49,718 nt of DNA from Pseudomonadota bacterium (GTDB lineage Bacteria > Pseudomonadota > Gammaproteobacteria > Burkholderiales > Burkholderiaceae_C). Position numbers and translations under genes: made by a program. Positions 1-49,718 of the stretch are shown here, piece after piece (position 1 is the first letter of the stretch; each line of letters opens with the position of its first letter). The notes under the pieces are model-generated. The model made no database searches and was not told the DNA's origin. It saw only the letters and a list, made by a program, of their open reading frames with translations. The stretch is taken from assembly GCA_020161215.1 (NCBI GenBank), contig JAIUOM010000015.1, positions 1 through 49,718 on the forward strand, written 5' to 3'.

Positions 1-1
1 C

Positions 2-637
2 CCCGGCAGCATGGGCAAGGGCTACCCCGGCCACCGCGTGGCGGTGATCGACGACGACGGCCAGGAAACCCCCACCGGCGAGCCGGGCGAAGTCGCCATT
101 CACCGCCGGGACGTGCATGGCGCGGCCGATCCGATCTTCTTTCTGGGCTACTGGCACAAGCCCGACGCCACTGAGGCCAAGTTCAGCGGCGACTGGTGCC
201 GCACGGGCGACCTGGCGGTGCGCGATGCCGACGGCTACCTGTGGTACCAGGGCCGCGCCGACGACGTGTTCAAGGCCGCCGGCTACCGCATCGGCCCGGG
301 CGAGATCGAGAACTGCCTGGTCAAGCATCCGGCCGTGGCCAACTGCGCCGTGGTGCCCAAGCCCGATGCCGAGCGTGGCGCGCTGGTCAAGGCCTATGTC
401 GTGCTGACTCCTGATTTTGTAGCTGCCCGGGTTGATTCGGCGCTGACCAACGACCAATTTGATGCCCAATTGGTGGGCCAGCTGCAAGCCCATGTGCGCG
501 GCCAGCTGGCGCCCTACGAGTACCCGAAGGAGATCGAATTCATCGACGCCCTGCCGATGACCACCACCGGCAAGGTGCAGCGCCGCGTGCTGCGGGTGCA
601 GGAGGAAGAGCGCGCCCGCGCCACGCACCGGGGTTAA
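2..637 (+). CDS. Acyl-CoA synthetase (AMP-forming), C-terminal part
   Basis: The reading frame is open from the window edge, so the 5' end is missing. What remains is the C-terminal part of an ANL-superfamily acid-CoA ligase, which activates a carboxylic acid through an acyl-adenylate and transfers it to CoA. Visible motifs are GDWCRTGD followed by the hinge segment (DGYLWYQGRADDVFK), then AGYRIGPGEIE, and near the end MTTTGKVQRR, which carries the catalytic lysine of the adenylation half-reaction. The motif style resembles medium-chain/acetyl- or benzoate-CoA ligases, but the substrate cannot be read from this fragment. Around codons 130-160 there is an AT-richer stretch that looks like an in-frame repeat insertion (see the repeat entry). 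The downstream ABC genes start 125 bp later, so co-transcription is possible but not shown. Confidence 0.88.
   Translation, partial: PGSMGKGYPGHRVAVIDDDGQETPTGEPGEVAIHRRDVHGAADPIFFLGYWHKPDATEAKFSGDWCRTGDLAVRDADGYLWYQGRADDVFKAAGYRIGPGEIENCLVKHPAVANCAVVPKPDAERGALVKAYVVLTPDFVAARVDSALTNDQFDAQLVGQLQAHVRGQLAPYEYPKEIEFIDALPMTTTGKVQRRVLRVQEEERARATHRG
410..475 (+). repeat. Possible dispersed repeat inside the acyl-CoA synthetase frame
   Basis: Bases 410-475 are AT-richer than the surrounding codons and contain CTCCTGATTTTGTAGCTGCC. This resembles the core CTCCTGATT..ATAGC found on one strand of several intergenic repeat copies in this window. The segment is read in frame and adds roughly 20 residues between conserved ligase motifs. 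The match is by eye and imperfect. Confidence 0.35.
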
Positions 638-762
638 CCCGAGTGCGAGCGCCCCTGATCGGGCGCATCAGAAACCATGATTGGCGCCGCCGGGGTGCGG
701 CCGCTAGAGTGCGCCATCGGGAGGGTTCCCGGGCTCGGTTCACCTTGAAGGAGACTTATCGC

Positions 763-2082
763 ATGCGCCTCACCTCATTCGCACTCGCCCTGGGCCTCGT
801 GGGCGCCAGCCTGGCGGCGCAGGCCGGCACCGTGACCGTGCTGACCTCCTTTCCCAAGGAGCTGACCACGGCCTACCAAAAGGCGTTTGAAGCCGCCAAC
901 CCCGGCATCAAGCTGGAGATCCTGAACAAGAACACCGTCGCCTCCATCGCCTACGTGCGCGAGCTGCCGGCCGGCCAGCGCCCGGACGTGATGTGGGCCT
1001 CGGCCCCCGACGCCTTCGAGGTGCTGGCGCGCAACAAGCTGCTGGCACCCGCGCCCGACACGGTGAACCCGGCCGCGCCGGCCAAGATCGGCAACTACCC
1101 GCTGAACGACCCGCAAGGCCTGTACTACGGCCAGGCGCTGGCCGGCTACGGGATGATGTGGAACACCCGCTACCTGGCGGCGCACAAGCTCACGGCGCCC
1201 AAGGAGTGGCGCGATTTGACCAAGCCAGAGTACTTTGGCCACGTCGCCATTTCCTCGCCCTCGCGCTCGGGCACCACGCAGCTCACCGTTGAGACCATTT
1301 TGCAGGGCGAAGGCTGGGAAAAAGGCTGGACTCTGCTGCTGGAGATGATGGGCAACGTGGCCGCCGTCACCGACCGCAGCTTCGGTGTGCCCGACGGCGT
1401 GAACAACGGCCAGTACGGCATCGGCATCGTCATCGACTTCTTCGGCCTGGCCGGCAAGTACTCGGGCTTTCCGGTCGACTTTGTCTACCCCAGCATGACG
1501 GCGGTGGTGCCGGCCAACATCGGTTTGCTGGCCGGCGGCAAGAACGCCGAGGAGGCCAAGAAGTTCATGCGCTTCACCATGTCCAAGGAAGGCCAGCAAC
1601 TGCTGTTCGACCCCAAGATCAGCCGCCTGCCGATCCTGCCCTACAGCCAGCTCAAGGCGCCGGCCAACTACCCCGATCCCCAGGAGGTGGCCCAGCGCGC
1701 CAAGGTGCAGTTCGATTCCGACCTGGCCGAAGCCCGCTACCAGGTGGTCACCGGCCTGTTCGACCAGATGGTCACCTTCCGCCTGAAAGAGCTGCAGGGC
1801 AGCACCAAGGCGATCCAGGCGGCCGAGGCCGCCCTGAAGGCCAAGCCCAACCCGCGCGGGCGCGAGCTGGTGCAGCAGGCGCGCAGCCTGACCTACAGCC
1901 CGCTGGTGAGCGCGCAGAACGTCAAGGACGATCAGTTCCTGGAGCTGTTCCGCAAGAGCCGGCGCGATGTCGAGGTGTCCAAGCAGCTGTCGGGCATCGA
2001 GCAGCTGTGGGCCGACAAGGCGCGCCAGAACTACGCCCGCGCCACCCAACTGGCCACCGAGGCCCGTTCGCTCGCCAAATAA
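763..2082 (+). CDS. ABC transporter periplasmic binding protein, Fe(III)/AfuA-like family 1
   Basis: This 439-residue protein starts at the ATG preceded by AAGGAG at 748-753. The frame is open further upstream, but only this start gives a signal peptide (MRLTSFALALGLVGASLAAQA). The mature part begins GTVTVLTSFPKEL and contains PDVMWASAPDAFEVL and a type-2 periplasmic-binding-protein fold typical of iron(III), thiamine and phosphonate-type binding proteins (extracellular solute-binding family 1). It should capture the ligand in the periplasm for the permease and ATPase that follow. About 90 residues at the C-terminus form a Lys/Ala/Gln-rich, probably helical extension beyond the usual domain. 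The ligand is not identifiable: Fe(III), a phosphonate or another organic anion are all possible. Confidence 0.85.
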   Translation: MRLTSFALALGLVGASLAAQAGTVTVLTSFPKELTTAYQKAFEAANPGIKLEILNKNTVASIAYVRELPAGQRPDVMWASAPDAFEVLARNKLLAPAPDTVNPAAPAKIGNYPLNDPQGLYYGQALAGYGMMWNTRYLAAHKLTAPKEWRDLTKPEYFGHVAISSPSRSGTTQLTVETILQGEGWEKGWTLLLEMMGNVAAVTDRSFGVPDGVNNGQYGIGIVIDFFGLAGKYSGFPVDFVYPSMTAVVPANIGLLAGGKNAEEAKKFMRFTMSKEGQQLLFDPKISRLPILPYSQLKAPANYPDPQEVAQRAKVQFDSDLAEARYQVVTGLFDQMVTFRLKELQGSTKAIQAAEAALKAKPNPRGRELVQQARSLTYSPLVSAQNVKDDQFLELFRKSRRDVEVSKQLSGIEQLWADKARQNYARATQLATEARSLAK

Positions 2083-2117
2083 GCCCTTGCGGCGGCGGGG
2101 CAGGGCGCTGAGGGCTT
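2081..2117 (+). other. Intercistronic stem-loop between binding protein and permease
   Basis: AAGCCCT (2081-2087) pairs with AGGGCTT (2111-2117) around a GC-rich loop, directly at the stop codon of the binding-protein gene. There is no T-run, so it is not a classic terminator. In many ABC operons such a structure stabilises the binding-protein mRNA, giving it in excess over the permease; that role is inferred here. Confidence 0.45.
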
Positions 2118-2157
2118 GACGCCGCCAGCGCGCCGCCTTGGCGCCCGGACGCACCCC

Positions 2158-3897
2158 ATGAGCACTTCTTCCGCTTCAGGCGCCGCCGCGGCGGCCCTTC
2201 CCGCGGCACGGCCGCGCACCTCGCGCGAGCTCGGCCTGTGGCTGGCCTACGGGCTGATCGCCGTCTTCTTGATCGCCTTTCTGATCGTGCCCATCGGGCT
2301 GGTCATCTACACCGCCTTTGTCGACGAGGCCGGGGGGCTGACCCTGGGCCATTTCGGCAACTTCTTCGAGCAGACGATCTTCCGCGAATCCTTCGTCAAC
2401 AGCCTGATCGTGTCCTTGGCCAGCGTGGCGGTGGCGACGGTGATCGCCGTGCCGCTGGCCTACCTGACGGTGCGTTTCGAGTTTCGCGGCGCGCTGCTGA
2501 TCCAGACCCTGGGCGTGCTGCCGCTCATCATGCCGCCCTTCGTGGGCGCGGTGGCCATGCAGCTGATCTTCGGGCGCAGCGGCTCGGTGAACCTGCTGCT
2601 GAACGAGCATTTCGGCTTCACCATCCCGATCATGGACGGCTTGGTCGGCGTCACCTTTGTCGAGAGCATCCACTACTTTCCCTTCATCCTGCTGAACCTG
2701 GTGGCGGCCATGCGCAACATCGACGGCGCCATGGAAGAGTCGGCCCTGAACCTGGGCGCGCGCGGCTGGCGGCTGTTTCGCCGGGTGATTTTTCCGCTCG
2801 CCATGCCGGGCTACCTGGCCGGCGCCACGCTGGTGTTCGTGAAGGTGTTCGACGATCTGGGCACGCCGCTGGTGATGGGCGTGACCAACATGCTGGCCCC
2901 GCAGGCCTACCTGCGCATCACCTCGGTCGGGCTGGACGACCCGCAGGGCTACGTCATCAGCGTGATCATGATCGCCTTCTCGATCCTGGCGCTGTGGCTG
3001 GCCGCGCTGGTGATGAAGGGCAAGGACTACACCACCTTGCAAAAAGGCGGCAGCGCGCTGCAAAAGCGGCGCCTGAGCGGCTGGGAGTCGCTGCTGGCCT
3101 ACGGCTGGATTGGCGTGGTGCTGCTCATCACGCTGGCGCCGCACATCGGCATCCTGCTGATGTCCGTGGCCAAGGTGTGGAGCTTCTCGGTGTTGCCCGA
3201 CGCCTACACGCTGGAGCACTACGCCACGGTGTTCACCGATTCGCCGCAGATGATCGAAAACACGCTGCTGTACTGCGGCCTGGCCGCCGGGCTGGACATC
3301 GTCATCGGCACCGCCATCGCCTACATCATCCTGCGCACCCGGCTGCCGGGGCGGCAAATGCTGGACTACCTGGCCTCGGCGGCGCTGGCGATTCCGGGCC
3401 TGGTGCTGGCCATTGGCTACCTGCGGCTGTTTCGCGGTGTCAATCTGCCGTTTTCCGACACGCCCATGGTCAACACCTGGGTGCTGATCATGCTGGCCTA
3501 CGCCGTGCGGCGCCTGCCGTACGCGCTGCGCTCGTGCATGGCGGCGCTGCAGCAGGTGCATGTGTCGCTGGAAGAGGTGGCGCAAAGCCTGGGCGCGGGG
3601 CGCCTGTCCACCATCCGGCGGGTGGTGGTGCCGCTGATGGCCGGTGGCATGCTGGCCGGCTTTGTCACCAGCTTCATCACCGCGGCGGTGGAGCTGTCGG
3701 CCACCATCTTGCTGACCTCGGCGCAAAGCCAGGCGCCGATGAGCTACGGCATCTACCTGTACATGCAAAGCATCTCCGGCCGCGGCCCGGGCGCCGCGCT
3801 GGGCGTGCTGGCGGTGGTGGTGGTGGCCATTGGCACCTACCTGTCTCACCGCTTCGTCGAGCGCACCCGAGCCACCGTGGCATCCTCGCAACCGTAA
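2158..3897 (+). CDS. ABC transporter permease, fused two-domain (FbpB/SfuB type)
   Basis: A 579-residue inner-membrane protein with two homologous BPD_transp_1 halves, each of about six hydrophobic segments. Each half carries an EAA loop that docks the ATPase: the first around MEESALNLGARGWRLFRRV, the second around SLEEVAQSLGAGRLSTIRRV. Fusing both permease subunits into one chain is typical of Fe(III), thiamine and some phosphonate importers. The ATG at 2158 is chosen over the upstream in-frame TTG at 2116 because the first membrane segment then follows a short polar N-terminus. It lies between the binding protein and the ATPase, all in the same direction. Confidence 0.92.
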   Translation: MSTSSASGAAAAALPAARPRTSRELGLWLAYGLIAVFLIAFLIVPIGLVIYTAFVDEAGGLTLGHFGNFFEQTIFRESFVNSLIVSLASVAVATVIAVPLAYLTVRFEFRGALLIQTLGVLPLIMPPFVGAVAMQLIFGRSGSVNLLLNEHFGFTIPIMDGLVGVTFVESIHYFPFILLNLVAAMRNIDGAMEESALNLGARGWRLFRRVIFPLAMPGYLAGATLVFVKVFDDLGTPLVMGVTNMLAPQAYLRITSVGLDDPQGYVISVIMIAFSILALWLAALVMKGKDYTTLQKGGSALQKRRLSGWESLLAYGWIGVVLLITLAPHIGILLMSVAKVWSFSVLPDAYTLEHYATVFTDSPQMIENTLLYCGLAAGLDIVIGTAIAYIILRTRLPGRQMLDYLASAALAIPGLVLAIGYLRLFRGVNLPFSDTPMVNTWVLIMLAYAVRRLPYALRSCMAALQQVHVSLEEVAQSLGAGRLSTIRRVVVPLMAGGMLAGFVTSFITAAVELSATILLTSAQSQAPMSYGIYLYMQSISGRGPGAALGVLAVVVVAIGTYLSHRFVERTRATVASSQP

Positions 3898-3909
3898 CCA
3901 GGCACGCGC

Positions 3910-5004
3910 ATGCAAACCCTCCACAAAGTTTCACTCGAAGCGCGCCACATCAGCCTCGCCTACGGCGCCACCCCGGTGCTGCGCGACGTCACCCTGAAGA
4001 TCGAGCCGGGCGAGTTCTTTGCCCTGCTGGGGCCGTCCGGCTCCGGCAAATCGACGTTGCTGCGCCTGATTGCCGGCTTCAACCAACACCAAAGCGGCGA
4101 GCTGCTGGTGGATGGCAGGGACATCACCGGCGTGGCGCCGCACGCGCGCAACATCGGCATGGTGTTTCAGAACTACGCGCTGTGGCCGCACATGACGGTA
4201 TGGGACAACGTGGCCTTTGGCCTGGTCGAGCGGCGCGAGCCGCGCGAGCAGATCGGCCGCAAGGTGGGCGAGGTGCTGGAGCTGGTGGGCCTGGCCCAGT
4301 ACGCCCAGCGCCGGCCGGGGCAACTCTCGGGCGGGCAGCAGCAGCGCGTGGCGCTGGCGCGCACCGTGGTGATCGAGCCCAAGCTGCTGCTGCTGGACGA
4401 ACCGCTGTCCAACCTCGACAAGCAGTTGCGCGTGCAGATGCGCGAAGAGCTGAAGAACCTGCAGCGCAAGCTGGGCCTGACCACCATCTTCGTCACGCAC
4501 GACCAGGAAGAGGCCATGACCACCGCCGACCGCATGGCCGTGCTCGACAAGGGCGTGCTGCAGCAGGTGGGCTCGGCGGCGGGGCTGTACGACTTCCCGG
4601 TCAACCGTTTCGTGGCCGGCTTCGTGGGCACCACCAACCTGCTGGAAGGCCTGGTCACCGCCGTCAACGCCGAAACCGTGCGGTTCCACGCCCAGGGCGT
4701 GGGGGAGCTGACCTTGCCCAGCCCGCCGCACCCGCCGCGCGCGGGCAGCGCGGCGCTGGCTTTTCGGCCGCACCAGGTGGACATCCGGGTGCGCGACGAG
4801 CTGGCCGAGCCTTCGCGGGTGTGGGTCGAGGGGGTGGTCGAAAGCGCCGAGTTTCTGGGCGAGTTCTCGCGCTACCGGGTGCGCGTGGGCGAGGCGGCCC
4901 TGGTCAGCGACCAGCCGCACTACGCCGGCCTGTCGATGTTTCCGCCCGGCGCCCAGGTGCGCCTGGGCATCGAGCCCACGCAAGTGCGCTTTCTGGCCGA
5001 CTAG
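3910..5004 (+). CDS. ABC transporter ATP-binding protein
   Basis: A 364-residue ATPase that drives the importer. Walker A is GPSGSGKST (41-49), the Q-loop is VFQNYALWPH (about 86-94), the signature is LSGGQQQR (139-146), Walker B is LLLLDEP (159-165) and the switch histidine is H197 in VTHDQEEA. Residues from about 245 onward form a TOBE-like domain, as in the CUT/Fe/polyamine group. The gene starts 12 bp after the permease stop. Its stop codon TAG straddles the left boundary of the palindromic element at 5004: TA is the flanking dinucleotide and G is the first base of the element. Removing the element and one TA restores TAA, so the insertion preserved the protein end. Confidence 0.95.
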   Translation: MQTLHKVSLEARHISLAYGATPVLRDVTLKIEPGEFFALLGPSGSGKSTLLRLIAGFNQHQSGELLVDGRDITGVAPHARNIGMVFQNYALWPHMTVWDNVAFGLVERREPREQIGRKVGEVLELVGLAQYAQRRPGQLSGGQQQRVALARTVVIEPKLLLLDEPLSNLDKQLRVQMREELKNLQRKLGLTTIFVTHDQEEAMTTADRMAVLDKGVLQQVGSAAGLYDFPVNRFVAGFVGTTNLLEGLVTAVNAETVRFHAQGVGELTLPSPPHPPRAGSAALAFRPHQVDIRVRDELAEPSRVWVEGVVESAEFLGEFSRYRVRVGEAALVSDQPHYAGLSMFPPGAQVRLGIEPTQVRFLAD

Positions 5005-5166
5005 TACTGCAATCCCGAAGTATCGAAACATGAAATCGTGTCTTCGCACGCATGGCGGCGTTGCAAATCCTCGCCATAGCGATGGCTATTGCTGCGGTTT
5101 GCGTCTTGCCCTGCGCACGAATCCATCGATTTCATTGCGTTCCTCTACTTCCGGGTTGCAGTACTA
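5002..5166. mobile_element. MITE-like 161-bp imperfect palindrome flanked by TA
   Basis: The stretch 5004-5164 begins GTACTGCAA and ends TTGCAGTAC, and the two halves pair over almost their whole length. The left arm has CCCGAAGTA, TGAAATCG, CGCA.GGC, GCAAA and the right arm has their counterparts in reverse complement, with GCCATAGC and GCTATTGC meeting near the centre. TA lies on both sides (5002-5003 and 5165-5166). Excising one copy plus one TA joins GAC to TAAGCG, a clean gene end. Size, palindromy and TA flanks fit a non-autonomous element mobilised by an IS630/Tc1-type transposase. It carries no gene. It fills nearly the whole ABC-lysR gap, so it probably supplies or alters transcription signals. 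Confidence 0.65.
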
Positions 5167-5195
5167 AGCGCCCGCACGCCGCACCCCCCGGCACC

Positions 5196-6089
5196 ATGGA
5201 GATCTACCAACTGCGGGCCTTCGTGACCGCCGCGCGCCTGGGCAACCTGACGCGCACGGCCGAGGCGCTGCACCTGACGCAGCCGGCCATCACCGGCCAG
5301 ATCAAGGCGCTGGAGGAGGGCCTGGGCGTGACCTTGTTCGAACGCCGTCCGGGCGGCATCAGCCTGACGCGCTCGGGCGAACTGCTGCTGCCCGAGGCCG
5401 AGCAGGTGCTGAACGCCGCCGGCCGCCTGCAGGGCCGGGCGCGCGAGCTGCAGGGCCAGGTGGCCGGTCACCTGGTGGTGGGCATTCCCACCGACCCGGA
5501 GAGCTTGCGCCTGGGCTCCACCCTGGCCTGGCTGGCCGAGCAGTTCCCGCTGCTCGAGATCAAGACCCGCCAGGGGCCGGCCGAGGAGCTGCGCGACATG
5601 GTGGTCTCGGGCCTGCTGCCCACGGCTTTCTACATCGGCACCCAACTGCCGCGCGAGGTGGTGGGCGTGGCGCTGCAAACGCTGCACTACCGCATCGTCG
5701 GCGCGGTGCGCGAGCGCCAGGCGCTGCTGGCCGCCGACTGGCGCGAGCTGGCCGAGATGCCCTGGATCGGCGCCGCGCCGCGCCACCACCTGCACGTGCT
5801 GCTGCACGCGCTGTTCGCGCGCCAAGGCCTGGCGCCGCGCCACGTCATCGAATCCGACGAGCCCTCGCTGGCGCTCAGCCTGGCGCGCTCCGGGGCCGGC
5901 CTGACCCTGCTGCGCGAGGACCAGGCCATGCGCGGCAGCGAGGCGGGCGAGCTGGTGATCTGGCCGCACGCACGGGTTTCGGCCGATCTGGGCTTCGTGC
6001 ACTCTCGCGCCGCCGAGCACGACCCGGCGGTGGTGGCCGCGCTTTCGGCGGTGCGGCGGGTCTGGCATCTTCCGGCGGCGCGCGGATGA
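5196..6089 (+). CDS. LysR-family transcriptional regulator
   Basis: A 297-residue regulator. The start MEIYQLRAF puts the winged helix-turn-helix at residues 1-60 (GNLTRTAEALHLTQPAITGQIKALE is the HTH), followed by a LysR substrate-binding domain (about 90-290). An upstream in-frame ATG at 5052 lies inside the palindromic element and would add non-LysR sequence, so it is rejected. The gene follows the ABC operon in the same direction. Without the 161-bp element the gap would be about 30 bp, so it was probably part of that operon and likely controls the transporter in response to its ligand. The effector is not known. Confidence 0.9.
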   Translation: MEIYQLRAFVTAARLGNLTRTAEALHLTQPAITGQIKALEEGLGVTLFERRPGGISLTRSGELLLPEAEQVLNAAGRLQGRARELQGQVAGHLVVGIPTDPESLRLGSTLAWLAEQFPLLEIKTRQGPAEELRDMVVSGLLPTAFYIGTQLPREVVGVALQTLHYRIVGAVRERQALLAADWRELAEMPWIGAAPRHHLHVLLHALFARQGLAPRHVIESDEPSLALSLARSGAGLTLLREDQAMRGSEAGELVIWPHARVSADLGFVHSRAAEHDPAVVAALSAVRRVWHLPAARG

Positions 6090-6102
6090 AAAAAGGGATT
6101 CT

Positions 6103-6143
6103 GTCGGCGCCCATACATCCTGTGCAGCTACAAAAACAGTAGT
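6103..6143 (+). repeat. Dispersed intergenic repeat, family A copy 1
   Basis: This copy contains GTCGGCGCCCA, CCTG and CAGCTA in the same order and spacing as the copies at 19720 and 19853, followed by an A/T-rich tract. It lies between the lysR and aldo/keto reductase genes. Confidence 0.55.
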
Positions 6144-6200
6144 AAAAGGCCACTCAAGGCGGTCGCCACCTGGCCGCGCCAGCCCCGATAGACTCGGTGC

Positions 6201-7286
6201 ATGCCTACGAATCCGTCTCTTGATTTCACCCAGACCCTGGCCCTGGGCGCCAGCGACCTGCACGTCACTCCCATCTGCCTGGGCACCATGACTTTTGGCG
6301 AGCAGGTGGCCGAGTCGCCCGCCCACGCCATCCTGGACCGCGCGGTGGAGCGCGGTGTCAACTTCATCGACACGGCCGAGATGTACCCGGTGCCGCCCAG
6401 CGCGCCGACCTACGGCCACACCGAGGCCATCATCGGCCGCTGGCTGGCCGCGCGCCCCGGCGTGCGCCAGCGCATCGTGCTGGCCAGCAAGGTGGCGGGC
6501 CCCTCGCGCGGCATGCCTTGGGTGCGCCCGGCGCAGGGCATGACGGCGGCGGACATCGAAGCGTCGTGCCACGCCAGCCTGAAGCGCCTGCAGACCGAGG
6601 TGATCGATCTGTACCAGATCCATTGGCCCGAACGCCACGTGCCGGCGTTTGGCAACCTGTACTACGACCCTTGGCAGGAAAAGTCGCAGACGCCGATCCA
6701 GGAGCAGCTGGAGGCGCTGTCCAGGCTGGTGCAGGCCGGCAAGGTGCGCCACATCGGCTTGTCCAACGAGACGCCCTACGGTGTGCACGAGTTCGTGCGC
6801 CTGGCCGAGCAGCATGGCCTGCCGCGCATCGCCAGCACGCAGAACCCCTATTGCCTGATCAGCCGCGCCTACGACAACGGTCTGGACGAAACCTGCCACC
6901 GCCTGAACGTCGGCCTGTTGGCCTATTCACCGCTCGGCTTCGGGCTGCTGACCGGCAAGTACGACACCACCGGCATCCACGGCGCCGACGCGCCGCGCGG
7001 GCGCATGAGCCTGTTCGAGCGCATGAAGAGCCAGCGCTGGGGCCGGGAGGCGTCCTTGACGGCGGCGCGCCGCTACAACCAACTGGCGCGGGACCACGGC
7101 CTGACGCCGACGCAACTGGCGCTGGCCTTTTGCTACCGCTCCTGGCGCGTGGCCAGCACCATCATCGGCGTGACCTCGCTGGCGCAGCTGGACGAAGACC
7201 TGGACGCGTGGAGCGTGCCGCTGCCGGACGAGCTGCTGGCCGCCTGCGACGCCATCCGGCTGGAGATGCGCGACCCGGCGAATTGA
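6201..7286 (+). CDS. Aldo/keto reductase, Tas-like
   Basis: A 361-residue NADP(H)-dependent oxidoreductase of the aldo/keto reductase superfamily. The catalytic tetrad is visible: Asp and Tyr in DTAEMYPVPP (about 58-67), Lys in LASKVAG, and His in QIHWPERHVP. The insert PVPPSAPTYGHTE and the HWPERHVP..FG segment are typical of E. coli Tas-type members, which are longer than AKR1-like enzymes. The C-terminal TIIGVTSLAQLDEDL is the cofactor-binding loop. The physiological substrate is unknown. It is a single gene that converges with the cbb3 oxidase operon 32 bp downstream. Confidence 0.92.
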   Translation: MPTNPSLDFTQTLALGASDLHVTPICLGTMTFGEQVAESPAHAILDRAVERGVNFIDTAEMYPVPPSAPTYGHTEAIIGRWLAARPGVRQRIVLASKVAGPSRGMPWVRPAQGMTAADIEASCHASLKRLQTEVIDLYQIHWPERHVPAFGNLYYDPWQEKSQTPIQEQLEALSRLVQAGKVRHIGLSNETPYGVHEFVRLAEQHGLPRIASTQNPYCLISRAYDNGLDETCHRLNVGLLAYSPLGFGLLTGKYDTTGIHGADAPRGRMSLFERMKSQRWGREASLTAARRYNQLARDHGLTPTQLALAFCYRSWRVASTIIGVTSLAQLDEDLDAWSVPLPDELLAACDAIRLEMRDPAN

Positions 7287-7318
7287 GCGGCGGGCAGAAA
7301 CTTCGGCCTCAAAGACCG

Positions 7319-7534
7319 TCACCGCCCCTGCTGGGTGGGTGATCGCGACACCGGCACCTTCAGGATCCTCTCGCCAACGCCCGCCAGGGGCTCGTCGGCG
7401 TGGCGCGCGCCCAGCACGATCATCGTGACGCACGCCGCGACAATCAGCGCGAACAAGGTGATCGCCAGCCAGACCATGGGTTGGCGGTACCACCGCGCCC
7501 GCGCGCTCGGTCTGGCGGGAGCCGTCGCGCCCAT
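7319..7534 (-). CDS. Short FixH-like membrane protein at the end of the cco operon
   Basis: A 71-residue protein with a single membrane segment (VWLAITLFALIVAACVTMIVL, about 21-41) preceded by ARWYRQPM. The pattern, aromatic/basic residues then a helix then an ARHAD-like segment, resembles the N-terminal part of FixH, which assists cbb3 oxidase assembly in the cytoplasmic membrane. Typical FixH proteins are about twice as long, and the periplasmic domain is absent here. It begins 8 bp after the ccoP stop and is surely part of that operon. It may be a reduced FixH or a different small assembly/stability subunit. Confidence 0.6.
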   Translation of the reverse strand: MGATAPARPSARARWYRQPMVWLAITLFALIVAACVTMIVLGARHADEPLAGVGERILKVPVSRSPTQQGR

Positions 7535-7542
7535 GCCGGCCT

Positions 7543-8457
7543 TCAGCGTCCTGGCGCCTGCGCGCTGGTGTGCGACTGCGCGTAGACCCAGGCGGTGATT
7601 AGGCGCACGTCGGTCTCGCCCAGGCGCTGGCGCCAGGCGGGCATGGTGCCGGTGCGGCCCTCGGTGATGGTTTTTTCGATGGTGGCCGCGCCGCTGCCGT
7701 ACAGGCGCTTGTCGTAGGTCAGGTTCGGCGCGCCGAGCGCCGGATTGCCCTTGCCGTCCGGCCCGTGGCAGGCGGCGCAGGCGACGAACTTGGCGCGGCC
7801 CAGGTTGGCGCGCACCGAATCGTGCGGCCAGGCGGAAAGGCTCAGCACGTACTGGGCCACGTTGCGCACGTCCTCGGTCGAGCCGACCGCCGCGCCCATG
7901 GGCGGCATCACGCCGGTGCGGCCGTCCAGAATCGTCTTCGTGATCGCATCCGGCGTGCCGCCCCAGAGCCAATCCGAGTCGGTCAGATCGGGCGCGCCGA
8001 CGGCGGCGCCGCCCCGTCCCTGCAGGCCGTGGCAGGCCGCGCAGTTGTCGACGAACAGGCGGTAGCCCATGCCGGTGGCCTGGGGGGAGGCCGCCAGTTG
8101 CTCGATGCCGCGGCTGTCGAAATCCTTCAGCACCGGCGCGAGCTTGAGGTCGTTTTCGGCGATTTCGGTGGCCAGTTGGCCGTGCGCGGTCCACCCGATC
8201 AGGCCCTTGCGGGCGCCAAAGCCGGGGTAAAGCACCAGGTAGGTGATCGTCGCGACGAACATCGACGCCGACAGGATCACCCACCAGGTGGGCAAGCGGC
8301 GCACGCCCTCGCGCACCGATCCGCCCCAGACATGCCCGCTGGTGCCGTCGGGCTGGGTCGGTATCTTGACCACCTGCGCCCAGACGAACAGAAACAGGGT
8401 GACGCCGAGGTTCAGCACCACCAGGAACATGACCCAGCCAGACCAGAACGAGCTCAT
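7543..8457 (-). CDS. ccoP: cbb3-type cytochrome c oxidase subunit III (di-haem)
   Basis: A 304-residue membrane-anchored di-haem cytochrome c that passes electrons to CcoO/CcoN. There are two N-terminal hydrophobic segments (about 6-28 and 58-78) and then two cytochrome c domains, each with a CAACH haem site: VDNCAACHGLQG and VACAACHGPDG. Axial methionines are probably in VMPPMG and TMPAW. The ATG overlaps the ccoQ stop (ATGA), showing translational coupling. No ccoG, ccoI or ccoS follows in this window, so the maturation genes must be elsewhere. Confidence 0.96.
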   Translation of the reverse strand: MSSFWSGWVMFLVVLNLGVTLFLFVWAQVVKIPTQPDGTSGHVWGGSVREGVRRLPTWWVILSASMFVATITYLVLYPGFGARKGLIGWTAHGQLATEIAENDLKLAPVLKDFDSRGIEQLAASPQATGMGYRLFVDNCAACHGLQGRGGAAVGAPDLTDSDWLWGGTPDAITKTILDGRTGVMPPMGAAVGSTEDVRNVAQYVLSLSAWPHDSVRANLGRAKFVACAACHGPDGKGNPALGAPNLTYDKRLYGSGAATIEKTITEGRTGTMPAWRQRLGETDVRLITAWVYAQSHTSAQAPGR

Positions 8458-8609
8458 GCTTGCTCTCCCTTGTCTTCCATCGGCAGGCGCGCCAGGGCGT
8501 CAAAGGTGTCGGCGTGGCGGCCGCTCCAGGCCCAGATCCAGACGCCGACGAAGGCCAACATCATCAGCACGATCCACACGCCGATGAAATGGCTCCAGGC
8601 GGCGTTCAT
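8454..8609 (-). CDS. ccoQ: cbb3-type cytochrome oxidase subunit IV
   Basis: A 51-residue single-span subunit ([20 protein letters not shown]...) with a W-rich membrane helix and a short polar tail, the usual size and position of CcoQ/FixQ. Known CcoQ proteins stabilise the assembled oxidase rather than take part in electron transfer. Start and stop overlap its neighbours by ATGA on both sides, giving tight coupling in ccoNOQP. Confidence 0.9.
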
Positions 8610-9271
8610 GGCTTGGCTCCTGGGGCCGAAGCCGAAGGCGCGGCGGCCGTCTTGAGCGGTTCGTTGGTCAGCCCCAAGCCTTGCAAAAAGGCGACCAGCG
8701 CCTCCATTTCGGTGCGGCCTTTCACGGCCGCGCCGGCCTTGGCGATGTCCTCGTCGGTGTAGGGCTCGCCCAGCGTGCGCAGCACCTTCATCTTCTGCGT
8801 GATCTCGTCCGGATCGACCTGGGCTTGCGACAGCCACGGGTAACCGGGCATGTTCGACTCCGGCACCACCGCACGCGGGTTGCGCAGGTGCACGGTCTGC
8901 CACTCGTCGCTGTACTTGCCGCCCACGCGGGCCAGGTCGGGCCCGGTGCGCTTGGAACCCCACTGGTGCGGCCGGTCGTAGACCGATTCGTCGGCGGTGG
9001 AGTAGTGGCCATAGCGCGCCGTCTCGGCGCGCAGCGCGCGGATCATCTGGGTGTGGCAGGCGTAGCAGCCTTCGCGCACGTAGACGTCTCTTCCGGCCAG
9101 GCGCAGCGCGTCGTAGGGCTTGACGTGGATCGGCGCCTTGACTTCGTGCGCGCGCATGAGCAGCGGCGTGATTTCGGCCAGGCCGCCGATCATGACCGAG
9201 ATCGCCGTCAGCACGCCGAGCAGCCCGACGTTCTTTTCGATGGCCTCGAAGTACTTGTAGCCACCCGCCAT
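8606..9271 (-). CDS. ccoO: cbb3-type cytochrome c oxidase subunit II (mono-haem)
   Basis: A 221-residue membrane-anchored cytochrome c. A single N-terminal anchor (about 15-35, [17 protein letters not shown]) precedes the domain with CYACH as the haem c site in [13 protein letters not shown], followed by the family segments [23 protein letters not shown] and NMPGYPWL (axial Met). It transfers electrons between CcoP and the catalytic subunit. The start at 9271 begins [14 protein letters not shown]. The open frame continues upstream into ccoN, but that part is out of frame with any CcoO homology. Confidence 0.96.
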
Positions 9272-9281
9272 GTTGGTCTCC

Positions 9282-10748
9282 TCAGCTGGCCACCGGCAAG
9301 GGGACCGGGTGTTGATTCGGTTCCGGCTCGGGCACCGGCACCATGCTCGGCTTGATGATCTTGCGGCGGGCATCGGAGGCCGTGAACCAGAGGTTCCAGG
9401 CCATCACCCACATGCCCAGCCAGATCAGCACGCCACCGAACCAGCGCAGCACGTACAAGGGCTTGATGGCCAGCAGGCTGTCGATGAAGGGGTAGGTCAG
9501 CGAGCCGTCGGGGTTGGTGGCGCGCCACATCAGGCCTTCGGTGACGCCGGCCGTCCACATGGCGATGACGTACAGCAGCGTGCCCGTCAGGTGCAGCCAG
9601 AAATGCAGCTCCATGGCCTTGTGCGAGTACATCGCCGGCCTGCCGAGCGCGCGCGGCGCCATGGCGTAGAGCGAGCCGATAGTGATCATCGCCACCCAGC
9701 CGAGCGAGCCTGAGTGCACGTGGGCCACGGTCCAGTCGGTGTAGTGCGACAGCGAGTTGACGGTCTTGATCGCCATCATCGAGCCTTCGAGGGTGGCGGC
9801 CGCATAAAAGACCAGGGCGATGACCATGAATTTCGCCGCCGGGTCGTTCCTGAGCCGGTGCCACGAACCATTGAACGTGAACAGGCCATTGGCGGCCGAG
9901 CCCCAGCTGGGCATCAACAGGATCAGCGAGAACGCCATGCCGACCGATTGCACCCAGTCGGGCAGCGCGGTGTAGAGCAGGTGGTGCGAGCCGGCCCACA
10001 TGTAGACCGAAATCAGCGCCCAGAAATTGACGATGGAAAAGCGGTAGCTCCACAGCGGCTGCTGCGCCTGGCGCGGCACGAAGTAATACATCATGCCGAG
10101 GAAGCCCGCGGTCAGGAAAAACGCGACCGCGTTGTGGCCGTACCACCACTGCACCATCGCGTCGACGGCGCCGGAATAGACCGGGTACGACTTGAACATC
10201 GACACCGGGACGGCGACGTTGTTGACGATGTGCAGCAGCGCCACGGCAATGATGAAGGCGCCGTAGTACCAGTTCGCCACGTAAATGTGCCGCACGCGCC
10301 GGCGCGCGATGGTGGCGAAAAACACCGCCCCGAAAGACACCCAGACGACGGCGATCAGGATGTCGATGAACCATTCCGGCTCGGCGTATTCCTTGCTCTG
10401 GGTGATGCCCAGCGGCATCGTCACCAAGGCCAGCACGCACACCAGTTGCCAGCCCCAGAAGGTGAAGGTGGCCAGCTTTTCCAGCGCCAGGCGCGTGTAC
10501 CCGGTGCGTTGCACGACGTAATAGCAGGTGCCCATCAAGGCCGAGCCGCCAAAGGCGAAGATCACGCCGAAGGTGTGCGCGGGACGCAGGCGGCTGAAGG
10601 TCAACCAGGGGATATCGAGGTTCAGCGCCGGCCAGGCCAGCTCGGCCGCCGCGTACATGCCGACGAGCATGCCGACGATGCCCCATATTGCCGACGCCAG
10701 AAGGAACAGGCGAACCACCTGATCGTTGTAAGCATTGGGGTTGGGCAT
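9282..10748 (-). CDS. ccoN: cbb3-type cytochrome c oxidase catalytic subunit I
   Basis: A 488-residue haem-copper oxidase subunit that reduces O2 to water and pumps protons under low oxygen. About 12 membrane segments are present. Likely haem/CuB ligands are in [28 protein letters not shown] and [11 protein letters not shown]. The start MPNPNAYND is preceded by GAGGA on the minus strand. It heads the ccoNOQP operon, divergent from ybaK. I looked for an FNR/ANR half-site pair (TTGAT-N4-ATCAA) in the 286-bp divergent region and found no convincing one, so oxygen control is not visible here. Confidence 0.97.
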
Positions 10749-11034
10749 GGACGTTCCTCGCGGGAGGTGGCCTGTGGGCGCCGAGACTGTCCAGTATTCC
10801 CCAGCGTGGCCCGCCCGGCAAGGCCATACCTGCGCCAGCGCCATGGCGATCCGGGGCCGTTGGGTGTGCCCTCGGCCGGCGCGACGTCGAGGTGGGCGCG
10901 TGGCTTGGGGCCCGATCGCGGTGATCGATTTGCTTGGCGGGCGACGCGGTGCGGTCGATGCCCGGTCGGCGGCGCCAACCGGTATTCTTCGCGCGCTCGG
11001 TTGCTATCCTTCGACGCACAGGTTGATTTCAGAC

Positions 11035-11526
11035 ATGGTCAAGAACGCCCACATCAGCGAAACCCCCGCCACCGCGTGGCTGCGCGCACGGGGCGTTGCC
11101 TTCACCGAACATCCCTACGACTACCTGGAGCACGGCGGTGCCACGCACAGCGCCGAGGTGCTGGGCCTGGACCCGTTTGGCGTCGTCAAGACCCTGGTCA
11201 TGCAGGACGAGTCGGCAAAGCCACTCATCGTGCTGATGCACGGCAACCGCAAGGTCAGCACCAAGCAGCTGGCGCGCCAGATCGGCGCCAAGTCGGTCGA
11301 GCCCTGCGCGCCCGAGGTGGCCAACCGCCACAGCGGCTACCTGGTCGGCGGCACTTCGCCCTTTGGTACGCGGCGCGTCATGCTGGTGTATGTCGAACAC
11401 ACCATTCTTGACTTGCCGCGTATCGTCATCAACGGGGGGCGGCGCGGTTTTCTGATCGGCATCGCCCCACAGGTGTGCGTCGAGCTGCTGGAGGCTCGGC
11501 CGGTGCGGTGCGCGCTGCCTTTGTAG
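11035..11526 (+). CDS. ybaK: YbaK/EbsC-type Cys-tRNA(Pro) deacylase
   Basis: A 163-residue single-domain editing enzyme of the INS superfamily that hydrolyses mischarged Cys-tRNA(Pro). Family features are the N-terminal ATAWLRARGVAFTEHPYDY, VVKTLVMQ with the conserved lysine, VSTKQLARQIGAKSVE, SGYLVGGTSPFGTR (the GG.SPFG motif) and IVINGGRRGFLIGI near the end. The start at 11035 is chosen because upstream codons do not match the family. It is transcribed away from ccoN and stands alone. Confidence 0.93.
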   Translation: MVKNAHISETPATAWLRARGVAFTEHPYDYLEHGGATHSAEVLGLDPFGVVKTLVMQDESAKPLIVLMHGNRKVSTKQLARQIGAKSVEPCAPEVANRHSGYLVGGTSPFGTRRVMLVYVEHTILDLPRIVINGGRRGFLIGIAPQVCVELLEARPVRCALPL

Positions 11527-11548
11527 CTGAAAAAACCAGCGCGACTCA

Positions 11549-11580
11549 GTGTCGCGTCGCCAGTAAATCCCTGGCGACAC
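11549..11580. other. Hairpin between ybaK and the GmrSD-type gene
   Basis: CGCCAG (11557-11562) pairs with CTGGCG (11570-11575), extended by GTGTCG on the left and ACAC on the right. No T-run follows, so it is at best a weak terminator for ybaK or a small palindromic repeat. Confidence 0.35.
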
Positions 11581-11654
11581 GCCCTAAAATCCGCCATCAT
11601 CGCCCGTTTGTTACGTTTTGATCCAGGGCGCAGCCGTCCCATCAGAGAAGTGTT

Positions 11655-13769
11655 ATGCAGTCCGGCAAGTCGACCATCACCCAGCTGTTCAGTGCTCCGA
11701 TTCAGTACGTCATTCCGGTCTTTCAGCGCGGTTACGTGTGGACGTTGAACAAGCAGGTGGCTCCCCTGTGGGCCGACATCGAGGACCGTGCCGACAAGTT
11801 GCGGCAGTACGAGGCGCAAGCCCGTCAGGTCGGCCAACAGCCGCTCAAGGCGGTGCAAAAGCATTTTCTTGGTTCGCTGGTGCTCACTCCCGTGCCCGGC
11901 GCTTTCGGTCGCGTTCCCGCCTTTGAGGTGATCGATGGTCAGCAGCGCACCACCACGCTGCTTCTGCTTCTGCTGGCGTTCTGGCGTGCGGCACAGCAGG
12001 TGAAGGACTCACCCGTGGCGGCCATGCTCGATGGCTTGCTTCGCAACCAGGGCGTGTTTTCGTTGGACAGCGATGGCTTCAAGGTTTGGCCTACCCAGGC
12101 CGGGCGCGCCGAGATGCGTGCCCTGCTGGAAGCGTCCGATGCGGATGCCGTGCAGGCGGCCTACCCAGTGCGAGAGGGCAAGACACGGACGGATCGGCCA
12201 TTGATGGTCAAGAGCTTCTTGTACCTGCATCACGCCTGCCTGGCCTACCTGCGTGGCGTGACGCTTGGGGACGCCTTGGCGCCCGAGGACGAGGCTGGTG
12301 CATCGGAAGCACTGATTCATGCCATTGACAACGACAACCATGTGACGCCGATTCAAGCAGAGCTTGCCTTGCAGGCGGAGCGGGCCCAGACGCTTTTCAT
12401 GGCCATGCAGTCGCTGGTCCAACTCGTGACCCTGACGCTGGAAAGCGAGGACGATCCGCAGGTTATCTTCGAAACGCTGAACGCACGGGGCGAGCCCCTT
12501 CTGGCGTCGGATCTGGTGCGCAACTTTCTGTTCCTCGAGGCTGCACGCCGTGGCCTGGATGTGCCGGAGCTCTACGCGGCGCATTGGAAGAGCTTCGACG
12601 AGCAACTGGACGCACGTGGCAACGCCACGGCCAACCGTTACTGGCGCGAGGAAGAGAGGCAGGGACGCCTGAAGCACCCGCGTATTGATCTGTTCTTCTT
12701 TCACTACACCGTGCTGCGCCGAGGCCAGGAGACCAAGGTCTCGCACGTGTTCCAGAACTTCAAGGATTGGTGGCGCACGGAACCAGAGCGCGACATCGGG
12801 CACGAGTTGCAGCGCATGGTGCGTGCCAGCGAGCACTTCCGCGATCTGGTTTCGCCCGAGGGCAGCGACGATGTGGCCGAGTTCGGTCGGTTGATGCGGG
12901 CATTGGACGTGTTTTCCTTTGCTCCCGCTTATCTGGCCTTGCGGGAGCGGCTGGCGACGGACAGTCCGCAATTGCGCCAGGCGCTGGGCGACCTGGCGTC
13001 GTACCTGACGCGGCGGGCCGTTTGTGGCCTCACCACCAAAGCCTACAACCGCTTGGCACTGCGCCTGATGACCGAGATCCAGGGCGCGGGGGATCCCGCC
13101 GCCGCCGTGCGGGCCTACCTGCGCGGCCTGGAGGGCGATACCCAGCTGTGGCCGGACGACCGAGTTTTTGGCGCCAAGTGGTTGGATCGGCCGGTGTACC
13201 TGGAACTCAAGCCGGCGCGCGTCACGGCCTTGTTGCGCCTGCTGGAGCGCGCTTCGCACACTTCCTACCAGGCGAATATCAAGGTGCCCTTGGCTTCCAC
13301 GCTGACTGTGGAGCACGTGCTGCCCCAAAGTTGGGCCACCACCGGCCACTATCCACTGCCCACGCATGCACTCGCTCACCCAGGGGCCGACAATGCAGAG
13401 CTTCGCGCCCTGACCGCCGAGGAAAAGCAGCAGGCGCACGACAGGCGCGAGCGGCTGTTGCACACCTTTGGCAATCTGACTTTGCTGACCGGGCCCATGA
13501 ACTCCGCCCTCAGCAATGGCCCGTTTGCCGACAGCATCGATGCCGACGGTAAGCAGGTGCCGGGAAAACGGCGAAACTTGCCGGATGGCCTGCTGACGTT
13601 GAATACCTGGTTCCAACGTCCCGAGATCACGAATTGGGACGACACGAACATCGCCGAGCGGGGCGCGGCATTGCTCGCCAAAGCCATCGTCTGCTGGCCG
13701 TATCCACCGGCGGCGGGCAATGTTCCTGGTGCCTCTGATACCGTCAGAGTAGCGGCATCGGCCACCTGA
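11655..13769 (+). CDS. GmrSD-type DUF262-DUF1524 protein (putative type IV restriction/defence)
   Basis: A 704-residue single-chain protein. The N-terminal DUF262 domain carries FEVIDGQQRTTTL (DGQQR at 94-98), the nucleotide-binding/ParB-like motif of GmrS-type proteins, preceded by the conserved start region PVFQRGYVW. The C-terminal DUF1524 domain has an HNH-like nuclease site: EHVLPQSW (from residue 553) and, further on, HTFGNLTLLTGPMNSALSN. In characterised GmrSD enzymes these halves cut sugar-modified phage DNA using NTP hydrolysis; related proteins serve in other anti-phage systems. A GAGAAG ribosome site precedes the ATG. It sits alone between housekeeping genes ybaK and plsY, with somewhat lower GC by eye, suggesting acquisition. 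Its target is not known. Confidence 0.85.
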   Translation: MQSGKSTITQLFSAPIQYVIPVFQRGYVWTLNKQVAPLWADIEDRADKLRQYEAQARQVGQQPLKAVQKHFLGSLVLTPVPGAFGRVPAFEVIDGQQRTTTLLLLLLAFWRAAQQVKDSPVAAMLDGLLRNQGVFSLDSDGFKVWPTQAGRAEMRALLEASDADAVQAAYPVREGKTRTDRPLMVKSFLYLHHACLAYLRGVTLGDALAPEDEAGASEALIHAIDNDNHVTPIQAELALQAERAQTLFMAMQSLVQLVTLTLESEDDPQVIFETLNARGEPLLASDLVRNFLFLEAARRGLDVPELYAAHWKSFDEQLDARGNATANRYWREEERQGRLKHPRIDLFFFHYTVLRRGQETKVSHVFQNFKDWWRTEPERDIGHELQRMVRASEHFRDLVSPEGSDDVAEFGRLMRALDVFSFAPAYLALRERLATDSPQLRQALGDLASYLTRRAVCGLTTKAYNRLALRLMTEIQGAGDPAAAVRAYLRGLEGDTQLWPDDRVFGAKWLDRPVYLELKPARVTALLRLLERASHTSYQANIKVPLASTLTVEHVLPQSWATTGHYPLPTHALAHPGADNAELRALTAEEKQQAHDRRERLLHTFGNLTLLTGPMNSALSNGPFADSIDADGKQVPGKRRNLPDGLLTLNTWFQRPEITNWDDTNIAERGAALLAKAIVCWPYPPAAGNVPGASDTVRVAASAT

Positions 13770-13785
13770 ACCACCAACCATATTC

Positions 13786-14421
13786 ATGACAACTTCCTAT
13801 TTTCTGCCTGGGCTGGCGACTGTGATTGCGTATCTGATCGGCTCGCTCAGCTTCGCCGTGCTGGTCAGCCGCGCCATGGGCTTGAACGATCCGCGCACCT
13901 ACGGCAGTGGCAACCCTGGCGCCACCAACGTGCTGCGCTCGGGCTCCAAGAAGGCGGCCATCGTCACCTTGCTGCTCGACGCGGCCAAGGGCTGGCTGCC
14001 GGTGATGCTGATCAAGTGGTTTGGCGCCCCGTACGGCCTGGGCGAGGGCACGCAGGCGCTGGTGGGGCTGGCGGCCTTTCTGGGCCATTTGTGGCCGGTG
14101 TTCTTCGGCTTTGCCGGCGGCAAGGGCGTGGCCACGGCGGCCGGTGTGCTGCTGGCCCTGGAGCCCTGGCTGGGTGCGGCCACCCTGACCACCTGGATCA
14201 TCATCGCCGCGTTTTTCCGCTATTCGTCGCTGGCGTCCATCGTGGCGGCGGTGTTCGCGCCGGCCTACTACCTGCTGGGCGGGGGCGTGGCCTGGGTGGC
14301 CTCGCGCGAGAAACTGCTGGCCATGATGGCCATGGGCCTGCTGCTGCTGCTGCGCCACCGCGAGAACATCCAGCGCCTGCTGGCCGGCACCGAATCCAAA
14401 CTGGGATCGAAAAAACCATGA
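13786..14421 (+). CDS. plsY: Glycerol-3-phosphate acyltransferase (acyl-phosphate dependent)
   Basis: A 211-residue polytopic inner-membrane enzyme that transfers the acyl group of acyl-phosphate to sn-glycerol-3-phosphate, the first step of phospholipid synthesis. Family motifs are GSLSFAVLVSR, the strongly conserved GSGNPGATNVLR, DAAKGWLPV and the glycine-rich HLWPVFFGFAGGKGVAT. Length and hydrophobic pattern are normal. The stop overlaps the next start (ATGA), coupling it to the RidA-family gene. Confidence 0.96.
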   Translation: MTTSYFLPGLATVIAYLIGSLSFAVLVSRAMGLNDPRTYGSGNPGATNVLRSGSKKAAIVTLLLDAAKGWLPVMLIKWFGAPYGLGEGTQALVGLAAFLGHLWPVFFGFAGGKGVATAAGVLLALEPWLGAATLTTWIIIAAFFRYSSLASIVAAVFAPAYYLLGGGVAWVASREKLLAMMAMGLLLLLRHRENIQRLLAGTESKLGSKKP

Positions 14422-14774
14422 GCGACACCCTCACCCGACACGGCATGGCCGCGCGCTACAGCGAAGCCGCGGTATTCAACGACGTGATCTACCTGGCCGG
14501 CATGGTGCCCGAGGGCACGGCCACCGATATCCGCGGCCAGACCGCCGACGTGCTGGCCCAGGTGGACGCCCATCTGGCCGCCTGCGGCAGCGACAAGACG
14601 CGCATCCTGCGCACCCAGATCTACCTGGCCCACATCGCCGACATCGGCGCCATGAACGAGGTGTGGGACGCCTGGGTGGCCCCGGGCCATGCGCCGCCGC
14701 GCGCCACCGTGCAGGCCGCCCTGGCCAATCCGGCCTGGCGCATCGAGATCGTGGTGACGGCGGCGCGGCGCTGA
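14418..14774 (+). CDS. RidA/YER057c-family protein (enamine/imine deaminase family)
   Basis: A 118-residue protein of the RidA/YjgF superfamily, small trimers that hydrolyse reactive enamines/imines such as 2-aminoacrylate. Visible features: VIYLAGMVP, the QTADVLAQVDAHLAACGSDK segment, and PRATVQAALANPAWRIEIVV, in which the arginine of the family's PxRxTV site is kept. The ending AWRIEI rather than the canonical L.VEIE suggests a Rid-like subgroup whose deaminase activity is not guaranteed. It is translationally coupled to plsY. Confidence 0.85.
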   Translation: MSDTLTRHGMAARYSEAAVFNDVIYLAGMVPEGTATDIRGQTADVLAQVDAHLAACGSDKTRILRTQIYLAHIADIGAMNEVWDAWVAPGHAPPRATVQAALANPAWRIEIVVTAARR

Positions 14775-14800
14775 TGGCCTGTTGAATCGTCCCCTGGATT

Positions 14801-14842
14801 GCTATTTAAAATATAGCGTGTTTGGATGAGTGGGCGCCGGCC
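14801..14842 (-). repeat. Dispersed intergenic repeat, family A copy 2
   Basis: GCTATTTAAAATATAGC (14801-14817) is a near-perfect palindrome. It is followed by TTGG and GGGCGCCGG, which on the minus strand read in the family order CGGCGCCCA, CC, GCTAT. It lies in the gap between the RidA-family gene and the retropepsin gene. Confidence 0.55.
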
Positions 14843-14892
14843 TGCGGCCTATTTCGCCAAAAATCCGACCGACAGGGCGGTCGGATCGCCGG

Positions 14893-15567
14893 TCAGCGCC
14901 GGCGCACCAGCATCATCTGGTCGCCCTCGCGTTGCATGCTGAAGCGCGACAGAAAGCTGTTGCCCAGCAGCACCATCGGCATGGCGGCGGGCGTGACCAC
15001 CGCGTCGACGCCGTACACCACCACGTCGCCCAGGCGCACCTGATCGAGCTTGAAAGCCCAGCCCCGCGTGAGGCCGTTGGCGGTGGACATGGTCACCGGC
15101 TGGCCGCCGCGGTAGTCCAGCCGCAGGCGGTCGGCCTCGGCTTGGCCAAGCGAGACCACCGACGCCCCGGTATCGACCAGAAAACGCACCGGTTGGTTGT
15201 TGATGGCGCCCGAGGTGACGAAATGCCCGCGCGCGTCGCCGGTCAGCACCACGCGGTCGCCGCCCGTCGCCCCGGGCCGGCCGCCCACGCTGGCCGGTGC
15301 CTCTCCGACCCGCAGCGTGACGGTGCGCCCGTCCACCTGCACCAGCGCCTGGTCGCCCTGGGTGGAAAGCACTTTCACGCCCTGGTGCGTCTCGCCCGGC
15401 GCCACGGCGCGCGGCGCCCCACCGCTCACGATCAGCAAGGCCTTGCTGCCCAGCATGCCCTGCAGCGACACGGCGGTGTCGGCCCAGGCGCCGGTGCCCA
15501 GCAGGGCCGAGCCGCTCAGCAGCAGCCCGAACAGGCGCGGCGACACCGGCAGATGGGGCGTCGTCAT
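14893..15567 (-). CDS. Exported retropepsin-like aspartic protease (TIGR02281/clan AA type)
   Basis: A 224-residue protein. The N-terminus (about 1-29, RLFGLLLSGSALLGTGAWA) is a signal peptide. The C-terminal half is a single retropepsin-like domain with FLVDTGASVVSL (catalytic D132) and, near the end, VVTPAAMPMVLLGNSFLSRF, as in bacterial single-lobe aspartic proteases, which work as dimers in the periplasm. The substrate is unknown. The ATG at 15567 is chosen; a start 24 bases upstream is possible but would add basic residues before the signal peptide. It lies 37 bp downstream of yajQ in the same direction. Confidence 0.82.
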   Translation of the reverse strand: MTTPHLPVSPRLFGLLLSGSALLGTGAWADTAVSLQGMLGSKALLIVSGGAPRAVAPGETHQGVKVLSTQGDQALVQVDGRTVTLRVGEAPASVGGRPGATGGDRVVLTGDARGHFVTSGAINNQPVRFLVDTGASVVSLGQAEADRLRLDYRGGQPVTMSTANGLTRGWAFKLDQVRLGDVVVYGVDAVVTPAAMPMVLLGNSFLSRFSMQREGDQMMLVRRR

Positions 15568-15628
15568 GGCGGATCGGCGGGTCAAGGCCATTCCAGCAAG
15601 CCGCGAGGCTCTTTTTTTTGAGGCGGGC

Positions 15629-16114
15629 TCAGTCCCGGAAGTTGTCGAAGCTGAGCGGCAGATCGGCCATTTCCTTGCGCAGCAGCGCCATCACGGCCTG
15701 CAGATCGTCGCGCTTGGCGCCGGTCACGCGCACCGCGTCGCCCTGGATGGCGGCCTGCACCTTCAGCTTGGCGTCCTTGATCAGCTTCTGGATCTTCTTG
15801 CCGTCCTCGGTGGCGATGCCGTTCTTGACCTTGATCACCTGCTTGACCTTGTCGCCGCCGACTTTCTGTACCGTGCCCTTGTCCAGGAAGCGCACGTCCA
15901 CGTTGCGCTTGGTCATTTTGTTGCGCAGGATGTCTTCCACCTGCTGCAGCTGAAAATCGGCGTCGCCCAGCAGGGTGACTTCCTTGTCTTTCAGCTCGAT
16001 GCCGGCCGACGTGCCCTTGAAATCAAAGCGCGTGCCGATCTCCTTGGCGGTGTTCTCCACCGCGTTCTTCACTTCCACCATGTCGGGTTCGCAAACCGTG
16101 TCAAAGGAGGGCAT
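15629..16114 (-). CDS. yajQ: YajQ family nucleotide-binding protein (UPF0234)
   Basis: A 161-residue protein matching YajQ along its whole length: start [20 protein letters not shown], central [19 protein letters not shown] and [15 protein letters not shown], end [21 protein letters not shown]. YajQ proteins have two RNP-like folds and bind nucleic acid or c-di-GMP; in Xanthomonas a homologue is a c-di-GMP effector. The role here is unproven. It is divergent from murB across a 42-bp gap, so both promoters must be packed into a very short space. Confidence 0.96.
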
Positions 16115-16156
16115 TGGGTACCTCTTTCATGCATGTCCGAATGAGACAATTGTCCC

Positions 16157-17209
16157 ATGATCGTGGAACGCAACCTGCCCCTGCAGCCGCTCAACAGTTT
16201 CGGTATCGCGGCGCGCGCCGGCGAGCTGGTGCGGGTGCGCGGCGAGGCCGACCTGCGCGCCGTGCTGGCCGACCCCGAGTTGGCCGCGCAACCCAAATTC
16301 GTGCTCGGCGGCGGCAGCAACATCGTGCTGACCGGCGACGTGCGCGCCCTGGTGCTGAAGGTGGAAGTGGCCGGCCGCCGCGTGCTGGAGCAGACCGACC
16401 GCCACACCCTCGTCGAGGCCGGCGCCGGCGAGAACTGGCACGACGTCGTCACCTGGACGCTGGACCAGGACCTGCCCGGCCTGGAAAACCTGGCCCTGAT
16501 CCCCGGCACCGTGGGCGCCAGCCCGGTGCAGAACATCGGCGCCTACGGGGTCGAGCTGCAAGACCGCTTTCATGAGCTGGACGCCATCGACCTGCAGACC
16601 GGCGAGGTGTTCACCCTGGACGCCGCCCAATGCGGCTTTGGCTACCGCGATTCGGTGTTCAAGCACACGGCCGCCACGCCGGGTGATTTCGGTCTGGCTG
16701 GCCGGGCACTGATCCTGCGGGTGCGCCTGGCCTTGCCCAGGGCCTGGCAGCCCGAACTGAGCTACCTGGACCTGGCGCGCAAGGCGCAGGAAGCGGGCAC
16801 GGCGCAGCCCAGCGCGCGCCAGATTGGCGACTGGGTGGTCGAGATCCGCCGCGCCAAGCTGCCCGACCCGGCCGTCATCGGCAACGCCGGCAGCTTCTTC
16901 AAGAACCCGACCGTGACCCCGGAGCAGTGCGCCGACATCATCGGCCGCGACCCCAAGCTGGTGCACTACCCCATGCCCGACGGCAGCGTCAAGCTGGCCG
17001 CCGGCTGGCTGATCGACGCCTGTGGCTGGCGCGGCAAGCGGGTGGGCAACGCCGGCGTGTACGACAAGCAGGCGCTGGTGCTGGTCAACCGCGGCGGCCC
17101 CGAGCAGCCGGCCACCGGTGGCGAGGTGATGACCCTGGCCAAGGCCATCCAGACCAGCGTGTACGAGCGCTTCGGCATCCGCCTGGAGCCGGAACCGGTC
17201 GTCGTCTGA
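16157..17209 (+). CDS. murB: UDP-N-acetylenolpyruvoylglucosamine reductase
   Basis: A 350-residue cytoplasmic FAD enzyme that reduces UDP-GlcNAc-enolpyruvate to UDP-MurNAc with NADPH in peptidoglycan synthesis. Motifs: NSFGIAARAGELV at the start, the FAD site LGGGSNIVL, IPGTVGASPVQNIGAYGVEL, and NAGSFFKNP with the serine that donates the proton. Length and the inserted YRDSVFK loop match the E. coli type I enzyme (342 residues). The ATG directly abuts the 10-bp palindrome GACAATTGTC (16145-16154). Confidence 0.96.
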   Translation: MIVERNLPLQPLNSFGIAARAGELVRVRGEADLRAVLADPELAAQPKFVLGGGSNIVLTGDVRALVLKVEVAGRRVLEQTDRHTLVEAGAGENWHDVVTWTLDQDLPGLENLALIPGTVGASPVQNIGAYGVELQDRFHELDAIDLQTGEVFTLDAAQCGFGYRDSVFKHTAATPGDFGLAGRALILRVRLALPRAWQPELSYLDLARKAQEAGTAQPSARQIGDWVVEIRRAKLPDPAVIGNAGSFFKNPTVTPEQCADIIGRDPKLVHYPMPDGSVKLAAGWLIDACGWRGKRVGNAGVYDKQALVLVNRGGPEQPATGGEVMTLAKAIQTSVYERFGIRLEPEPVVV

Positions 17210-17228
17210 GCGGCCGACGACACGCGGC

Positions 17229-17699
17229 GTGCACCGAGCCATGCGGGCCATCGAGTTTTTCCGCCTGCGCCGCGTGCGCGACAAACCTCGGGCCTTGGCC
17301 GCCATCGCGGCGCACGCCGGGCTCAGCCCGCCCGAAGCCCTGCGCGTGCTGCACGCGGCCGTGGGGGGCGGCCGGCCGGTGCTGCATCTGCCGGACGACG
17401 CGGCGGCGCGCGCCTGCATCCTGGCCTTGGTGCCGACCGGCTTCGTGGCGCGCTTTGCGTTGGCGGGCGACGGTGATTTGGCCCAGGCCGTCGCCGCCGC
17501 CCTCCTGCAGGCGCGGCTGCCGCCGGCGGTGAGTGACGCCGCCGGCGCCTTGCTGCTGGCCGGCGAGCCGGCGGCCGCGCTGGAGTATGGCCTGCTGCAT
17601 CTGCGCGCGCATGCCGCGCCAGCCGACGCTGCTCGCGCGCTGCTGGAGCGCACGGCCACCGAGGTGGGCCTGATGGTGGGCGTGCCCAGTCGGGCGTGA
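17229..17699 (+). CDS. Hypothetical Ala/Leu-rich protein
   Basis: A 156-residue frame starting 19 bp after murB in the same direction, with a GTG at 17229 or ATG at 17241 as start. It has no signal peptide, no membrane segment and no motif that I recognise. It is rich in alanine and leucine and probably all-helical (AALAAIAAH..., ALLERTATEVG). The high GC of the region makes chance open frames likely, so it is supported mainly by position and the absence of a competing gene. It may be a lineage-specific protein co-transcribed with murB. Confidence 0.45.
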   Translation: MHRAMRAIEFFRLRRVRDKPRALAAIAAHAGLSPPEALRVLHAAVGGGRPVLHLPDDAAARACILALVPTGFVARFALAGDGDLAQAVAAALLQARLPPAVSDAAGALLLAGEPAAALEYGLLHLRAHAAPADAARALLERTATEVGLMVGVPSRA

Positions 17700-17753
17700 C
17701 GGCGCCGAAGCCGCCGCCCGGCTGCGGACGTCGGTGGCGCTTTGATATCGATG

Positions 17754-17850
17754 GGCGTTCAAGCCACAAGAACCGCTCAGGCTGAGCTTGTCGAAGCCCG
17801 GGACAGCGTTTCGACAAGCTCAACGCGAACGGTTGATATTTTTGAACGCC
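17754..17850. repeat. Nested REP-like palindromic repeat
   Basis: GAGCTTGTCGAA (about 17784-17795) and TTCGACAAGCTC (17810-17821) are inverted copies around GCCCGGGACAGC. The arms extend through AACCGCTCAG and ACGCGAACGGTT. Outside them, GGCGTTCAA (17754-17762) and TTGAACGCC (17842-17850) form a second inverted pair. The GAGCTTGTCGAA core is one I recall as a widespread dispersed repeat in proteobacteria. It lies upstream of the YnfA-family gene. Confidence 0.6.
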
Positions 17851-17896
17851 TTTTGGTATGAGGCACCATGAGGCCCCCGCCCACCAGGGAAATTTC

Positions 17897-18226
17897 GTGG
17901 AACTTCTGCGCTTGGGTCTTCTTTTTGCCGTCACCGCCGTGGCGGAAATCATCGGCTGCTATTTGCCCTGGTTGGTCATCCGGCAGGGCAAAAGCGCGTG
18001 GCTGTTGCTGCCCGCCGCGCTGTCGCTGGCGCTGTTTGCCTGGTTGCTGACCTTGCACCCGAGCGCCGCCGGACGGACCTACGCCGCTTACGGCGGCATG
18101 TACATCGCCGTGGCTCTGCTCTGGCTGCGCGTCGTCGACGGCGTGGCCTTGACCCGTTGGGACGTGGTGGGCGCCGGCACCGCGCTGGTGGGCATGGCCA
18201 TCATTGCCTTGCAGCCGCCGGCCTGA
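17897..18226 (+). CDS. ynfA: UPF0060/YnfA family membrane protein
   Basis: A 109-residue, four-span inner-membrane protein. The start is taken at GTG 17897 ([25 protein letters not shown]) because it gives the family's normal length and has AGGGA upstream; ATGs at 17858 and 17868 would add a non-family leader. Family motifs: [36 protein letters not shown] and [15 protein letters not shown]. YnfA proteins resemble small multidrug-resistance-type transporters, but the substrate is uncertain. Confidence 0.88.
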
Positions 18227-18320
18227 CGCCCCTGCGCGAGCCGATGGCTCTTCGTCAGGCCGGCACCGTGCCGCAACTGGGCTTCAAGTTGGATCTGGCG
18301 TTCTACCCACTTCCTGCGCG

Positions 18321-18398
18321 CAAGCCCCGGCGATCGTCGCGCGCGATCTGCCGCGCGACGCCGAGTGGGTCAAGAAGGCCGGGGCGACGGTGGACTGA
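18321..18398 (+). pseudogene. Possible 3' remnant of a Bug/TctC gene
   Basis: In one frame this reads ...APAIVARDLPRDAEWVKKAGATVD followed by a stop, which resembles the C-terminal helix and last strand of Bug (TctC-like) binding proteins. There is no matching sequence upstream in the same frame, so only a tail would survive. It overlaps the 3' end of the convergent MFS gene by 29 bp. The match is short and could be chance. Confidence 0.2.
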
Positions 18399-19653
18399 AC
18401 ACCGCCGCGCCGCGCCTGCTGCGCCAGAACAGCCAGCTGACGATGCTCAGGTTCAGCAGGTTCCAGCCGATGCCGTTCAGGAACGCGGCGCGGTAGCTGC
18501 CGGTCAGATCGAACACCCAGCCCGACATCCAGCCGCCCAGCGCCATGCCGATCAACGAGGCCATGATCACGGCGCCGACCCGCGCGCCGGCCTCACGGGC
18601 CGGGAAATGCTCGCGCACGATGATGGCGTAGGACGGCACGATGCCGCCCTGGAACAGCCCGAACAGCGCCGACACCACGTACAGCGGCACCAGCCCGTCA
18701 AAAGGCAGAAACAGCAGCAGCGCCACGCCTTGCAGGGCCGAGCCCAGCAGCAGGGTGCGGATGCCGCCGATGTGGTCGCAGATCCAGCCCGACACCAGCC
18801 GGCTGACGATGCCGGTGGCCAGCATCAGCGACAGCATTTCGGCCCCGCGTGCCGCGCCATAGCCCAAATCGGTGCAGTAGGCCACGATGTGCACCTGCGG
18901 CATGGCCATGGCCACGCAACAGGCGACGGCGGCCACGCACAGCAGCCATTGCGCGTGGGCCGGCGGCAGGCCGAACGGCAGCGGGATCGGCGCCACGCGG
19001 GCCACGCCGGCGCCGGCGCCGGTGGTGGCGGTCGGCGCGGGCTCCTGCGCGATGGCCGGCGGGCGCTGGCGCATGCGCAGCGCCAGCACGGCCATGCCCA
19101 GGCCGCAGAACAGGCCCAGCGCGATGTAGGTCGGTCGCCAGCCGACGGTTGAAATGCCCCATTGCGCCAAGGGCGGCCAGACGGTGCCGGCGATGTAGTT
19201 GCCGCTGGCGCACAGCGCCACGGCGATGCCGCGCCTTCGGTTCCACCACAGGCTGGTGTCGGCCATCAGCGGCGCGAAGGTGCTGGCGCCGCCCAACAGG
19301 CCGAGCAACAGGCCGTGCGCCAGCCCAAACACCCAGATGTTGGGCGCCAGGCCGGCCAGCACGAAGCCGGCGCAGACGGCGGCGGCGCCAACCCACAGCA
19401 CCGGGGTGATGCCCCAGCGGTCGGCCCATTTGCCGGCCCACACGCCGCCCACGCCCAGGCAGATCATCATGGCGGTGTAGGGCAGGGAGGCGTCGGCGCG
19501 GCTGATGCCGAATTCGCGCTGCACCTCGGGCAGCACCACCGACACCACGTACATGCTGCTGTTGCCCAGCATCACCAGCAGCACCGTGACCACCAGGCGC
19601 CAGGCGGCGGTGCGCGAATCGATCAGGCTGGCGTCGGCGGGGCGGTCGGTCAT
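18370..19653 (-). CDS. MFS transporter
   Basis: A 427-residue major facilitator with about 12 membrane segments. The MFS motif between TM2 and TM3 is seen as GKWADRWG, and TM4/5 has the glycine-rich GLAHGLLLGLLGGASTFAP. A central loop rich in Pro/Ala/Thr (about 195-220) separates the two halves. The general look (SLWWNRRRGIAVALCASGNYIAG, REHFPAREAGARVG) is that of the oxalate/formate-antiporter or monocarboxylate-type group. The ATG at 19653 (MTDRPADASL) is chosen over an upstream in-frame start. It lies downstream of the nadC operon in the same direction, but 273 bp with two repeats separate them. Confidence 0.87.
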   Translation of the reverse strand: MTDRPADASLIDSRTAAWRLVVTVLLVMLGNSSMYVVSVVLPEVQREFGISRADASLPYTAMMICLGVGGVWAGKWADRWGITPVLWVGAAAVCAGFVLAGLAPNIWVFGLAHGLLLGLLGGASTFAPLMADTSLWWNRRRGIAVALCASGNYIAGTVWPPLAQWGISTVGWRPTYIALGLFCGLGMAVLALRMRQRPPAIAQEPAPTATTGAGAGVARVAPIPLPFGLPPAHAQWLLCVAAVACCVAMAMPQVHIVAYCTDLGYGAARGAEMLSLMLATGIVSRLVSGWICDHIGGIRTLLLGSALQGVALLLFLPFDGLVPLYVVSALFGLFQGGIVPSYAIIVREHFPAREAGARVGAVIMASLIGMALGGWMSGWVFDLTGSYRAAFLNGIGWNLLNLSIVSWLFWRSRRGAAVFSPPSPRPS

Positions 19654-19719
19654 GCGGCGCAGCGTAGCACGGGGGCGGCCGGCGTGACGCCGGTGGCATT
19701 TCATGGCGACTTTGGGGCC

Positions 19720-19763
19720 TTGGTCGGCGCCCACAAAGCCTGATCAGCTATTGTTTCAGGAGC
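19720..19763 (+). repeat. Dispersed intergenic repeat, family A copy 3
   Basis: TTGGTCGGCGCCCACAAAGC plus CTGA starts the copy, followed by CAGCTATTG and TTTCAGGAGC. The first 24 bases are repeated with one mismatch 133 bp downstream (19853-19876), making a local direct repeat. Confidence 0.7.
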
Positions 19764-19852
19764 AACTCGCCGACCGGGAGGTGGCTGGCGGCCCGGTGGG
19801 TGCAGCCGGCGGGCCCCGGTCCAAATCCCGAGGTTTGGGGTCATTTTGGCCG

Positions 19853-19896
19853 TTGGTCGGCGCCCACAAAACCTGAGTTGCTACTCTTTTAGGAGC
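19853..19896 (+). repeat. Dispersed intergenic repeat, family A copy 4
   Basis: This is the second copy of the local direct repeat: 23 of 24 bases match copy 3, followed by TTGCTACTCTTTTAGGAGC in place of the GCTATTG..CAGGAGC segment. It lies just downstream of the Bug gene stop on the minus strand. Confidence 0.7.
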
Positions 19897-19926
19897 TCGC
19901 GGAGCGCCCCCCAGGCGCCGCTGTCT

Positions 19927-20919
19927 TCAATCGGCCGTCAGCCCGATGCGCTTGGCGATCTCGGCAAAGCGGTCGATGTCGGCATCCACGATCTTCTTGA
20001 ACGCGGCGGGGCCGTCGTGGGCCGGGGTGTAGCCCAGCTCGTTCAGGGTTTTCTGCACGTCCTCGCGGGCCATGATCTTGGCGATGCCCTCGTACTGGCG
20101 GTTTTGCACTTCCACCGGCGTGCCCTTGGGCGCCAGCAGGCCGTGCCATTGGCTCAGCTCGTAGCCGGGCAGGCCTTGCTCGGCCACGGTGGGCACGTCG
20201 GGCAGGTTGCGGTAGCGCTCCTTGGAGGTGATGGCCAGCGCGCGCAGCTTGCCGCTCTTGATCAGCGGCATGGCGCTGGAGACGGTGACAAAGCCGACCG
20301 GGGTCTGGCCGCCGGCGACGTCGGTCAGGGCCGGCCCGCAACCCTTGTAGGGCACGTGCACCATGTTGACCTTGGCCTGCAGGTTGATCTGCGCGCCGGC
20401 CAGGTGCTGCGGCGTGCCGCTGCCGCAGGAGCCGAAGGAAACCGGGTTTTTATCGGGCTTGGCGGCGGCCATCAGATCGCCGAAGCTCTTGTACGGCGAA
20501 TTGGCCGGCACGATGACCACGGTGGCGATGTAGGCGATGTTGATGATCGGCACGAAGTCGGTCTTGGGGTCGAACGGCATTGACTTGAACACGCCGGGGT
20601 TGACCGCGAACGAGCTGTTGACCATCAGCAGGGTGGTGCCGTCGGCCGGCCGGCCGGCGGCGTAGCGCGCGCCCACGTTGCCGCTGGCGCCGGGGCGGTT
20701 CTCGACCACCGAGGTGCGGCCCATCACCTCTTGCGTGTGCGCGCCGATCAGGCGCGCCAGCATGTCGGTGCCGCCACCGGGCGGAAAGGTGACGGTGATT
20801 TCCAGCGGCCGGGTCGGGGCGCCGCCGGTCTGGGCCAGCGCCGGCGCGGTCGCGCCAGCGCCAAGCAGGGCCACGAGCGACAGGGCGCGACAGAATTGTT
20901 TGCGGGTGATGTGCGACAT
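19927..20919 (-). CDS. Bug/TctC-type tripartite tricarboxylate transporter binding protein
   Basis: A 330-residue periplasmic protein with a signal peptide ending ...APALAQ (about 1-30). Family motifs: ITVTFPPGGGTDMLARLI, VVENRPGASGNVGA, the MPFDPKTDFVPI segment and VPYKGCGPALTDV. Bug proteins bind carboxylates or similar small molecules for TctAB permeases; most are orphan, as here. It starts 17 bp after the stop of the PhnN-phosphorylase fusion and is the last gene of the nadC operon, so a link to pyridine carboxylate or nucleotide precursors is possible but only inferred. Confidence 0.93.
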   Translation of the reverse strand: MSHITRKQFCRALSLVALLGAGATAPALAQTGGAPTRPLEITVTFPPGGGTDMLARLIGAHTQEVMGRTSVVENRPGASGNVGARYAAGRPADGTTLLMVNSSFAVNPGVFKSMPFDPKTDFVPIINIAYIATVVIVPANSPYKSFGDLMAAAKPDKNPVSFGSCGSGTPQHLAGAQINLQAKVNMVHVPYKGCGPALTDVAGGQTPVGFVTVSSAMPLIKSGKLRALAITSKERYRNLPDVPTVAEQGLPGYELSQWHGLLAPKGTPVEVQNRQYEGIAKIMAREDVQKTLNELGYTPAHDGPAAFKKIVDADIDRFAEIAKRIGLTAD

Positions 20920-20936
20920 GGCTTTGTCCTTGGTGG

Positions 20937-22979
20937 TTAGGCGAGAAGGTGAAGGCCCGGATCGGATTGCGCCAGGGTGGCGGCCGACTCGAGATCGGTG
21001 GCGGAGCTTGAGTGGATAACGTAGAGCTCCTGCCCCGCGTGGACCGGCGTGCCGGCTCGGTACACCAGATCGATACCGGCGCTCTTGTCGTTGGGGGCGC
21101 CGGCGCGTCGCGCGATCTCGGTGATGCGCGCGATGTGCAGCTCGGCCCCGGGTGCGGCGCGCTGGGCCCGCACGGTGTGGGTCAGGGCGCCGGGCAGCAC
21201 TGGCGGCTGGCGCCGGCCCTGGGCGTCGACGATTTCGTCGAGCTTGCGGCGCGCCGCGCCGTTGCGCAGCAACTCCCAGGCGCGCGCCAGGCCCTGCTCG
21301 GCGTTGCCGATGGCCGGGTCCCAGGCCAGGATGCGGCTGGCGAAGAACAGCGCCTTGTCGCGCAGATCGGGCGGGGCATCGGTGGCGTTGTCGAGCACGC
21401 GCAGCACGTCGCGCGCCTCCAGCGCCGGGCCGATGCCGCGGCCAATCGGCGCGGCGCCGTCCGTGGCGTGGGCTTCGATGGTCAGCCCGACCTGGCGGCC
21501 CACCGTTTCGAACAGGCGCGCCAGCTCCAGCCCTTCGTCGCGGCTCTTGAGCTTGGCCTGCGGGCCGTAGGGCAGATCGACAATCACATGGGTGGAGCCG
21601 GCCGAGAGCTTCTTGGACAGGATCGAGGCCACCGACCAGCGCCCCGAGTCGATGCCCAGTGGCCCGGTGATGGTGTTCATCACGTCGTCCAGCACGGTGT
21701 GGTTCAGGCGCCCGTTCCAGGCCACGCAGCCGCGCGTGCGCTCGACCACGCCGCGCAGCTGCTCGGCCGTCAGATCGACCTTGGCCAGCACCTCCATGGC
21801 ATCGGCGGTGCCGGCCGCCGAGGTGATGGCGCGCGAGGAAGTCTTGGGAATCGCCAGCCCATGCGCCGCCACGATCGGAATCACGATTAGGGTGATGCGG
21901 CTGCCGGGAATGCCGCCCATGGAATGCTTGTCCACCACGATGGGCTCGGGCCAGGCCACGCGGCGCATGAAGCCGGCGCGCACGCGCGCCAGCGCCGCCA
22001 CCTCGTCGTCGCTCAGGTGGTGCGAGGCGGCCACCAGGAAGGCCGCCACCTCGCCCGGCGGGTAGCGGCCCTGCATGATGTCGGTCAGCAGCACGCGGTA
22101 CTGCGCCTCGTCCAGCTCGGTGCCGCCCAGCTTGGCGCGCAGCAGGGCGCGGCTTTCCGGCGCCGGGGTGCGGTGGATGCCGACCGAGGCGCCCTCGGGC
22201 AGGCCCAGGTCCTCGAAGGCCTGGCGCGACAGGCCGATCTGGTCGGCCGCCAGGGCCGGCTGGGTGCCGGCCACATGCACGTTGGCACGGATGCTGCGCC
22301 CCTCGCCGACGATGTCGATGCGGTCCGGGCCCAGGTAGTCGTGCGCGCCGATCACGCTGTCGGCGGGCAGGTAGGCGATGTGCTCGCGCCAGGTGTCGAT
22401 CGGGTAGGGCACCACGCGCAGCCGCCGCGCCACGCCTTCCAGCGCGGCGATCAGGCGTTCCACGCCCTGCTCGACGCTGCCGTTGTTGGCCACGTGCAGG
22501 GTCTCGACGCCGGGCACCTCGGGCACCTCGACGGCGCGCGCCAGGCGGGCGGCGATCTCGGCTTCGCTCTCGCGGCCGCGCTCGCCCAGGCGGGCTTCGA
22601 CATGACCGCGGTCGGCGCTGATGCTGAGCATCACCAGGCGCTCGACCCGGGTGGCCAGGCGCCTGATGGTGGCGCGCGAGCCGTTGGCGACGACGTGGCG
22701 GCCGGCGCGCAAGGCGTCGGACAGCTCGGCCGGCAGGCCGTAGCGCAGCCCGTGCGCGGACCAGGTCAGCAGGAAGCCGCCGGCCTGCTCGCGGGCCTCG
22801 AAAGCCGCTTCGGTGGCGGCCAGATGCTGCTCGCCGCCGGCGTCGGCCGGCCGTGTGATGACGCGCTGCGCGAACACGTAGCGCGCGTCGGCGGCGAGCC
22901 GCGCGCGCGCGCCGTCGATCAGCGTGTCCTTGCCGACGCCACTGGGGCCGACGATGAGAAAAAAGACCCCTGGGCGCAT
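20937..22979 (-). CDS. Fusion: ribose 1,5-bisphosphate kinase (PhnN) + AMP-phosphorylase/type-2 thymidine phosphorylase
   Basis: A 680-residue two-domain protein. Residues 1-185 are PhnN-like (guanylate-kinase fold): Walker A GPSGVGKD (11-18), RVITRPADAGGEQH and the LERGRESEAEIAARL-type lid region. PhnN converts ribose 1,5-bisphosphate and ATP to PRPP. Residues 190-680 match the archaeal AMP phosphorylase/type-2 thymidine phosphorylase family: an N-terminal beta domain (about 188-270), then DKHSMGGIPGSR (350-361) and SSRAITSAAGTAD (381-393), which differ from the classical DeoA sequence at the nucleoside/phosphate site. AMP phosphorylases release ribose 1,5-bisphosphate from NMPs, the substrate of PhnN, so the two halves could run consecutive steps. 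It is 10 bp after nadC. No C-P lyase genes are nearby. The activity of the second half (NMP or thymidine) must be tested. Confidence 0.9.
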   Translation of the reverse strand: MRPGVFFLIVGPSGVGKDTLIDGARARLAADARYVFAQRVITRPADAGGEQHLAATEAAFEAREQAGGFLLTWSAHGLRYGLPAELSDALRAGRHVVANGSRATIRRLATRVERLVMLSISADRGHVEARLGERGRESEAEIAARLARAVEVPEVPGVETLHVANNGSVEQGVERLIAALEGVARRLRVVPYPIDTWREHIAYLPADSVIGAHDYLGPDRIDIVGEGRSIRANVHVAGTQPALAADQIGLSRQAFEDLGLPEGASVGIHRTPAPESRALLRAKLGGTELDEAQYRVLLTDIMQGRYPPGEVAAFLVAASHHLSDDEVAALARVRAGFMRRVAWPEPIVVDKHSMGGIPGSRITLIVIPIVAAHGLAIPKTSSRAITSAAGTADAMEVLAKVDLTAEQLRGVVERTRGCVAWNGRLNHTVLDDVMNTITGPLGIDSGRWSVASILSKKLSAGSTHVIVDLPYGPQAKLKSRDEGLELARLFETVGRQVGLTIEAHATDGAAPIGRGIGPALEARDVLRVLDNATDAPPDLRDKALFFASRILAWDPAIGNAEQGLARAWELLRNGAARRKLDEIVDAQGRRQPPVLPGALTHTVRAQRAAPGAELHIARITEIARRAGAPNDKSAGIDLVYRAGTPVHAGQELYVIHSSSATDLESAATLAQSDPGLHLLA

Positions 22980-22989
22980 GGGGGGCCGA

Positions 22990-23823
22990 TCAGGACTCGT
23001 CCAGGCCGATGTCCACCGCCGGCGCCGACTGCTGCGGGCGGCTGGTGGAGATGTAGTCGACGCCGGTTTCGGCGATCGGGCGGATGGTTTCCATGCGGAT
23101 GCCGCCGGAAGCCTCCAGCTTGGCGCGGCCGGCCACCAGCTTGACCGCCTCGGCCATGTCCGGCACCGACATGTTGTCGAGCATGATCACGTCCACGTTG
23201 GCGGCCACGGCCTCGCGCACCTGGTCCAGGCGGTCGCATTCGACTTCCAGCTTGGTCAGCACCGGCAGCAGCCGGCGCGCGCGCTCGACGGCCTTGGCGA
23301 TGCCGCCGCAGACGGCGATGTGGTTGTCCTTGATCATCACGCCGCCGTCCAGGCCCAGGCGGTGGTTCAGCGCGCCGCCGCAGGAAGAGGCGTGTTTTTC
23401 GAGCATGCGCAGACCGGGCGTGGTCTTGCGGGTGTCGATCAGGCGCGCGTGGGTGCCGCGGATGGCCTCCACGTAGCGCGCCGTTTCGGTGGCGATGCCG
23501 CTCATGCGCTGGATGATGTTCAGCGCCGTGCGCTCGGTGGTCAGGATGCTGCGCGCGGCGCCGCGCACGTCCAGCAGCCTGGCGCCTTTTTCCACCCGGG
23601 CGCCGTCGCGCACCAGCGCCGACACCTCAAGGCTCGGGTCGTAGCGCTTGAACACCGCGGCGGCCACGTCGATGCCGGCGATGACGATGGATTCACGCGC
23701 GTTCATGTGGAAGGCGCCGACTTCGTCCGGCTCGATCATGACCTGGGCGGTCAGGTCGCAGGCGCCGATGTCCTCGGCAAGCCAGGTGTCGATCAGGCGT
23801 TGAATGACAAAAGGGTCGTACAT
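22990..23823 (-). CDS. nadC: Nicotinate-nucleotide pyrophosphorylase (carboxylating; quinolinate phosphoribosyltransferase)
   Basis: A 277-residue enzyme that joins quinolinate and PRPP to give nicotinate mononucleotide, CO2 and PPi in de novo NAD synthesis. Motifs: LAEDIGACDLTAQ, TERTALNIIQRMSGIAT, DTRKTTPGLRMLEKHAS, HRLGLDGGVMIKDNH, VECDRLDQVREA, DVIMLDNM and LEASGGI..ETIRPIAETGVDYIS. All are of the normal type II phosphoribosyltransferase form and length. It heads an operon with the PRPP-forming fusion protein and a Bug protein. The 308-bp upstream stretch holds strong inverted repeats that may be part of its leader. Confidence 0.96.
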   Translation of the reverse strand: MYDPFVIQRLIDTWLAEDIGACDLTAQVMIEPDEVGAFHMNARESIVIAGIDVAAAVFKRYDPSLEVSALVRDGARVEKGARLLDVRGAARSILTTERTALNIIQRMSGIATETARYVEAIRGTHARLIDTRKTTPGLRMLEKHASSCGGALNHRLGLDGGVMIKDNHIAVCGGIAKAVERARRLLPVLTKLEVECDRLDQVREAVAANVDVIMLDNMSVPDMAEAVKLVAGRAKLEASGGIRMETIRPIAETGVDYISTSRPQQSAPAVDIGLDES

Positions 23824-24131
23824 GAGAAGGCCTCGTTGCTGGTTTTTGGGATGCTGAGAATGTAAAGAGCGTTCTTAACGAATCTCAAAATCCAGCATTG
23901 GCGCGCCTTGGCGGCTTGTGCCGGAGCATTTGATTCATGGAACGCTCACTACATGAAATTGGGCTTGATTCTAGGGGGCAGGTGCCCGATCCCTGCACTG
24001 GGGTGAACCCTAGGGAGCTGTCTCGCAGACAGCTCCGTGGCGTATTTTTGTCCGTGCGCTTTGCCCTGGGCGCCGATCCGGCAGTGTTCTGCCCGGCCCT
24101 GAACGCAGGCGGGTGGCCCATGCCTGGCGGT
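23824..24131 (-). promoter_or_regulatory. nadC upstream region with nested inverted repeats
   Basis: This 308-bp stretch has no supported gene. It holds a perfect 10-bp stem with a 3-nt loop (GGAGCTGTCT and AGACAGCTCC at 24014-24036). Beside it, CTAGGG (23971-23976) pairs with the CCCTAG at 24008-24013. Read toward nadC these lie about 150-210 nt before the start codon, as expected for a structured leader or operator. A 17-codon frame with ATG (23885-23938, minus) could be a leader peptide, but there is no codon bias to support attenuation. No known riboswitch class is recognised. Confidence 0.4.
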
Positions 24132-24449
24132 TCAGCCAAAGTGGCAGATGTAGTGGTAGCTGTCCGTCACGCGGATCTCGAACGACGAGTTGCCGGGGAT
24201 GCTGAAGCGCTCGCCAGGCCCGCTGCGCAGCCACTCATTCGAGCCGGCCAGCTTGTAGTCGCAGGCGCCGGCCACGCATTCCATGATCTCGGGCGCGCCG
24301 GTGTTGAAGGTCAGCGTGGCCGGCAGGACCACGCCGACGCTTTTCCGGGTGCCGTCGGCCAGCTGGAAGCCGTGCGAGACGCATTTGCCGTCGAAATAGA
24401 CGTTGGCCTGGGTGGTGAGGGTGACGTTGGGGATGTGCGTGGTGGTCAT
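24132..24449 (-). CDS. ppnP: Pyrimidine/purine nucleoside phosphorylase PpnP
   Basis: A 105-residue cupin-fold protein (formerly YaiE/DUF1255) that phosphorolyses many nucleosides to base and ribose 1-phosphate. Family segments: VYFDGKCVSHGF, GVVLPATLTFNTGAPEIMECVAG, the W of SNEWLRSGPGERFSIPGNSSFEI and the ending DSYHYICHFG. The length is normal. It lies upstream of and in the same direction as nadC, separated by 308 bp. Its occurrence beside a second nucleotide/nucleoside phosphorylase in the same stretch supports a salvage theme, though co-transcription is not shown. Confidence 0.94.
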   Translation of the reverse strand: MTTTHIPNVTLTTQANVYFDGKCVSHGFQLADGTRKSVGVVLPATLTFNTGAPEIMECVAGACDYKLAGSNEWLRSGPGERFSIPGNSSFEIRVTDSYHYICHFG

Positions 24450-24506
24450 GGTGCGCGGGGGGTGGAAAAAAAGCGGAAAGCCAGGAATGGTAGCGAGGCG
24501 GTGACA

Positions 24507-25379
24507 ATGCCGGCCATGTTCGAATCCGCGCCGCGCACCCGCTTCGTCCTGATCGAAACCAGCCACGCCGGCAACGTGGGCGCGGTGGCGCGGGCCATGA
24601 AGGTGATGGGCTTCGACGATCTGGTGCTGGTGCGCCCGCGCTGGGCCGACGTGCTGACCCGGCCCGAGGCCGTCGAGCGCGCCAGCGGCGCCGGCGACGT
24701 GCTGGCGCGCGCCCGCGCCGTGGCCACGCTGGACGAGGCGCTGCAGGGCATGACCCACCTGTGCGCCACGGCCATGACCCCGCGCGACTTCGGGCCCCCG
24801 ACGCGGGCGCCTCGCGAGCATTTTGATTCGCTATTGAATCAGGAGCATGCTGGGCAATATCCACGCCGGCATACGGTTGATATCGATCAAAATCAGCCGC
24901 TGCCCGAGGGCGTGGCCCTGCTGTTCGGGCCGGAGCGCTACGGCATGGCCAACGAGGACGTGTACCGCTGTCACGTGGCGCTGTCGATTCCCGCCGATCC
25001 GGCCTACGGCTCGCTGAACCTGGCGGCGGCGGTGCAACTCATTGCCTACGACTGGCGGCAGGCGCTGGCGCAACGGTTTGGCGCGGCGGGTGCGGCCGGT
25101 GCGCCGGCGCCGGCCGGGCCGGGCGAAGCCACCCAGGCCGACGCCGCCCAGGTCGCCGGCCTACTGACGCATTGGCGGCAGGCGTTGATCGAGATCGGCT
25201 TTCTGGACCCCGCCGCGCCCAAGAAGCTCATGCCCCGGCTGCAGCAGCTGTTCAACCGCGCGCAACTGGCGCCCGAGGAAGTGCACATCCTGCGCGGCAT
25301 CGCCCGCGCCATGCAGCAGGCGGCCCGGCACGCCCCTGGCGGCGGTGCGGGCACGGCGGCCGGTGGCGACAAACGCTAG
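24507..25379 (+). CDS. trmJ: tRNA (cytidine/uridine-2'-O)-methyltransferase TrmJ family
   Basis: A 290-residue SPOUT methylase that 2'-O-methylates tRNA position 32 with SAM. N-terminal RTRFVLIETSHAGNVGAVARAMK, MTHLCATAMTPRDF and the knot motifs LLFGPERYGMANEDVYRCH and IPADPAYGSLNLAAAVQLIAYDW are clear. The C-terminal extension (HWRQALIEIGFL...LMPRLQQLFNRAQL...HILRGIARAMQQA) is the TrmJ-specific tail. Between motifs there is an AT-richer stretch of about 20 residues (LLNQEHAGQYPRRHTVDI) that I judge to be a repeat read in frame. The start is ATG 24507 or 24516; both are in frame and close. Confidence 0.92.
   Translation: MPAMFESAPRTRFVLIETSHAGNVGAVARAMKVMGFDDLVLVRPRWADVLTRPEAVERASGAGDVLARARAVATLDEALQGMTHLCATAMTPRDFGPPTRAPREHFDSLLNQEHAGQYPRRHTVDIDQNQPLPEGVALLFGPERYGMANEDVYRCHVALSIPADPAYGSLNLAAAVQLIAYDWRQALAQRFGAAGAAGAPAPAGPGEATQADAAQVAGLLTHWRQALIEIGFLDPAAPKKLMPRLQQLFNRAQLAPEEVHILRGIARAMQQAARHAPGGGAGTAAGGDKR
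24818..24899 (-). repeat. Repeat sequence inside the trmJ frame
   Basis: On the minus strand this segment contains CTCCTGATTCAATAGC and GAATCAAAATG. This is the same core (CTCCTGA..ATAGC) as in the intergenic family A copies, and its GC is far lower than the codons around it. It is translated in frame and adds residues in a loop between TrmJ motifs, so the enzyme may tolerate it. Confidence 0.5.
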
Positions 25380-25394
25380 ACTCGCGCCCAAGCC

Positions 25395-26165
25395 ATGTTC
25401 AACCGCATCCGTTCGTACGCCCACGCCATCCTGGAGCGCGACCCCGCCGCGCGCAGCGTGTGGGACGTGCTCTTTTCCTACCCCGGTTTCCACGCCCTGG
25501 TGTTGCACCGTCTGGCGCACCCGCTGTGGCGGCGCGGCTGGCACTGGCTGGCACGCTGGATTTCGCACTGGGGGCGCTTTTTCACCGGCATCGAAATCCA
25601 CCCCGGCGCCACCATCGGTCAGCGTGTGTTCATCGACCACGGCATGGGCGTGGTGATCGGCGAAACCGCCGAGATCGGAGACGACTGCACCATCTACCAG
25701 GGCGTCACCCTAGGCGGTACCTCGCTCACCAAGGGCAGCAAGCGCCACCCGACGCTGGGCAAGGGTGTGATCGTGGGCGCCAACAGCCAGGTGCTGGGGG
25801 GCTTCACGGTGGGCGACGGGGCCAAGATCGGCTCCTCGGCGGTGGTCACCAAGCCGGTGCCGGCGGGGGCCACCGCGGTCGGCAACCCGGCGCGCATCAT
25901 CCATGCCGAGGCCGACGCGCGGCGCGAGGAAGTGGCGGCCAAGATGGGTTTTTCAGCCTACGGCGTGACCAACAGCGACGACCCGGTCAGCCAAGCCCTG
26001 CGCGGCCTGATCGACGGCACCGCCAGCCAGGAGCATCAGATCGCCATGCTGTGGCAGGCGGTGGAAAAGCTGGCCTGCCAGACCGACCCGGACTGCGTGC
26101 CCAAGGACGCGGCTCGGCAAGAGCAGTTCTCGGCCGAGAAGCTGAACGAAATCGTCGGCAAGTAG
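25395..26165 (+). CDS. cysE: Serine O-acetyltransferase
   Basis: A 256-residue enzyme that acetylates L-serine with acetyl-CoA, the first step of cysteine synthesis. It has the short-form N-terminus ([35 protein letters not shown]) followed by the left-handed beta-helix of hexapeptide repeats: [43 protein letters not shown] with the catalytic His/Asp region, and the acetyl-CoA site [10 protein letters not shown]. The C-terminal extension after [10 protein letters not shown] is longer than in plain hexapeptide enzymes but usual for betaproteobacterial CysE. It lies 15 bp after trmJ. Confidence 0.95.
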
Positions 26166-26193
26166 GCGCGCGTCCGGACCGGGCCGGGCGCCG

Positions 26194-26418
26194 TCAGTTG
26201 CCCCGGTTCTTGCCGATCTGGTTGCCGATGACGGCACCCGCTGCCGCGCCGCCGATGGTGCCCAGGGTGCTGTCGAACACCGCATTGCCCAACGCCCCAC
26301 CGGCCACGGCGCCCACGCCGGTACCGATCTGCGCGTTGGTGGGCGGGGTGGAGCAGCCCGCGGCGCCCAGCGTGGCGGCGATCAGGGCGACGGTGCTCAA
26401 GGTGCGAAGGTTTTTCAT
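26194..26418 (-). CDS. Glycine-zipper outer-membrane lipoprotein
   Basis: A 74-residue small lipoprotein. The N-terminus MKNLRTLSTVALIAATLGAAGC has a lipobox (LGAAGC, lipidated Cys22). The rest is one glycine-zipper domain: IGTGVGAVAGGALGNAVFD and GTIGGAAAGAVIGNQIG, as in OsmB/SlyB/YmgG-type proteins. The start at 26418 has AGGAG upstream; an earlier in-frame start would add a non-signal leader. It converges with cysE. Such proteins are usually tied to envelope integrity or stress. Confidence 0.85.
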   Translation of the reverse strand: MKNLRTLSTVALIAATLGAAGCSTPPTNAQIGTGVGAVAGGALGNAVFDSTLGTIGGAAAGAVIGNQIGKNRGN

Positions 26419-26572
26419 GGTCAATCTCCTGTGCCGGAGGGCTTGTTTGTGGCTGGATGAAAACATTGTTCAGACTGGCCGCACGCCGGTGCGTCACCGA
26501 GTTTCGCCGGCGCGTGTCAGACGGCGCCGACAAGCGCGAAACGCCCGCCCGCCGGACGATCACGAGGGATGT

Positions 26573-26599
26573 CCAACTTTTCATTGAATGAAAAATTGG
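26573..26599. promoter_or_regulatory. Strong palindrome, candidate IclR operator of the catabolic cluster
   Basis: CCAACTTTTCATT, one central G, then AATGAAAAATTGG: a 27-bp inverted repeat with one mismatched pair. It lies 74-100 bp before the first gene of the 26.7-34.3 kb cluster, in an AT-rich stretch, just where a promoter should be. The cluster encodes an IclR-family regulator, and IclR-type operators (for example TGAAA-N-TTTCA-like KdgR sites) are palindromes of this size. The assignment is inferred. Confidence 0.6.
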
Positions 26600-26672
26600 A
26601 AAATTTGCGTTGTCTGGAGAAGGTCGCGGACGCATGATTCAGGCCACCCAAGTGATCTGAATTCGCCTTCGC

Positions 26673-27545
26673 ATGCCCATCGACAGCGCCACCATCAAGG
26701 CGGTTACCGCTGCGCTCTATGAGCGCTCTCTGAAAGCCATTCCGGCCGACACTCGAGCAGTGCTGGCACGGGCTGGCGAGCGCGAGACCGATCCCACCGC
26801 GCGCCGCACCTTCCGCCTGATGCTCGACAGCGCCGACACGGCTGCGCGCGAGGGGCAACTGGTGTGCAGCGACATCGGATTGCCGACCTACAGCGTCAAG
26901 GTGGGCACCCGAGTGCGTTTCAATGGGCCGGTGCGTCAGGCCATCCAGGACGGCTTCGCCGAACTGGCGGCGACCATGAACCCGCCGATTCTGAAAATGG
27001 TCACCCACCCGCTCACCCATGAGCGCAGCCACGCCGGCAAGGACGTACCGATCGTCAGCTTTGACCTGATAGACGACGTCGACTACGTGGACATCGTCTG
27101 CGCGCCCAAGGCCATGGGCACGGGACGCTGGGAGGCCATGGAGGCCTTCGTGTACCCCACCGTCGAGGACGTGGAGCGCTACGTGCTCGACGTGGTGCTG
27201 CGCGCTGGCTCGCAACCCTGTCTGCCGATCGTGGTGGGCGTGGGCATCGGCGGCACTTTTGACCATGCCGCGCGCCTGGCCAAGGAAGCGGTGTTGCGCC
27301 CACATGGCGAGCCGCAGCCCGATGCGCTGCTGGCGGGCATGGAGCAGCGCTTGCTGGACGCCATCAACCAGATGGGGTTTGGTGCCATGGGCACCGGCGG
27401 AGATTGCAGCGCCATGGCCGTGAACGTGGCGTACTCGGCCAGCCACGGCTTCGTGCCAGTGGCGGTGTGCTTCAACTGCTGGATCAACCGACGCACGGCC
27501 GCGCGCATCCACGGCGATGGGCGTGTCGAGACGCTGTACGGGTGA
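26673..27545 (+). CDS. Class I fumarase/tartrate dehydratase-like alpha subunit (divergent)
   Basis: A 290-residue protein matching the alpha (4Fe-4S) subunit of two-component class I hydro-lyases such as L-tartrate dehydratase. Candidate cluster ligands are C65 (LVCSDIG), C183 (PCLPIVVGVGIGG) and C266 or C269 (VCFNCW). GTFDHAARLAKEAVL and MGFGAMGTGGDCSAMAV are family segments. The usual PKGGGSEN-type active-site loop is replaced by APKAMGTGRWEAMEAF, so the substrate is probably not fumarate or tartrate. The ATG lies 73 bp downstream of a strong palindrome. First gene of the catabolic cluster. Confidence 0.88.
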   Translation: MPIDSATIKAVTAALYERSLKAIPADTRAVLARAGERETDPTARRTFRLMLDSADTAAREGQLVCSDIGLPTYSVKVGTRVRFNGPVRQAIQDGFAELAATMNPPILKMVTHPLTHERSHAGKDVPIVSFDLIDDVDYVDIVCAPKAMGTGRWEAMEAFVYPTVEDVERYVLDVVLRAGSQPCLPIVVGVGIGGTFDHAARLAKEAVLRPHGEPQPDALLAGMEQRLLDAINQMGFGAMGTGGDCSAMAVNVAYSASHGFVPVAVCFNCWINRRTAARIHGDGRVETLYG

Positions 27546-27555
27546 GGGCACCGGA

Positions 27556-28176
27556 ATGAGCCGTTTGCACGAACTGACACTGCCCGTGGTGCCCAGCCAG
27601 ATCCGCGAACTGCGCGTGGGCGACATGGTCAGCCTGACGGGCGCGGTCACCGTCAGCATTGGCATTGCCACGCACCAGCGCATGGCAGAGGCCGTACGTG
27701 GCGGCATTCCGCTGCCAGTGGACCTGCGGGGTGGGGCATTTTTGCACCTGAGCACTTACGTGCGGGAGGTGGGCGACGTGCGCGAGCCGCTCTACCTCAA
27801 CCCGACCACCAGCACCCGCTACAGCGCCTGGATGCCCGACATCGTACGCGGGCTGGGACCACGTTTCGTGGGCGGCAAGGGCGGTCTGGACGAGGCCAGC
27901 GCCACGGCCCTGCGCGCATGCGGCTGCGTCTACCTGTCCTTTCTTGGCGGCGGCAGTCCGCTGCTGTCACGCGCCTTGCGTGCGGTGCGCAGCTCGCACT
28001 GGAACGAATACATCTCGCAGTTCCGGCTGCTGACCCTGGACGTACAGGCGCTGGGGCCAGCCACGGTGGCCATCGACGTGCACGGCGGCAACGCCTACGA
28101 CAGCTTGCGCGCGCGGGCCCAGGCCCGCATGCCCGGCATTCTCGAAGGCCTGCGCGGCGCACGCGGCGCTGGGTAG
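27556..28176 (+). CDS. Class I fumarase/tartrate dehydratase-like beta subunit (divergent)
   Basis: A 206-residue partner of the alpha subunit, 10 bp downstream, with the C-terminal fumarase domain. LRVGDMVSLTGAVTVSIGIATHQRM stands where tartrate dehydratase/fumarase has ...TGRDAAHKR, and NPTTSTRYSAWMPDIVRGLGPRFVGGKGG where they have GPTTS.RM...G..GKG. The overall frame and the GGKG motif are kept, but the Arg-Asp of the first site is lost. Together the pair should form an Fe-S hydro-lyase with a changed substrate pocket. The ATG at 27556 follows a GAGGGCACCGGA stretch. Confidence 0.87.
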   Translation: MSRLHELTLPVVPSQIRELRVGDMVSLTGAVTVSIGIATHQRMAEAVRGGIPLPVDLRGGAFLHLSTYVREVGDVREPLYLNPTTSTRYSAWMPDIVRGLGPRFVGGKGGLDEASATALRACGCVYLSFLGGGSPLLSRALRAVRSSHWNEYISQFRLLTLDVQALGPATVAIDVHGGNAYDSLRARAQARMPGILEGLRGARGAG

Positions 28177-28215
28177 GCGCCGCTTCCTCTCACTTTTGCC
28201 ACAGGACACATCGCC

Positions 28216-29202
28216 ATGCAACGCAGACACCTCAACACCTGGCTCGCCGCCGCCCTGGCCGCCGCCGGGCTCTCCATGACCGTGCCGGCACGGGCGCAGG
28301 GCGGTAACTGGCCGACCAAGCCGGTGCGCCTGGTGGTGCCGTTCCCGGCCGGTGGCAGCACCGACATGGTGGCCCGCTACATCGCTCAGGGCCTCGGCGA
28401 GAAGTTCGGCCAGCAGTTCATCGTCGACAACCGCACCGGCGCGGGCGGCAACATCGGCACCGACCAGGTCGCCAAGGCGGCACCGGATGGCTACACCATC
28501 GGCCTGTCCACATCCGGCCCGTTGGTGAACAATAAATTCTTGTACAAGAGCCTGCCCTTCGATCCCGAGAAAGACCTGACCCCCATCGCCCTGGTGTGCG
28601 AAATTCCCCTGGTGATCGCCAGCAACCCCAAGGTGCCGGCCAAGGGGCTGAAGGAGTTCCTGGCCCTGGCCAAGGCGCAGCCCGCCCAGTACACGGTGGG
28701 CCAGCCCGGCAACGGCACCATCGGTCACCTGGCGATCGAGCAGTTGTCCATGGTTTCGGGTGTTCCCCTCACGACCGTAGCCTACCGGGGCGACACCCCG
28801 GCCATGACGGACCTGTTGTCGGGCAGCATCCAGGCCTTGTCGGCGCCGATCACCGCTTTCATACCCAACCTCAGCGCCGGCCGGTTGCGTGGCCTGGCCG
28901 TGACTTCGGCGACGCGCTTTCCGGGCTTGCGCGACATCCCCACCGCCACCGAGCAGGGCGTGGACATGGTGGCCACGGTGTGGTTTGCCGTGGTCGGCCC
29001 GGCCGGCCTGCCGCAAGAGGTGGTGACGGCGCTGAACACGGCCATCAACGACATCGTGGGCTCCACCTACGGCCGCGCCAAGCTGCAGACCCTGGGCGCG
29101 GTGGTGCACACCGGCTCGCCAGCCCAACTGCGCAAGGCCATGGACGTGGATGCCAGGAAATGGCAGAAGGTGATTTCCACGGCCAATATCACCCTCAACT
29201 GA
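28216..29202 (+). CDS. Bug/TctC-type binding protein
   Basis: A 328-residue periplasmic protein with signal peptide (cleavage after ...VPARAQ, about 28). Family motifs: VRLVVPFPAGGSTDMVARYIA, VDNRTGAGGNIGTDQVAKAAPDGYT, LPFDPEKDLTPI and VAYRGDTPAMTDLLSG. It should bind the carboxylate substrate of the surrounding cluster and hand it to a TctAB permease; no tctA or tctB is in the window. It differs clearly from the other Bug protein at 19927. AGGA precedes the ATG. Confidence 0.94.
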   Translation: MQRRHLNTWLAAALAAAGLSMTVPARAQGGNWPTKPVRLVVPFPAGGSTDMVARYIAQGLGEKFGQQFIVDNRTGAGGNIGTDQVAKAAPDGYTIGLSTSGPLVNNKFLYKSLPFDPEKDLTPIALVCEIPLVIASNPKVPAKGLKEFLALAKAQPAQYTVGQPGNGTIGHLAIEQLSMVSGVPLTTVAYRGDTPAMTDLLSGSIQALSAPITAFIPNLSAGRLRGLAVTSATRFPGLRDIPTATEQGVDMVATVWFAVVGPAGLPQEVVTALNTAINDIVGSTYGRAKLQTLGAVVHTGSPAQLRKAMDVDARKWQKVISTANITLN

Positions 29203-29240
29203 GCGCGCGTGCCCGATTTTCAACGACTGTTTTTCCTGCC

Positions 29241-30185
29241 ATGACCACATCCTCCCGTATCACCCTGTTCGATGCCCATGCCCATTTGGTCGCCGACGAC
29301 CAGCAGGCCTACCCGCGCAACCCGATGCAGCGCGCGGCCAATGCGCCCCCGCGCCTGCCAGGCGTGATCGGCAAGCCCGGTGGCCACCATGGTCCCCAGC
29401 CCATCAACGAGGTGCCCGACGTCTCGCGCATGCTGGAATGGATGGCCCACGAGGGGGTGGACGGCGCGGTGGCGGTGCAAAAACGCATGATCTACCGCTA
29501 CGACAACAGCTACATCCTGGATTCGTCCGACCGGCACCCCGACATCTTCTCCGCCGTCGTGATCCTGGATGCCGAGGACGCGGGTACCGCGCCCCTGGTG
29601 CGCCGCTACATCACCGAGCATGGCCTGGCCGGCGTGCGGCTGTTCGGCGGCCGCGGGGCCGACGGTGGCATGCCCTGGCTGAATTCGCCCATGGCGCTGA
29701 AAACCTGGGAGGTGGCCCAGGCGCACGGCTTGGTCATGGACCTGGAGGTGCTGGCCATCGGCGGTGGCGGCCCGTCGATTCCCACGCTGATCGAGTTGGC
29801 ACGGCGCTACCCCAACGTGCGTCTGGTCCTGGACCATCTGCTGGAGCCTGAAATGGATGAGGGCGAGCACTTCGGCCTGGACGAGCGCTACGAGACGCTT
29901 TCGCCAATTCCCAACATCTCGTTCAAATGGACTTCGATCAACCTGGACATCTGTCGCGAGATGGGTATTCCGGCGCCTCGGGTGCTGCGCCGCGCGGTGG
30001 ATCTGTATGGGGCCGACCGCATCATGTGGGGCTCGGACATTGGCACCTCATCTGGCACTTACCAGGACATGGTGCAGCGCGCGCTGGACTCGGCCGCGCT
30101 GCTCACCGAGGCCGAGCAACGCGCCGTGTTCCACGACACCGGCCGACGCATCTTCGTCAAGGGTGGCGATGGCCGTGGCGGCTGA
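29241..30185 (+). CDS. Amidohydrolase 2-family metal hydrolase (PF04909 type)
   Basis: A 314-residue protein with a TIM-barrel metal site: DAHAH at the start (H13, H15), a mid-protein VLDHLLEP histidine and MWGSDIG near the end (catalytic Asp). PF04909 members include LigI (2-pyrone-4,6-dicarboxylate lactonase), LigJ, decarboxylases and lactonases, so it may hydrolyse, hydrate or decarboxylate the pathway intermediate. The start ATG at 29241 lies in the gap after the Bug stop; an in-frame continuation upstream overlaps the Bug gene and is ignored. Confidence 0.88.
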   Translation: MTTSSRITLFDAHAHLVADDQQAYPRNPMQRAANAPPRLPGVIGKPGGHHGPQPINEVPDVSRMLEWMAHEGVDGAVAVQKRMIYRYDNSYILDSSDRHPDIFSAVVILDAEDAGTAPLVRRYITEHGLAGVRLFGGRGADGGMPWLNSPMALKTWEVAQAHGLVMDLEVLAIGGGGPSIPTLIELARRYPNVRLVLDHLLEPEMDEGEHFGLDERYETLSPIPNISFKWTSINLDICREMGIPAPRVLRRAVDLYGADRIMWGSDIGTSSGTYQDMVQRALDSAALLTEAEQRAVFHDTGRRIFVKGGDGRGG

Positions 30186-30192
30186 ACCCGGC

Positions 30193-30828
30193 ATGTCCAC
30201 CATGCCCAGCCACGACTTCACCACCTTGGACGCCACCGCGCTGGACACGGCCACGGCCTACCGGCTGCTGGTCGGGGCCGTGGTGCCACGGCCGGTGGCG
30301 TGGATCACCACCCGCGGCAAGGATGGCGTGGTCAATGCGGCGCCGTTCAGCTCATACAACTACGTCGCGCACAGCCCGCCGATGGTGGCGGTCAACATCG
30401 GCACGAAGGATGGCCAGCTGAAAGACACCGCGCGCAACATCGTCGAAACTGGCGAGTTCGTGGTGAATGTGCCCAATGTCGAGGTCATGGAGCTGATGCA
30501 CGGCTGCAGTGCCGACTATCCCCCCGAAACCAGCGAGGTCGAGGCACTGGGCATTGATCTGCTGCCTGGCCAGCGGGTCAAGGTGCCGCGTGTGGCGGCC
30601 GCGCCGATCCAGATGGAATGCCGGCTGGAGCGGGCCATTACCCTGGGCCGTGGCTTGAACACGCTGTACATCGGTGAAGTGCTGCTGTTTCACCTGTCGT
30701 CCGCCGTATTCGACGGGCGCCATGTCGACAGCGTGAAGATGCGTCCCATTTGCCGCCTGGGAGGCCCGCTGTATGCCGAGCTGGGCACGCTACACAACCG
30801 GCCACAACTACAAAAGCCCCCGAAATGA
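30193..30828 (+). CDS. Flavin reductase-like (split-barrel FMN-binding) protein
   Basis: A 211-residue protein of the flavin-reductase/DIM6-NTAB family: GAVVPRPVAWITTRGKDGVVNAAPFSSYN is the FMN-binding segment, followed by PPMVAVNIG and TARNIVETGEFVVNV. It could supply reduced flavin or act directly as an oxidoreductase. Start candidates are 30169 (overlapping the previous gene), 30193 and 30202; 30193 gives the family's normal N-terminus. Its stop overlaps the next ATG (ATGA). Confidence 0.87.
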   Translation: MSTMPSHDFTTLDATALDTATAYRLLVGAVVPRPVAWITTRGKDGVVNAAPFSSYNYVAHSPPMVAVNIGTKDGQLKDTARNIVETGEFVVNVPNVEVMELMHGCSADYPPETSEVEALGIDLLPGQRVKVPRVAAAPIQMECRLERAITLGRGLNTLYIGEVLLFHLSSAVFDGRHVDSVKMRPICRLGGPLYAELGTLHNRPQLQKPPK

Positions 30829-31544
30829 ACCGACCATTGCAACTGGGCACCTTCGTCAAGACCGCCTCGCCCCACGTCATCGAGGTGCTGGGCACCACGC
30901 GGCTCGATTTCGTCTGCATCGACGCCGAGCACGCCCCCCTCGACCGCGCCATGCTCGATCTGATGGTCCTGGCCGCCCGCGCCACGCACCTGCAGGCCTT
31001 CATCCGTATTCCCGAGATTCGCCCGGCCCTGGTGTTGTCGTGCCTGGACATCGGCGCCACCGGCCTGCTGGTGCCGCACGTGGACAGCGCCGCGCTGGCG
31101 CGCGAGGTGGTGGCCATGGCGCGCTACCGTGGCGGCGTGCGCGGCTATTCTGGCTCGCCGCGCTTCGCCGGCTACGGCAGCCTGGGCATGAAGGAGGCCT
31201 TGCGCGTGGGCGATGAGGCGCGAATCATCTGCCAGATCGAATCCGATGCAGCGGTTCAGGATGCCGAGGCGATTGCCGCCGTACCTGGCGTGGCCGGCCT
31301 GTTCATCGGGCGCGCCGATTTGGCCCTGTCGATGGGGCTGGACAACTCGCGCGACGAGCGCGTGACCCAAGCCACCCAGCATGTGCTGGACGCGGCACGG
31401 CGCGCTGGCAAGCTGGCCGGCATGCACGTGTCGGGCAACGCCGAGCGCGAGAAGTTCGCCGCCCTTGGTGCGGACTGGTTCGTCGTGGCCTCCGATCAGA
31501 CCCTGCTGCGCGATGCGGCCCAAGCCATCGCGCACCTCGATTAA
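30825..31544 (+). CDS. HpcH/HpaI family class II aldolase
   Basis: A 239-residue metal-dependent aldolase of the HpcH/HpaI (2-keto-3-deoxy-sugar-acid/hydroxy-oxoheptanedioate) family. Motifs: LGTFVKTASPHVIEVLG, DFVCIDAEHAPLD (with the catalytic region), RIPEIRPALVLSCLDIGATGLLVPHVDS and GLFIGRADLALSMG. Such enzymes split beta-hydroxy-alpha-keto acids to pyruvate and an aldehyde. Translationally coupled to the flavin reductase-like gene. It probably performs the carbon-carbon cleavage at the end of the pathway. Confidence 0.9.
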   Translation: MNRPLQLGTFVKTASPHVIEVLGTTRLDFVCIDAEHAPLDRAMLDLMVLAARATHLQAFIRIPEIRPALVLSCLDIGATGLLVPHVDSAALAREVVAMARYRGGVRGYSGSPRFAGYGSLGMKEALRVGDEARIICQIESDAAVQDAEAIAAVPGVAGLFIGRADLALSMGLDNSRDERVTQATQHVLDAARRAGKLAGMHVSGNAEREKFAALGADWFVVASDQTLLRDAAQAIAHLD

Positions 31545-31562
31545 CTTTTTTTTGGAACGCCG

Positions 31563-32423
31563 ATGCCGTTGCTCACCTCCCAGATCGCCACCTACGCGCG
31601 GCACCACGCACAGGCGCCGCGCCCGGTGTCAGGCGACAGCTGCCTGGCCTGGATCACCCGAGGCGCGAACTTTCTCGTCGTCGTCTCGCGCGTGCAGACC
31701 GGGGACACCCTGCAGCGGGACAATCCGGACGAATACGTGCTGCTGGTGCCGGACACGCCCAACCTGTCGGTCGAGGTGCAGGCCGGCTCGGAGGTCCTCC
31801 ACGCTGGTGGCGACAGCCTGACCATCGTGCCGCCGGGCGCCAGCCGCCTGCGTGTGCAAGGCGCCGGCCTACTGGTGCGCGTGTTCTCCAGCGACGTCAC
31901 CGATCTTCTGGCGCTGGCCGACAACCACGCCACCTACGCCACGCCGAACCCGGACGTGGCGCCCCTGGTGGCCTGGCCCGAGCCCCTCGGCGGCTACAAG
32001 CTGCGGCATTACCGGCTGGCCGAGCACGTCACCGAAGGCAGCCAGATGCGCATCTTCCGCACCGCCAAGCTGATGGTGAACCCCTTGCTCAAGCGGCCGG
32101 TGGCGCGCGACGTGCGCAAACTCAGTCCGCACAGCCACGCCGATTTCGAGCAGGGCTCGCTGGCGCTGTCTGGCACCTACGTGCACCATTTGCGCTACCC
32201 CTGGGGCTCCGACATGACGCTGTGGCGCCCCGACGAAGCCGAGCAGATGGGCAGCCCCTCGCTGTTGGTGGTGCCGCCCAAAGTGGTGCACACCAGCCGC
32301 AACGTCGACGCGCCGGGTGCGCTGGTGGACATCTTCGCGCCGCCGCGCTGGGATTTTTCGAAGAAAGGCCAGGTTTGCAACGGAGACGAGTACCCCATGC
32401 CGCCCGAACCGGCCTCCGCCTGA
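31563..32423 (+). CDS. Bicupin-like protein of unknown function
   Basis: A 286-residue protein with two beta-rich halves. The second half contains the cupin-type motif PHSHADFEQGSLALSG (His-X-His...Glu), a likely metal site, and the pattern LLVVPPKVVHTSRNV that closes a cupin (His). The first half (LVPDTPNLSVEVQ...LTIVPPGASRL) is a second, metal-less cupin. Close relatives are not recognised. A role as sugar-acid isomerase, dioxygenase or ligand-sensing protein of the pathway is possible. It is 18 bp after the aldolase gene. Confidence 0.7.
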   Translation: MPLLTSQIATYARHHAQAPRPVSGDSCLAWITRGANFLVVVSRVQTGDTLQRDNPDEYVLLVPDTPNLSVEVQAGSEVLHAGGDSLTIVPPGASRLRVQGAGLLVRVFSSDVTDLLALADNHATYATPNPDVAPLVAWPEPLGGYKLRHYRLAEHVTEGSQMRIFRTAKLMVNPLLKRPVARDVRKLSPHSHADFEQGSLALSGTYVHHLRYPWGSDMTLWRPDEAEQMGSPSLLVVPPKVVHTSRNVDAPGALVDIFAPPRWDFSKKGQVCNGDEYPMPPEPASA

Positions 32424-32469
32424 GGTCATCGGCCGCTCCCAACCACCGAACTCCCCAGCCAAACGCGCA

Positions 32470-33237
32470 GTGTCCTCGTTTGCCCCCATCCGGTCGGTGG
32501 AGCGCGCGCTGGACGTGCTGCAGGCCCTGAATCGCCAGCCGGTGTGCTCGCTGGACATGCTGCATCAGCACACGCAAATTCCCAAGCCCACGCTGGTGCG
32601 CCTGCTGGAAACCCTGCAGCGCCGCAACATCGTGGTCCGTGCGCAGCAGTATGGGGCGTACAGCCTCGCCTCGGGCGTCAAGCTGCTGTCGGCTGGCTAC
32701 CACGGTGAGCCCCGCATCGTCGAGGCCGCCGCCGCGCCCACCGACGCGCTGACCCAAAAGATCAAATGGCCGCTCGCCGTCGCCGTGCTCGACCACGACG
32801 CCATGGTGGTGCGCTACAGCACCATTCCCAATTCGCCGTTGGCGCTGCTGCATTCCACCATCAACATGCGCTTGTCGCTGGTCAGTCGGGCCCTCGGGCG
32901 CGCCTACCTGGCTTTTTGCGACCGTGAGCAGCGGCGTGCCTTGCTGGACATGCTGCAACGGTCGGACAACCAGGAAGACGCCTTGGCGCACGACCGACCG
33001 GCGCTGTTGGCCGGGCTGCGCAAGGTCCGCCAGCAGGGCTATGCCTTGCGCGCGCCGGGAGTGCGCCCCGTGTCCGGTACCCTGGCCGTGCCGGTGCTGG
33101 AGGGCCAGCAGGTCATCGCCACGCTGGGCATGACCTGGATCGCCTCGGCGGTCAGCGACGAACAGGCCATCGCCCGCTATCTGCAGCCCTTGTGCCAGGT
33201 GTCGGCCCAGATCAGCGCCCGCTTGGCCGAGCTGTGA
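32470..33237 (+). CDS. IclR-family transcriptional regulator
   Basis: A 255-residue regulator with an N-terminal winged HTH (SVERALDVLQALNRQPVCSLDMLHQHTQIPKPTLVRLLETLQRR) and an effector-binding IclR domain (about 85-250). There is no ATG at a suitable place; GTG at 32470 gives the normal length, 46 bp after the cupin stop. It is inside the catabolic cluster and most probably controls it, with the 27-bp palindrome at 26573 as the candidate operator. The effector is likely a pathway intermediate, unknown. Confidence 0.88.
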   Translation: MSSFAPIRSVERALDVLQALNRQPVCSLDMLHQHTQIPKPTLVRLLETLQRRNIVVRAQQYGAYSLASGVKLLSAGYHGEPRIVEAAAAPTDALTQKIKWPLAVAVLDHDAMVVRYSTIPNSPLALLHSTINMRLSLVSRALGRAYLAFCDREQRRALLDMLQRSDNQEDALAHDRPALLAGLRKVRQQGYALRAPGVRPVSGTLAVPVLEGQQVIATLGMTWIASAVSDEQAIARYLQPLCQVSAQISARLAEL

Positions 33238-33269
33238 ACAGCTAACCTCTTTTCGGAACCCGCACCCAC

Positions 33270-34280
33270 ATGACCCCAGCTTTTACCTCTTCTGCCTGCC
33301 GCGTCGGCGTGATCGGCGCGGGCGCCATCGGCGGCCACGTGGCCGCTCGGCTGGCCGCCGCCGGGCATCAGGTGACGCTGCTGGCGCGCGGCGCCACCCT
33401 GGCGGCCCTGCGCGCCCAAGGGCTGCGCTACGTCAGTGGTGGCCAGGCCGAGCAACGCCACGCCGTGCGCGCCGAGGCCACGCCCGAGACCATGGGGCCG
33501 CAAGACCTGGTGATCCTGGCCCTGAAATCCCAGGCGCTGCCGGCGGTGGCGCCCAGCTTGGCCCCGCTGCTGGCCGACACCACGCCGGTGCTGAGCCTGA
33601 ACAACGGCCTGCCCTGGTGGTATTTCCTGGTGTCTGGGTTGGGGCTGGACAGCCAGCGCTTGCACAGCGTGGACCCGGACGGTGCCACCGAACGCGCCAT
33701 CGCGCTGCCGCGCGTGCTGGGCGGCAGCGTGGTGGCCTCCTGCCACTGCCCGGAACCCGGTCTGGTGGTGCACAGCTCTGGCGGCCGGGTCGTGATCGGC
33801 GAGCCGGCCGGCGGTCTGAGCGAACGCGCCACGCGCTGGAGCGCGGTGTTGGCCGATGCCGGTTTGGGCGCCGTGGCCTCGGCGCAAATCCGCACCGACA
33901 TCTGGCTTAAGCTGATGGGCAACATCTGCTCCAACCCCTTGAGCTTGTTGACCTGCGCCACCAGCGACCAACTGGTGGACGACCCCGGCGTGGGTCGGCT
34001 GTTCGCCACCATGATGTCGGAATGCCTCGGCCTGGGTCGGCACCTGGGGCTGACCCTGCCCACCACAGTGGAGCAACGCATGGCGCAGACACGCCAGCTG
34101 GGCGCCATCCGCAGTTCGATGCTGCAGGACCTGGAGGCCGGGCGCGGCGTCGAGCTGGATGCCATTCTGGGCGCACCCATCGAGTGCGCGCGGGCCTTGG
34201 GTTATCCGGTCCCGACCCTGGAGCAGATCTTTGCCCTGGCCGGCCTACGCGCCCGCATGGCCGGGCTGTACCCCGCCTGA
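33270..34280 (+). CDS. 2-Dehydropantoate 2-reductase-like (ApbA/PanE) oxidoreductase
   Basis: A 336-residue NADP(H)-binding ketoacid reductase: the Rossmann motif GAGAIGG (16-22) near the start and the catalytic-lysine helix TDIWLKLMGNICSNPLSLL are clear. The C-terminal PanE domain (SSMLQDLEAGRGVELDAILGAPIECARALG) is normal. The family includes true ketopantoate reductases but also catabolic 2-ketoacid reductases. Its place as the last gene of the catabolic cluster suggests a pathway ketoacid rather than pantothenate synthesis. It converges with mog 3 bp apart. Confidence 0.9.
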   Translation: MTPAFTSSACRVGVIGAGAIGGHVAARLAAAGHQVTLLARGATLAALRAQGLRYVSGGQAEQRHAVRAEATPETMGPQDLVILALKSQALPAVAPSLAPLLADTTPVLSLNNGLPWWYFLVSGLGLDSQRLHSVDPDGATERAIALPRVLGGSVVASCHCPEPGLVVHSSGGRVVIGEPAGGLSERATRWSAVLADAGLGAVASAQIRTDIWLKLMGNICSNPLSLLTCATSDQLVDDPGVGRLFATMMSECLGLGRHLGLTLPTTVEQRMAQTRQLGAIRSSMLQDLEAGRGVELDAILGAPIECARALGYPVPTLEQIFALAGLRARMAGLYPA

Positions 34281-34283
34281 ACC

Positions 34284-34883
34284 TCAGCGCGCCGGCCGCA
34301 CCGCGCTTTTGGGGCGAAAGGCCTTGCACACCGCGTCGTGGGTTTCCAGGTAGGGGCCGCCGATCAGGTCGATGCAGTAGGGCACGGCGGCAAAGATGCC
34401 GTGCACGAGCGGGGCGCCGTCCGGGCCTTTCAGCCCTTCCAGCGTCTCGGCGATGGCCTTGGGCTGGCCCGGCAGGTTGATGATCAGGCTGTGCCCGCGG
34501 ATCACCGCCACCTGCCGGCTCAGGATGGCCGTGGGCACGAAAGCCAGGCTGATCTGGCGCATCTGCTCGCCAAAACCGGGCATTTCCTTGTCGGCCACGG
34601 CCAGCGTGGCCTCGGGCGTGACGTCGCGCCGGGCCGGGCCGGTGCCGCCGGTGGTCAGCACCAGGGCGCAGCCGGCGTCATCGACCAGCTCGGTCAGCGT
34701 CTGGCTGATGCGCTGGGTGTCGTCGGGGATCAGGCGCGGCTCGAAGCGGATGGGGTTCTTCAGTGCCTTGCTCAGCCAGTCTTGCAGCGCCGGCAGGCCC
34801 TGATCCTGGTAGATGCCGCTGGAGGCGCGGTCGCTGACCGAAACAATGCCGATGCAAACCGGGTCGTGGGACTGTGAAGTCAT
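34284..34883 (-). CDS. mog: Molybdopterin adenylyltransferase
   Basis: A 199-residue enzyme that adenylates molybdopterin before metal insertion in molybdenum cofactor synthesis. The start IGIVSVSDRASSGIYQDQG and TTGGTGPARRDVTPEATL (TTGGTG at 77-82), then GHSLIINLPGQPKA, are diagnostic of Mog/MoaB; the length and the C-terminal FAAVPYCIDLIGGPYLET favour Mog. It is downstream of yjgA in the same direction, separated by a repeat. Confidence 0.93.
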   Translation of the reverse strand: MTSQSHDPVCIGIVSVSDRASSGIYQDQGLPALQDWLSKALKNPIRFEPRLIPDDTQRISQTLTELVDDAGCALVLTTGGTGPARRDVTPEATLAVADKEMPGFGEQMRQISLAFVPTAILSRQVAVIRGHSLIINLPGQPKAIAETLEGLKGPDGAPLVHGIFAAVPYCIDLIGGPYLETHDAVCKAFRPKSAVRPAR

Positions 34884-34890
34884 CTGATGT

Positions 34891-34932
34891 GCTATTAAAA
34901 ATAGAGCTGCTCAGGATTATTCGGCGCCGACA
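34891..34932 (-). repeat. Dispersed intergenic repeat, family A copy 5
   Basis: GCTATTAAAAATAGAGC at 34891-34907 is followed by CAGG and CGGCGCCGAC. On the minus strand this reads GTCGGCGCC, CCTGAGCAGCT, ATTTTTAATAGC, the same order as the copies at 6103 and 19720. It lies between mog and yjgA and overlaps the last codons of yjgA. Confidence 0.6.
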
Positions 34933-35573
34933 TCGCCCGGAATTTGCTCCGAATCGGCATCCGCCAGCGTGCCACGCAGCAGTTGAAACAGTTCGCGAAA
35001 AGCGCGGCCCTGGCGCGGCGCCAGGCCGGTCGATTCGGCCACCTGGGCGGCCTGTGGCGCGGGGGCGTCCTTGCGCGCCTGGCGCACCAGGGCGCGCAGC
35101 TGCTGGATGTCGGTGGCCGGAAACTGTTGCACCCATTCGCCGAGCGCCGCGTCGTCGGCGATCAGGCGCTCGCGCCACTGCTCGGCCTGGTGCAGGCGCA
35201 GCGTGTCGGCGGCCGAGCCCTTGCGTTGTACCTCCAGCGCGTCGCGGATGGCGCCGATCTGCTCGTCGTCCAACTGGCGCATCAGCTTGCCCACCAGCTG
35301 GCTCTGGCGCCGCCGGCCCTCGAAATTGGTGATGCGCGCCAGCTCGGCCAGCGCGTCGTCCAGCCGCGCCGGCAGCGCCAGCGGCGTGCGCAAATCGGCA
35401 CGCAGGCCGAGCAGTTGTTCGCCCAGATCCTGCAGCTCGGTGCTTTGCGCCTTCAACTCGGTCTTGCTCGGGCCCTCGCCGCGCAGCTCTTGCTTGAGCT
35501 GCAGATCCAGTTCGCTGCCCTCGGCCACGAACTGACCACGCACGAAATAGCCTTTTTTGGGTTTGCGGGACAT
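34917..35573 (-). CDS. yjgA: YjgA/DarP family ribosome-associated protein (DUF615)
   Basis: A 218-residue, highly charged, helical protein. The start MSRKPKKGYFVRGQFVAEGSE is the betaproteobacterial YjgA N-terminus, and EGRRRQSQLVGKLMRQLD is the family's conserved segment. YjgA/DarP binds 50S subunits and promotes peptidyl-transferase-centre maturation. The start at 35573 is chosen over an upstream frame that runs into the GC-rich repeat. It is divergent from pmbA. Confidence 0.92.
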   Translation of the reverse strand: MSRKPKKGYFVRGQFVAEGSELDLQLKQELRGEGPSKTELKAQSTELQDLGEQLLGLRADLRTPLALPARLDDALAELARITNFEGRRRQSQLVGKLMRQLDDEQIGAIRDALEVQRKGSAADTLRLHQAEQWRERLIADDAALGEWVQQFPATDIQQLRALVRQARKDAPAPQAAQVAESTGLAPRQGRAFRELFQLLRGTLADADSEQIPGDVGAE

Positions 35574-35589
35574 ATCAGATAGTTTTTTC

Positions 35590-35720
35590 AGGAGCCCCAA
35601 TGGCCGCGGAGCAGGCCGAGCCAGCGGACGCCGCGGCCGGGCTGTGCCCGGTCGCTGGCGTCGCCCCCTTCGAGGGGGGAGGCGCAACAACGCGAAGCGT
35701 GTGAAGCCTGGGGGTGGGCG
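35590..35720. repeat. GC-rich repeat with CCCCC/GGGGG hairpin between yjgA and pmbA
   Basis: CCCCCTTCGAGGGGG (35664-35678) is a perfect hairpin, followed by GGCGCAACAACGCGAAGC and GTGGGCG. I recall this kind of cassette as common between genes in Comamonadaceae. It fills most of the divergent intergenic region. Confidence 0.5.
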
Positions 35721-35737
35721 TCAGTATCATAGCCACC

Positions 35738-37105
35738 ATGCACAACACCTCCCAGCCCCTGCCGGGCTTCAGCTATTCCCGCGCATTCTTCGAAGACCTG
35801 GTGGACACCGCCCTGGCGCACGCCAAAAAGCTCGGCGCCACCGACGCCGGGGCCGAGGCCTCGGAAGGCTCCGGCCTCAGCGTCAGCGTGCGCATGGGCG
35901 AGCTGGAGACGGTGGAGCGCAACCGCGACAAGGCGCTGGGCGTGACGGTCTACCTGGGCCAGCGGCGCGGCAACGCCAGCACCTCGGACTTCTCCCGTGC
36001 CGCCGTCGAGCAGACCGTGCAGGCGGCCTACGACATCGCCCGCTTCACCGCCGAAGACCCGGTGGCCGGTTTGCCCGACGTGGCCGACATCGCCACCGAG
36101 CAGCCCGACCTGGACCTGTTTCACCCCTGGGCCGTCGGCAGCGAGCAGGCCGCCGAGCTGGCCCTGGCCTGCGAACGCGCGGCCCTGGCGGTGGACAAGC
36201 GCATCGCCAACAGCGAAGGCGCCGGCGTGTCGGCCCAGCAAAGCCATTTCTTCAGCGTCCACACGCATGGTTTTCGGGGCGGCTACGCCAGCTCGCGCCA
36301 CAGCCTGTCGGTGGCGCCCATCGCCGGCAAGGGCGACGGCATGCAGCGCGACTACTGGTACAGCTCCGAGCGCGACGCGCGCGCCCTGGCCAGCCCCGAG
36401 GCGGTGGGCCGCTACGCCGCCGAACGCGCGCTGAGCCGCCTGAAAAGCCGCAAGATCACCACGCGCGAATGCCCGGTGCTGTTCGAGTCGCCCCTGGCCG
36501 CCGGCCTGCTGGGCAGCTTTGTGCAGGCCATCAGCGGCGGCGCGCTGTACCGAAAGACCTCGTTTTTGGTCGATTCGCTGGGCAAGGCGGTGTTTCCGAA
36601 GCACATCGACATCCACGAAGACCCCTTCGTGCGCGGCGGCAAGGGTTCCTCGCCCTTCGACGAGGAAGGCGTGCGCGTGCGCCCGCGCCAGGTCGTCAAG
36701 GGCGGCCGGGTGCAAGGCTACTTCCTCAGCACCTACTCGGCGCGCAAGCTGGGCATGCCGACCACTGGCAACGCCGGCGGCTCGCATAACCTGGTCCTGA
36801 GTTCGCGCCAGACGCAGGCCGGCGACGACCTGCCGGCCATGCTGCGCAAACTGGGCACCGGCCTGTTCGTGATCGAGCTGATGGGCCAGGGCGTGAACTA
36901 CGTGACGGGCGACTATTCGCGCGGCGCCAGCGGCTTCTGGGTCGAAAACGGCCAGATCGCCTACCCCGTGCAAGAAATCACCATCGCCGGCAACCTGCGC
37001 GACATGCTCCAGAACATCCAGGCCGTGGGCGCCGACGTCTACACCTACGGCGCCAAGACGGTGGGCTCGGTGCTGGTTGGGAAGATGAAGGTGGCGGGGA
37101 ATTGA
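35738..37105 (+). CDS. pmbA: Metalloprotease PmbA/TldE family
   Basis: A 455-residue protein of the TldD/PmbA family (TldE subunit). PmbA with TldD matures microcin B17 and degrades CcdA antitoxin. Visible family segments: DAGAEASEGSGLSVSVRMGELETVERNRDK at the start, QSHFFSVHTHGFRGGYASSRHS, CPVLFESPLAAGLLGSFVQAISGGALYRKTSFL and FVIELMGQGVNYVTGDYSRGASGFWVENG near the end. As usual for PmbA/TldE, the metal-binding HExxxH of TldD is missing, so it should act as the regulatory half of a TldD complex. The ATG at 35738 is preferred to an upstream in-frame GTG/ATG. Confidence 0.94.
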   Translation: MHNTSQPLPGFSYSRAFFEDLVDTALAHAKKLGATDAGAEASEGSGLSVSVRMGELETVERNRDKALGVTVYLGQRRGNASTSDFSRAAVEQTVQAAYDIARFTAEDPVAGLPDVADIATEQPDLDLFHPWAVGSEQAAELALACERAALAVDKRIANSEGAGVSAQQSHFFSVHTHGFRGGYASSRHSLSVAPIAGKGDGMQRDYWYSSERDARALASPEAVGRYAAERALSRLKSRKITTRECPVLFESPLAAGLLGSFVQAISGGALYRKTSFLVDSLGKAVFPKHIDIHEDPFVRGGKGSSPFDEEGVRVRPRQVVKGGRVQGYFLSTYSARKLGMPTTGNAGGSHNLVLSSRQTQAGDDLPAMLRKLGTGLFVIELMGQGVNYVTGDYSRGASGFWVENGQIAYPVQEITIAGNLRDMLQNIQAVGADVYTYGAKTVGSVLVGKMKVAGN

Positions 37106-37444
37106 GGGGGTGGGCGGGAAGTTTGGTTGAACTCGCCGCCGAGCACGGGCGTTTGAGGCTGCCACCAGTGAGGACGCTTAACGCTGGTTGCAGTCAGCCA
37201 TCGGCGGGCTCTCGAAGACCGGCTCTGCTAAAAGCGAACGACGAACGGGCGAAAGGTGACCGGTGCAGCCTGCCGGCCCACTAGAGCTTGTACCGGCGGA
37301 TTTCCAGCATTTTCCGTTGCACCGTGGGTCGTTGGAAAATTTGGTCCTTTGTGCTTGGTGCCGTATAGGCTCGTTATGTTGTGTGGTTGGGGCGCGGCAG
37401 TGGACAGCGGATACACTTGTTCGCAGTATGGATTCGCAAACAAC
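37106..37444. other. Gene-free left border of the restriction-modification island
   Basis: In these 339 bp I see no supported gene. A frame continuous with the methylase is open through the second half but lacks methylase sequence before MKTAVSLFSG. Base composition drops from GC-rich to clearly AT-richer after about 37280, marking the probable edge of transferred DNA. TTTTCC and GGAAAA near 37312-37342 form a small inverted repeat of unclear meaning; no controller-protein gene was found. Confidence 0.5.
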
Positions 37445-38392
37445 ATGAAGACGGCTGTCTCTCTCTTTTCAGGCTGTGGGGGGTCGGATTTGGGCATCGC
37501 CCAAGCCGGCTTCACGGTCTTGATGGCGAATGACAAGCTGGCATACGCGAAGGACGTGTACGAAGCGAATCACGCCGAGACTGACTACCGGCTTGGCGAC
37601 GTCCAGAAGATCAAGCTTTTCCCCAATGCGGACCTACTGGTCGGCTGTTACCCATGTCAGGGGTTTAGTCAGGGCGGGGTGCGCGATCCGAATCGTCGCA
37701 TCAACACGTTGTACCTCGAGTTCGCACGCGCTCTCGCGCAGATGAAACCGAAGGCCTTCATCGTAGAGAACGTGTCGGGTATGGTGCGGACGAACTACCG
37801 CCACCTGCTACTCGACCAGATCAAGGTGTTCTCCGAGATCGGTTACAACGTGAAAAATGCGCTGCTGAACGCGGCGAACTACGGCGTAGCGCAGGAGCGT
37901 AAGCGCATCCTGATAGTCGGCACGAGGAACGACCTGAGTGCCGACTTTCAATTCCCTGAGGCGACTCACGGGGAGGGCAAGCTCAAGCCGCACCAGACGA
38001 TTAAAGACGCACTGCGCTACATGCGGCACTGGCCATCAGAAGACGAGTATTACCGGCGCGATTTCCACTGGTACTACCTCTCGCGTGACCGCCGTCGGGA
38101 TTGGAACGAGTTGTCGAAGACAATCGTGGCCAACCCCCGTCACATGCCGTTGCACCCGATCAGCCCGCCGTTACGCAAGTTGCGTCACAACGTTTGGGAG
38201 TTTGAGAACGACCGGCCAGCTCGACGGTTCACATACCGCGAGGCGGCTAGGCTCCAGGGCTTTGACTCGGACTTCAAGTTTCCTGATACGGATAACGGCA
38301 GCTTGGACATGCGCTACACGGTCGTCGGGAATGCTGTGCCACCACCTCTGTTTGCCGCTGTTGCCAAGGCTCTGCCAAAGTCGATCTGGTAG
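37445..38392 (+). CDS. DNA (cytosine-5)-methyltransferase
   Basis: A 315-residue m5C methylase. Motif I is SLFSGCGGSDLG (6-17, SAM site), motif IV GCYPCQGFS (catalytic Cys71), motif VI ENV (108-110), motif VIII QERKR (150-154), then a short target-recognition region, motif IX around REAARLQGFD and motif X VVGNAVPPPL near the end. The start is ATG 37445; the frame is open further upstream without family similarity. It is tail to tail with an endonuclease-like frame only 3 bp away, so the two were a type II restriction-modification pair. The target site is not predictable. Lower GC than the flanks suggests horizontal transfer. Confidence 0.93.
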   Translation: MKTAVSLFSGCGGSDLGIAQAGFTVLMANDKLAYAKDVYEANHAETDYRLGDVQKIKLFPNADLLVGCYPCQGFSQGGVRDPNRRINTLYLEFARALAQMKPKAFIVENVSGMVRTNYRHLLLDQIKVFSEIGYNVKNALLNAANYGVAQERKRILIVGTRNDLSADFQFPEATHGEGKLKPHQTIKDALRYMRHWPSEDEYYRRDFHWYYLSRDRRRDWNELSKTIVANPRHMPLHPISPPLRKLRHNVWEFENDRPARRFTYREAARLQGFDSDFKFPDTDNGSLDMRYTVVGNAVPPPLFAAVAKALPKSIW

Positions 38393-38395
38393 GCC

Positions 38396-39103
38396 TCAGT
38401 AGGTCAGCGCGACGGCCTCAATAACCGTTGCCTTTGCCGTCACGCACCTATCGACCGAACCATAGAGCGTTGCCAGCCGGATCAGACGGGAGCGGTCGAT
38501 CACGATTGTCTCGGTCAAGTTGGCCCGCTGCTGCCAGTCGATCTGCGTGCCGGACGCCTCCGTCAGGTCGTGAGGCATGAAGTAGTACGTGGACCAAGGG
38601 TGCAGCAAGTGGATGTGCGGTCTCAGCTTGGCTGGGGCGGCTTCAAGGGATTTCTTGCTCCAGCTGTCGCCATCCGACGTACAACCGCACTGCGCGAGCG
38701 CGATCGGCAGACCATCACGCTCGTCGCCAGCCATCGGATGCCATGCGACGAGGTCCAAACCACCGTCGCCACGATCATTGGGCTTGAAGTCTTTGGCCTG
38801 CAGATGTAGCTTTCCACGCAGGTCCTTAACTAGGGCTTTCAGCTTATCAAAAAGCAGACCTTCGTAGCGGTTCGCGCCTTTCGCGCCAAAGCGGTGAACC
38901 TCCCAGCCCGTTGGCATTAGCTGCCTAAAGATCTCGTGTGAGGTCTCCTCGAAGGACTCTGTCAGCTCGTCGCGCCGGTTCTTCGGCACCAGTCGCAGCG
39001 ACGCCGACATAAGCATCTGCACATAGAACGCACGCAACGGTGTGTCCACCTTCAATGCTTCCAGCTCTTGGTCGTCGGTCGATAACTTGAATCTCTGCGG
39101 GTC
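38396..39103 (-). pseudogene. Restriction endonuclease-like gene truncated at its 5' end by an IS
   Basis: The frame reads back to 39103, just inside which lies a TAG at the junction with the IS200/IS605-type element. A coding-like stretch (DPQRFKLSTDDQELEALKVD) reaches the IS, so the N-terminus was cut off. The remaining 235 or so residues contain GDGGLDLVAWHP, then IALAQCGCT, a PD-(D/E)XK-like pattern of a type II enzyme with Gln-Cys in the usual (E/Q)xK position, and WSKKSLEAAPAKL. Nothing similar appears on the far side of the IS, so the 5' part was deleted or lost. The partner methylase is intact, which would leave it as an orphan. Confidence 0.75.
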
Positions 39104-39610
39104 CTATTCCCCGCCGCTTGCGGCGTAAGCTTGGAGGATGAGCGAGTACTTGCACAAGAGCCATAACGTTACGGTGCTGATGTATCACTTGGTATTTCCG
39201 GCGAAGTACAGAAGAGCGGTGTTTGACGACGAGGTAGATCGAGTACTCAAGGATGTGTGTTTGGAGCTTGAGCGTCGTTATGAGATGAAGTTTTTAGAGA
39301 TCGGTACAGATAAAGACCATGTGCATTTTTTGGTGCAATCGGTACCGATGTACAGCGTGACGAAGGTGGTGCGCACGCTCAAAAGCATTACAGCAAGAGA
39401 AGTATTCAGGAGATGCCCGAAGGTAAAGAAGCAGCTGTGGGGCGGAGAATTTTGGTCAGACGGTTATTTTGCGACCACAGTGGGCAAGCATGGAGACGAA
39501 GCGATGATTGGTCGATACGTCAAAAGTCAAGGAGGTCACTATGAGAAGCTTCATTCAGATCATCAACTTGGGCTGTTCTGATACCCCGCAGCTTGCTGCG
39601 GGGTAGTTCA
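39101..39610 (+). mobile_element. IS200/IS605-type insertion element
   Basis: The left end has a hairpin CGCCGC-TT-GCGGCG (39112-39125), the right end a perfect 9-bp hairpin CCCCGCAGC-TT-GCTGCGGGG (39584-39603). Between them is one tnpA gene and no tnpB. Subterminal hairpins without terminal inverted repeats are the IS200/IS605 hallmark. Exact ends are estimated; no direct repeats are expected. The element interrupts the restriction endonuclease gene. Confidence 0.85.
39138..39581 (+). CDS. tnpA: IS200/IS605-family transposase (Y1-HUH)
   Basis: A 147-residue single-strand transposase. The HUH metal site is KDHVHFLVQ (H61, H63), the catalytic tyrosine is Y127 in IGRYVKSQGG, and MYHLVFPAKYRR and GGEFWSDGYFATTVGKHG are typical of the TnpA_REP/Y1 family. 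It looks intact and could still be active. It should act on the subterminal hairpins at 39112 and 39584. Confidence 0.94.
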   Translation: MSEYLHKSHNVTVLMYHLVFPAKYRRAVFDDEVDRVLKDVCLELERRYEMKFLEIGTDKDHVHFLVQSVPMYSVTKVVRTLKSITAREVFRRCPKVKKQLWGGEFWSDGYFATTVGKHGDEAMIGRYVKSQGGHYEKLHSDHQLGLF

Positions 39611-39640
39611 TTAGCTAATCTGGATGTGTTGGCGCCGACC
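39609..39640 (-). repeat. Dispersed intergenic repeat, family A copy 6
   Basis: On the minus strand: GGTCGGCGCCAACACATCC followed by ATTAGCTAATG. It abuts the right end of the IS and marks the return to host-type DNA. Confidence 0.45.
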
Positions 39641-39680
39641 GAGGGCAGTTTTCGCTTGAAAACAGGTGCCCCGGCCGGTG

Positions 39681-40070
39681 TCAGGGCGCCGCCATGCGGT
39701 CGACCACCTCGCGCACGCCGGGCACCTGGCGCGCGGTCTGCAAGGCCAGCTGGCGCTGGGCGGGGTTGGCCGGTGCGCCGCCCAGCACGATCAGCCCGCC
39801 CTCCAGGCCGTCCACCTGCCAGGCGGTGCCGCCCAGGCTGGGCTGGGCCAGCAGGGCGGCGCGCACACGCTCGGCCAGGCGCTGGGCGCCGGCCGTGGTG
39901 CTGGCCTCGACATGGGCCGGCACGGCACTCAGATCGGGCAGGCGCACCTCTGGAATCGGAATCTGTTGCGGCGTGGCGCCCCAGGGGGTGCCGCCCTGGC
40001 AGCCGGCCAGCAGCGCCAGCGTGGCGGCCCAGGGCAGGGCGCGAGAAACGGAATGGTGAATGCGTGACAT
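39681..40070 (-). CDS. BON-domain lipoprotein
   Basis: A 129-residue outer-membrane/periplasmic lipoprotein. N-terminal signal with lipobox LLAGC (Cys about 24), then a BON domain in the second half (AERVRAALLAQPSLGG...VDGLEGGLIVLGGAPANPAQRQLALQTARQVPGVREVVDRM), the GLxVLGG and VPGVxxVxD pattern being diagnostic. OsmY-like BON domains bind phospholipids. It lies 53 bp downstream of prfA, same direction. Confidence 0.85.
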   Translation of the reverse strand: MSRIHHSVSRALPWAATLALLAGCQGGTPWGATPQQIPIPEVRLPDLSAVPAHVEASTTAGAQRLAERVRAALLAQPSLGGTAWQVDGLEGGLIVLGGAPANPAQRQLALQTARQVPGVREVVDRMAAP

Positions 40071-40123
40071 GGTGAATCTTCCCCGTGGGATGCGGATGCC
40101 GTGCTGTTCAACGGCGTGCCGGT

Positions 40124-41206
40124 TCAGGCGTTGACCTCGAGCTGGGCCAGCAGCTCGGCCTCGTGCGCGGCGCGCAGGGCGTCAATCACGTCCCGCAGGT
40201 CGCCTTCCATGATCAGCGCCAGCTTGTACAGCGTGAGGTTGATGCGGTGGTCGGTCAGGCGCCCCTGCGGAAAGTTGTAGGTGCGGATGCGGTCGGAACG
40301 GTCGCCCGAGCCGATCAGGCCCTTGCGCGTGGCGGCTTCCTTGGTGGCGCGCTCGCTGCGCTCTTTTTCTTGCAGGCGCGCCTGCAGCACGCGCAGCGCC
40401 TGCGCCTTGTTGGCGTGCTGGCTGCGCCCGTCCTGGCATTCGGCCACGATGCCGGTGGGCAGGTGCACCACCCGCACCGCCGAATCGGTCTTGTTGATGT
40501 GTTGCCCGCCAGCGCCCGAGGCCCGGAAAGTGTCGATGCGCAAATCGGCCGGATTGAGGGTGATGGCCTCGGCCTCGTCCGGCTCGGGCATCACCGCCAC
40601 CGTGGCGGCGCTGGTGTGAATGCGGCCTTGCGTTTCGGTGGCCGGCACGCGCTGCACGCGGTGGCCGCCCGATTCAAAGCGCAGCGCGCCGTACACGTCC
40701 TGGCCTTCGATGCGCAGCACCAGCTCCTTGTAGCCGCCCAGCTCGGCCGGGGATTCGCTCATCACCTCGGCGCGCCAGCCCTGGTTGGCGGCGTAGCGCG
40801 TGTACATGCGCGCCAGATCGCCCGCGAACAGGGCCGACTCGTCGCCCCCGGTGCCGGCGCGGATCTCCAGGAAAGCCGGGCGCGCGTCGTCCGGGTCCTT
40901 GGGCAGCAGCATGCGTTGCAGCGCGCCTTCCAGCGCCGCCAGCTCGGCTTCGGCGGCGGCGATCTCCTCGCGCGCCAGCTCGGCCATGTCGGGGTCGGCC
41001 AGCAGCGCCTGGGCGGTGGCCAGGTCGGCCTCGCGTTGCTGGTAACGGGCGTGGCGCTCGGCCACCGCCGCCACGTCCACGTGCTCGCGCGAGAGCTTCA
41101 TGAACTGGCCCATGTCGGACGCGATATCGGGGCGTGAGAGCAGGAAGTCGAGCTCTTTCAGGCGCTCGGTGTGGCGGTCGAGTTGCTGGCGGATGGCGGG
41201 TTTCAT
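40124..41206 (-). CDS. prfA: Peptide chain release factor 1
   Basis: A 360-residue RF1 that reads UAA and UAG. The N-terminus [24 protein letters not shown] and the codon-recognition region are followed by the catalytic GGQ in [18 protein letters not shown] and the [26 protein letters not shown] segment. The start at 41206 is the family start; a farther in-frame start is spurious. In most betaproteobacteria prfA follows hemA directly; here a pilin cluster on the opposite strand separates them. Confidence 0.97.
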
Positions 41207-41325
41207 GGCAAGGCGTGGCGCAGATTGTCGCCGCAATGGGCAGAGGTCGTGCCGTTGGTCGGGTCGAGCGCGCCATCGGTCCCATGGGGCTCGCGGGCGA
41301 GGTTACCAATGGACACAATAGGAGC

Positions 41326-41946
41326 ATGGATCGTCCCACACTCCATTCCCAGCGCGGCTTCACCCTGATCGAGGTGCTGGTGGCGCTGGTTATCTTCGCG
41401 TTCGGGCTGCTCGGTTCGGCGGGTTTGCTGCTGTCTTCGCTGCAGGCCGAAAAGTACGCCAGCAATTCGGTCACCGCCACCGCGCTCGCGCGCGACTACG
41501 GCGAGCTGATGCAGATGGTACCGGACGCCGCGAGCGCCACGTCTTCCGCGACCTCCAGTTCCACCGATACGCTGATGGTCGACACCAGCACCGTCACGGC
41601 CACCGGTTCCAACGACTGCACCGGCACCAGCAAGACCTGCACGCCCAGTCAGATGATCGCGGCCCTGCGCAACGACTGGGCCTTGCGTGTCAAGTCGCCC
41701 AACTACCTGCCGCAAGGCCGTGGCGAGGTGTGTCGAGATTCGACGCCGCGCAACTCCTCCGGCGAACTGGAGTGGGGCGATGCCAATTGCGACAAGACCG
41801 GCGACACCGTGCTGGTCAAGCTGGGCTGGCAAGGCAAGAAGCCTGTGGGCTCCGGCGACAGCGTCGACACCTCCTGGATGACCAGCGATCGGCCGCGCAT
41901 TGCCGTCTCGGTCATGGGCAATCTGCGCGACTACGTGCCTCACTGA
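41326..41946 (+). CDS. pilV: Type IV pilus minor pilin PilV
   Basis: A 206-residue pilin-like protein. The prepilin leader ends QRG, followed by FTLIEVLVALVIFAFGLLG (Glu5 present), the N-terminal helix of minor pilins. The C-terminal part has two Cys that may form a disulfide (NDCTGTSKTC region). It has GAG before the ATG at 41326 and heads pilVWXY1E-fimT. It should be processed by PilD and help prime pilus assembly. Confidence 0.87.
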   Translation: MDRPTLHSQRGFTLIEVLVALVIFAFGLLGSAGLLLSSLQAEKYASNSVTATALARDYGELMQMVPDAASATSSATSSSTDTLMVDTSTVTATGSNDCTGTSKTCTPSQMIAALRNDWALRVKSPNYLPQGRGEVCRDSTPRNSSGELEWGDANCDKTGDTVLVKLGWQGKKPVGSGDSVDTSWMTSDRPRIAVSVMGNLRDYVPH

Positions 41947-41959
41947 GCAAGGGGTGAGC

Positions 41960-42901
41960 ATGGCTTTGTACTCCACACCGGGCCGGCAACGCGGCCTGAC
42001 CATGGTCGAGTTGATGGTGGCCATCGTGCTGATGCTGCTGGTGACCGTGGCCACGGTTGCCTTGTACGGAGTCAACTCCAGCAGCAAACGCACCGTCGAT
42101 GCCTCTCAGGGAATGGACGACACCGCCCGTTTCGTGTTCGAGATGGTGGGGCAGGGGCTGCGCAACGCGGGTTTCCCGAGCCCGGTGGTGGTGGAGTCGG
42201 CTGGCGCGACCTACAGCAATCTGTTCGATGCCTGTGCCGGCACCGCCAACACCGAACCCTGTCCGTTGCTGGGTTTCGACAATTCGGTGGTGAATACTTC
42301 GTCGTCGACCAGCTACGGCTCGTCGGGCAGTGGCGCACCGAATTCGAGCGACAGCCTGGCCTTGCGCTATTACGGTGCCAGCCAGCGCGACAGCACGGGC
42401 AGCTTCGTGGCCGATGGCAGCGTGCAGACCTGTGGTGGCCGTTCGGTGCCGGCCTCGACCGTCTCGGGCGAGTTGGGTCTGAGCATTTTCTGGGTCAAGA
42501 CGTACAACGACGAGCCCGAGTTGTACTGCACGGACGACCCCGGCACGGCCGGGCGGCTACACACCGGCATCGCGCGAGGTGTCGAGAGCTTCCAGGTCAT
42601 GTACGCGGTGGATGTGTGCACGGGCAGCCCCTGCACGCGGGACGGCGTGCCCGAACGCTGGGTCAGCGCGACCGACGTGGCGGCGAGCGATTGGCGTTTT
42701 GTCAAGGCGGTGCGCATTGGCTTGGTGGTTCGTGGCGCGCCCGGCAGCGCCCAGGCCAGCGATGGCAACAAGCTCTATCCCTTGGGCAAGGAGTTCACCA
42801 CTGGCTACACCACGACCGGAGCGGAGTTCACGCCACCCACCGACGGACGTTTGCGGCGCGTGTATTCGGCCACTTTCCTGCTGCGCAATCCGCCGGCCTG
42901 A
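41960..42901 (+). CDS. pilW: Type IV pilus minor pilin PilW
   Basis: A 313-residue protein with prepilin site QRG/LTMVELMVAIVLMLL (Glu5 kept) and a long beta-rich, Ser/Thr-rich C-terminal domain. Size and position between pilV and pilX are typical of PilW. Pairs of cysteines (DACAGTANTEPC, DVCTGSPC) suggest disulfide loops. The start has GGGGTGA upstream. It is 13 bp after pilV. Confidence 0.86.
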   Translation: MALYSTPGRQRGLTMVELMVAIVLMLLVTVATVALYGVNSSSKRTVDASQGMDDTARFVFEMVGQGLRNAGFPSPVVVESAGATYSNLFDACAGTANTEPCPLLGFDNSVVNTSSSTSYGSSGSGAPNSSDSLALRYYGASQRDSTGSFVADGSVQTCGGRSVPASTVSGELGLSIFWVKTYNDEPELYCTDDPGTAGRLHTGIARGVESFQVMYAVDVCTGSPCTRDGVPERWVSATDVAASDWRFVKAVRIGLVVRGAPGSAQASDGNKLYPLGKEFTTGYTTTGAEFTPPTDGRLRRVYSATFLLRNPPA

Positions 42902-42914
42902 GGAAAATTTTCAA

Positions 42915-43610
42915 GTGAACTCCGTGACCGCAATCTCTCCTCCAGCACGTGCCCAACGTGGGCTGGCCCTGGTTTTCGTGCTGCTGATGCTGGCCATTGC
43001 CATGACGGCCGCGTTGTTCGCGGCGCGCATGACCTTGTTGGGCGACAAGGCTTCACGCAACGACCGCGACCGCCAGATTGCCTTTCAGGCCGCCGAACTG
43101 GCGCTGGCCGACGCCGAACTGGATCTGATGGACGTGGATCTGGCCAAGGCCACGGGGTCCAGCTCGCGCGGGTGCAAATTTGCCAATCCCGCCGCCTCCT
43201 TCGTGGCCGACCCGGGGTGCAGTGCCAATTCCAATCGACGCGGCCTGTGTGGCATCACCCCCAGCAGCCTGGCGTCGCCGTCGGTGCCCATGTACAAGCA
43301 GATCGATTGGGAAGAGACGGACGACAACGCCCGGGTGTACGTCAAGTACGGCGAATTCACGGGGCGCTCGAGTCAACTGGTCACGGGCGATGGCTCCTCG
43401 ACCGGTCAGCCGCCCCAACCCGCCAAGGCACCCAAATACATCATCGTGCAGGCGCCCGGCAAGCAGCAAATCGCGCTGGGCGCGGGCAACACGTTTCAGA
43501 TGCAGGGAGCCTTCAAGGTATACGCCCTGGGCTATGGAGTGAACCCCAACACCAAGGTGCTGCTGGAGGGCGACTTCTACAAACCCGTTCTTGATAAAGC
43601 CTGCAACTAG
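42915..43610 (+). CDS. pilX: Type IV pilus minor pilin PilX
   Basis: A 231-residue protein starting at GTG 42915 (an alternative GTG is at 42924). The N-terminal hydrophobic helix (QRGLALVFVLLMLAIAMTAAL) lacks the Glu5 of other pilins, as is common in PilX. There are several cysteines and a C-terminal beta domain. It is co-transcribed between pilW and pilY1; the pilY1 ribosome site lies at its stop codon. Confidence 0.82.
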   Translation: MNSVTAISPPARAQRGLALVFVLLMLAIAMTAALFAARMTLLGDKASRNDRDRQIAFQAAELALADAELDLMDVDLAKATGSSSRGCKFANPAASFVADPGCSANSNRRGLCGITPSSLASPSVPMYKQIDWEETDDNARVYVKYGEFTGRSSQLVTGDGSSTGQPPQPAKAPKYIIVQAPGKQQIALGAGNTFQMQGAFKVYALGYGVNPNTKVLLEGDFYKPVLDKACN

Positions 43611-43625
43611 GTGGGAGTTTTCAAC

Positions 43626-46600
43626 ATGGCATACGACACCGGGGTCCACCATCGCTTGTCGCGCTTGCGTGGTGCACGCCTGCGCGACTGGGCCCGGATA
43701 CTGGCGCTGGCTGGTTTTCTGATCGGCGGCGCCACGGCGCTGCGCGTCGCCACCTCGGCGGCGTCCTTGCCGGAGTTGGTCGATCTGAACGCTCCGCCGG
43801 TGACCAAGCAGGATGAACCGTCCAACGTCGCGCTGGCCCTGTCGGTGGAGTTCCCGACGGTGGGCGCGGCCTACCGTGGGTACGAGTACGTGCACGACCC
43901 GGTGAACAACCCCTACCTGGGTTACTGGGACGTGCGCTCGTGCTACCGCTACAAGCAAACCGGATCGGCCGATCTGGGCGGTGAATATTTCTACCGTGTC
44001 GGGGCCACCGACACGAATGGCTACTGCGGCGGCGACTACAGCGGCAACCTGCTGAACTATGTCGCCACCTCGGCCATTGACGTGCTGCGCATGGGGCTGA
44101 CGGGGGGCCATCGTGTCGTCGACACCGTCAACAATACCGTGCTGGAGCGCGCCTACCTGTACAGCGGGTGGACGTTCAACCAAGGCACGTATTTTCCAGC
44201 CAAGCGCATCAACAAGACCTATGTTGGCCAGGTGATGCCGGCGGACCCAGCGCCCTTGGCCGACCCTTATGTCTACGGGGGCAATTGCGCCAACGTGGTG
44301 TGGTTTGGCCGGCGCACCACGACCGGTGTCAATTGCATGAACCCGGTCAGTGGCACGACCAGTTACGGCGATCTCAACCCCCGTGTCGGTGGGGTGTACC
44401 AGCCGATGTACGCGCGCGTGAGGGTCTGCGATGGCGTCGAGACCTCGCGCCCGGATTTCTGCCAGCGCCATCCGGCCGGAAACTACAAACCAGTCGGTCA
44501 GGTGCAGCTGAAATCGGACGGGACCCGGCTCTCGGCGTTCGGCTACCTGGCCGACAACAACAGTTCTCGCTATGGGGGCGTGTTGCGCGCGCCCATGGGC
44601 TACGTGGGGCCCACCATGCCCAACGCCAGCGGCGTGCTGGTGGCCAACCCGGCGGCGGAATGGGACGCCAACACCGGAATTTTCGTCGACAACCCGTTGG
44701 GTGCCACGGGCTTTGCCTACAGCGGCGTGATCCACTACCTGAACCGCTTTGGCACCACCGGCACGCTGGGGAACTACAAGGGGCTTGATCCCGTGGGGGA
44801 GCTGTACTACGAGACCCTGCGTTATTACATGGGCCTGGGCCCAACTCCCGATGCCACCTCGGGCCTGACCGCCGCCATGTACGACGGTTTTCCCGTGTAC
44901 ACCAGCTGGCAGGATCCGGTGCTCAACGCCTGTCATCGCAAGAACTACACCTTGGTGATCGGCGACGTCAATACCCACTACGACAAGCAACTGCCTGGAC
45001 ATGGTGGCGCCGGGGCGATAGCCGCCAACGACGGCGTGGATGCGGGGCGTGGGGCGGAATCGCTGCTGGGCGGAGGCACATTCAATGCCGCCGATTGGAC
45101 CAAGGTCATGTCCTATTTCGAGACCGGGGCCACTGGGCTGAACTACACCAACTCCCTTGGTGTGGCGGTCACCACGCGGGGCAATCCGGACCCGAACGCA
45201 AACAACAACAACCTGAATTCCAAAACGACGGGTTCAGGTGGCCGAGCCGCTTACTACTGGGCGGGGGCGGCCTATTGGGCGCACACGCAGCCGATCCGCA
45301 ACGACAACGATTCGAGCGGCAAGAACAAGAACGGTGTGCGCGTCAACACCTTCACGATCGACGTGGACGAGGGCGGCAATGGCCTGATCGACGGCAATAC
45401 CCGCGGTATTCAACCCCGGCAGAGCAGTTTCTATCTGGCGGGCAAGTACGGGTGGTTCAACAACACCGACGCAAGCAAAACCAATCCGCTGCAACCGCTG
45501 ACCGCCGGTGCGCTGGGGGCCAATGAGCAGTTGGATGGCCATCCGTTCAGGAATGCGCTGACCGGGGCGTTGGACAACAGCCGCTGGGAATACGCCGGTG
45601 AGCCGAACACCCCCGATGGCTACGTGATCGCCAGCCAGGCCACCAAGATGCAGGCCGGTATTCAGCGTTTCTTCAGCTCCATTGGCGGCAATGTCGTGCC
45701 GCCCACGGTGAGCGCGCTCAGCTCGCTGAACTTCAGCTCCCGCGCTCCCGATGGCGATGTTTTCGTGCCGCAGTTCGAGTCCAAGACCTGGGGCGGGACT
45801 TTGCTCAGGACGCAGTTGACGTTCAACCCCGCCACGGGCGCCTTGGCGGTCGGGGCCACGCGCTGGAGCGCCGGCAAGATTCTGACCGACGCCTCGGTCG
45901 CGACGGGCGCGGTGGCCGACCCGTATGTCAAGCCCGCTGACCGCAAGATATTCACCTACGCCTGGGCCGTGGCCTACCGTGGGGGGCAGGAGTTCAGCGT
46001 GGCGGAAAAATCCAAGATAGACACCGAAATCCTGAACGGATTGGCCATCAAGCCCGCCACCGCCCCCACTTCGCTGAGCAATTCCGACATGCAGGACGCG
46101 AACATCAACTGGCTGCGGGGCGACCGAAGCCTGGAGGCAGGTGCGGGCACCGGTTATCTGCGCTCGCGCAGCTCGGTCATGGGCGACGTCGTCAACTCCG
46201 GTCCGGTGTACAAGCAAGGCGCCGATCCCAACGTGATCGGTCCGGGGTACGCCACGTTCGCCGCGACGCAAGCGAATCGCGCCGCCGTGGTTTACGTGGG
46301 CGTCAACGACGGCATGCTGCACGCGTTCCGCGCCAGCGATGGCAAGGAGCTTTTCGCCTACCTGCCGAAGGAGGTCGCGAAAGACGTCAACAAGCTGGCC
46401 GATCCCGACTACGTGCACCGCCCTTACGTCGACGCGATTCCCACGGTGGGCGAGGCCGAGGTGTTGGTGAGCGGCACCTCCACCTGGAAAACGCTGCTGG
46501 TCTCCGGCATGGGAGGGGGCGCGCAAGGCATCTTTGGCCTCGACGTGACGGACCCGGAGAATTTTTCCAAGTCCAACGTGATGTTCGAGTTCACGGACCG

Positions 46601-47735
46601 GCACGACAGCGACATGGGCAACGTGCTGGGGCAACCTCGACTGGTCCGCATGAAGTTGGCGGGCAGTTCCACCACCCGATGGTTTGTCGCCGTGACCAGC
46701 GGCTACAACAACTACCAAGCGGATGGCCGCGCCAGCACCACCGGGCAACAGGTGTTGTTCCTGCTCAGCGTGGACAAGCCGGTGGGCTCCGGCTGGGTGC
46801 TCAACAACAACTACTACAAGGTCAAGCTGCCCGCACCCGCGACCACGACCTCCGCCGCGCTGGCCAACCCAGGCGTGGCCTACGACACCGAGGGCAATGC
46901 GGTGATCTTCTATGCCGGCGACACCCAGGGCAATTTGTGGAAATTTGACTTTCAGGGTGGCATCAATTCCTCGGCAGCGACCAACGCCGTGAAGACCTCG
47001 GGGGGCACCATGATCCCCATGGCCATCCTGCGGGATGCCACCAGCAAGCCGCAACCCGTGACCACGGTTCCGGCGGTGGCGCCTGGGCTCAACAACGGCT
47101 ACATGGTGCTTTTCGGCACCGGCAAGTTCATCGAATCGGACGATGCGTCGAGCAGCGAGACGAACGCGGTCTACGGCATCTGGGACAACCTGAGCAACGA
47201 TGTCGGCGACTACCAGATCACGACGAGCAAGCTGTACCAACGTTCTTTCGACAGCTCGACGGGCCAGACCACCGGCAGCGCCACGTTCACCTTCGGAACC
47301 GGCAGCGCAGGCACCTACAGAGGTTGGTACGCGAACCTGCCCATCAGCGGTGAGCGTATCGCGGTGGACCCGGACACCCGTTTGGGCTATACCGCGATGA
47401 ACTCGCTGGTGCCCCCGGCCGATTGCACGGCCAAGGGCTCCGGCGCGACGATGACCTTCGGCAACCTGTACGGCTCCAGCCAGAGTCCGCGCACGTACCA
47501 GACGGTGGGTTACCTCGGTCGGCCCCAGATTGTGTTGCTGGACATGAGCCCGACGTCGTCCTCGTACACCTACGGCGCGCGCGGGGCCACGGGGCGGCGC
47601 GACATCACCGTCACCTCGACGGCGGCCAGTGCCGCCGGGGGCAGCGGCGTGAAGCCCACCGTGCTGCAGTCGCCTCTGGTGCAGACCCGGGTGCCCGCCG
47701 GTCGTGTGGGCTGGCGCGAGGTCAAGAACTTCTGA
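43626..47735 (+). CDS. pilY1: PilY1-type pilus tip/adhesin protein
   Basis: A 1369-residue exported protein. It starts at ATG 43626 with GGGAG upstream (a GTG at 43611 is in frame but less likely) and has a signal/anchor at about 24-48. The N-terminal part includes [28 protein letters not shown], typical of betaproteobacterial PilY1/PilC. From about residue 850 there is a PQQ-like beta-propeller ([59 protein letters not shown]). I see no DxSxS von Willebrand A site in the N-terminal half. PilY1 controls pilus extension/retraction and adhesion with Ca2+. Confidence 0.9.
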
Positions 47736-47743
47736 GGACAGCG

Positions 47744-48202
47744 ATGATGCGGCAGACTGCGAAGCAAGGACAACGAGGCTTCACCCTGATCGAGGTGATG
47801 ATCGCGGTGGCGGTGATCGGTATTTTGGCGGCCATCGCCTACCCGGCCTACACCGATCAGATCGCCAAGGGCAAGCGCGCGGAGTGTCGCTCTGGCGCGC
47901 TGCAGACCATGCAGCAGCAGGAACGTTACTTTGGGCAGTACAACACCTACGTGGCAGTGACCGCCACGGCCACCGCGCCCAAGGTGAAGAACTTCTCTGG
48001 CGACAGGCAGGCCGGCAGCGCCTGCACCATCACGTCGTCCGCCTGCTCGAGCAAGACCATCGCGGAATGCGTCGAGGTGCGCGCGGTGGTCAGCGGCTAT
48101 AGGGACCCGTACAAGATCGATTACCTGTCGGTGACCAGCGACGGTGTGCGCGGTTGCTCGGTCAACGCCACGGTGACCACCACGGACTCGAAATGCTGGT
48201 AA
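47744..48202 (+). CDS. pilE: Type IV pilin-like protein PilE
   Basis: A 152-residue pilin with prepilin site [27 protein letters not shown] (Glu5 kept) and a C-terminal globular domain with several Cys ([23 protein letters not shown]) able to form the disulfide loop. Its place right after pilY1 is that of P. aeruginosa PilE, a minor pilin of the tip complex, rather than the major subunit. ATG at 47744 with GAGGA upstream. Confidence 0.88.
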
Positions 48203-48768
48203 CGCCTGCCCTGCTTGTCCGAGCCCGTGGTTTGGCCGGGGTGCGTCATGGCCGGGGCTTCACGCTGATCGAATTGCTGGTGGTCATCGCCATGATCGCG
48301 GTCTTGGGAACCCTGGCCACGCCTTCCCTGCGCAACTTTGCCGCCAACCAGGCCTTGGCGGGGGCCAGTGGTGAGTTGCTGAGTGCCGGCATGACGGCGC
48401 GCAGCGCGGCCATCAATCGCAACCAGCAGGTCGTGCTGGAGCCCGTGGACACCAGCGCCGGCTGGCTGGCGGGCTGGCAGGTGTACGTGGACGTGGACAG
48501 CAGCGGCACCTTCAACACGGGCGACGAGGTGTTGGTCAAGGGACCGGCGCTCCCCGATACCGTGGCCATGAACACGGCCACCATCACCAATTGCACCTCG
48601 CAGACGCACTTTGCCTACCGGCCTGATGGGTTCCTGCTTCTGGATGGCTCGACGTTCCAGAACGGTGGCGTCCCGCTGGTGTCCTCGGTGACTTCGCGCG
48701 ACCGCTGCGTGGTATTCCAGAGGTCGGGCCGTGCCCGCATTTGCGGCACGGGCTTCGAAACGTGCTGA
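48193..48768 (+). CDS. FimT/GspH-type pseudopilin
   Basis: A 191-residue protein starting inside the end of pilE (ATG 48193, overlapping by 10 bp). Prepilin site [30 protein letters not shown], then the GspH/FimT domain ([34 protein letters not shown]). FimT-like minor pilins take part in the tip complex, and some bind DNA during uptake. The unusually long leader before the cleavage site (about 20 residues) leaves a later GTG start possible. It converges with hemA. Confidence 0.82.
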
Positions 48769-48797
48769 GCTCAAGGCGCGCGGCGCCTGGTGTCGAC

Positions 48798-49718
48798 TCA
48801 GCCACGCAAAAACAGCTTGCGCACCGACTCCACCACGCGCTCGCGCGTGTCGGGCGAGGCGGCATGCAATTCGGCCATCGCGCCGTGCAACACTTTCTGC
48901 GTCAATGAGCGGGCCAGGGCGTCCATCACGGCTTCGGCGTTGTCGCCGCGTGCCAGACGCTTGCGCGCCTGCGCCAGCTCGGCCGCGCGCCAGCTTTCGG
49001 CCTGGCTGTTGAGCTGCTGGATGAGCGGCACCACGCCGCGCACCGGATCGCGCTGGTCCATCCAGTGCATGAAGCTCTGCACCCCGGCGTCGATGATGAC
49101 TTCGGCCTGGGCCACGGCGGCCTGGCGGTTGGCTTGGCCGGTTTGCACTACCTGGGCCAGGTCGTCCACGGTGTACAGGTAGACGTCCGATAGGCGCCGC
49201 ACCTCGGGTTCGATGTCGCGCGGCACGGCCAGATCGACCATGAAAATCGGGCGGTGGCGGCGCTTCTTCAGCGCGCGCTCGACGGCGCCCAGACCGAGGA
49301 TGGGCAACTGACTGGCGGTGCAGCTGACCACGGCGTCGAATTCGTGCAGGCGCTCGGGCAGATCGGACAGGCGCAGCACCTCGCCGCCAAACCGGGTGGC
49401 CAGCTTTTCGCCGCGCTCCAGTGTGCGGTTGGCGATGGCGATGGCGGCCGGGTTGCGCGCCGCGAAGTGGGTGGCGGCCAGCTCGATCATCTCGCCGGCG
49501 CCGACGAACAGCACGCGGATGCTGCCAAGGTCTTCAAACAGGTTGCCGGCCAGGCGCACCGCGGCGGCGGCCATGCTGATGGAGTGCGCGCCGATCTCGG
49601 TGGAGCTGCGCACCTCCTTGGCGACGGCGAAGCTGCGCTGGAACAGCTGGTTGAGCGTGCTGCCCAGCGCGCCCGCGTCCTCGGCGGCGCGCACGGCGCT
49701 TTTCATCTGGCCCAGGAT
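48798..49718 (-). CDS. hemA: Glutamyl-tRNA reductase, partial (5' end outside window)
   Basis: The frame runs off the right edge, giving 306 residues of the C-terminal part of GluTR, the NADPH enzyme that turns glutamyl-tRNA into glutamate-1-semialdehyde for haem synthesis. [29 protein letters not shown], the Rossmann [39 protein letters not shown] and the dimerisation tail ([20 protein letters not shown]...VPLIQQL) are all typical. The missing N-terminal catalytic domain lies beyond position 49718. It converges with the pilin cluster. Confidence 0.96.

Follow-up and report, generated by a model that had tools for sequence, protein, structure and literature searches.

What does a bacterium gain from joining a PhnN-type kinase to a nucleotide phosphorylase in one polypeptide, and on which nucleotide would such a chain act? 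The gene that raises this question lies in a stretch of 49,718 nucleotides (the window) from a bacterium related to Ottowia. An earlier note on this DNA had proposed that the chain recycles nucleotides to PRPP in general; it was silent on a nadC gene 10 bp upstream and on a gene for a Bug27-type receptor 17 bp downstream. The features are given here in window coordinates.

19927..20919, minus strand: TctC/Bug27-type periplasmic receptor (PF03401), last gene of the presumed operon
20937..22979, minus strand: PhnN - type-2 phosphorylase fusion; ATG start, 680 amino acids, no internal stops
20958..22421, minus strand: type-2 nucleotide phosphorylase half (NF003338, residues 187-674; nearest PDB entries 4ga5/4ga4)
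21633..21677, minus strand: switched base-pocket residues N435, T438 and S449, matching human TP Tyr199, Arg202 and Ile214
21801..21839, minus strand: SSRAITSAAGTAD motif, residues 381-393, same as in the AMP phosphorylase of T. kodakarensis (TkAMPpase)
22437..22970, minus strand: PhnN (ribose 1,5-bisphosphokinase) half; TIGR02322 above cut-off
22926..22949, minus strand: Walker A GPSGVGKD, residues 11-18, aligning with E. coli GPSGSGKD
22990..23823, minus strand: nadC, quinolinate phosphoribosyltransferase of a special clade (TIGR00078; PDB 1x1o and others), first gene of the presumed operon
23859..23888, minus strand: promoter-like site upstream of nadC, a weak candidate (1 found against a shuffle mean of 0.1, sd 0.5)

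Both halves of the chain were recognized by NCBIfam models above their cut-offs. The PhnN half scored 182.9 bits with TIGR02322 (cut-off 156, residues 4-181), while the other half scored 596.3 bits with NF003338 (cut-off 434, residues 187-674) and 456.3 bits with TIGR02645 (cut-off 434.6, residues 188-675), and is a complete type-2 nucleotide/thymidine phosphorylase spanning residues 187-675. The domain assignment of the earlier note was thus borne out, and the Walker A and SSRAITSAAGTAD motifs are as it had quoted them. The codon-position G+C of the two halves is similar (0.79/0.52/0.92 and 0.74/0.50/0.92), giving no hint of a frame break. In addition, a search for the same fusion elsewhere revealed 7 further loci with both halves in one frame, 44-66% identical to the window fusion, which argues against an assembly artefact; the 8 fusion loci found in all comprise seven betaproteobacterial and one alphaproteobacterial. 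The fusion is therefore confirmed as real, and its PhnN half is predicted, from the profile score and the motifs kept, to be a ribose 1,5-bisphosphate kinase. Nothing was concluded from an AF2 model of the fusion built from 4 sequences (pLDDT 48.4, pTM 0.30). A PhnN-like stretch only (49-51% identical) was observed in genome G075, with nadC and the phosphorylase absent in the 12.6 kb examined.

The gene next upstream on the same strand is nadC in 8/8 fusion loci, separated from the fusion by -4 to 41 bp depending on the start chosen near the PhnN domain. The window NadC scored 322.9 bits with TIGR00078 (cut-off 198.4), and its gene is the only nadC detected in the source genome. Among the NadC matches assigned to a locus, which our comparisons and trees cover, those of the seven other fusion loci were 59-81% identical to the window NadC, versus 32-48% for 28 other NadC rows. 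The fusion-locus NadCs formed one clade with support of 100/100 in a 34-row tree that leaves out the long rows L071 and L059; in a 36-row tree they were not one clade, the very long row L071, which scores below the nadC cut-off, attaching among them (a partial duplicate, L098, was excluded from both trees). The identities of NadC and of the fusion correlated between loci (r = 0.90, 28 non-independent pairs).

The best of 11 PDB matches of the window receptor was Bug27 (2qpq), with 64% identity; the TctC comparison leaves out row L088. Of the quinolinate-pocket residues, F16, G21, T22, S74, C136, Q142, C165 and T183 are the same as in Bug27, F16 being matched to Phe12 of PMC11452294 by our own assignment, whereas a quinolinate contact, Asn228 of that paper, is a serine here. 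The receptor is closest to Bug27 of the quinolinate-binding family and may bind quinolinate, for which the accessible text of PMC11452294 gives Bug27 and Bug69 a KD of about 0.1 uM. In two other fusion loci, a TAXI-TRAP system takes the place of the Bug27-type receptor. Elsewhere in the window, positions 643-5004 encode an ABC importer of a broad class, for which the Pfam families leave the substrate unspecified, and no viral relatives were found for the FRG neighbour.

Nicotinate-catabolism genes were present in 5/5 fusion genomes searched whole. At locus L034 (genome G004), the genes of the reductive pathway, encoding 6-hydroxynicotinate reductase and enamidase, are contiguous with the module, and in G074 homologs of the whole oxidative nic set (NicA-F and NicX) are contiguous with it, so that the module adjoins two unrelated nicotinate-degradation pathways. 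The G074 proteins are named by their best PDB matches, 0/5 passing an NCBIfam cut-off; the names NicF (match 3ot4, titled putative isochorismatase), NicA and NicB are our presumption from general knowledge, and the NicB-like protein has cytochrome c domains and no molybdopterin domain at 1e-4. G011 has the enamidase contiguous with the module and the reductase and dehydrogenase on another contig; the remaining two, G000 and (in pieces) G060, have their nicotinate genes on other contigs, an arrangement that holds for the source genome of the window. None were found within 10 kb of the Variovorax and Pacificitalea fusion loci, and 6-hydroxynicotinate reductase was missing in all three plasmid records, the search covering the plasmids alone. 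The Paraburkholderia fusion locus has as neighbours genes resembling those for malonyl-CoA synthase, enoyl-CoA hydratase and amidase, with no nicotinate link found; a NicC homolog was seen about 1.5 Mb off on the same replicon. The genes at L127 and L128 were identified by tblastn and ORF listing. In G096, the phosphorylase is kept in a nicotinate cluster that lacks both PhnN and the special nadC.

On balance, we lean towards the reading that nadC and the phnN/phosphorylase gene, together with tctC, form a module that converts quinolinate to nicotinate and recycles its phosphoribosyl carrier. First, the Bug27-type receptor, or TAXI-TRAP in the two other loci, would aid the entry of quinolinate. 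Second, NadC would combine quinolinate with PRPP to give NaMN, CO2 and PPi, the established reaction of this enzyme. Third, the phosphorylase half may split NaMN with phosphate into nicotinate and ribose 1,5-bisphosphate; a like phosphorolysis is established for AMP, CMP and UMP in archaeal AMP phosphorylase, and we infer NaMN as the substrate here from the gene context and the changes in the pocket described below. Fourth, the PhnN half would convert ribose 1,5-bisphosphate and ATP to PRPP and ADP, which is established for PhnN. The net conversion would be quinolinate + Pi + ATP to nicotinate + CO2 + ADP + PPi, with PRPP acting catalytically and the resulting nicotinate feeding the nicotinate catabolism of the cell. 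By our reasoning, N-ribosylation would give a pyridinium that enables decarboxylation at C2, and phosphorolysis instead of hydrolysis would spare one ATP equivalent when PRPP is remade. Channelling of the intermediate within the fusion is possible, if speculative. As predicted from its genes, this relative of Ottowia probably uses quinolinate as food by way of nicotinate, with the sugar-phosphate handle attached and recovered at each turn.

The main competing explanation, which we regard as unlikely though far from negligible, is NAD salvage, in which NadC turns imported quinolinate into NaMN for NAD and the fusion tops up PRPP from cellular nucleotides. Apart from the phosphorylase half, which is added here, this is how bug27-nadC-phnN has been read in print: in the accessible text of PMC11452294, Sorci et al. 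argued for salvage in this neighbourhood and cited quinolinate salvage by Bordetella NadC. In agreement with it, nadA, the partner expected of a NadC that completes de novo NAD synthesis, was found in 0/4 fusion genomes tested by a search that detects it in 12/14 controls; this absence is counted in favour of the quinolinate-to-nicotinate module as well. However, pncB exists in 4/6 genomes searched and in 3/5 of those with the fusion (as two pieces in the source genome), and housekeeping prs already provides PRPP. In addition, salvage leaves unexplained why the module lies next to genes of two different routes of nicotinate degradation and why there is a dedicated NadC clade. A 3-hydroxyanthranilate dioxygenase is present in G004 and G011, where quinolinate for NAD could therefore come from tryptophan; the source genome gave no match with the model used, a point for the module reading, though this model detects 1/14 controls, none above cut-off.

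We consider it improbable that the fusion serves general nucleotide recycling, in which AMP, CMP or UMP and phosphate would give ribose 1,5-bisphosphate and then PRPP, as the earlier note had it. The fold family and motifs are common to TkAMPpase and the fusion, and 30/31 standalone type-2 phosphorylase loci have a prs or prs-like gene (flanks of about 1.5 kb; control set). However, the constant partner of the fusion is nadC, which occurs in 0/31 of these standalone loci, and the fusion scored 390.1 bits with the AMP_phos model TIGR03327, under its cut-off of 535 (NCBIfam). In positions mapped by sequence alignment, N435, T438 and S449 stand where TkAMPpase has I, E and M; these positions, I/E/M(L), are conserved across 22 standalone type-2 enzymes and TkAMPpase and become N/T/S in most or all fusion rows, the pocket E of 22/22 standalone enzymes and TkAMPpase being replaced by T, N or V in 9/9 fusion-clade rows. 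In a long-branched tree, the fusion phosphorylases form their own clade (support 100/99). Thus the enzymology of the earlier note is reasonable and its one-chain hand-over from ribose 1,5-bisphosphate to PRPP still fits, but the evidence does not support its substrates, and general NMP salvage is probably not the route.

Weaker still is the notion that the phosphorylase half works on thymidine or uridine while the PhnN half serves something else, which we think very doubtful: NF003338 carries the name 'thymidine phosphorylase', but the fusion falls far under the DeoA/PyNP cut-offs (TIGR02643, 104 vs 570.7; NF004490, 142.6 vs 269; NF004747, 105 vs 559), has a T at the position of human TP Arg202, and shares its SSRAITS motif with TkAMPpase. 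The textbook role of PhnN in phosphonate use through C-P lyase is scarcely credible despite the equivalog score, as C-P lyase (phn) families are absent from the 29 of 35 called window genes that were Pfam-scanned, in line with the earlier note, and the annotation of the L137 and L139 flanks names no such gene.

The components of the proposed quinolinate-to-nicotinate cycle can be set beside known systems. E. coli PhnN shares 67/184 aligned residues with the window kinase, which keeps the Walker A motif and reaches the TIGR02322 equivalog score, but E. coli phnN lies in the phn operon, whereas the window PhnN is fused to a phosphorylase and follows nadC. The phosphorylase half resembles TkAMPpase (PDB 4ga4-4ga6) and the bacterial type-2 'thymidine phosphorylase' (PRK04350/TIGR02645) over the whole domain, including SKK and, in TkAMPpase, SSRAITSAAGTAD, but is set apart by its N/T/S pocket, its clade and its neighbours. 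The known nicotinate-catabolism pathways start from nicotinate, and an entry step from quinolinate seems to be added here. Literature searches found no paper pairing PhnN with thymidine phosphorylase, two for nadC together with phnN, of which one looked relevant, and none combining three of nicotinate mononucleotide, phosphorolysis, ribose 1,5-bisphosphate and PRPP. Whether this is a catabolic cycle not described before, with the phosphoribosyl group as a catalytic, removable handle put on by NadC, taken off by NaMN phosphorolysis and recharged as PRPP by the same polypeptide, is in our judgement an even call. If so, an enzyme with NaMN phosphorylase activity would be a novelty, and the module would be an adapter by which a nicotinate degrader of one or the other known kind could live on quinolinate. 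A neuroactive metabolite would then pass through a nucleotide-cycling route. The cycle would also explain why some NadA-less bacteria retain their special NadC, assign a role to the fusion, which the annotated records examined name only PhnN, and extend PhnN biology past phosphonates; bacterial quinolinate decarboxylation for growth becomes a question testable with two or three purified proteins.

The gene neighbourhood itself is already in print: Sorci et al. 2024 (PMC11452294) described nadQ-nadC-bug69 and nadC-phnN-bug27 as quinolinate-salvage neighbourhoods; in Variovorax, nadC stands next to a Bug27-type receptor gene and one labelled phnN. The accessible text of that paper differs from our account in that it does not mention the phosphorylase half, NaMN splitting or nicotinate catabolism. 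In the one Variovorax locus that we examined, the gene annotated only as phnN is the fusion.

The fusion lies between two close neighbours on the minus strand of the window, and we refer to nadC, the fusion and, where present, tctC as the module:

22990-23823, minus strand, nadC, ending 10 bp ahead of the fusion start
20937-22979, minus strand, PhnN and type-2 phosphorylase in a single open frame of 680 aa (the fusion)
19927-20919, minus strand, TctC-type receptor, starting 17 bp past the fusion end

A promoter-like site was noted upstream of nadC, which exceeded the cut-off of model TIGR00078 (322.9 vs 198.4) and was the sole nadC found in this Ottowia-related genome (G000). In a profile search, the PhnN model TIGR02322 matched residues 4-181 of the fusion (182.9 bits vs a cut-off of 156), and 67 of 184 aligned residues in this half were identical to those of E. 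coli PhnN, including the Walker A, ITR, E.H, GL.YG and GRE blocks that the two have in common. Residues 187-675 were matched by two type-2 'thymidine phosphorylase' models, NF003338 (596.3 bits vs 434) and TIGR02645 (456.3 bits vs 434.6). The anatomy described in the earlier note, PhnN joined to a complete phosphorylase in one chain, was thus right, and codon-position composition is similar in the two halves. Its assignment of the second half to the AMP phosphorylase type held in part: the type-2 models were over their cut-offs and the nearest solved structures are those of the T. kodakarensis AMP phosphorylase (4ga5/4ga4), yet the AMP phosphorylase model TIGR03327 scored 390.1, below its cut-off of 535. 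Among the 29 of 35 called window genes scanned with Pfam, those outside the module looked ordinary and none was a C-P lyase gene, which bears out the reported absence of phosphonate genes nearby.

A search for the same fusion in other genomes, as the earlier note had proposed, yielded seven further loci with both halves in one frame, eight with the window. Two came from 60 relatives, namely G004 (locus L034) and Ottowia thiooxydans (G011, L036). L035, from genome G060, was found in a search of genome contigs, where the matches listed comprised at least nine loci, at least three of them fusions. The G074 fusion was found among 399 family genomes, of which 132 had a match at 1e-40, with two candidates scored per genome. 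Plasmids of Variovorax sp. SRS16 (L137), Paraburkholderia sp. 22B1P and Pacificitalea manganoxidans (L139) carried the others; four of 326 matching plasmid records reached a coverage of at least 80%, and the fourth, from Sulfitobacter dubius, carries the annotation of a standalone enzyme. The Paraburkholderia fusion is missing about 100 residues from the stretch between its halves.

In all eight fusion loci the gene immediately upstream of the fusion, in the same orientation, is nadC; the intervening distance is -4 to 41 bp, depending on the start chosen near the PhnN domain. No nadC was present in 31 control loci of standalone type-2 phosphorylases (L006-L009, L099-L125; flanks of about 1.5 kb). 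A prs-like neighbour was present in 30 of these 31, which again places nucleotide phosphorolysis beside PRPP chemistry. The transport genes adjoining the module differ between loci: TctC proteins 53-77% identical to that of the window (L034, L036, L137), TAXI-TRAP (L035, L139) and an SsuA-like ABC set (Paraburkholderia), with none identified beside the G074 module.

The NadC proteins of the seven other fusion loci were 59-81% identical to the window NadC, compared with 32-48% for 28 further NadC rows drawn from its genus, family and order. The eight fusion-locus NadCs lay on one side of a branch with support of 100/100 in a 34-row tree; in a 36-row tree that included two long rows they did not form one clade, because one of the long rows branched among them. 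Between loci, nadC identity was correlated with fusion identity (r = 0.90 over 28 pairs, which are not independent). Judged from this clade and this correlation, the fusion and its nadC appear to move as a pair across both the beta- and the alphaproteobacteria.

Nicotinate-catabolism genes were found in all five fusion genomes searched whole, which are draft contigs, and are of two unrelated kinds that meet at nicotinate. In L034, a gene for 6-hydroxynicotinate reductase (a name taken from annotated plasmid records) on the minus strand is followed on the plus strand by genes for a ferredoxin-NADP reductase (FNR)-like protein, TetR and enamidase (best PDB match 2vun, 1.4e-105), then nadC, the fusion and tctC. 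The enamidase gene also adjoins nadC in G011, where a dehydrogenase-reductase-TetR stretch reaches the end of another contig. In G000, the reductase-FNR-TetR-enamidase genes (contig C157) and a nicotinate-dehydrogenase-like protein (C64) lie on contigs separate from the window, so linkage is not demonstrable. In G060, two pieces of the reductase and an incomplete enamidase are encoded on C411, and a TetR near nadC is 61% identical to the regulator of the reductase/enamidase cluster. The reductase was not found in G074, whose module adjoins homologs of the oxidative nicotinate pathway (NicA-F, NicX), including NicA/NicB-like proteins and the following, none of which exceeded an NCBIfam cut-off:

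NicC homolog, PDB 5eow, 4.2e-161
NicE homolog, PDB 4fq7, 2.8e-104
NicD homolog, PDB 4l0c, 2.9e-93
NicX homolog, PDB 7cn3, 2.4e-119
NicF homolog, PDB 3ot4 (which we take to be NicF), 3e-103

The reductase was absent from all three plasmid records, and two plasmid fusion loci show no visible nicotinate genes; a NicC homolog lies on the Paraburkholderia replicon that carries the fusion, and the Pacificitalea plasmid, of which about 112 kb out of 175 kb were covered, showed no gene named for nicotinate. Across 29 genomes of the genus, an enamidase with an identity of 80% or more occurred in 3/3 fusion genomes vs 2/26 others (Fisher p = 0.003, a rough guide because the genomes are related). G017, G025 and G033 have an enamidase and neither nadC nor the fusion, which is what an add-on module would lead one to expect. 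G096 encodes, at the end of a nicotinate cluster, a phosphorylase 72% identical to ours, with a changed N-terminus and no PhnN, followed by TctC (L126:9205-10854); it also lacks the special nadC, and this phosphorylase is perhaps a remnant of the module.

The base pocket was compared among nine fusion-clade phosphorylases (eight fusions and the G096 enzyme), 22 standalone enzymes and the T. kodakarensis enzyme (Tk), with rows mapped by sequence alignment to the active-site positions of human thymidine phosphorylase (PMC2719695; chain index + 6 = human number, fixed by motifs). In a tree that has several long branches, the fusion-clade proteins grouped as a single clade with support of 100/99. 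At the Tyr199 position they all have N, vs I in all standalone enzymes and Tk; at Arg202, T (7), N (1) or V (1) vs E in all of these; and at Ile214, S (8) or D (1) vs M (20) or L (2) in standalone enzymes and M in Tk. The Ser217 and Lys221 positions are the same in all rows, and N422 and H427 occur in 9/9 fusion-clade rows vs 0/22 standalone. Loss of the acidic pocket residue would suit a carboxylate-bearing base, such as nicotinate.

As for quinolinate, nadA was found in none of four fusion genomes (G000, G011, G060 and the 78% complete G004), and the same model detected it in 12 of 14 controls. 3-Hydroxyanthranilate dioxygenase was over cut-off in G004 and G011, below it in G074, and without a match in G000, G060 and G096. 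Because neither of these two routes was found in G000, the result points to uptake of quinolinate. The nearest PDB relative of the window TctC is Bug27 (64% identical); all eight scripted pocket positions are identical, F16 being our own match for the published Phe12, but the position of Asn228 (numbering of PMC11452294) holds Ser, and Asp in L034. Bug27 and Bug69 bind quinolinate with a KD of ~0.1 uM, according to that paper. Elsewhere in the window (26673-29202), alpha and beta genes of the fumarase/tartrate-dehydratase type precede the gene for another TctC receptor, which is distinct from the first and 35% identical to Bug27. Tryptophan 2,3-dioxygenase and a kynureninase C-terminal domain are encoded at L084:7688-8999 in G000, on the contig of the 6-hydroxynicotinate reductase/enamidase cluster.

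On balance, we regard it as probable that nadC and the fusion form a loop from quinolinate to nicotinate in which PRPP is regenerated. NadC would convert quinolinate and PRPP to nicotinate mononucleotide (NaMN), CO2 and PPi, the established reaction of its family; the phosphorylase half would cleave NaMN with Pi to nicotinate and ribose 1,5-bisphosphate; and the PhnN half, by the reaction established for its family, would convert the latter with ATP to PRPP and ADP. Such a loop would close exactly and need PRPP in catalytic amount only. If true, it accounts for a phosphorylase and a PRPP-forming kinase welded behind nadC in nicotinate-catabolizing genomes.

NAD salvage with a PRPP top-up seems a rather unlikely role. 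For Variovorax and Jezberella, Sorci et al. describe bug27 as adjoining nadC and phnN and tie it to NAD metabolism (PMC11452294). Nicotinate phosphoribosyltransferase was found in four of six genomes (in two pieces on different contigs in G000) and not in G004 or G060. General recycling of NMP to PRPP, the route of the earlier note, is quite improbable; Tk has I/E/M at the Tyr199/Arg202/Ile214 positions, as do most standalone enzymes, unlike the fusion clade. Our search, mostly of open literature with few subscription papers, returned no publication on either the loop or the fusion. In Variovorax (L137), the gene that is annotated phnN is a 717-aa fusion, so the name conceals the phosphorylase half.

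An FRG-domain protein (PF08867) lies beside the module in four of eight fusion loci, directly adjoining nadC or the fusion in three, and another near the G096 phosphorylase (L126):

L035:6182-6979
L168:1337-2173
L137:7484-8293
L138:11870-12712
L126, about 11957-12745

No match was found in the window, L034, L036 or L139. The first four are 57-61% identical to each other and the G096 protein is 59-80% identical to them; the four FRG proteins scanned match the phage-defence candidate PDC-S15, and the company kept suggests that the protein handles pyridine nucleotides. On the Pacificitalea plasmid, genes for orotate phosphoribosyltransferase, a Zn-dependent hydrolase, dihydroorotate dehydrogenase parts and a TRAP transporter are clustered (L178:32546-38097) and may represent a further set for phosphoribosyl-based catabolism or salvage.
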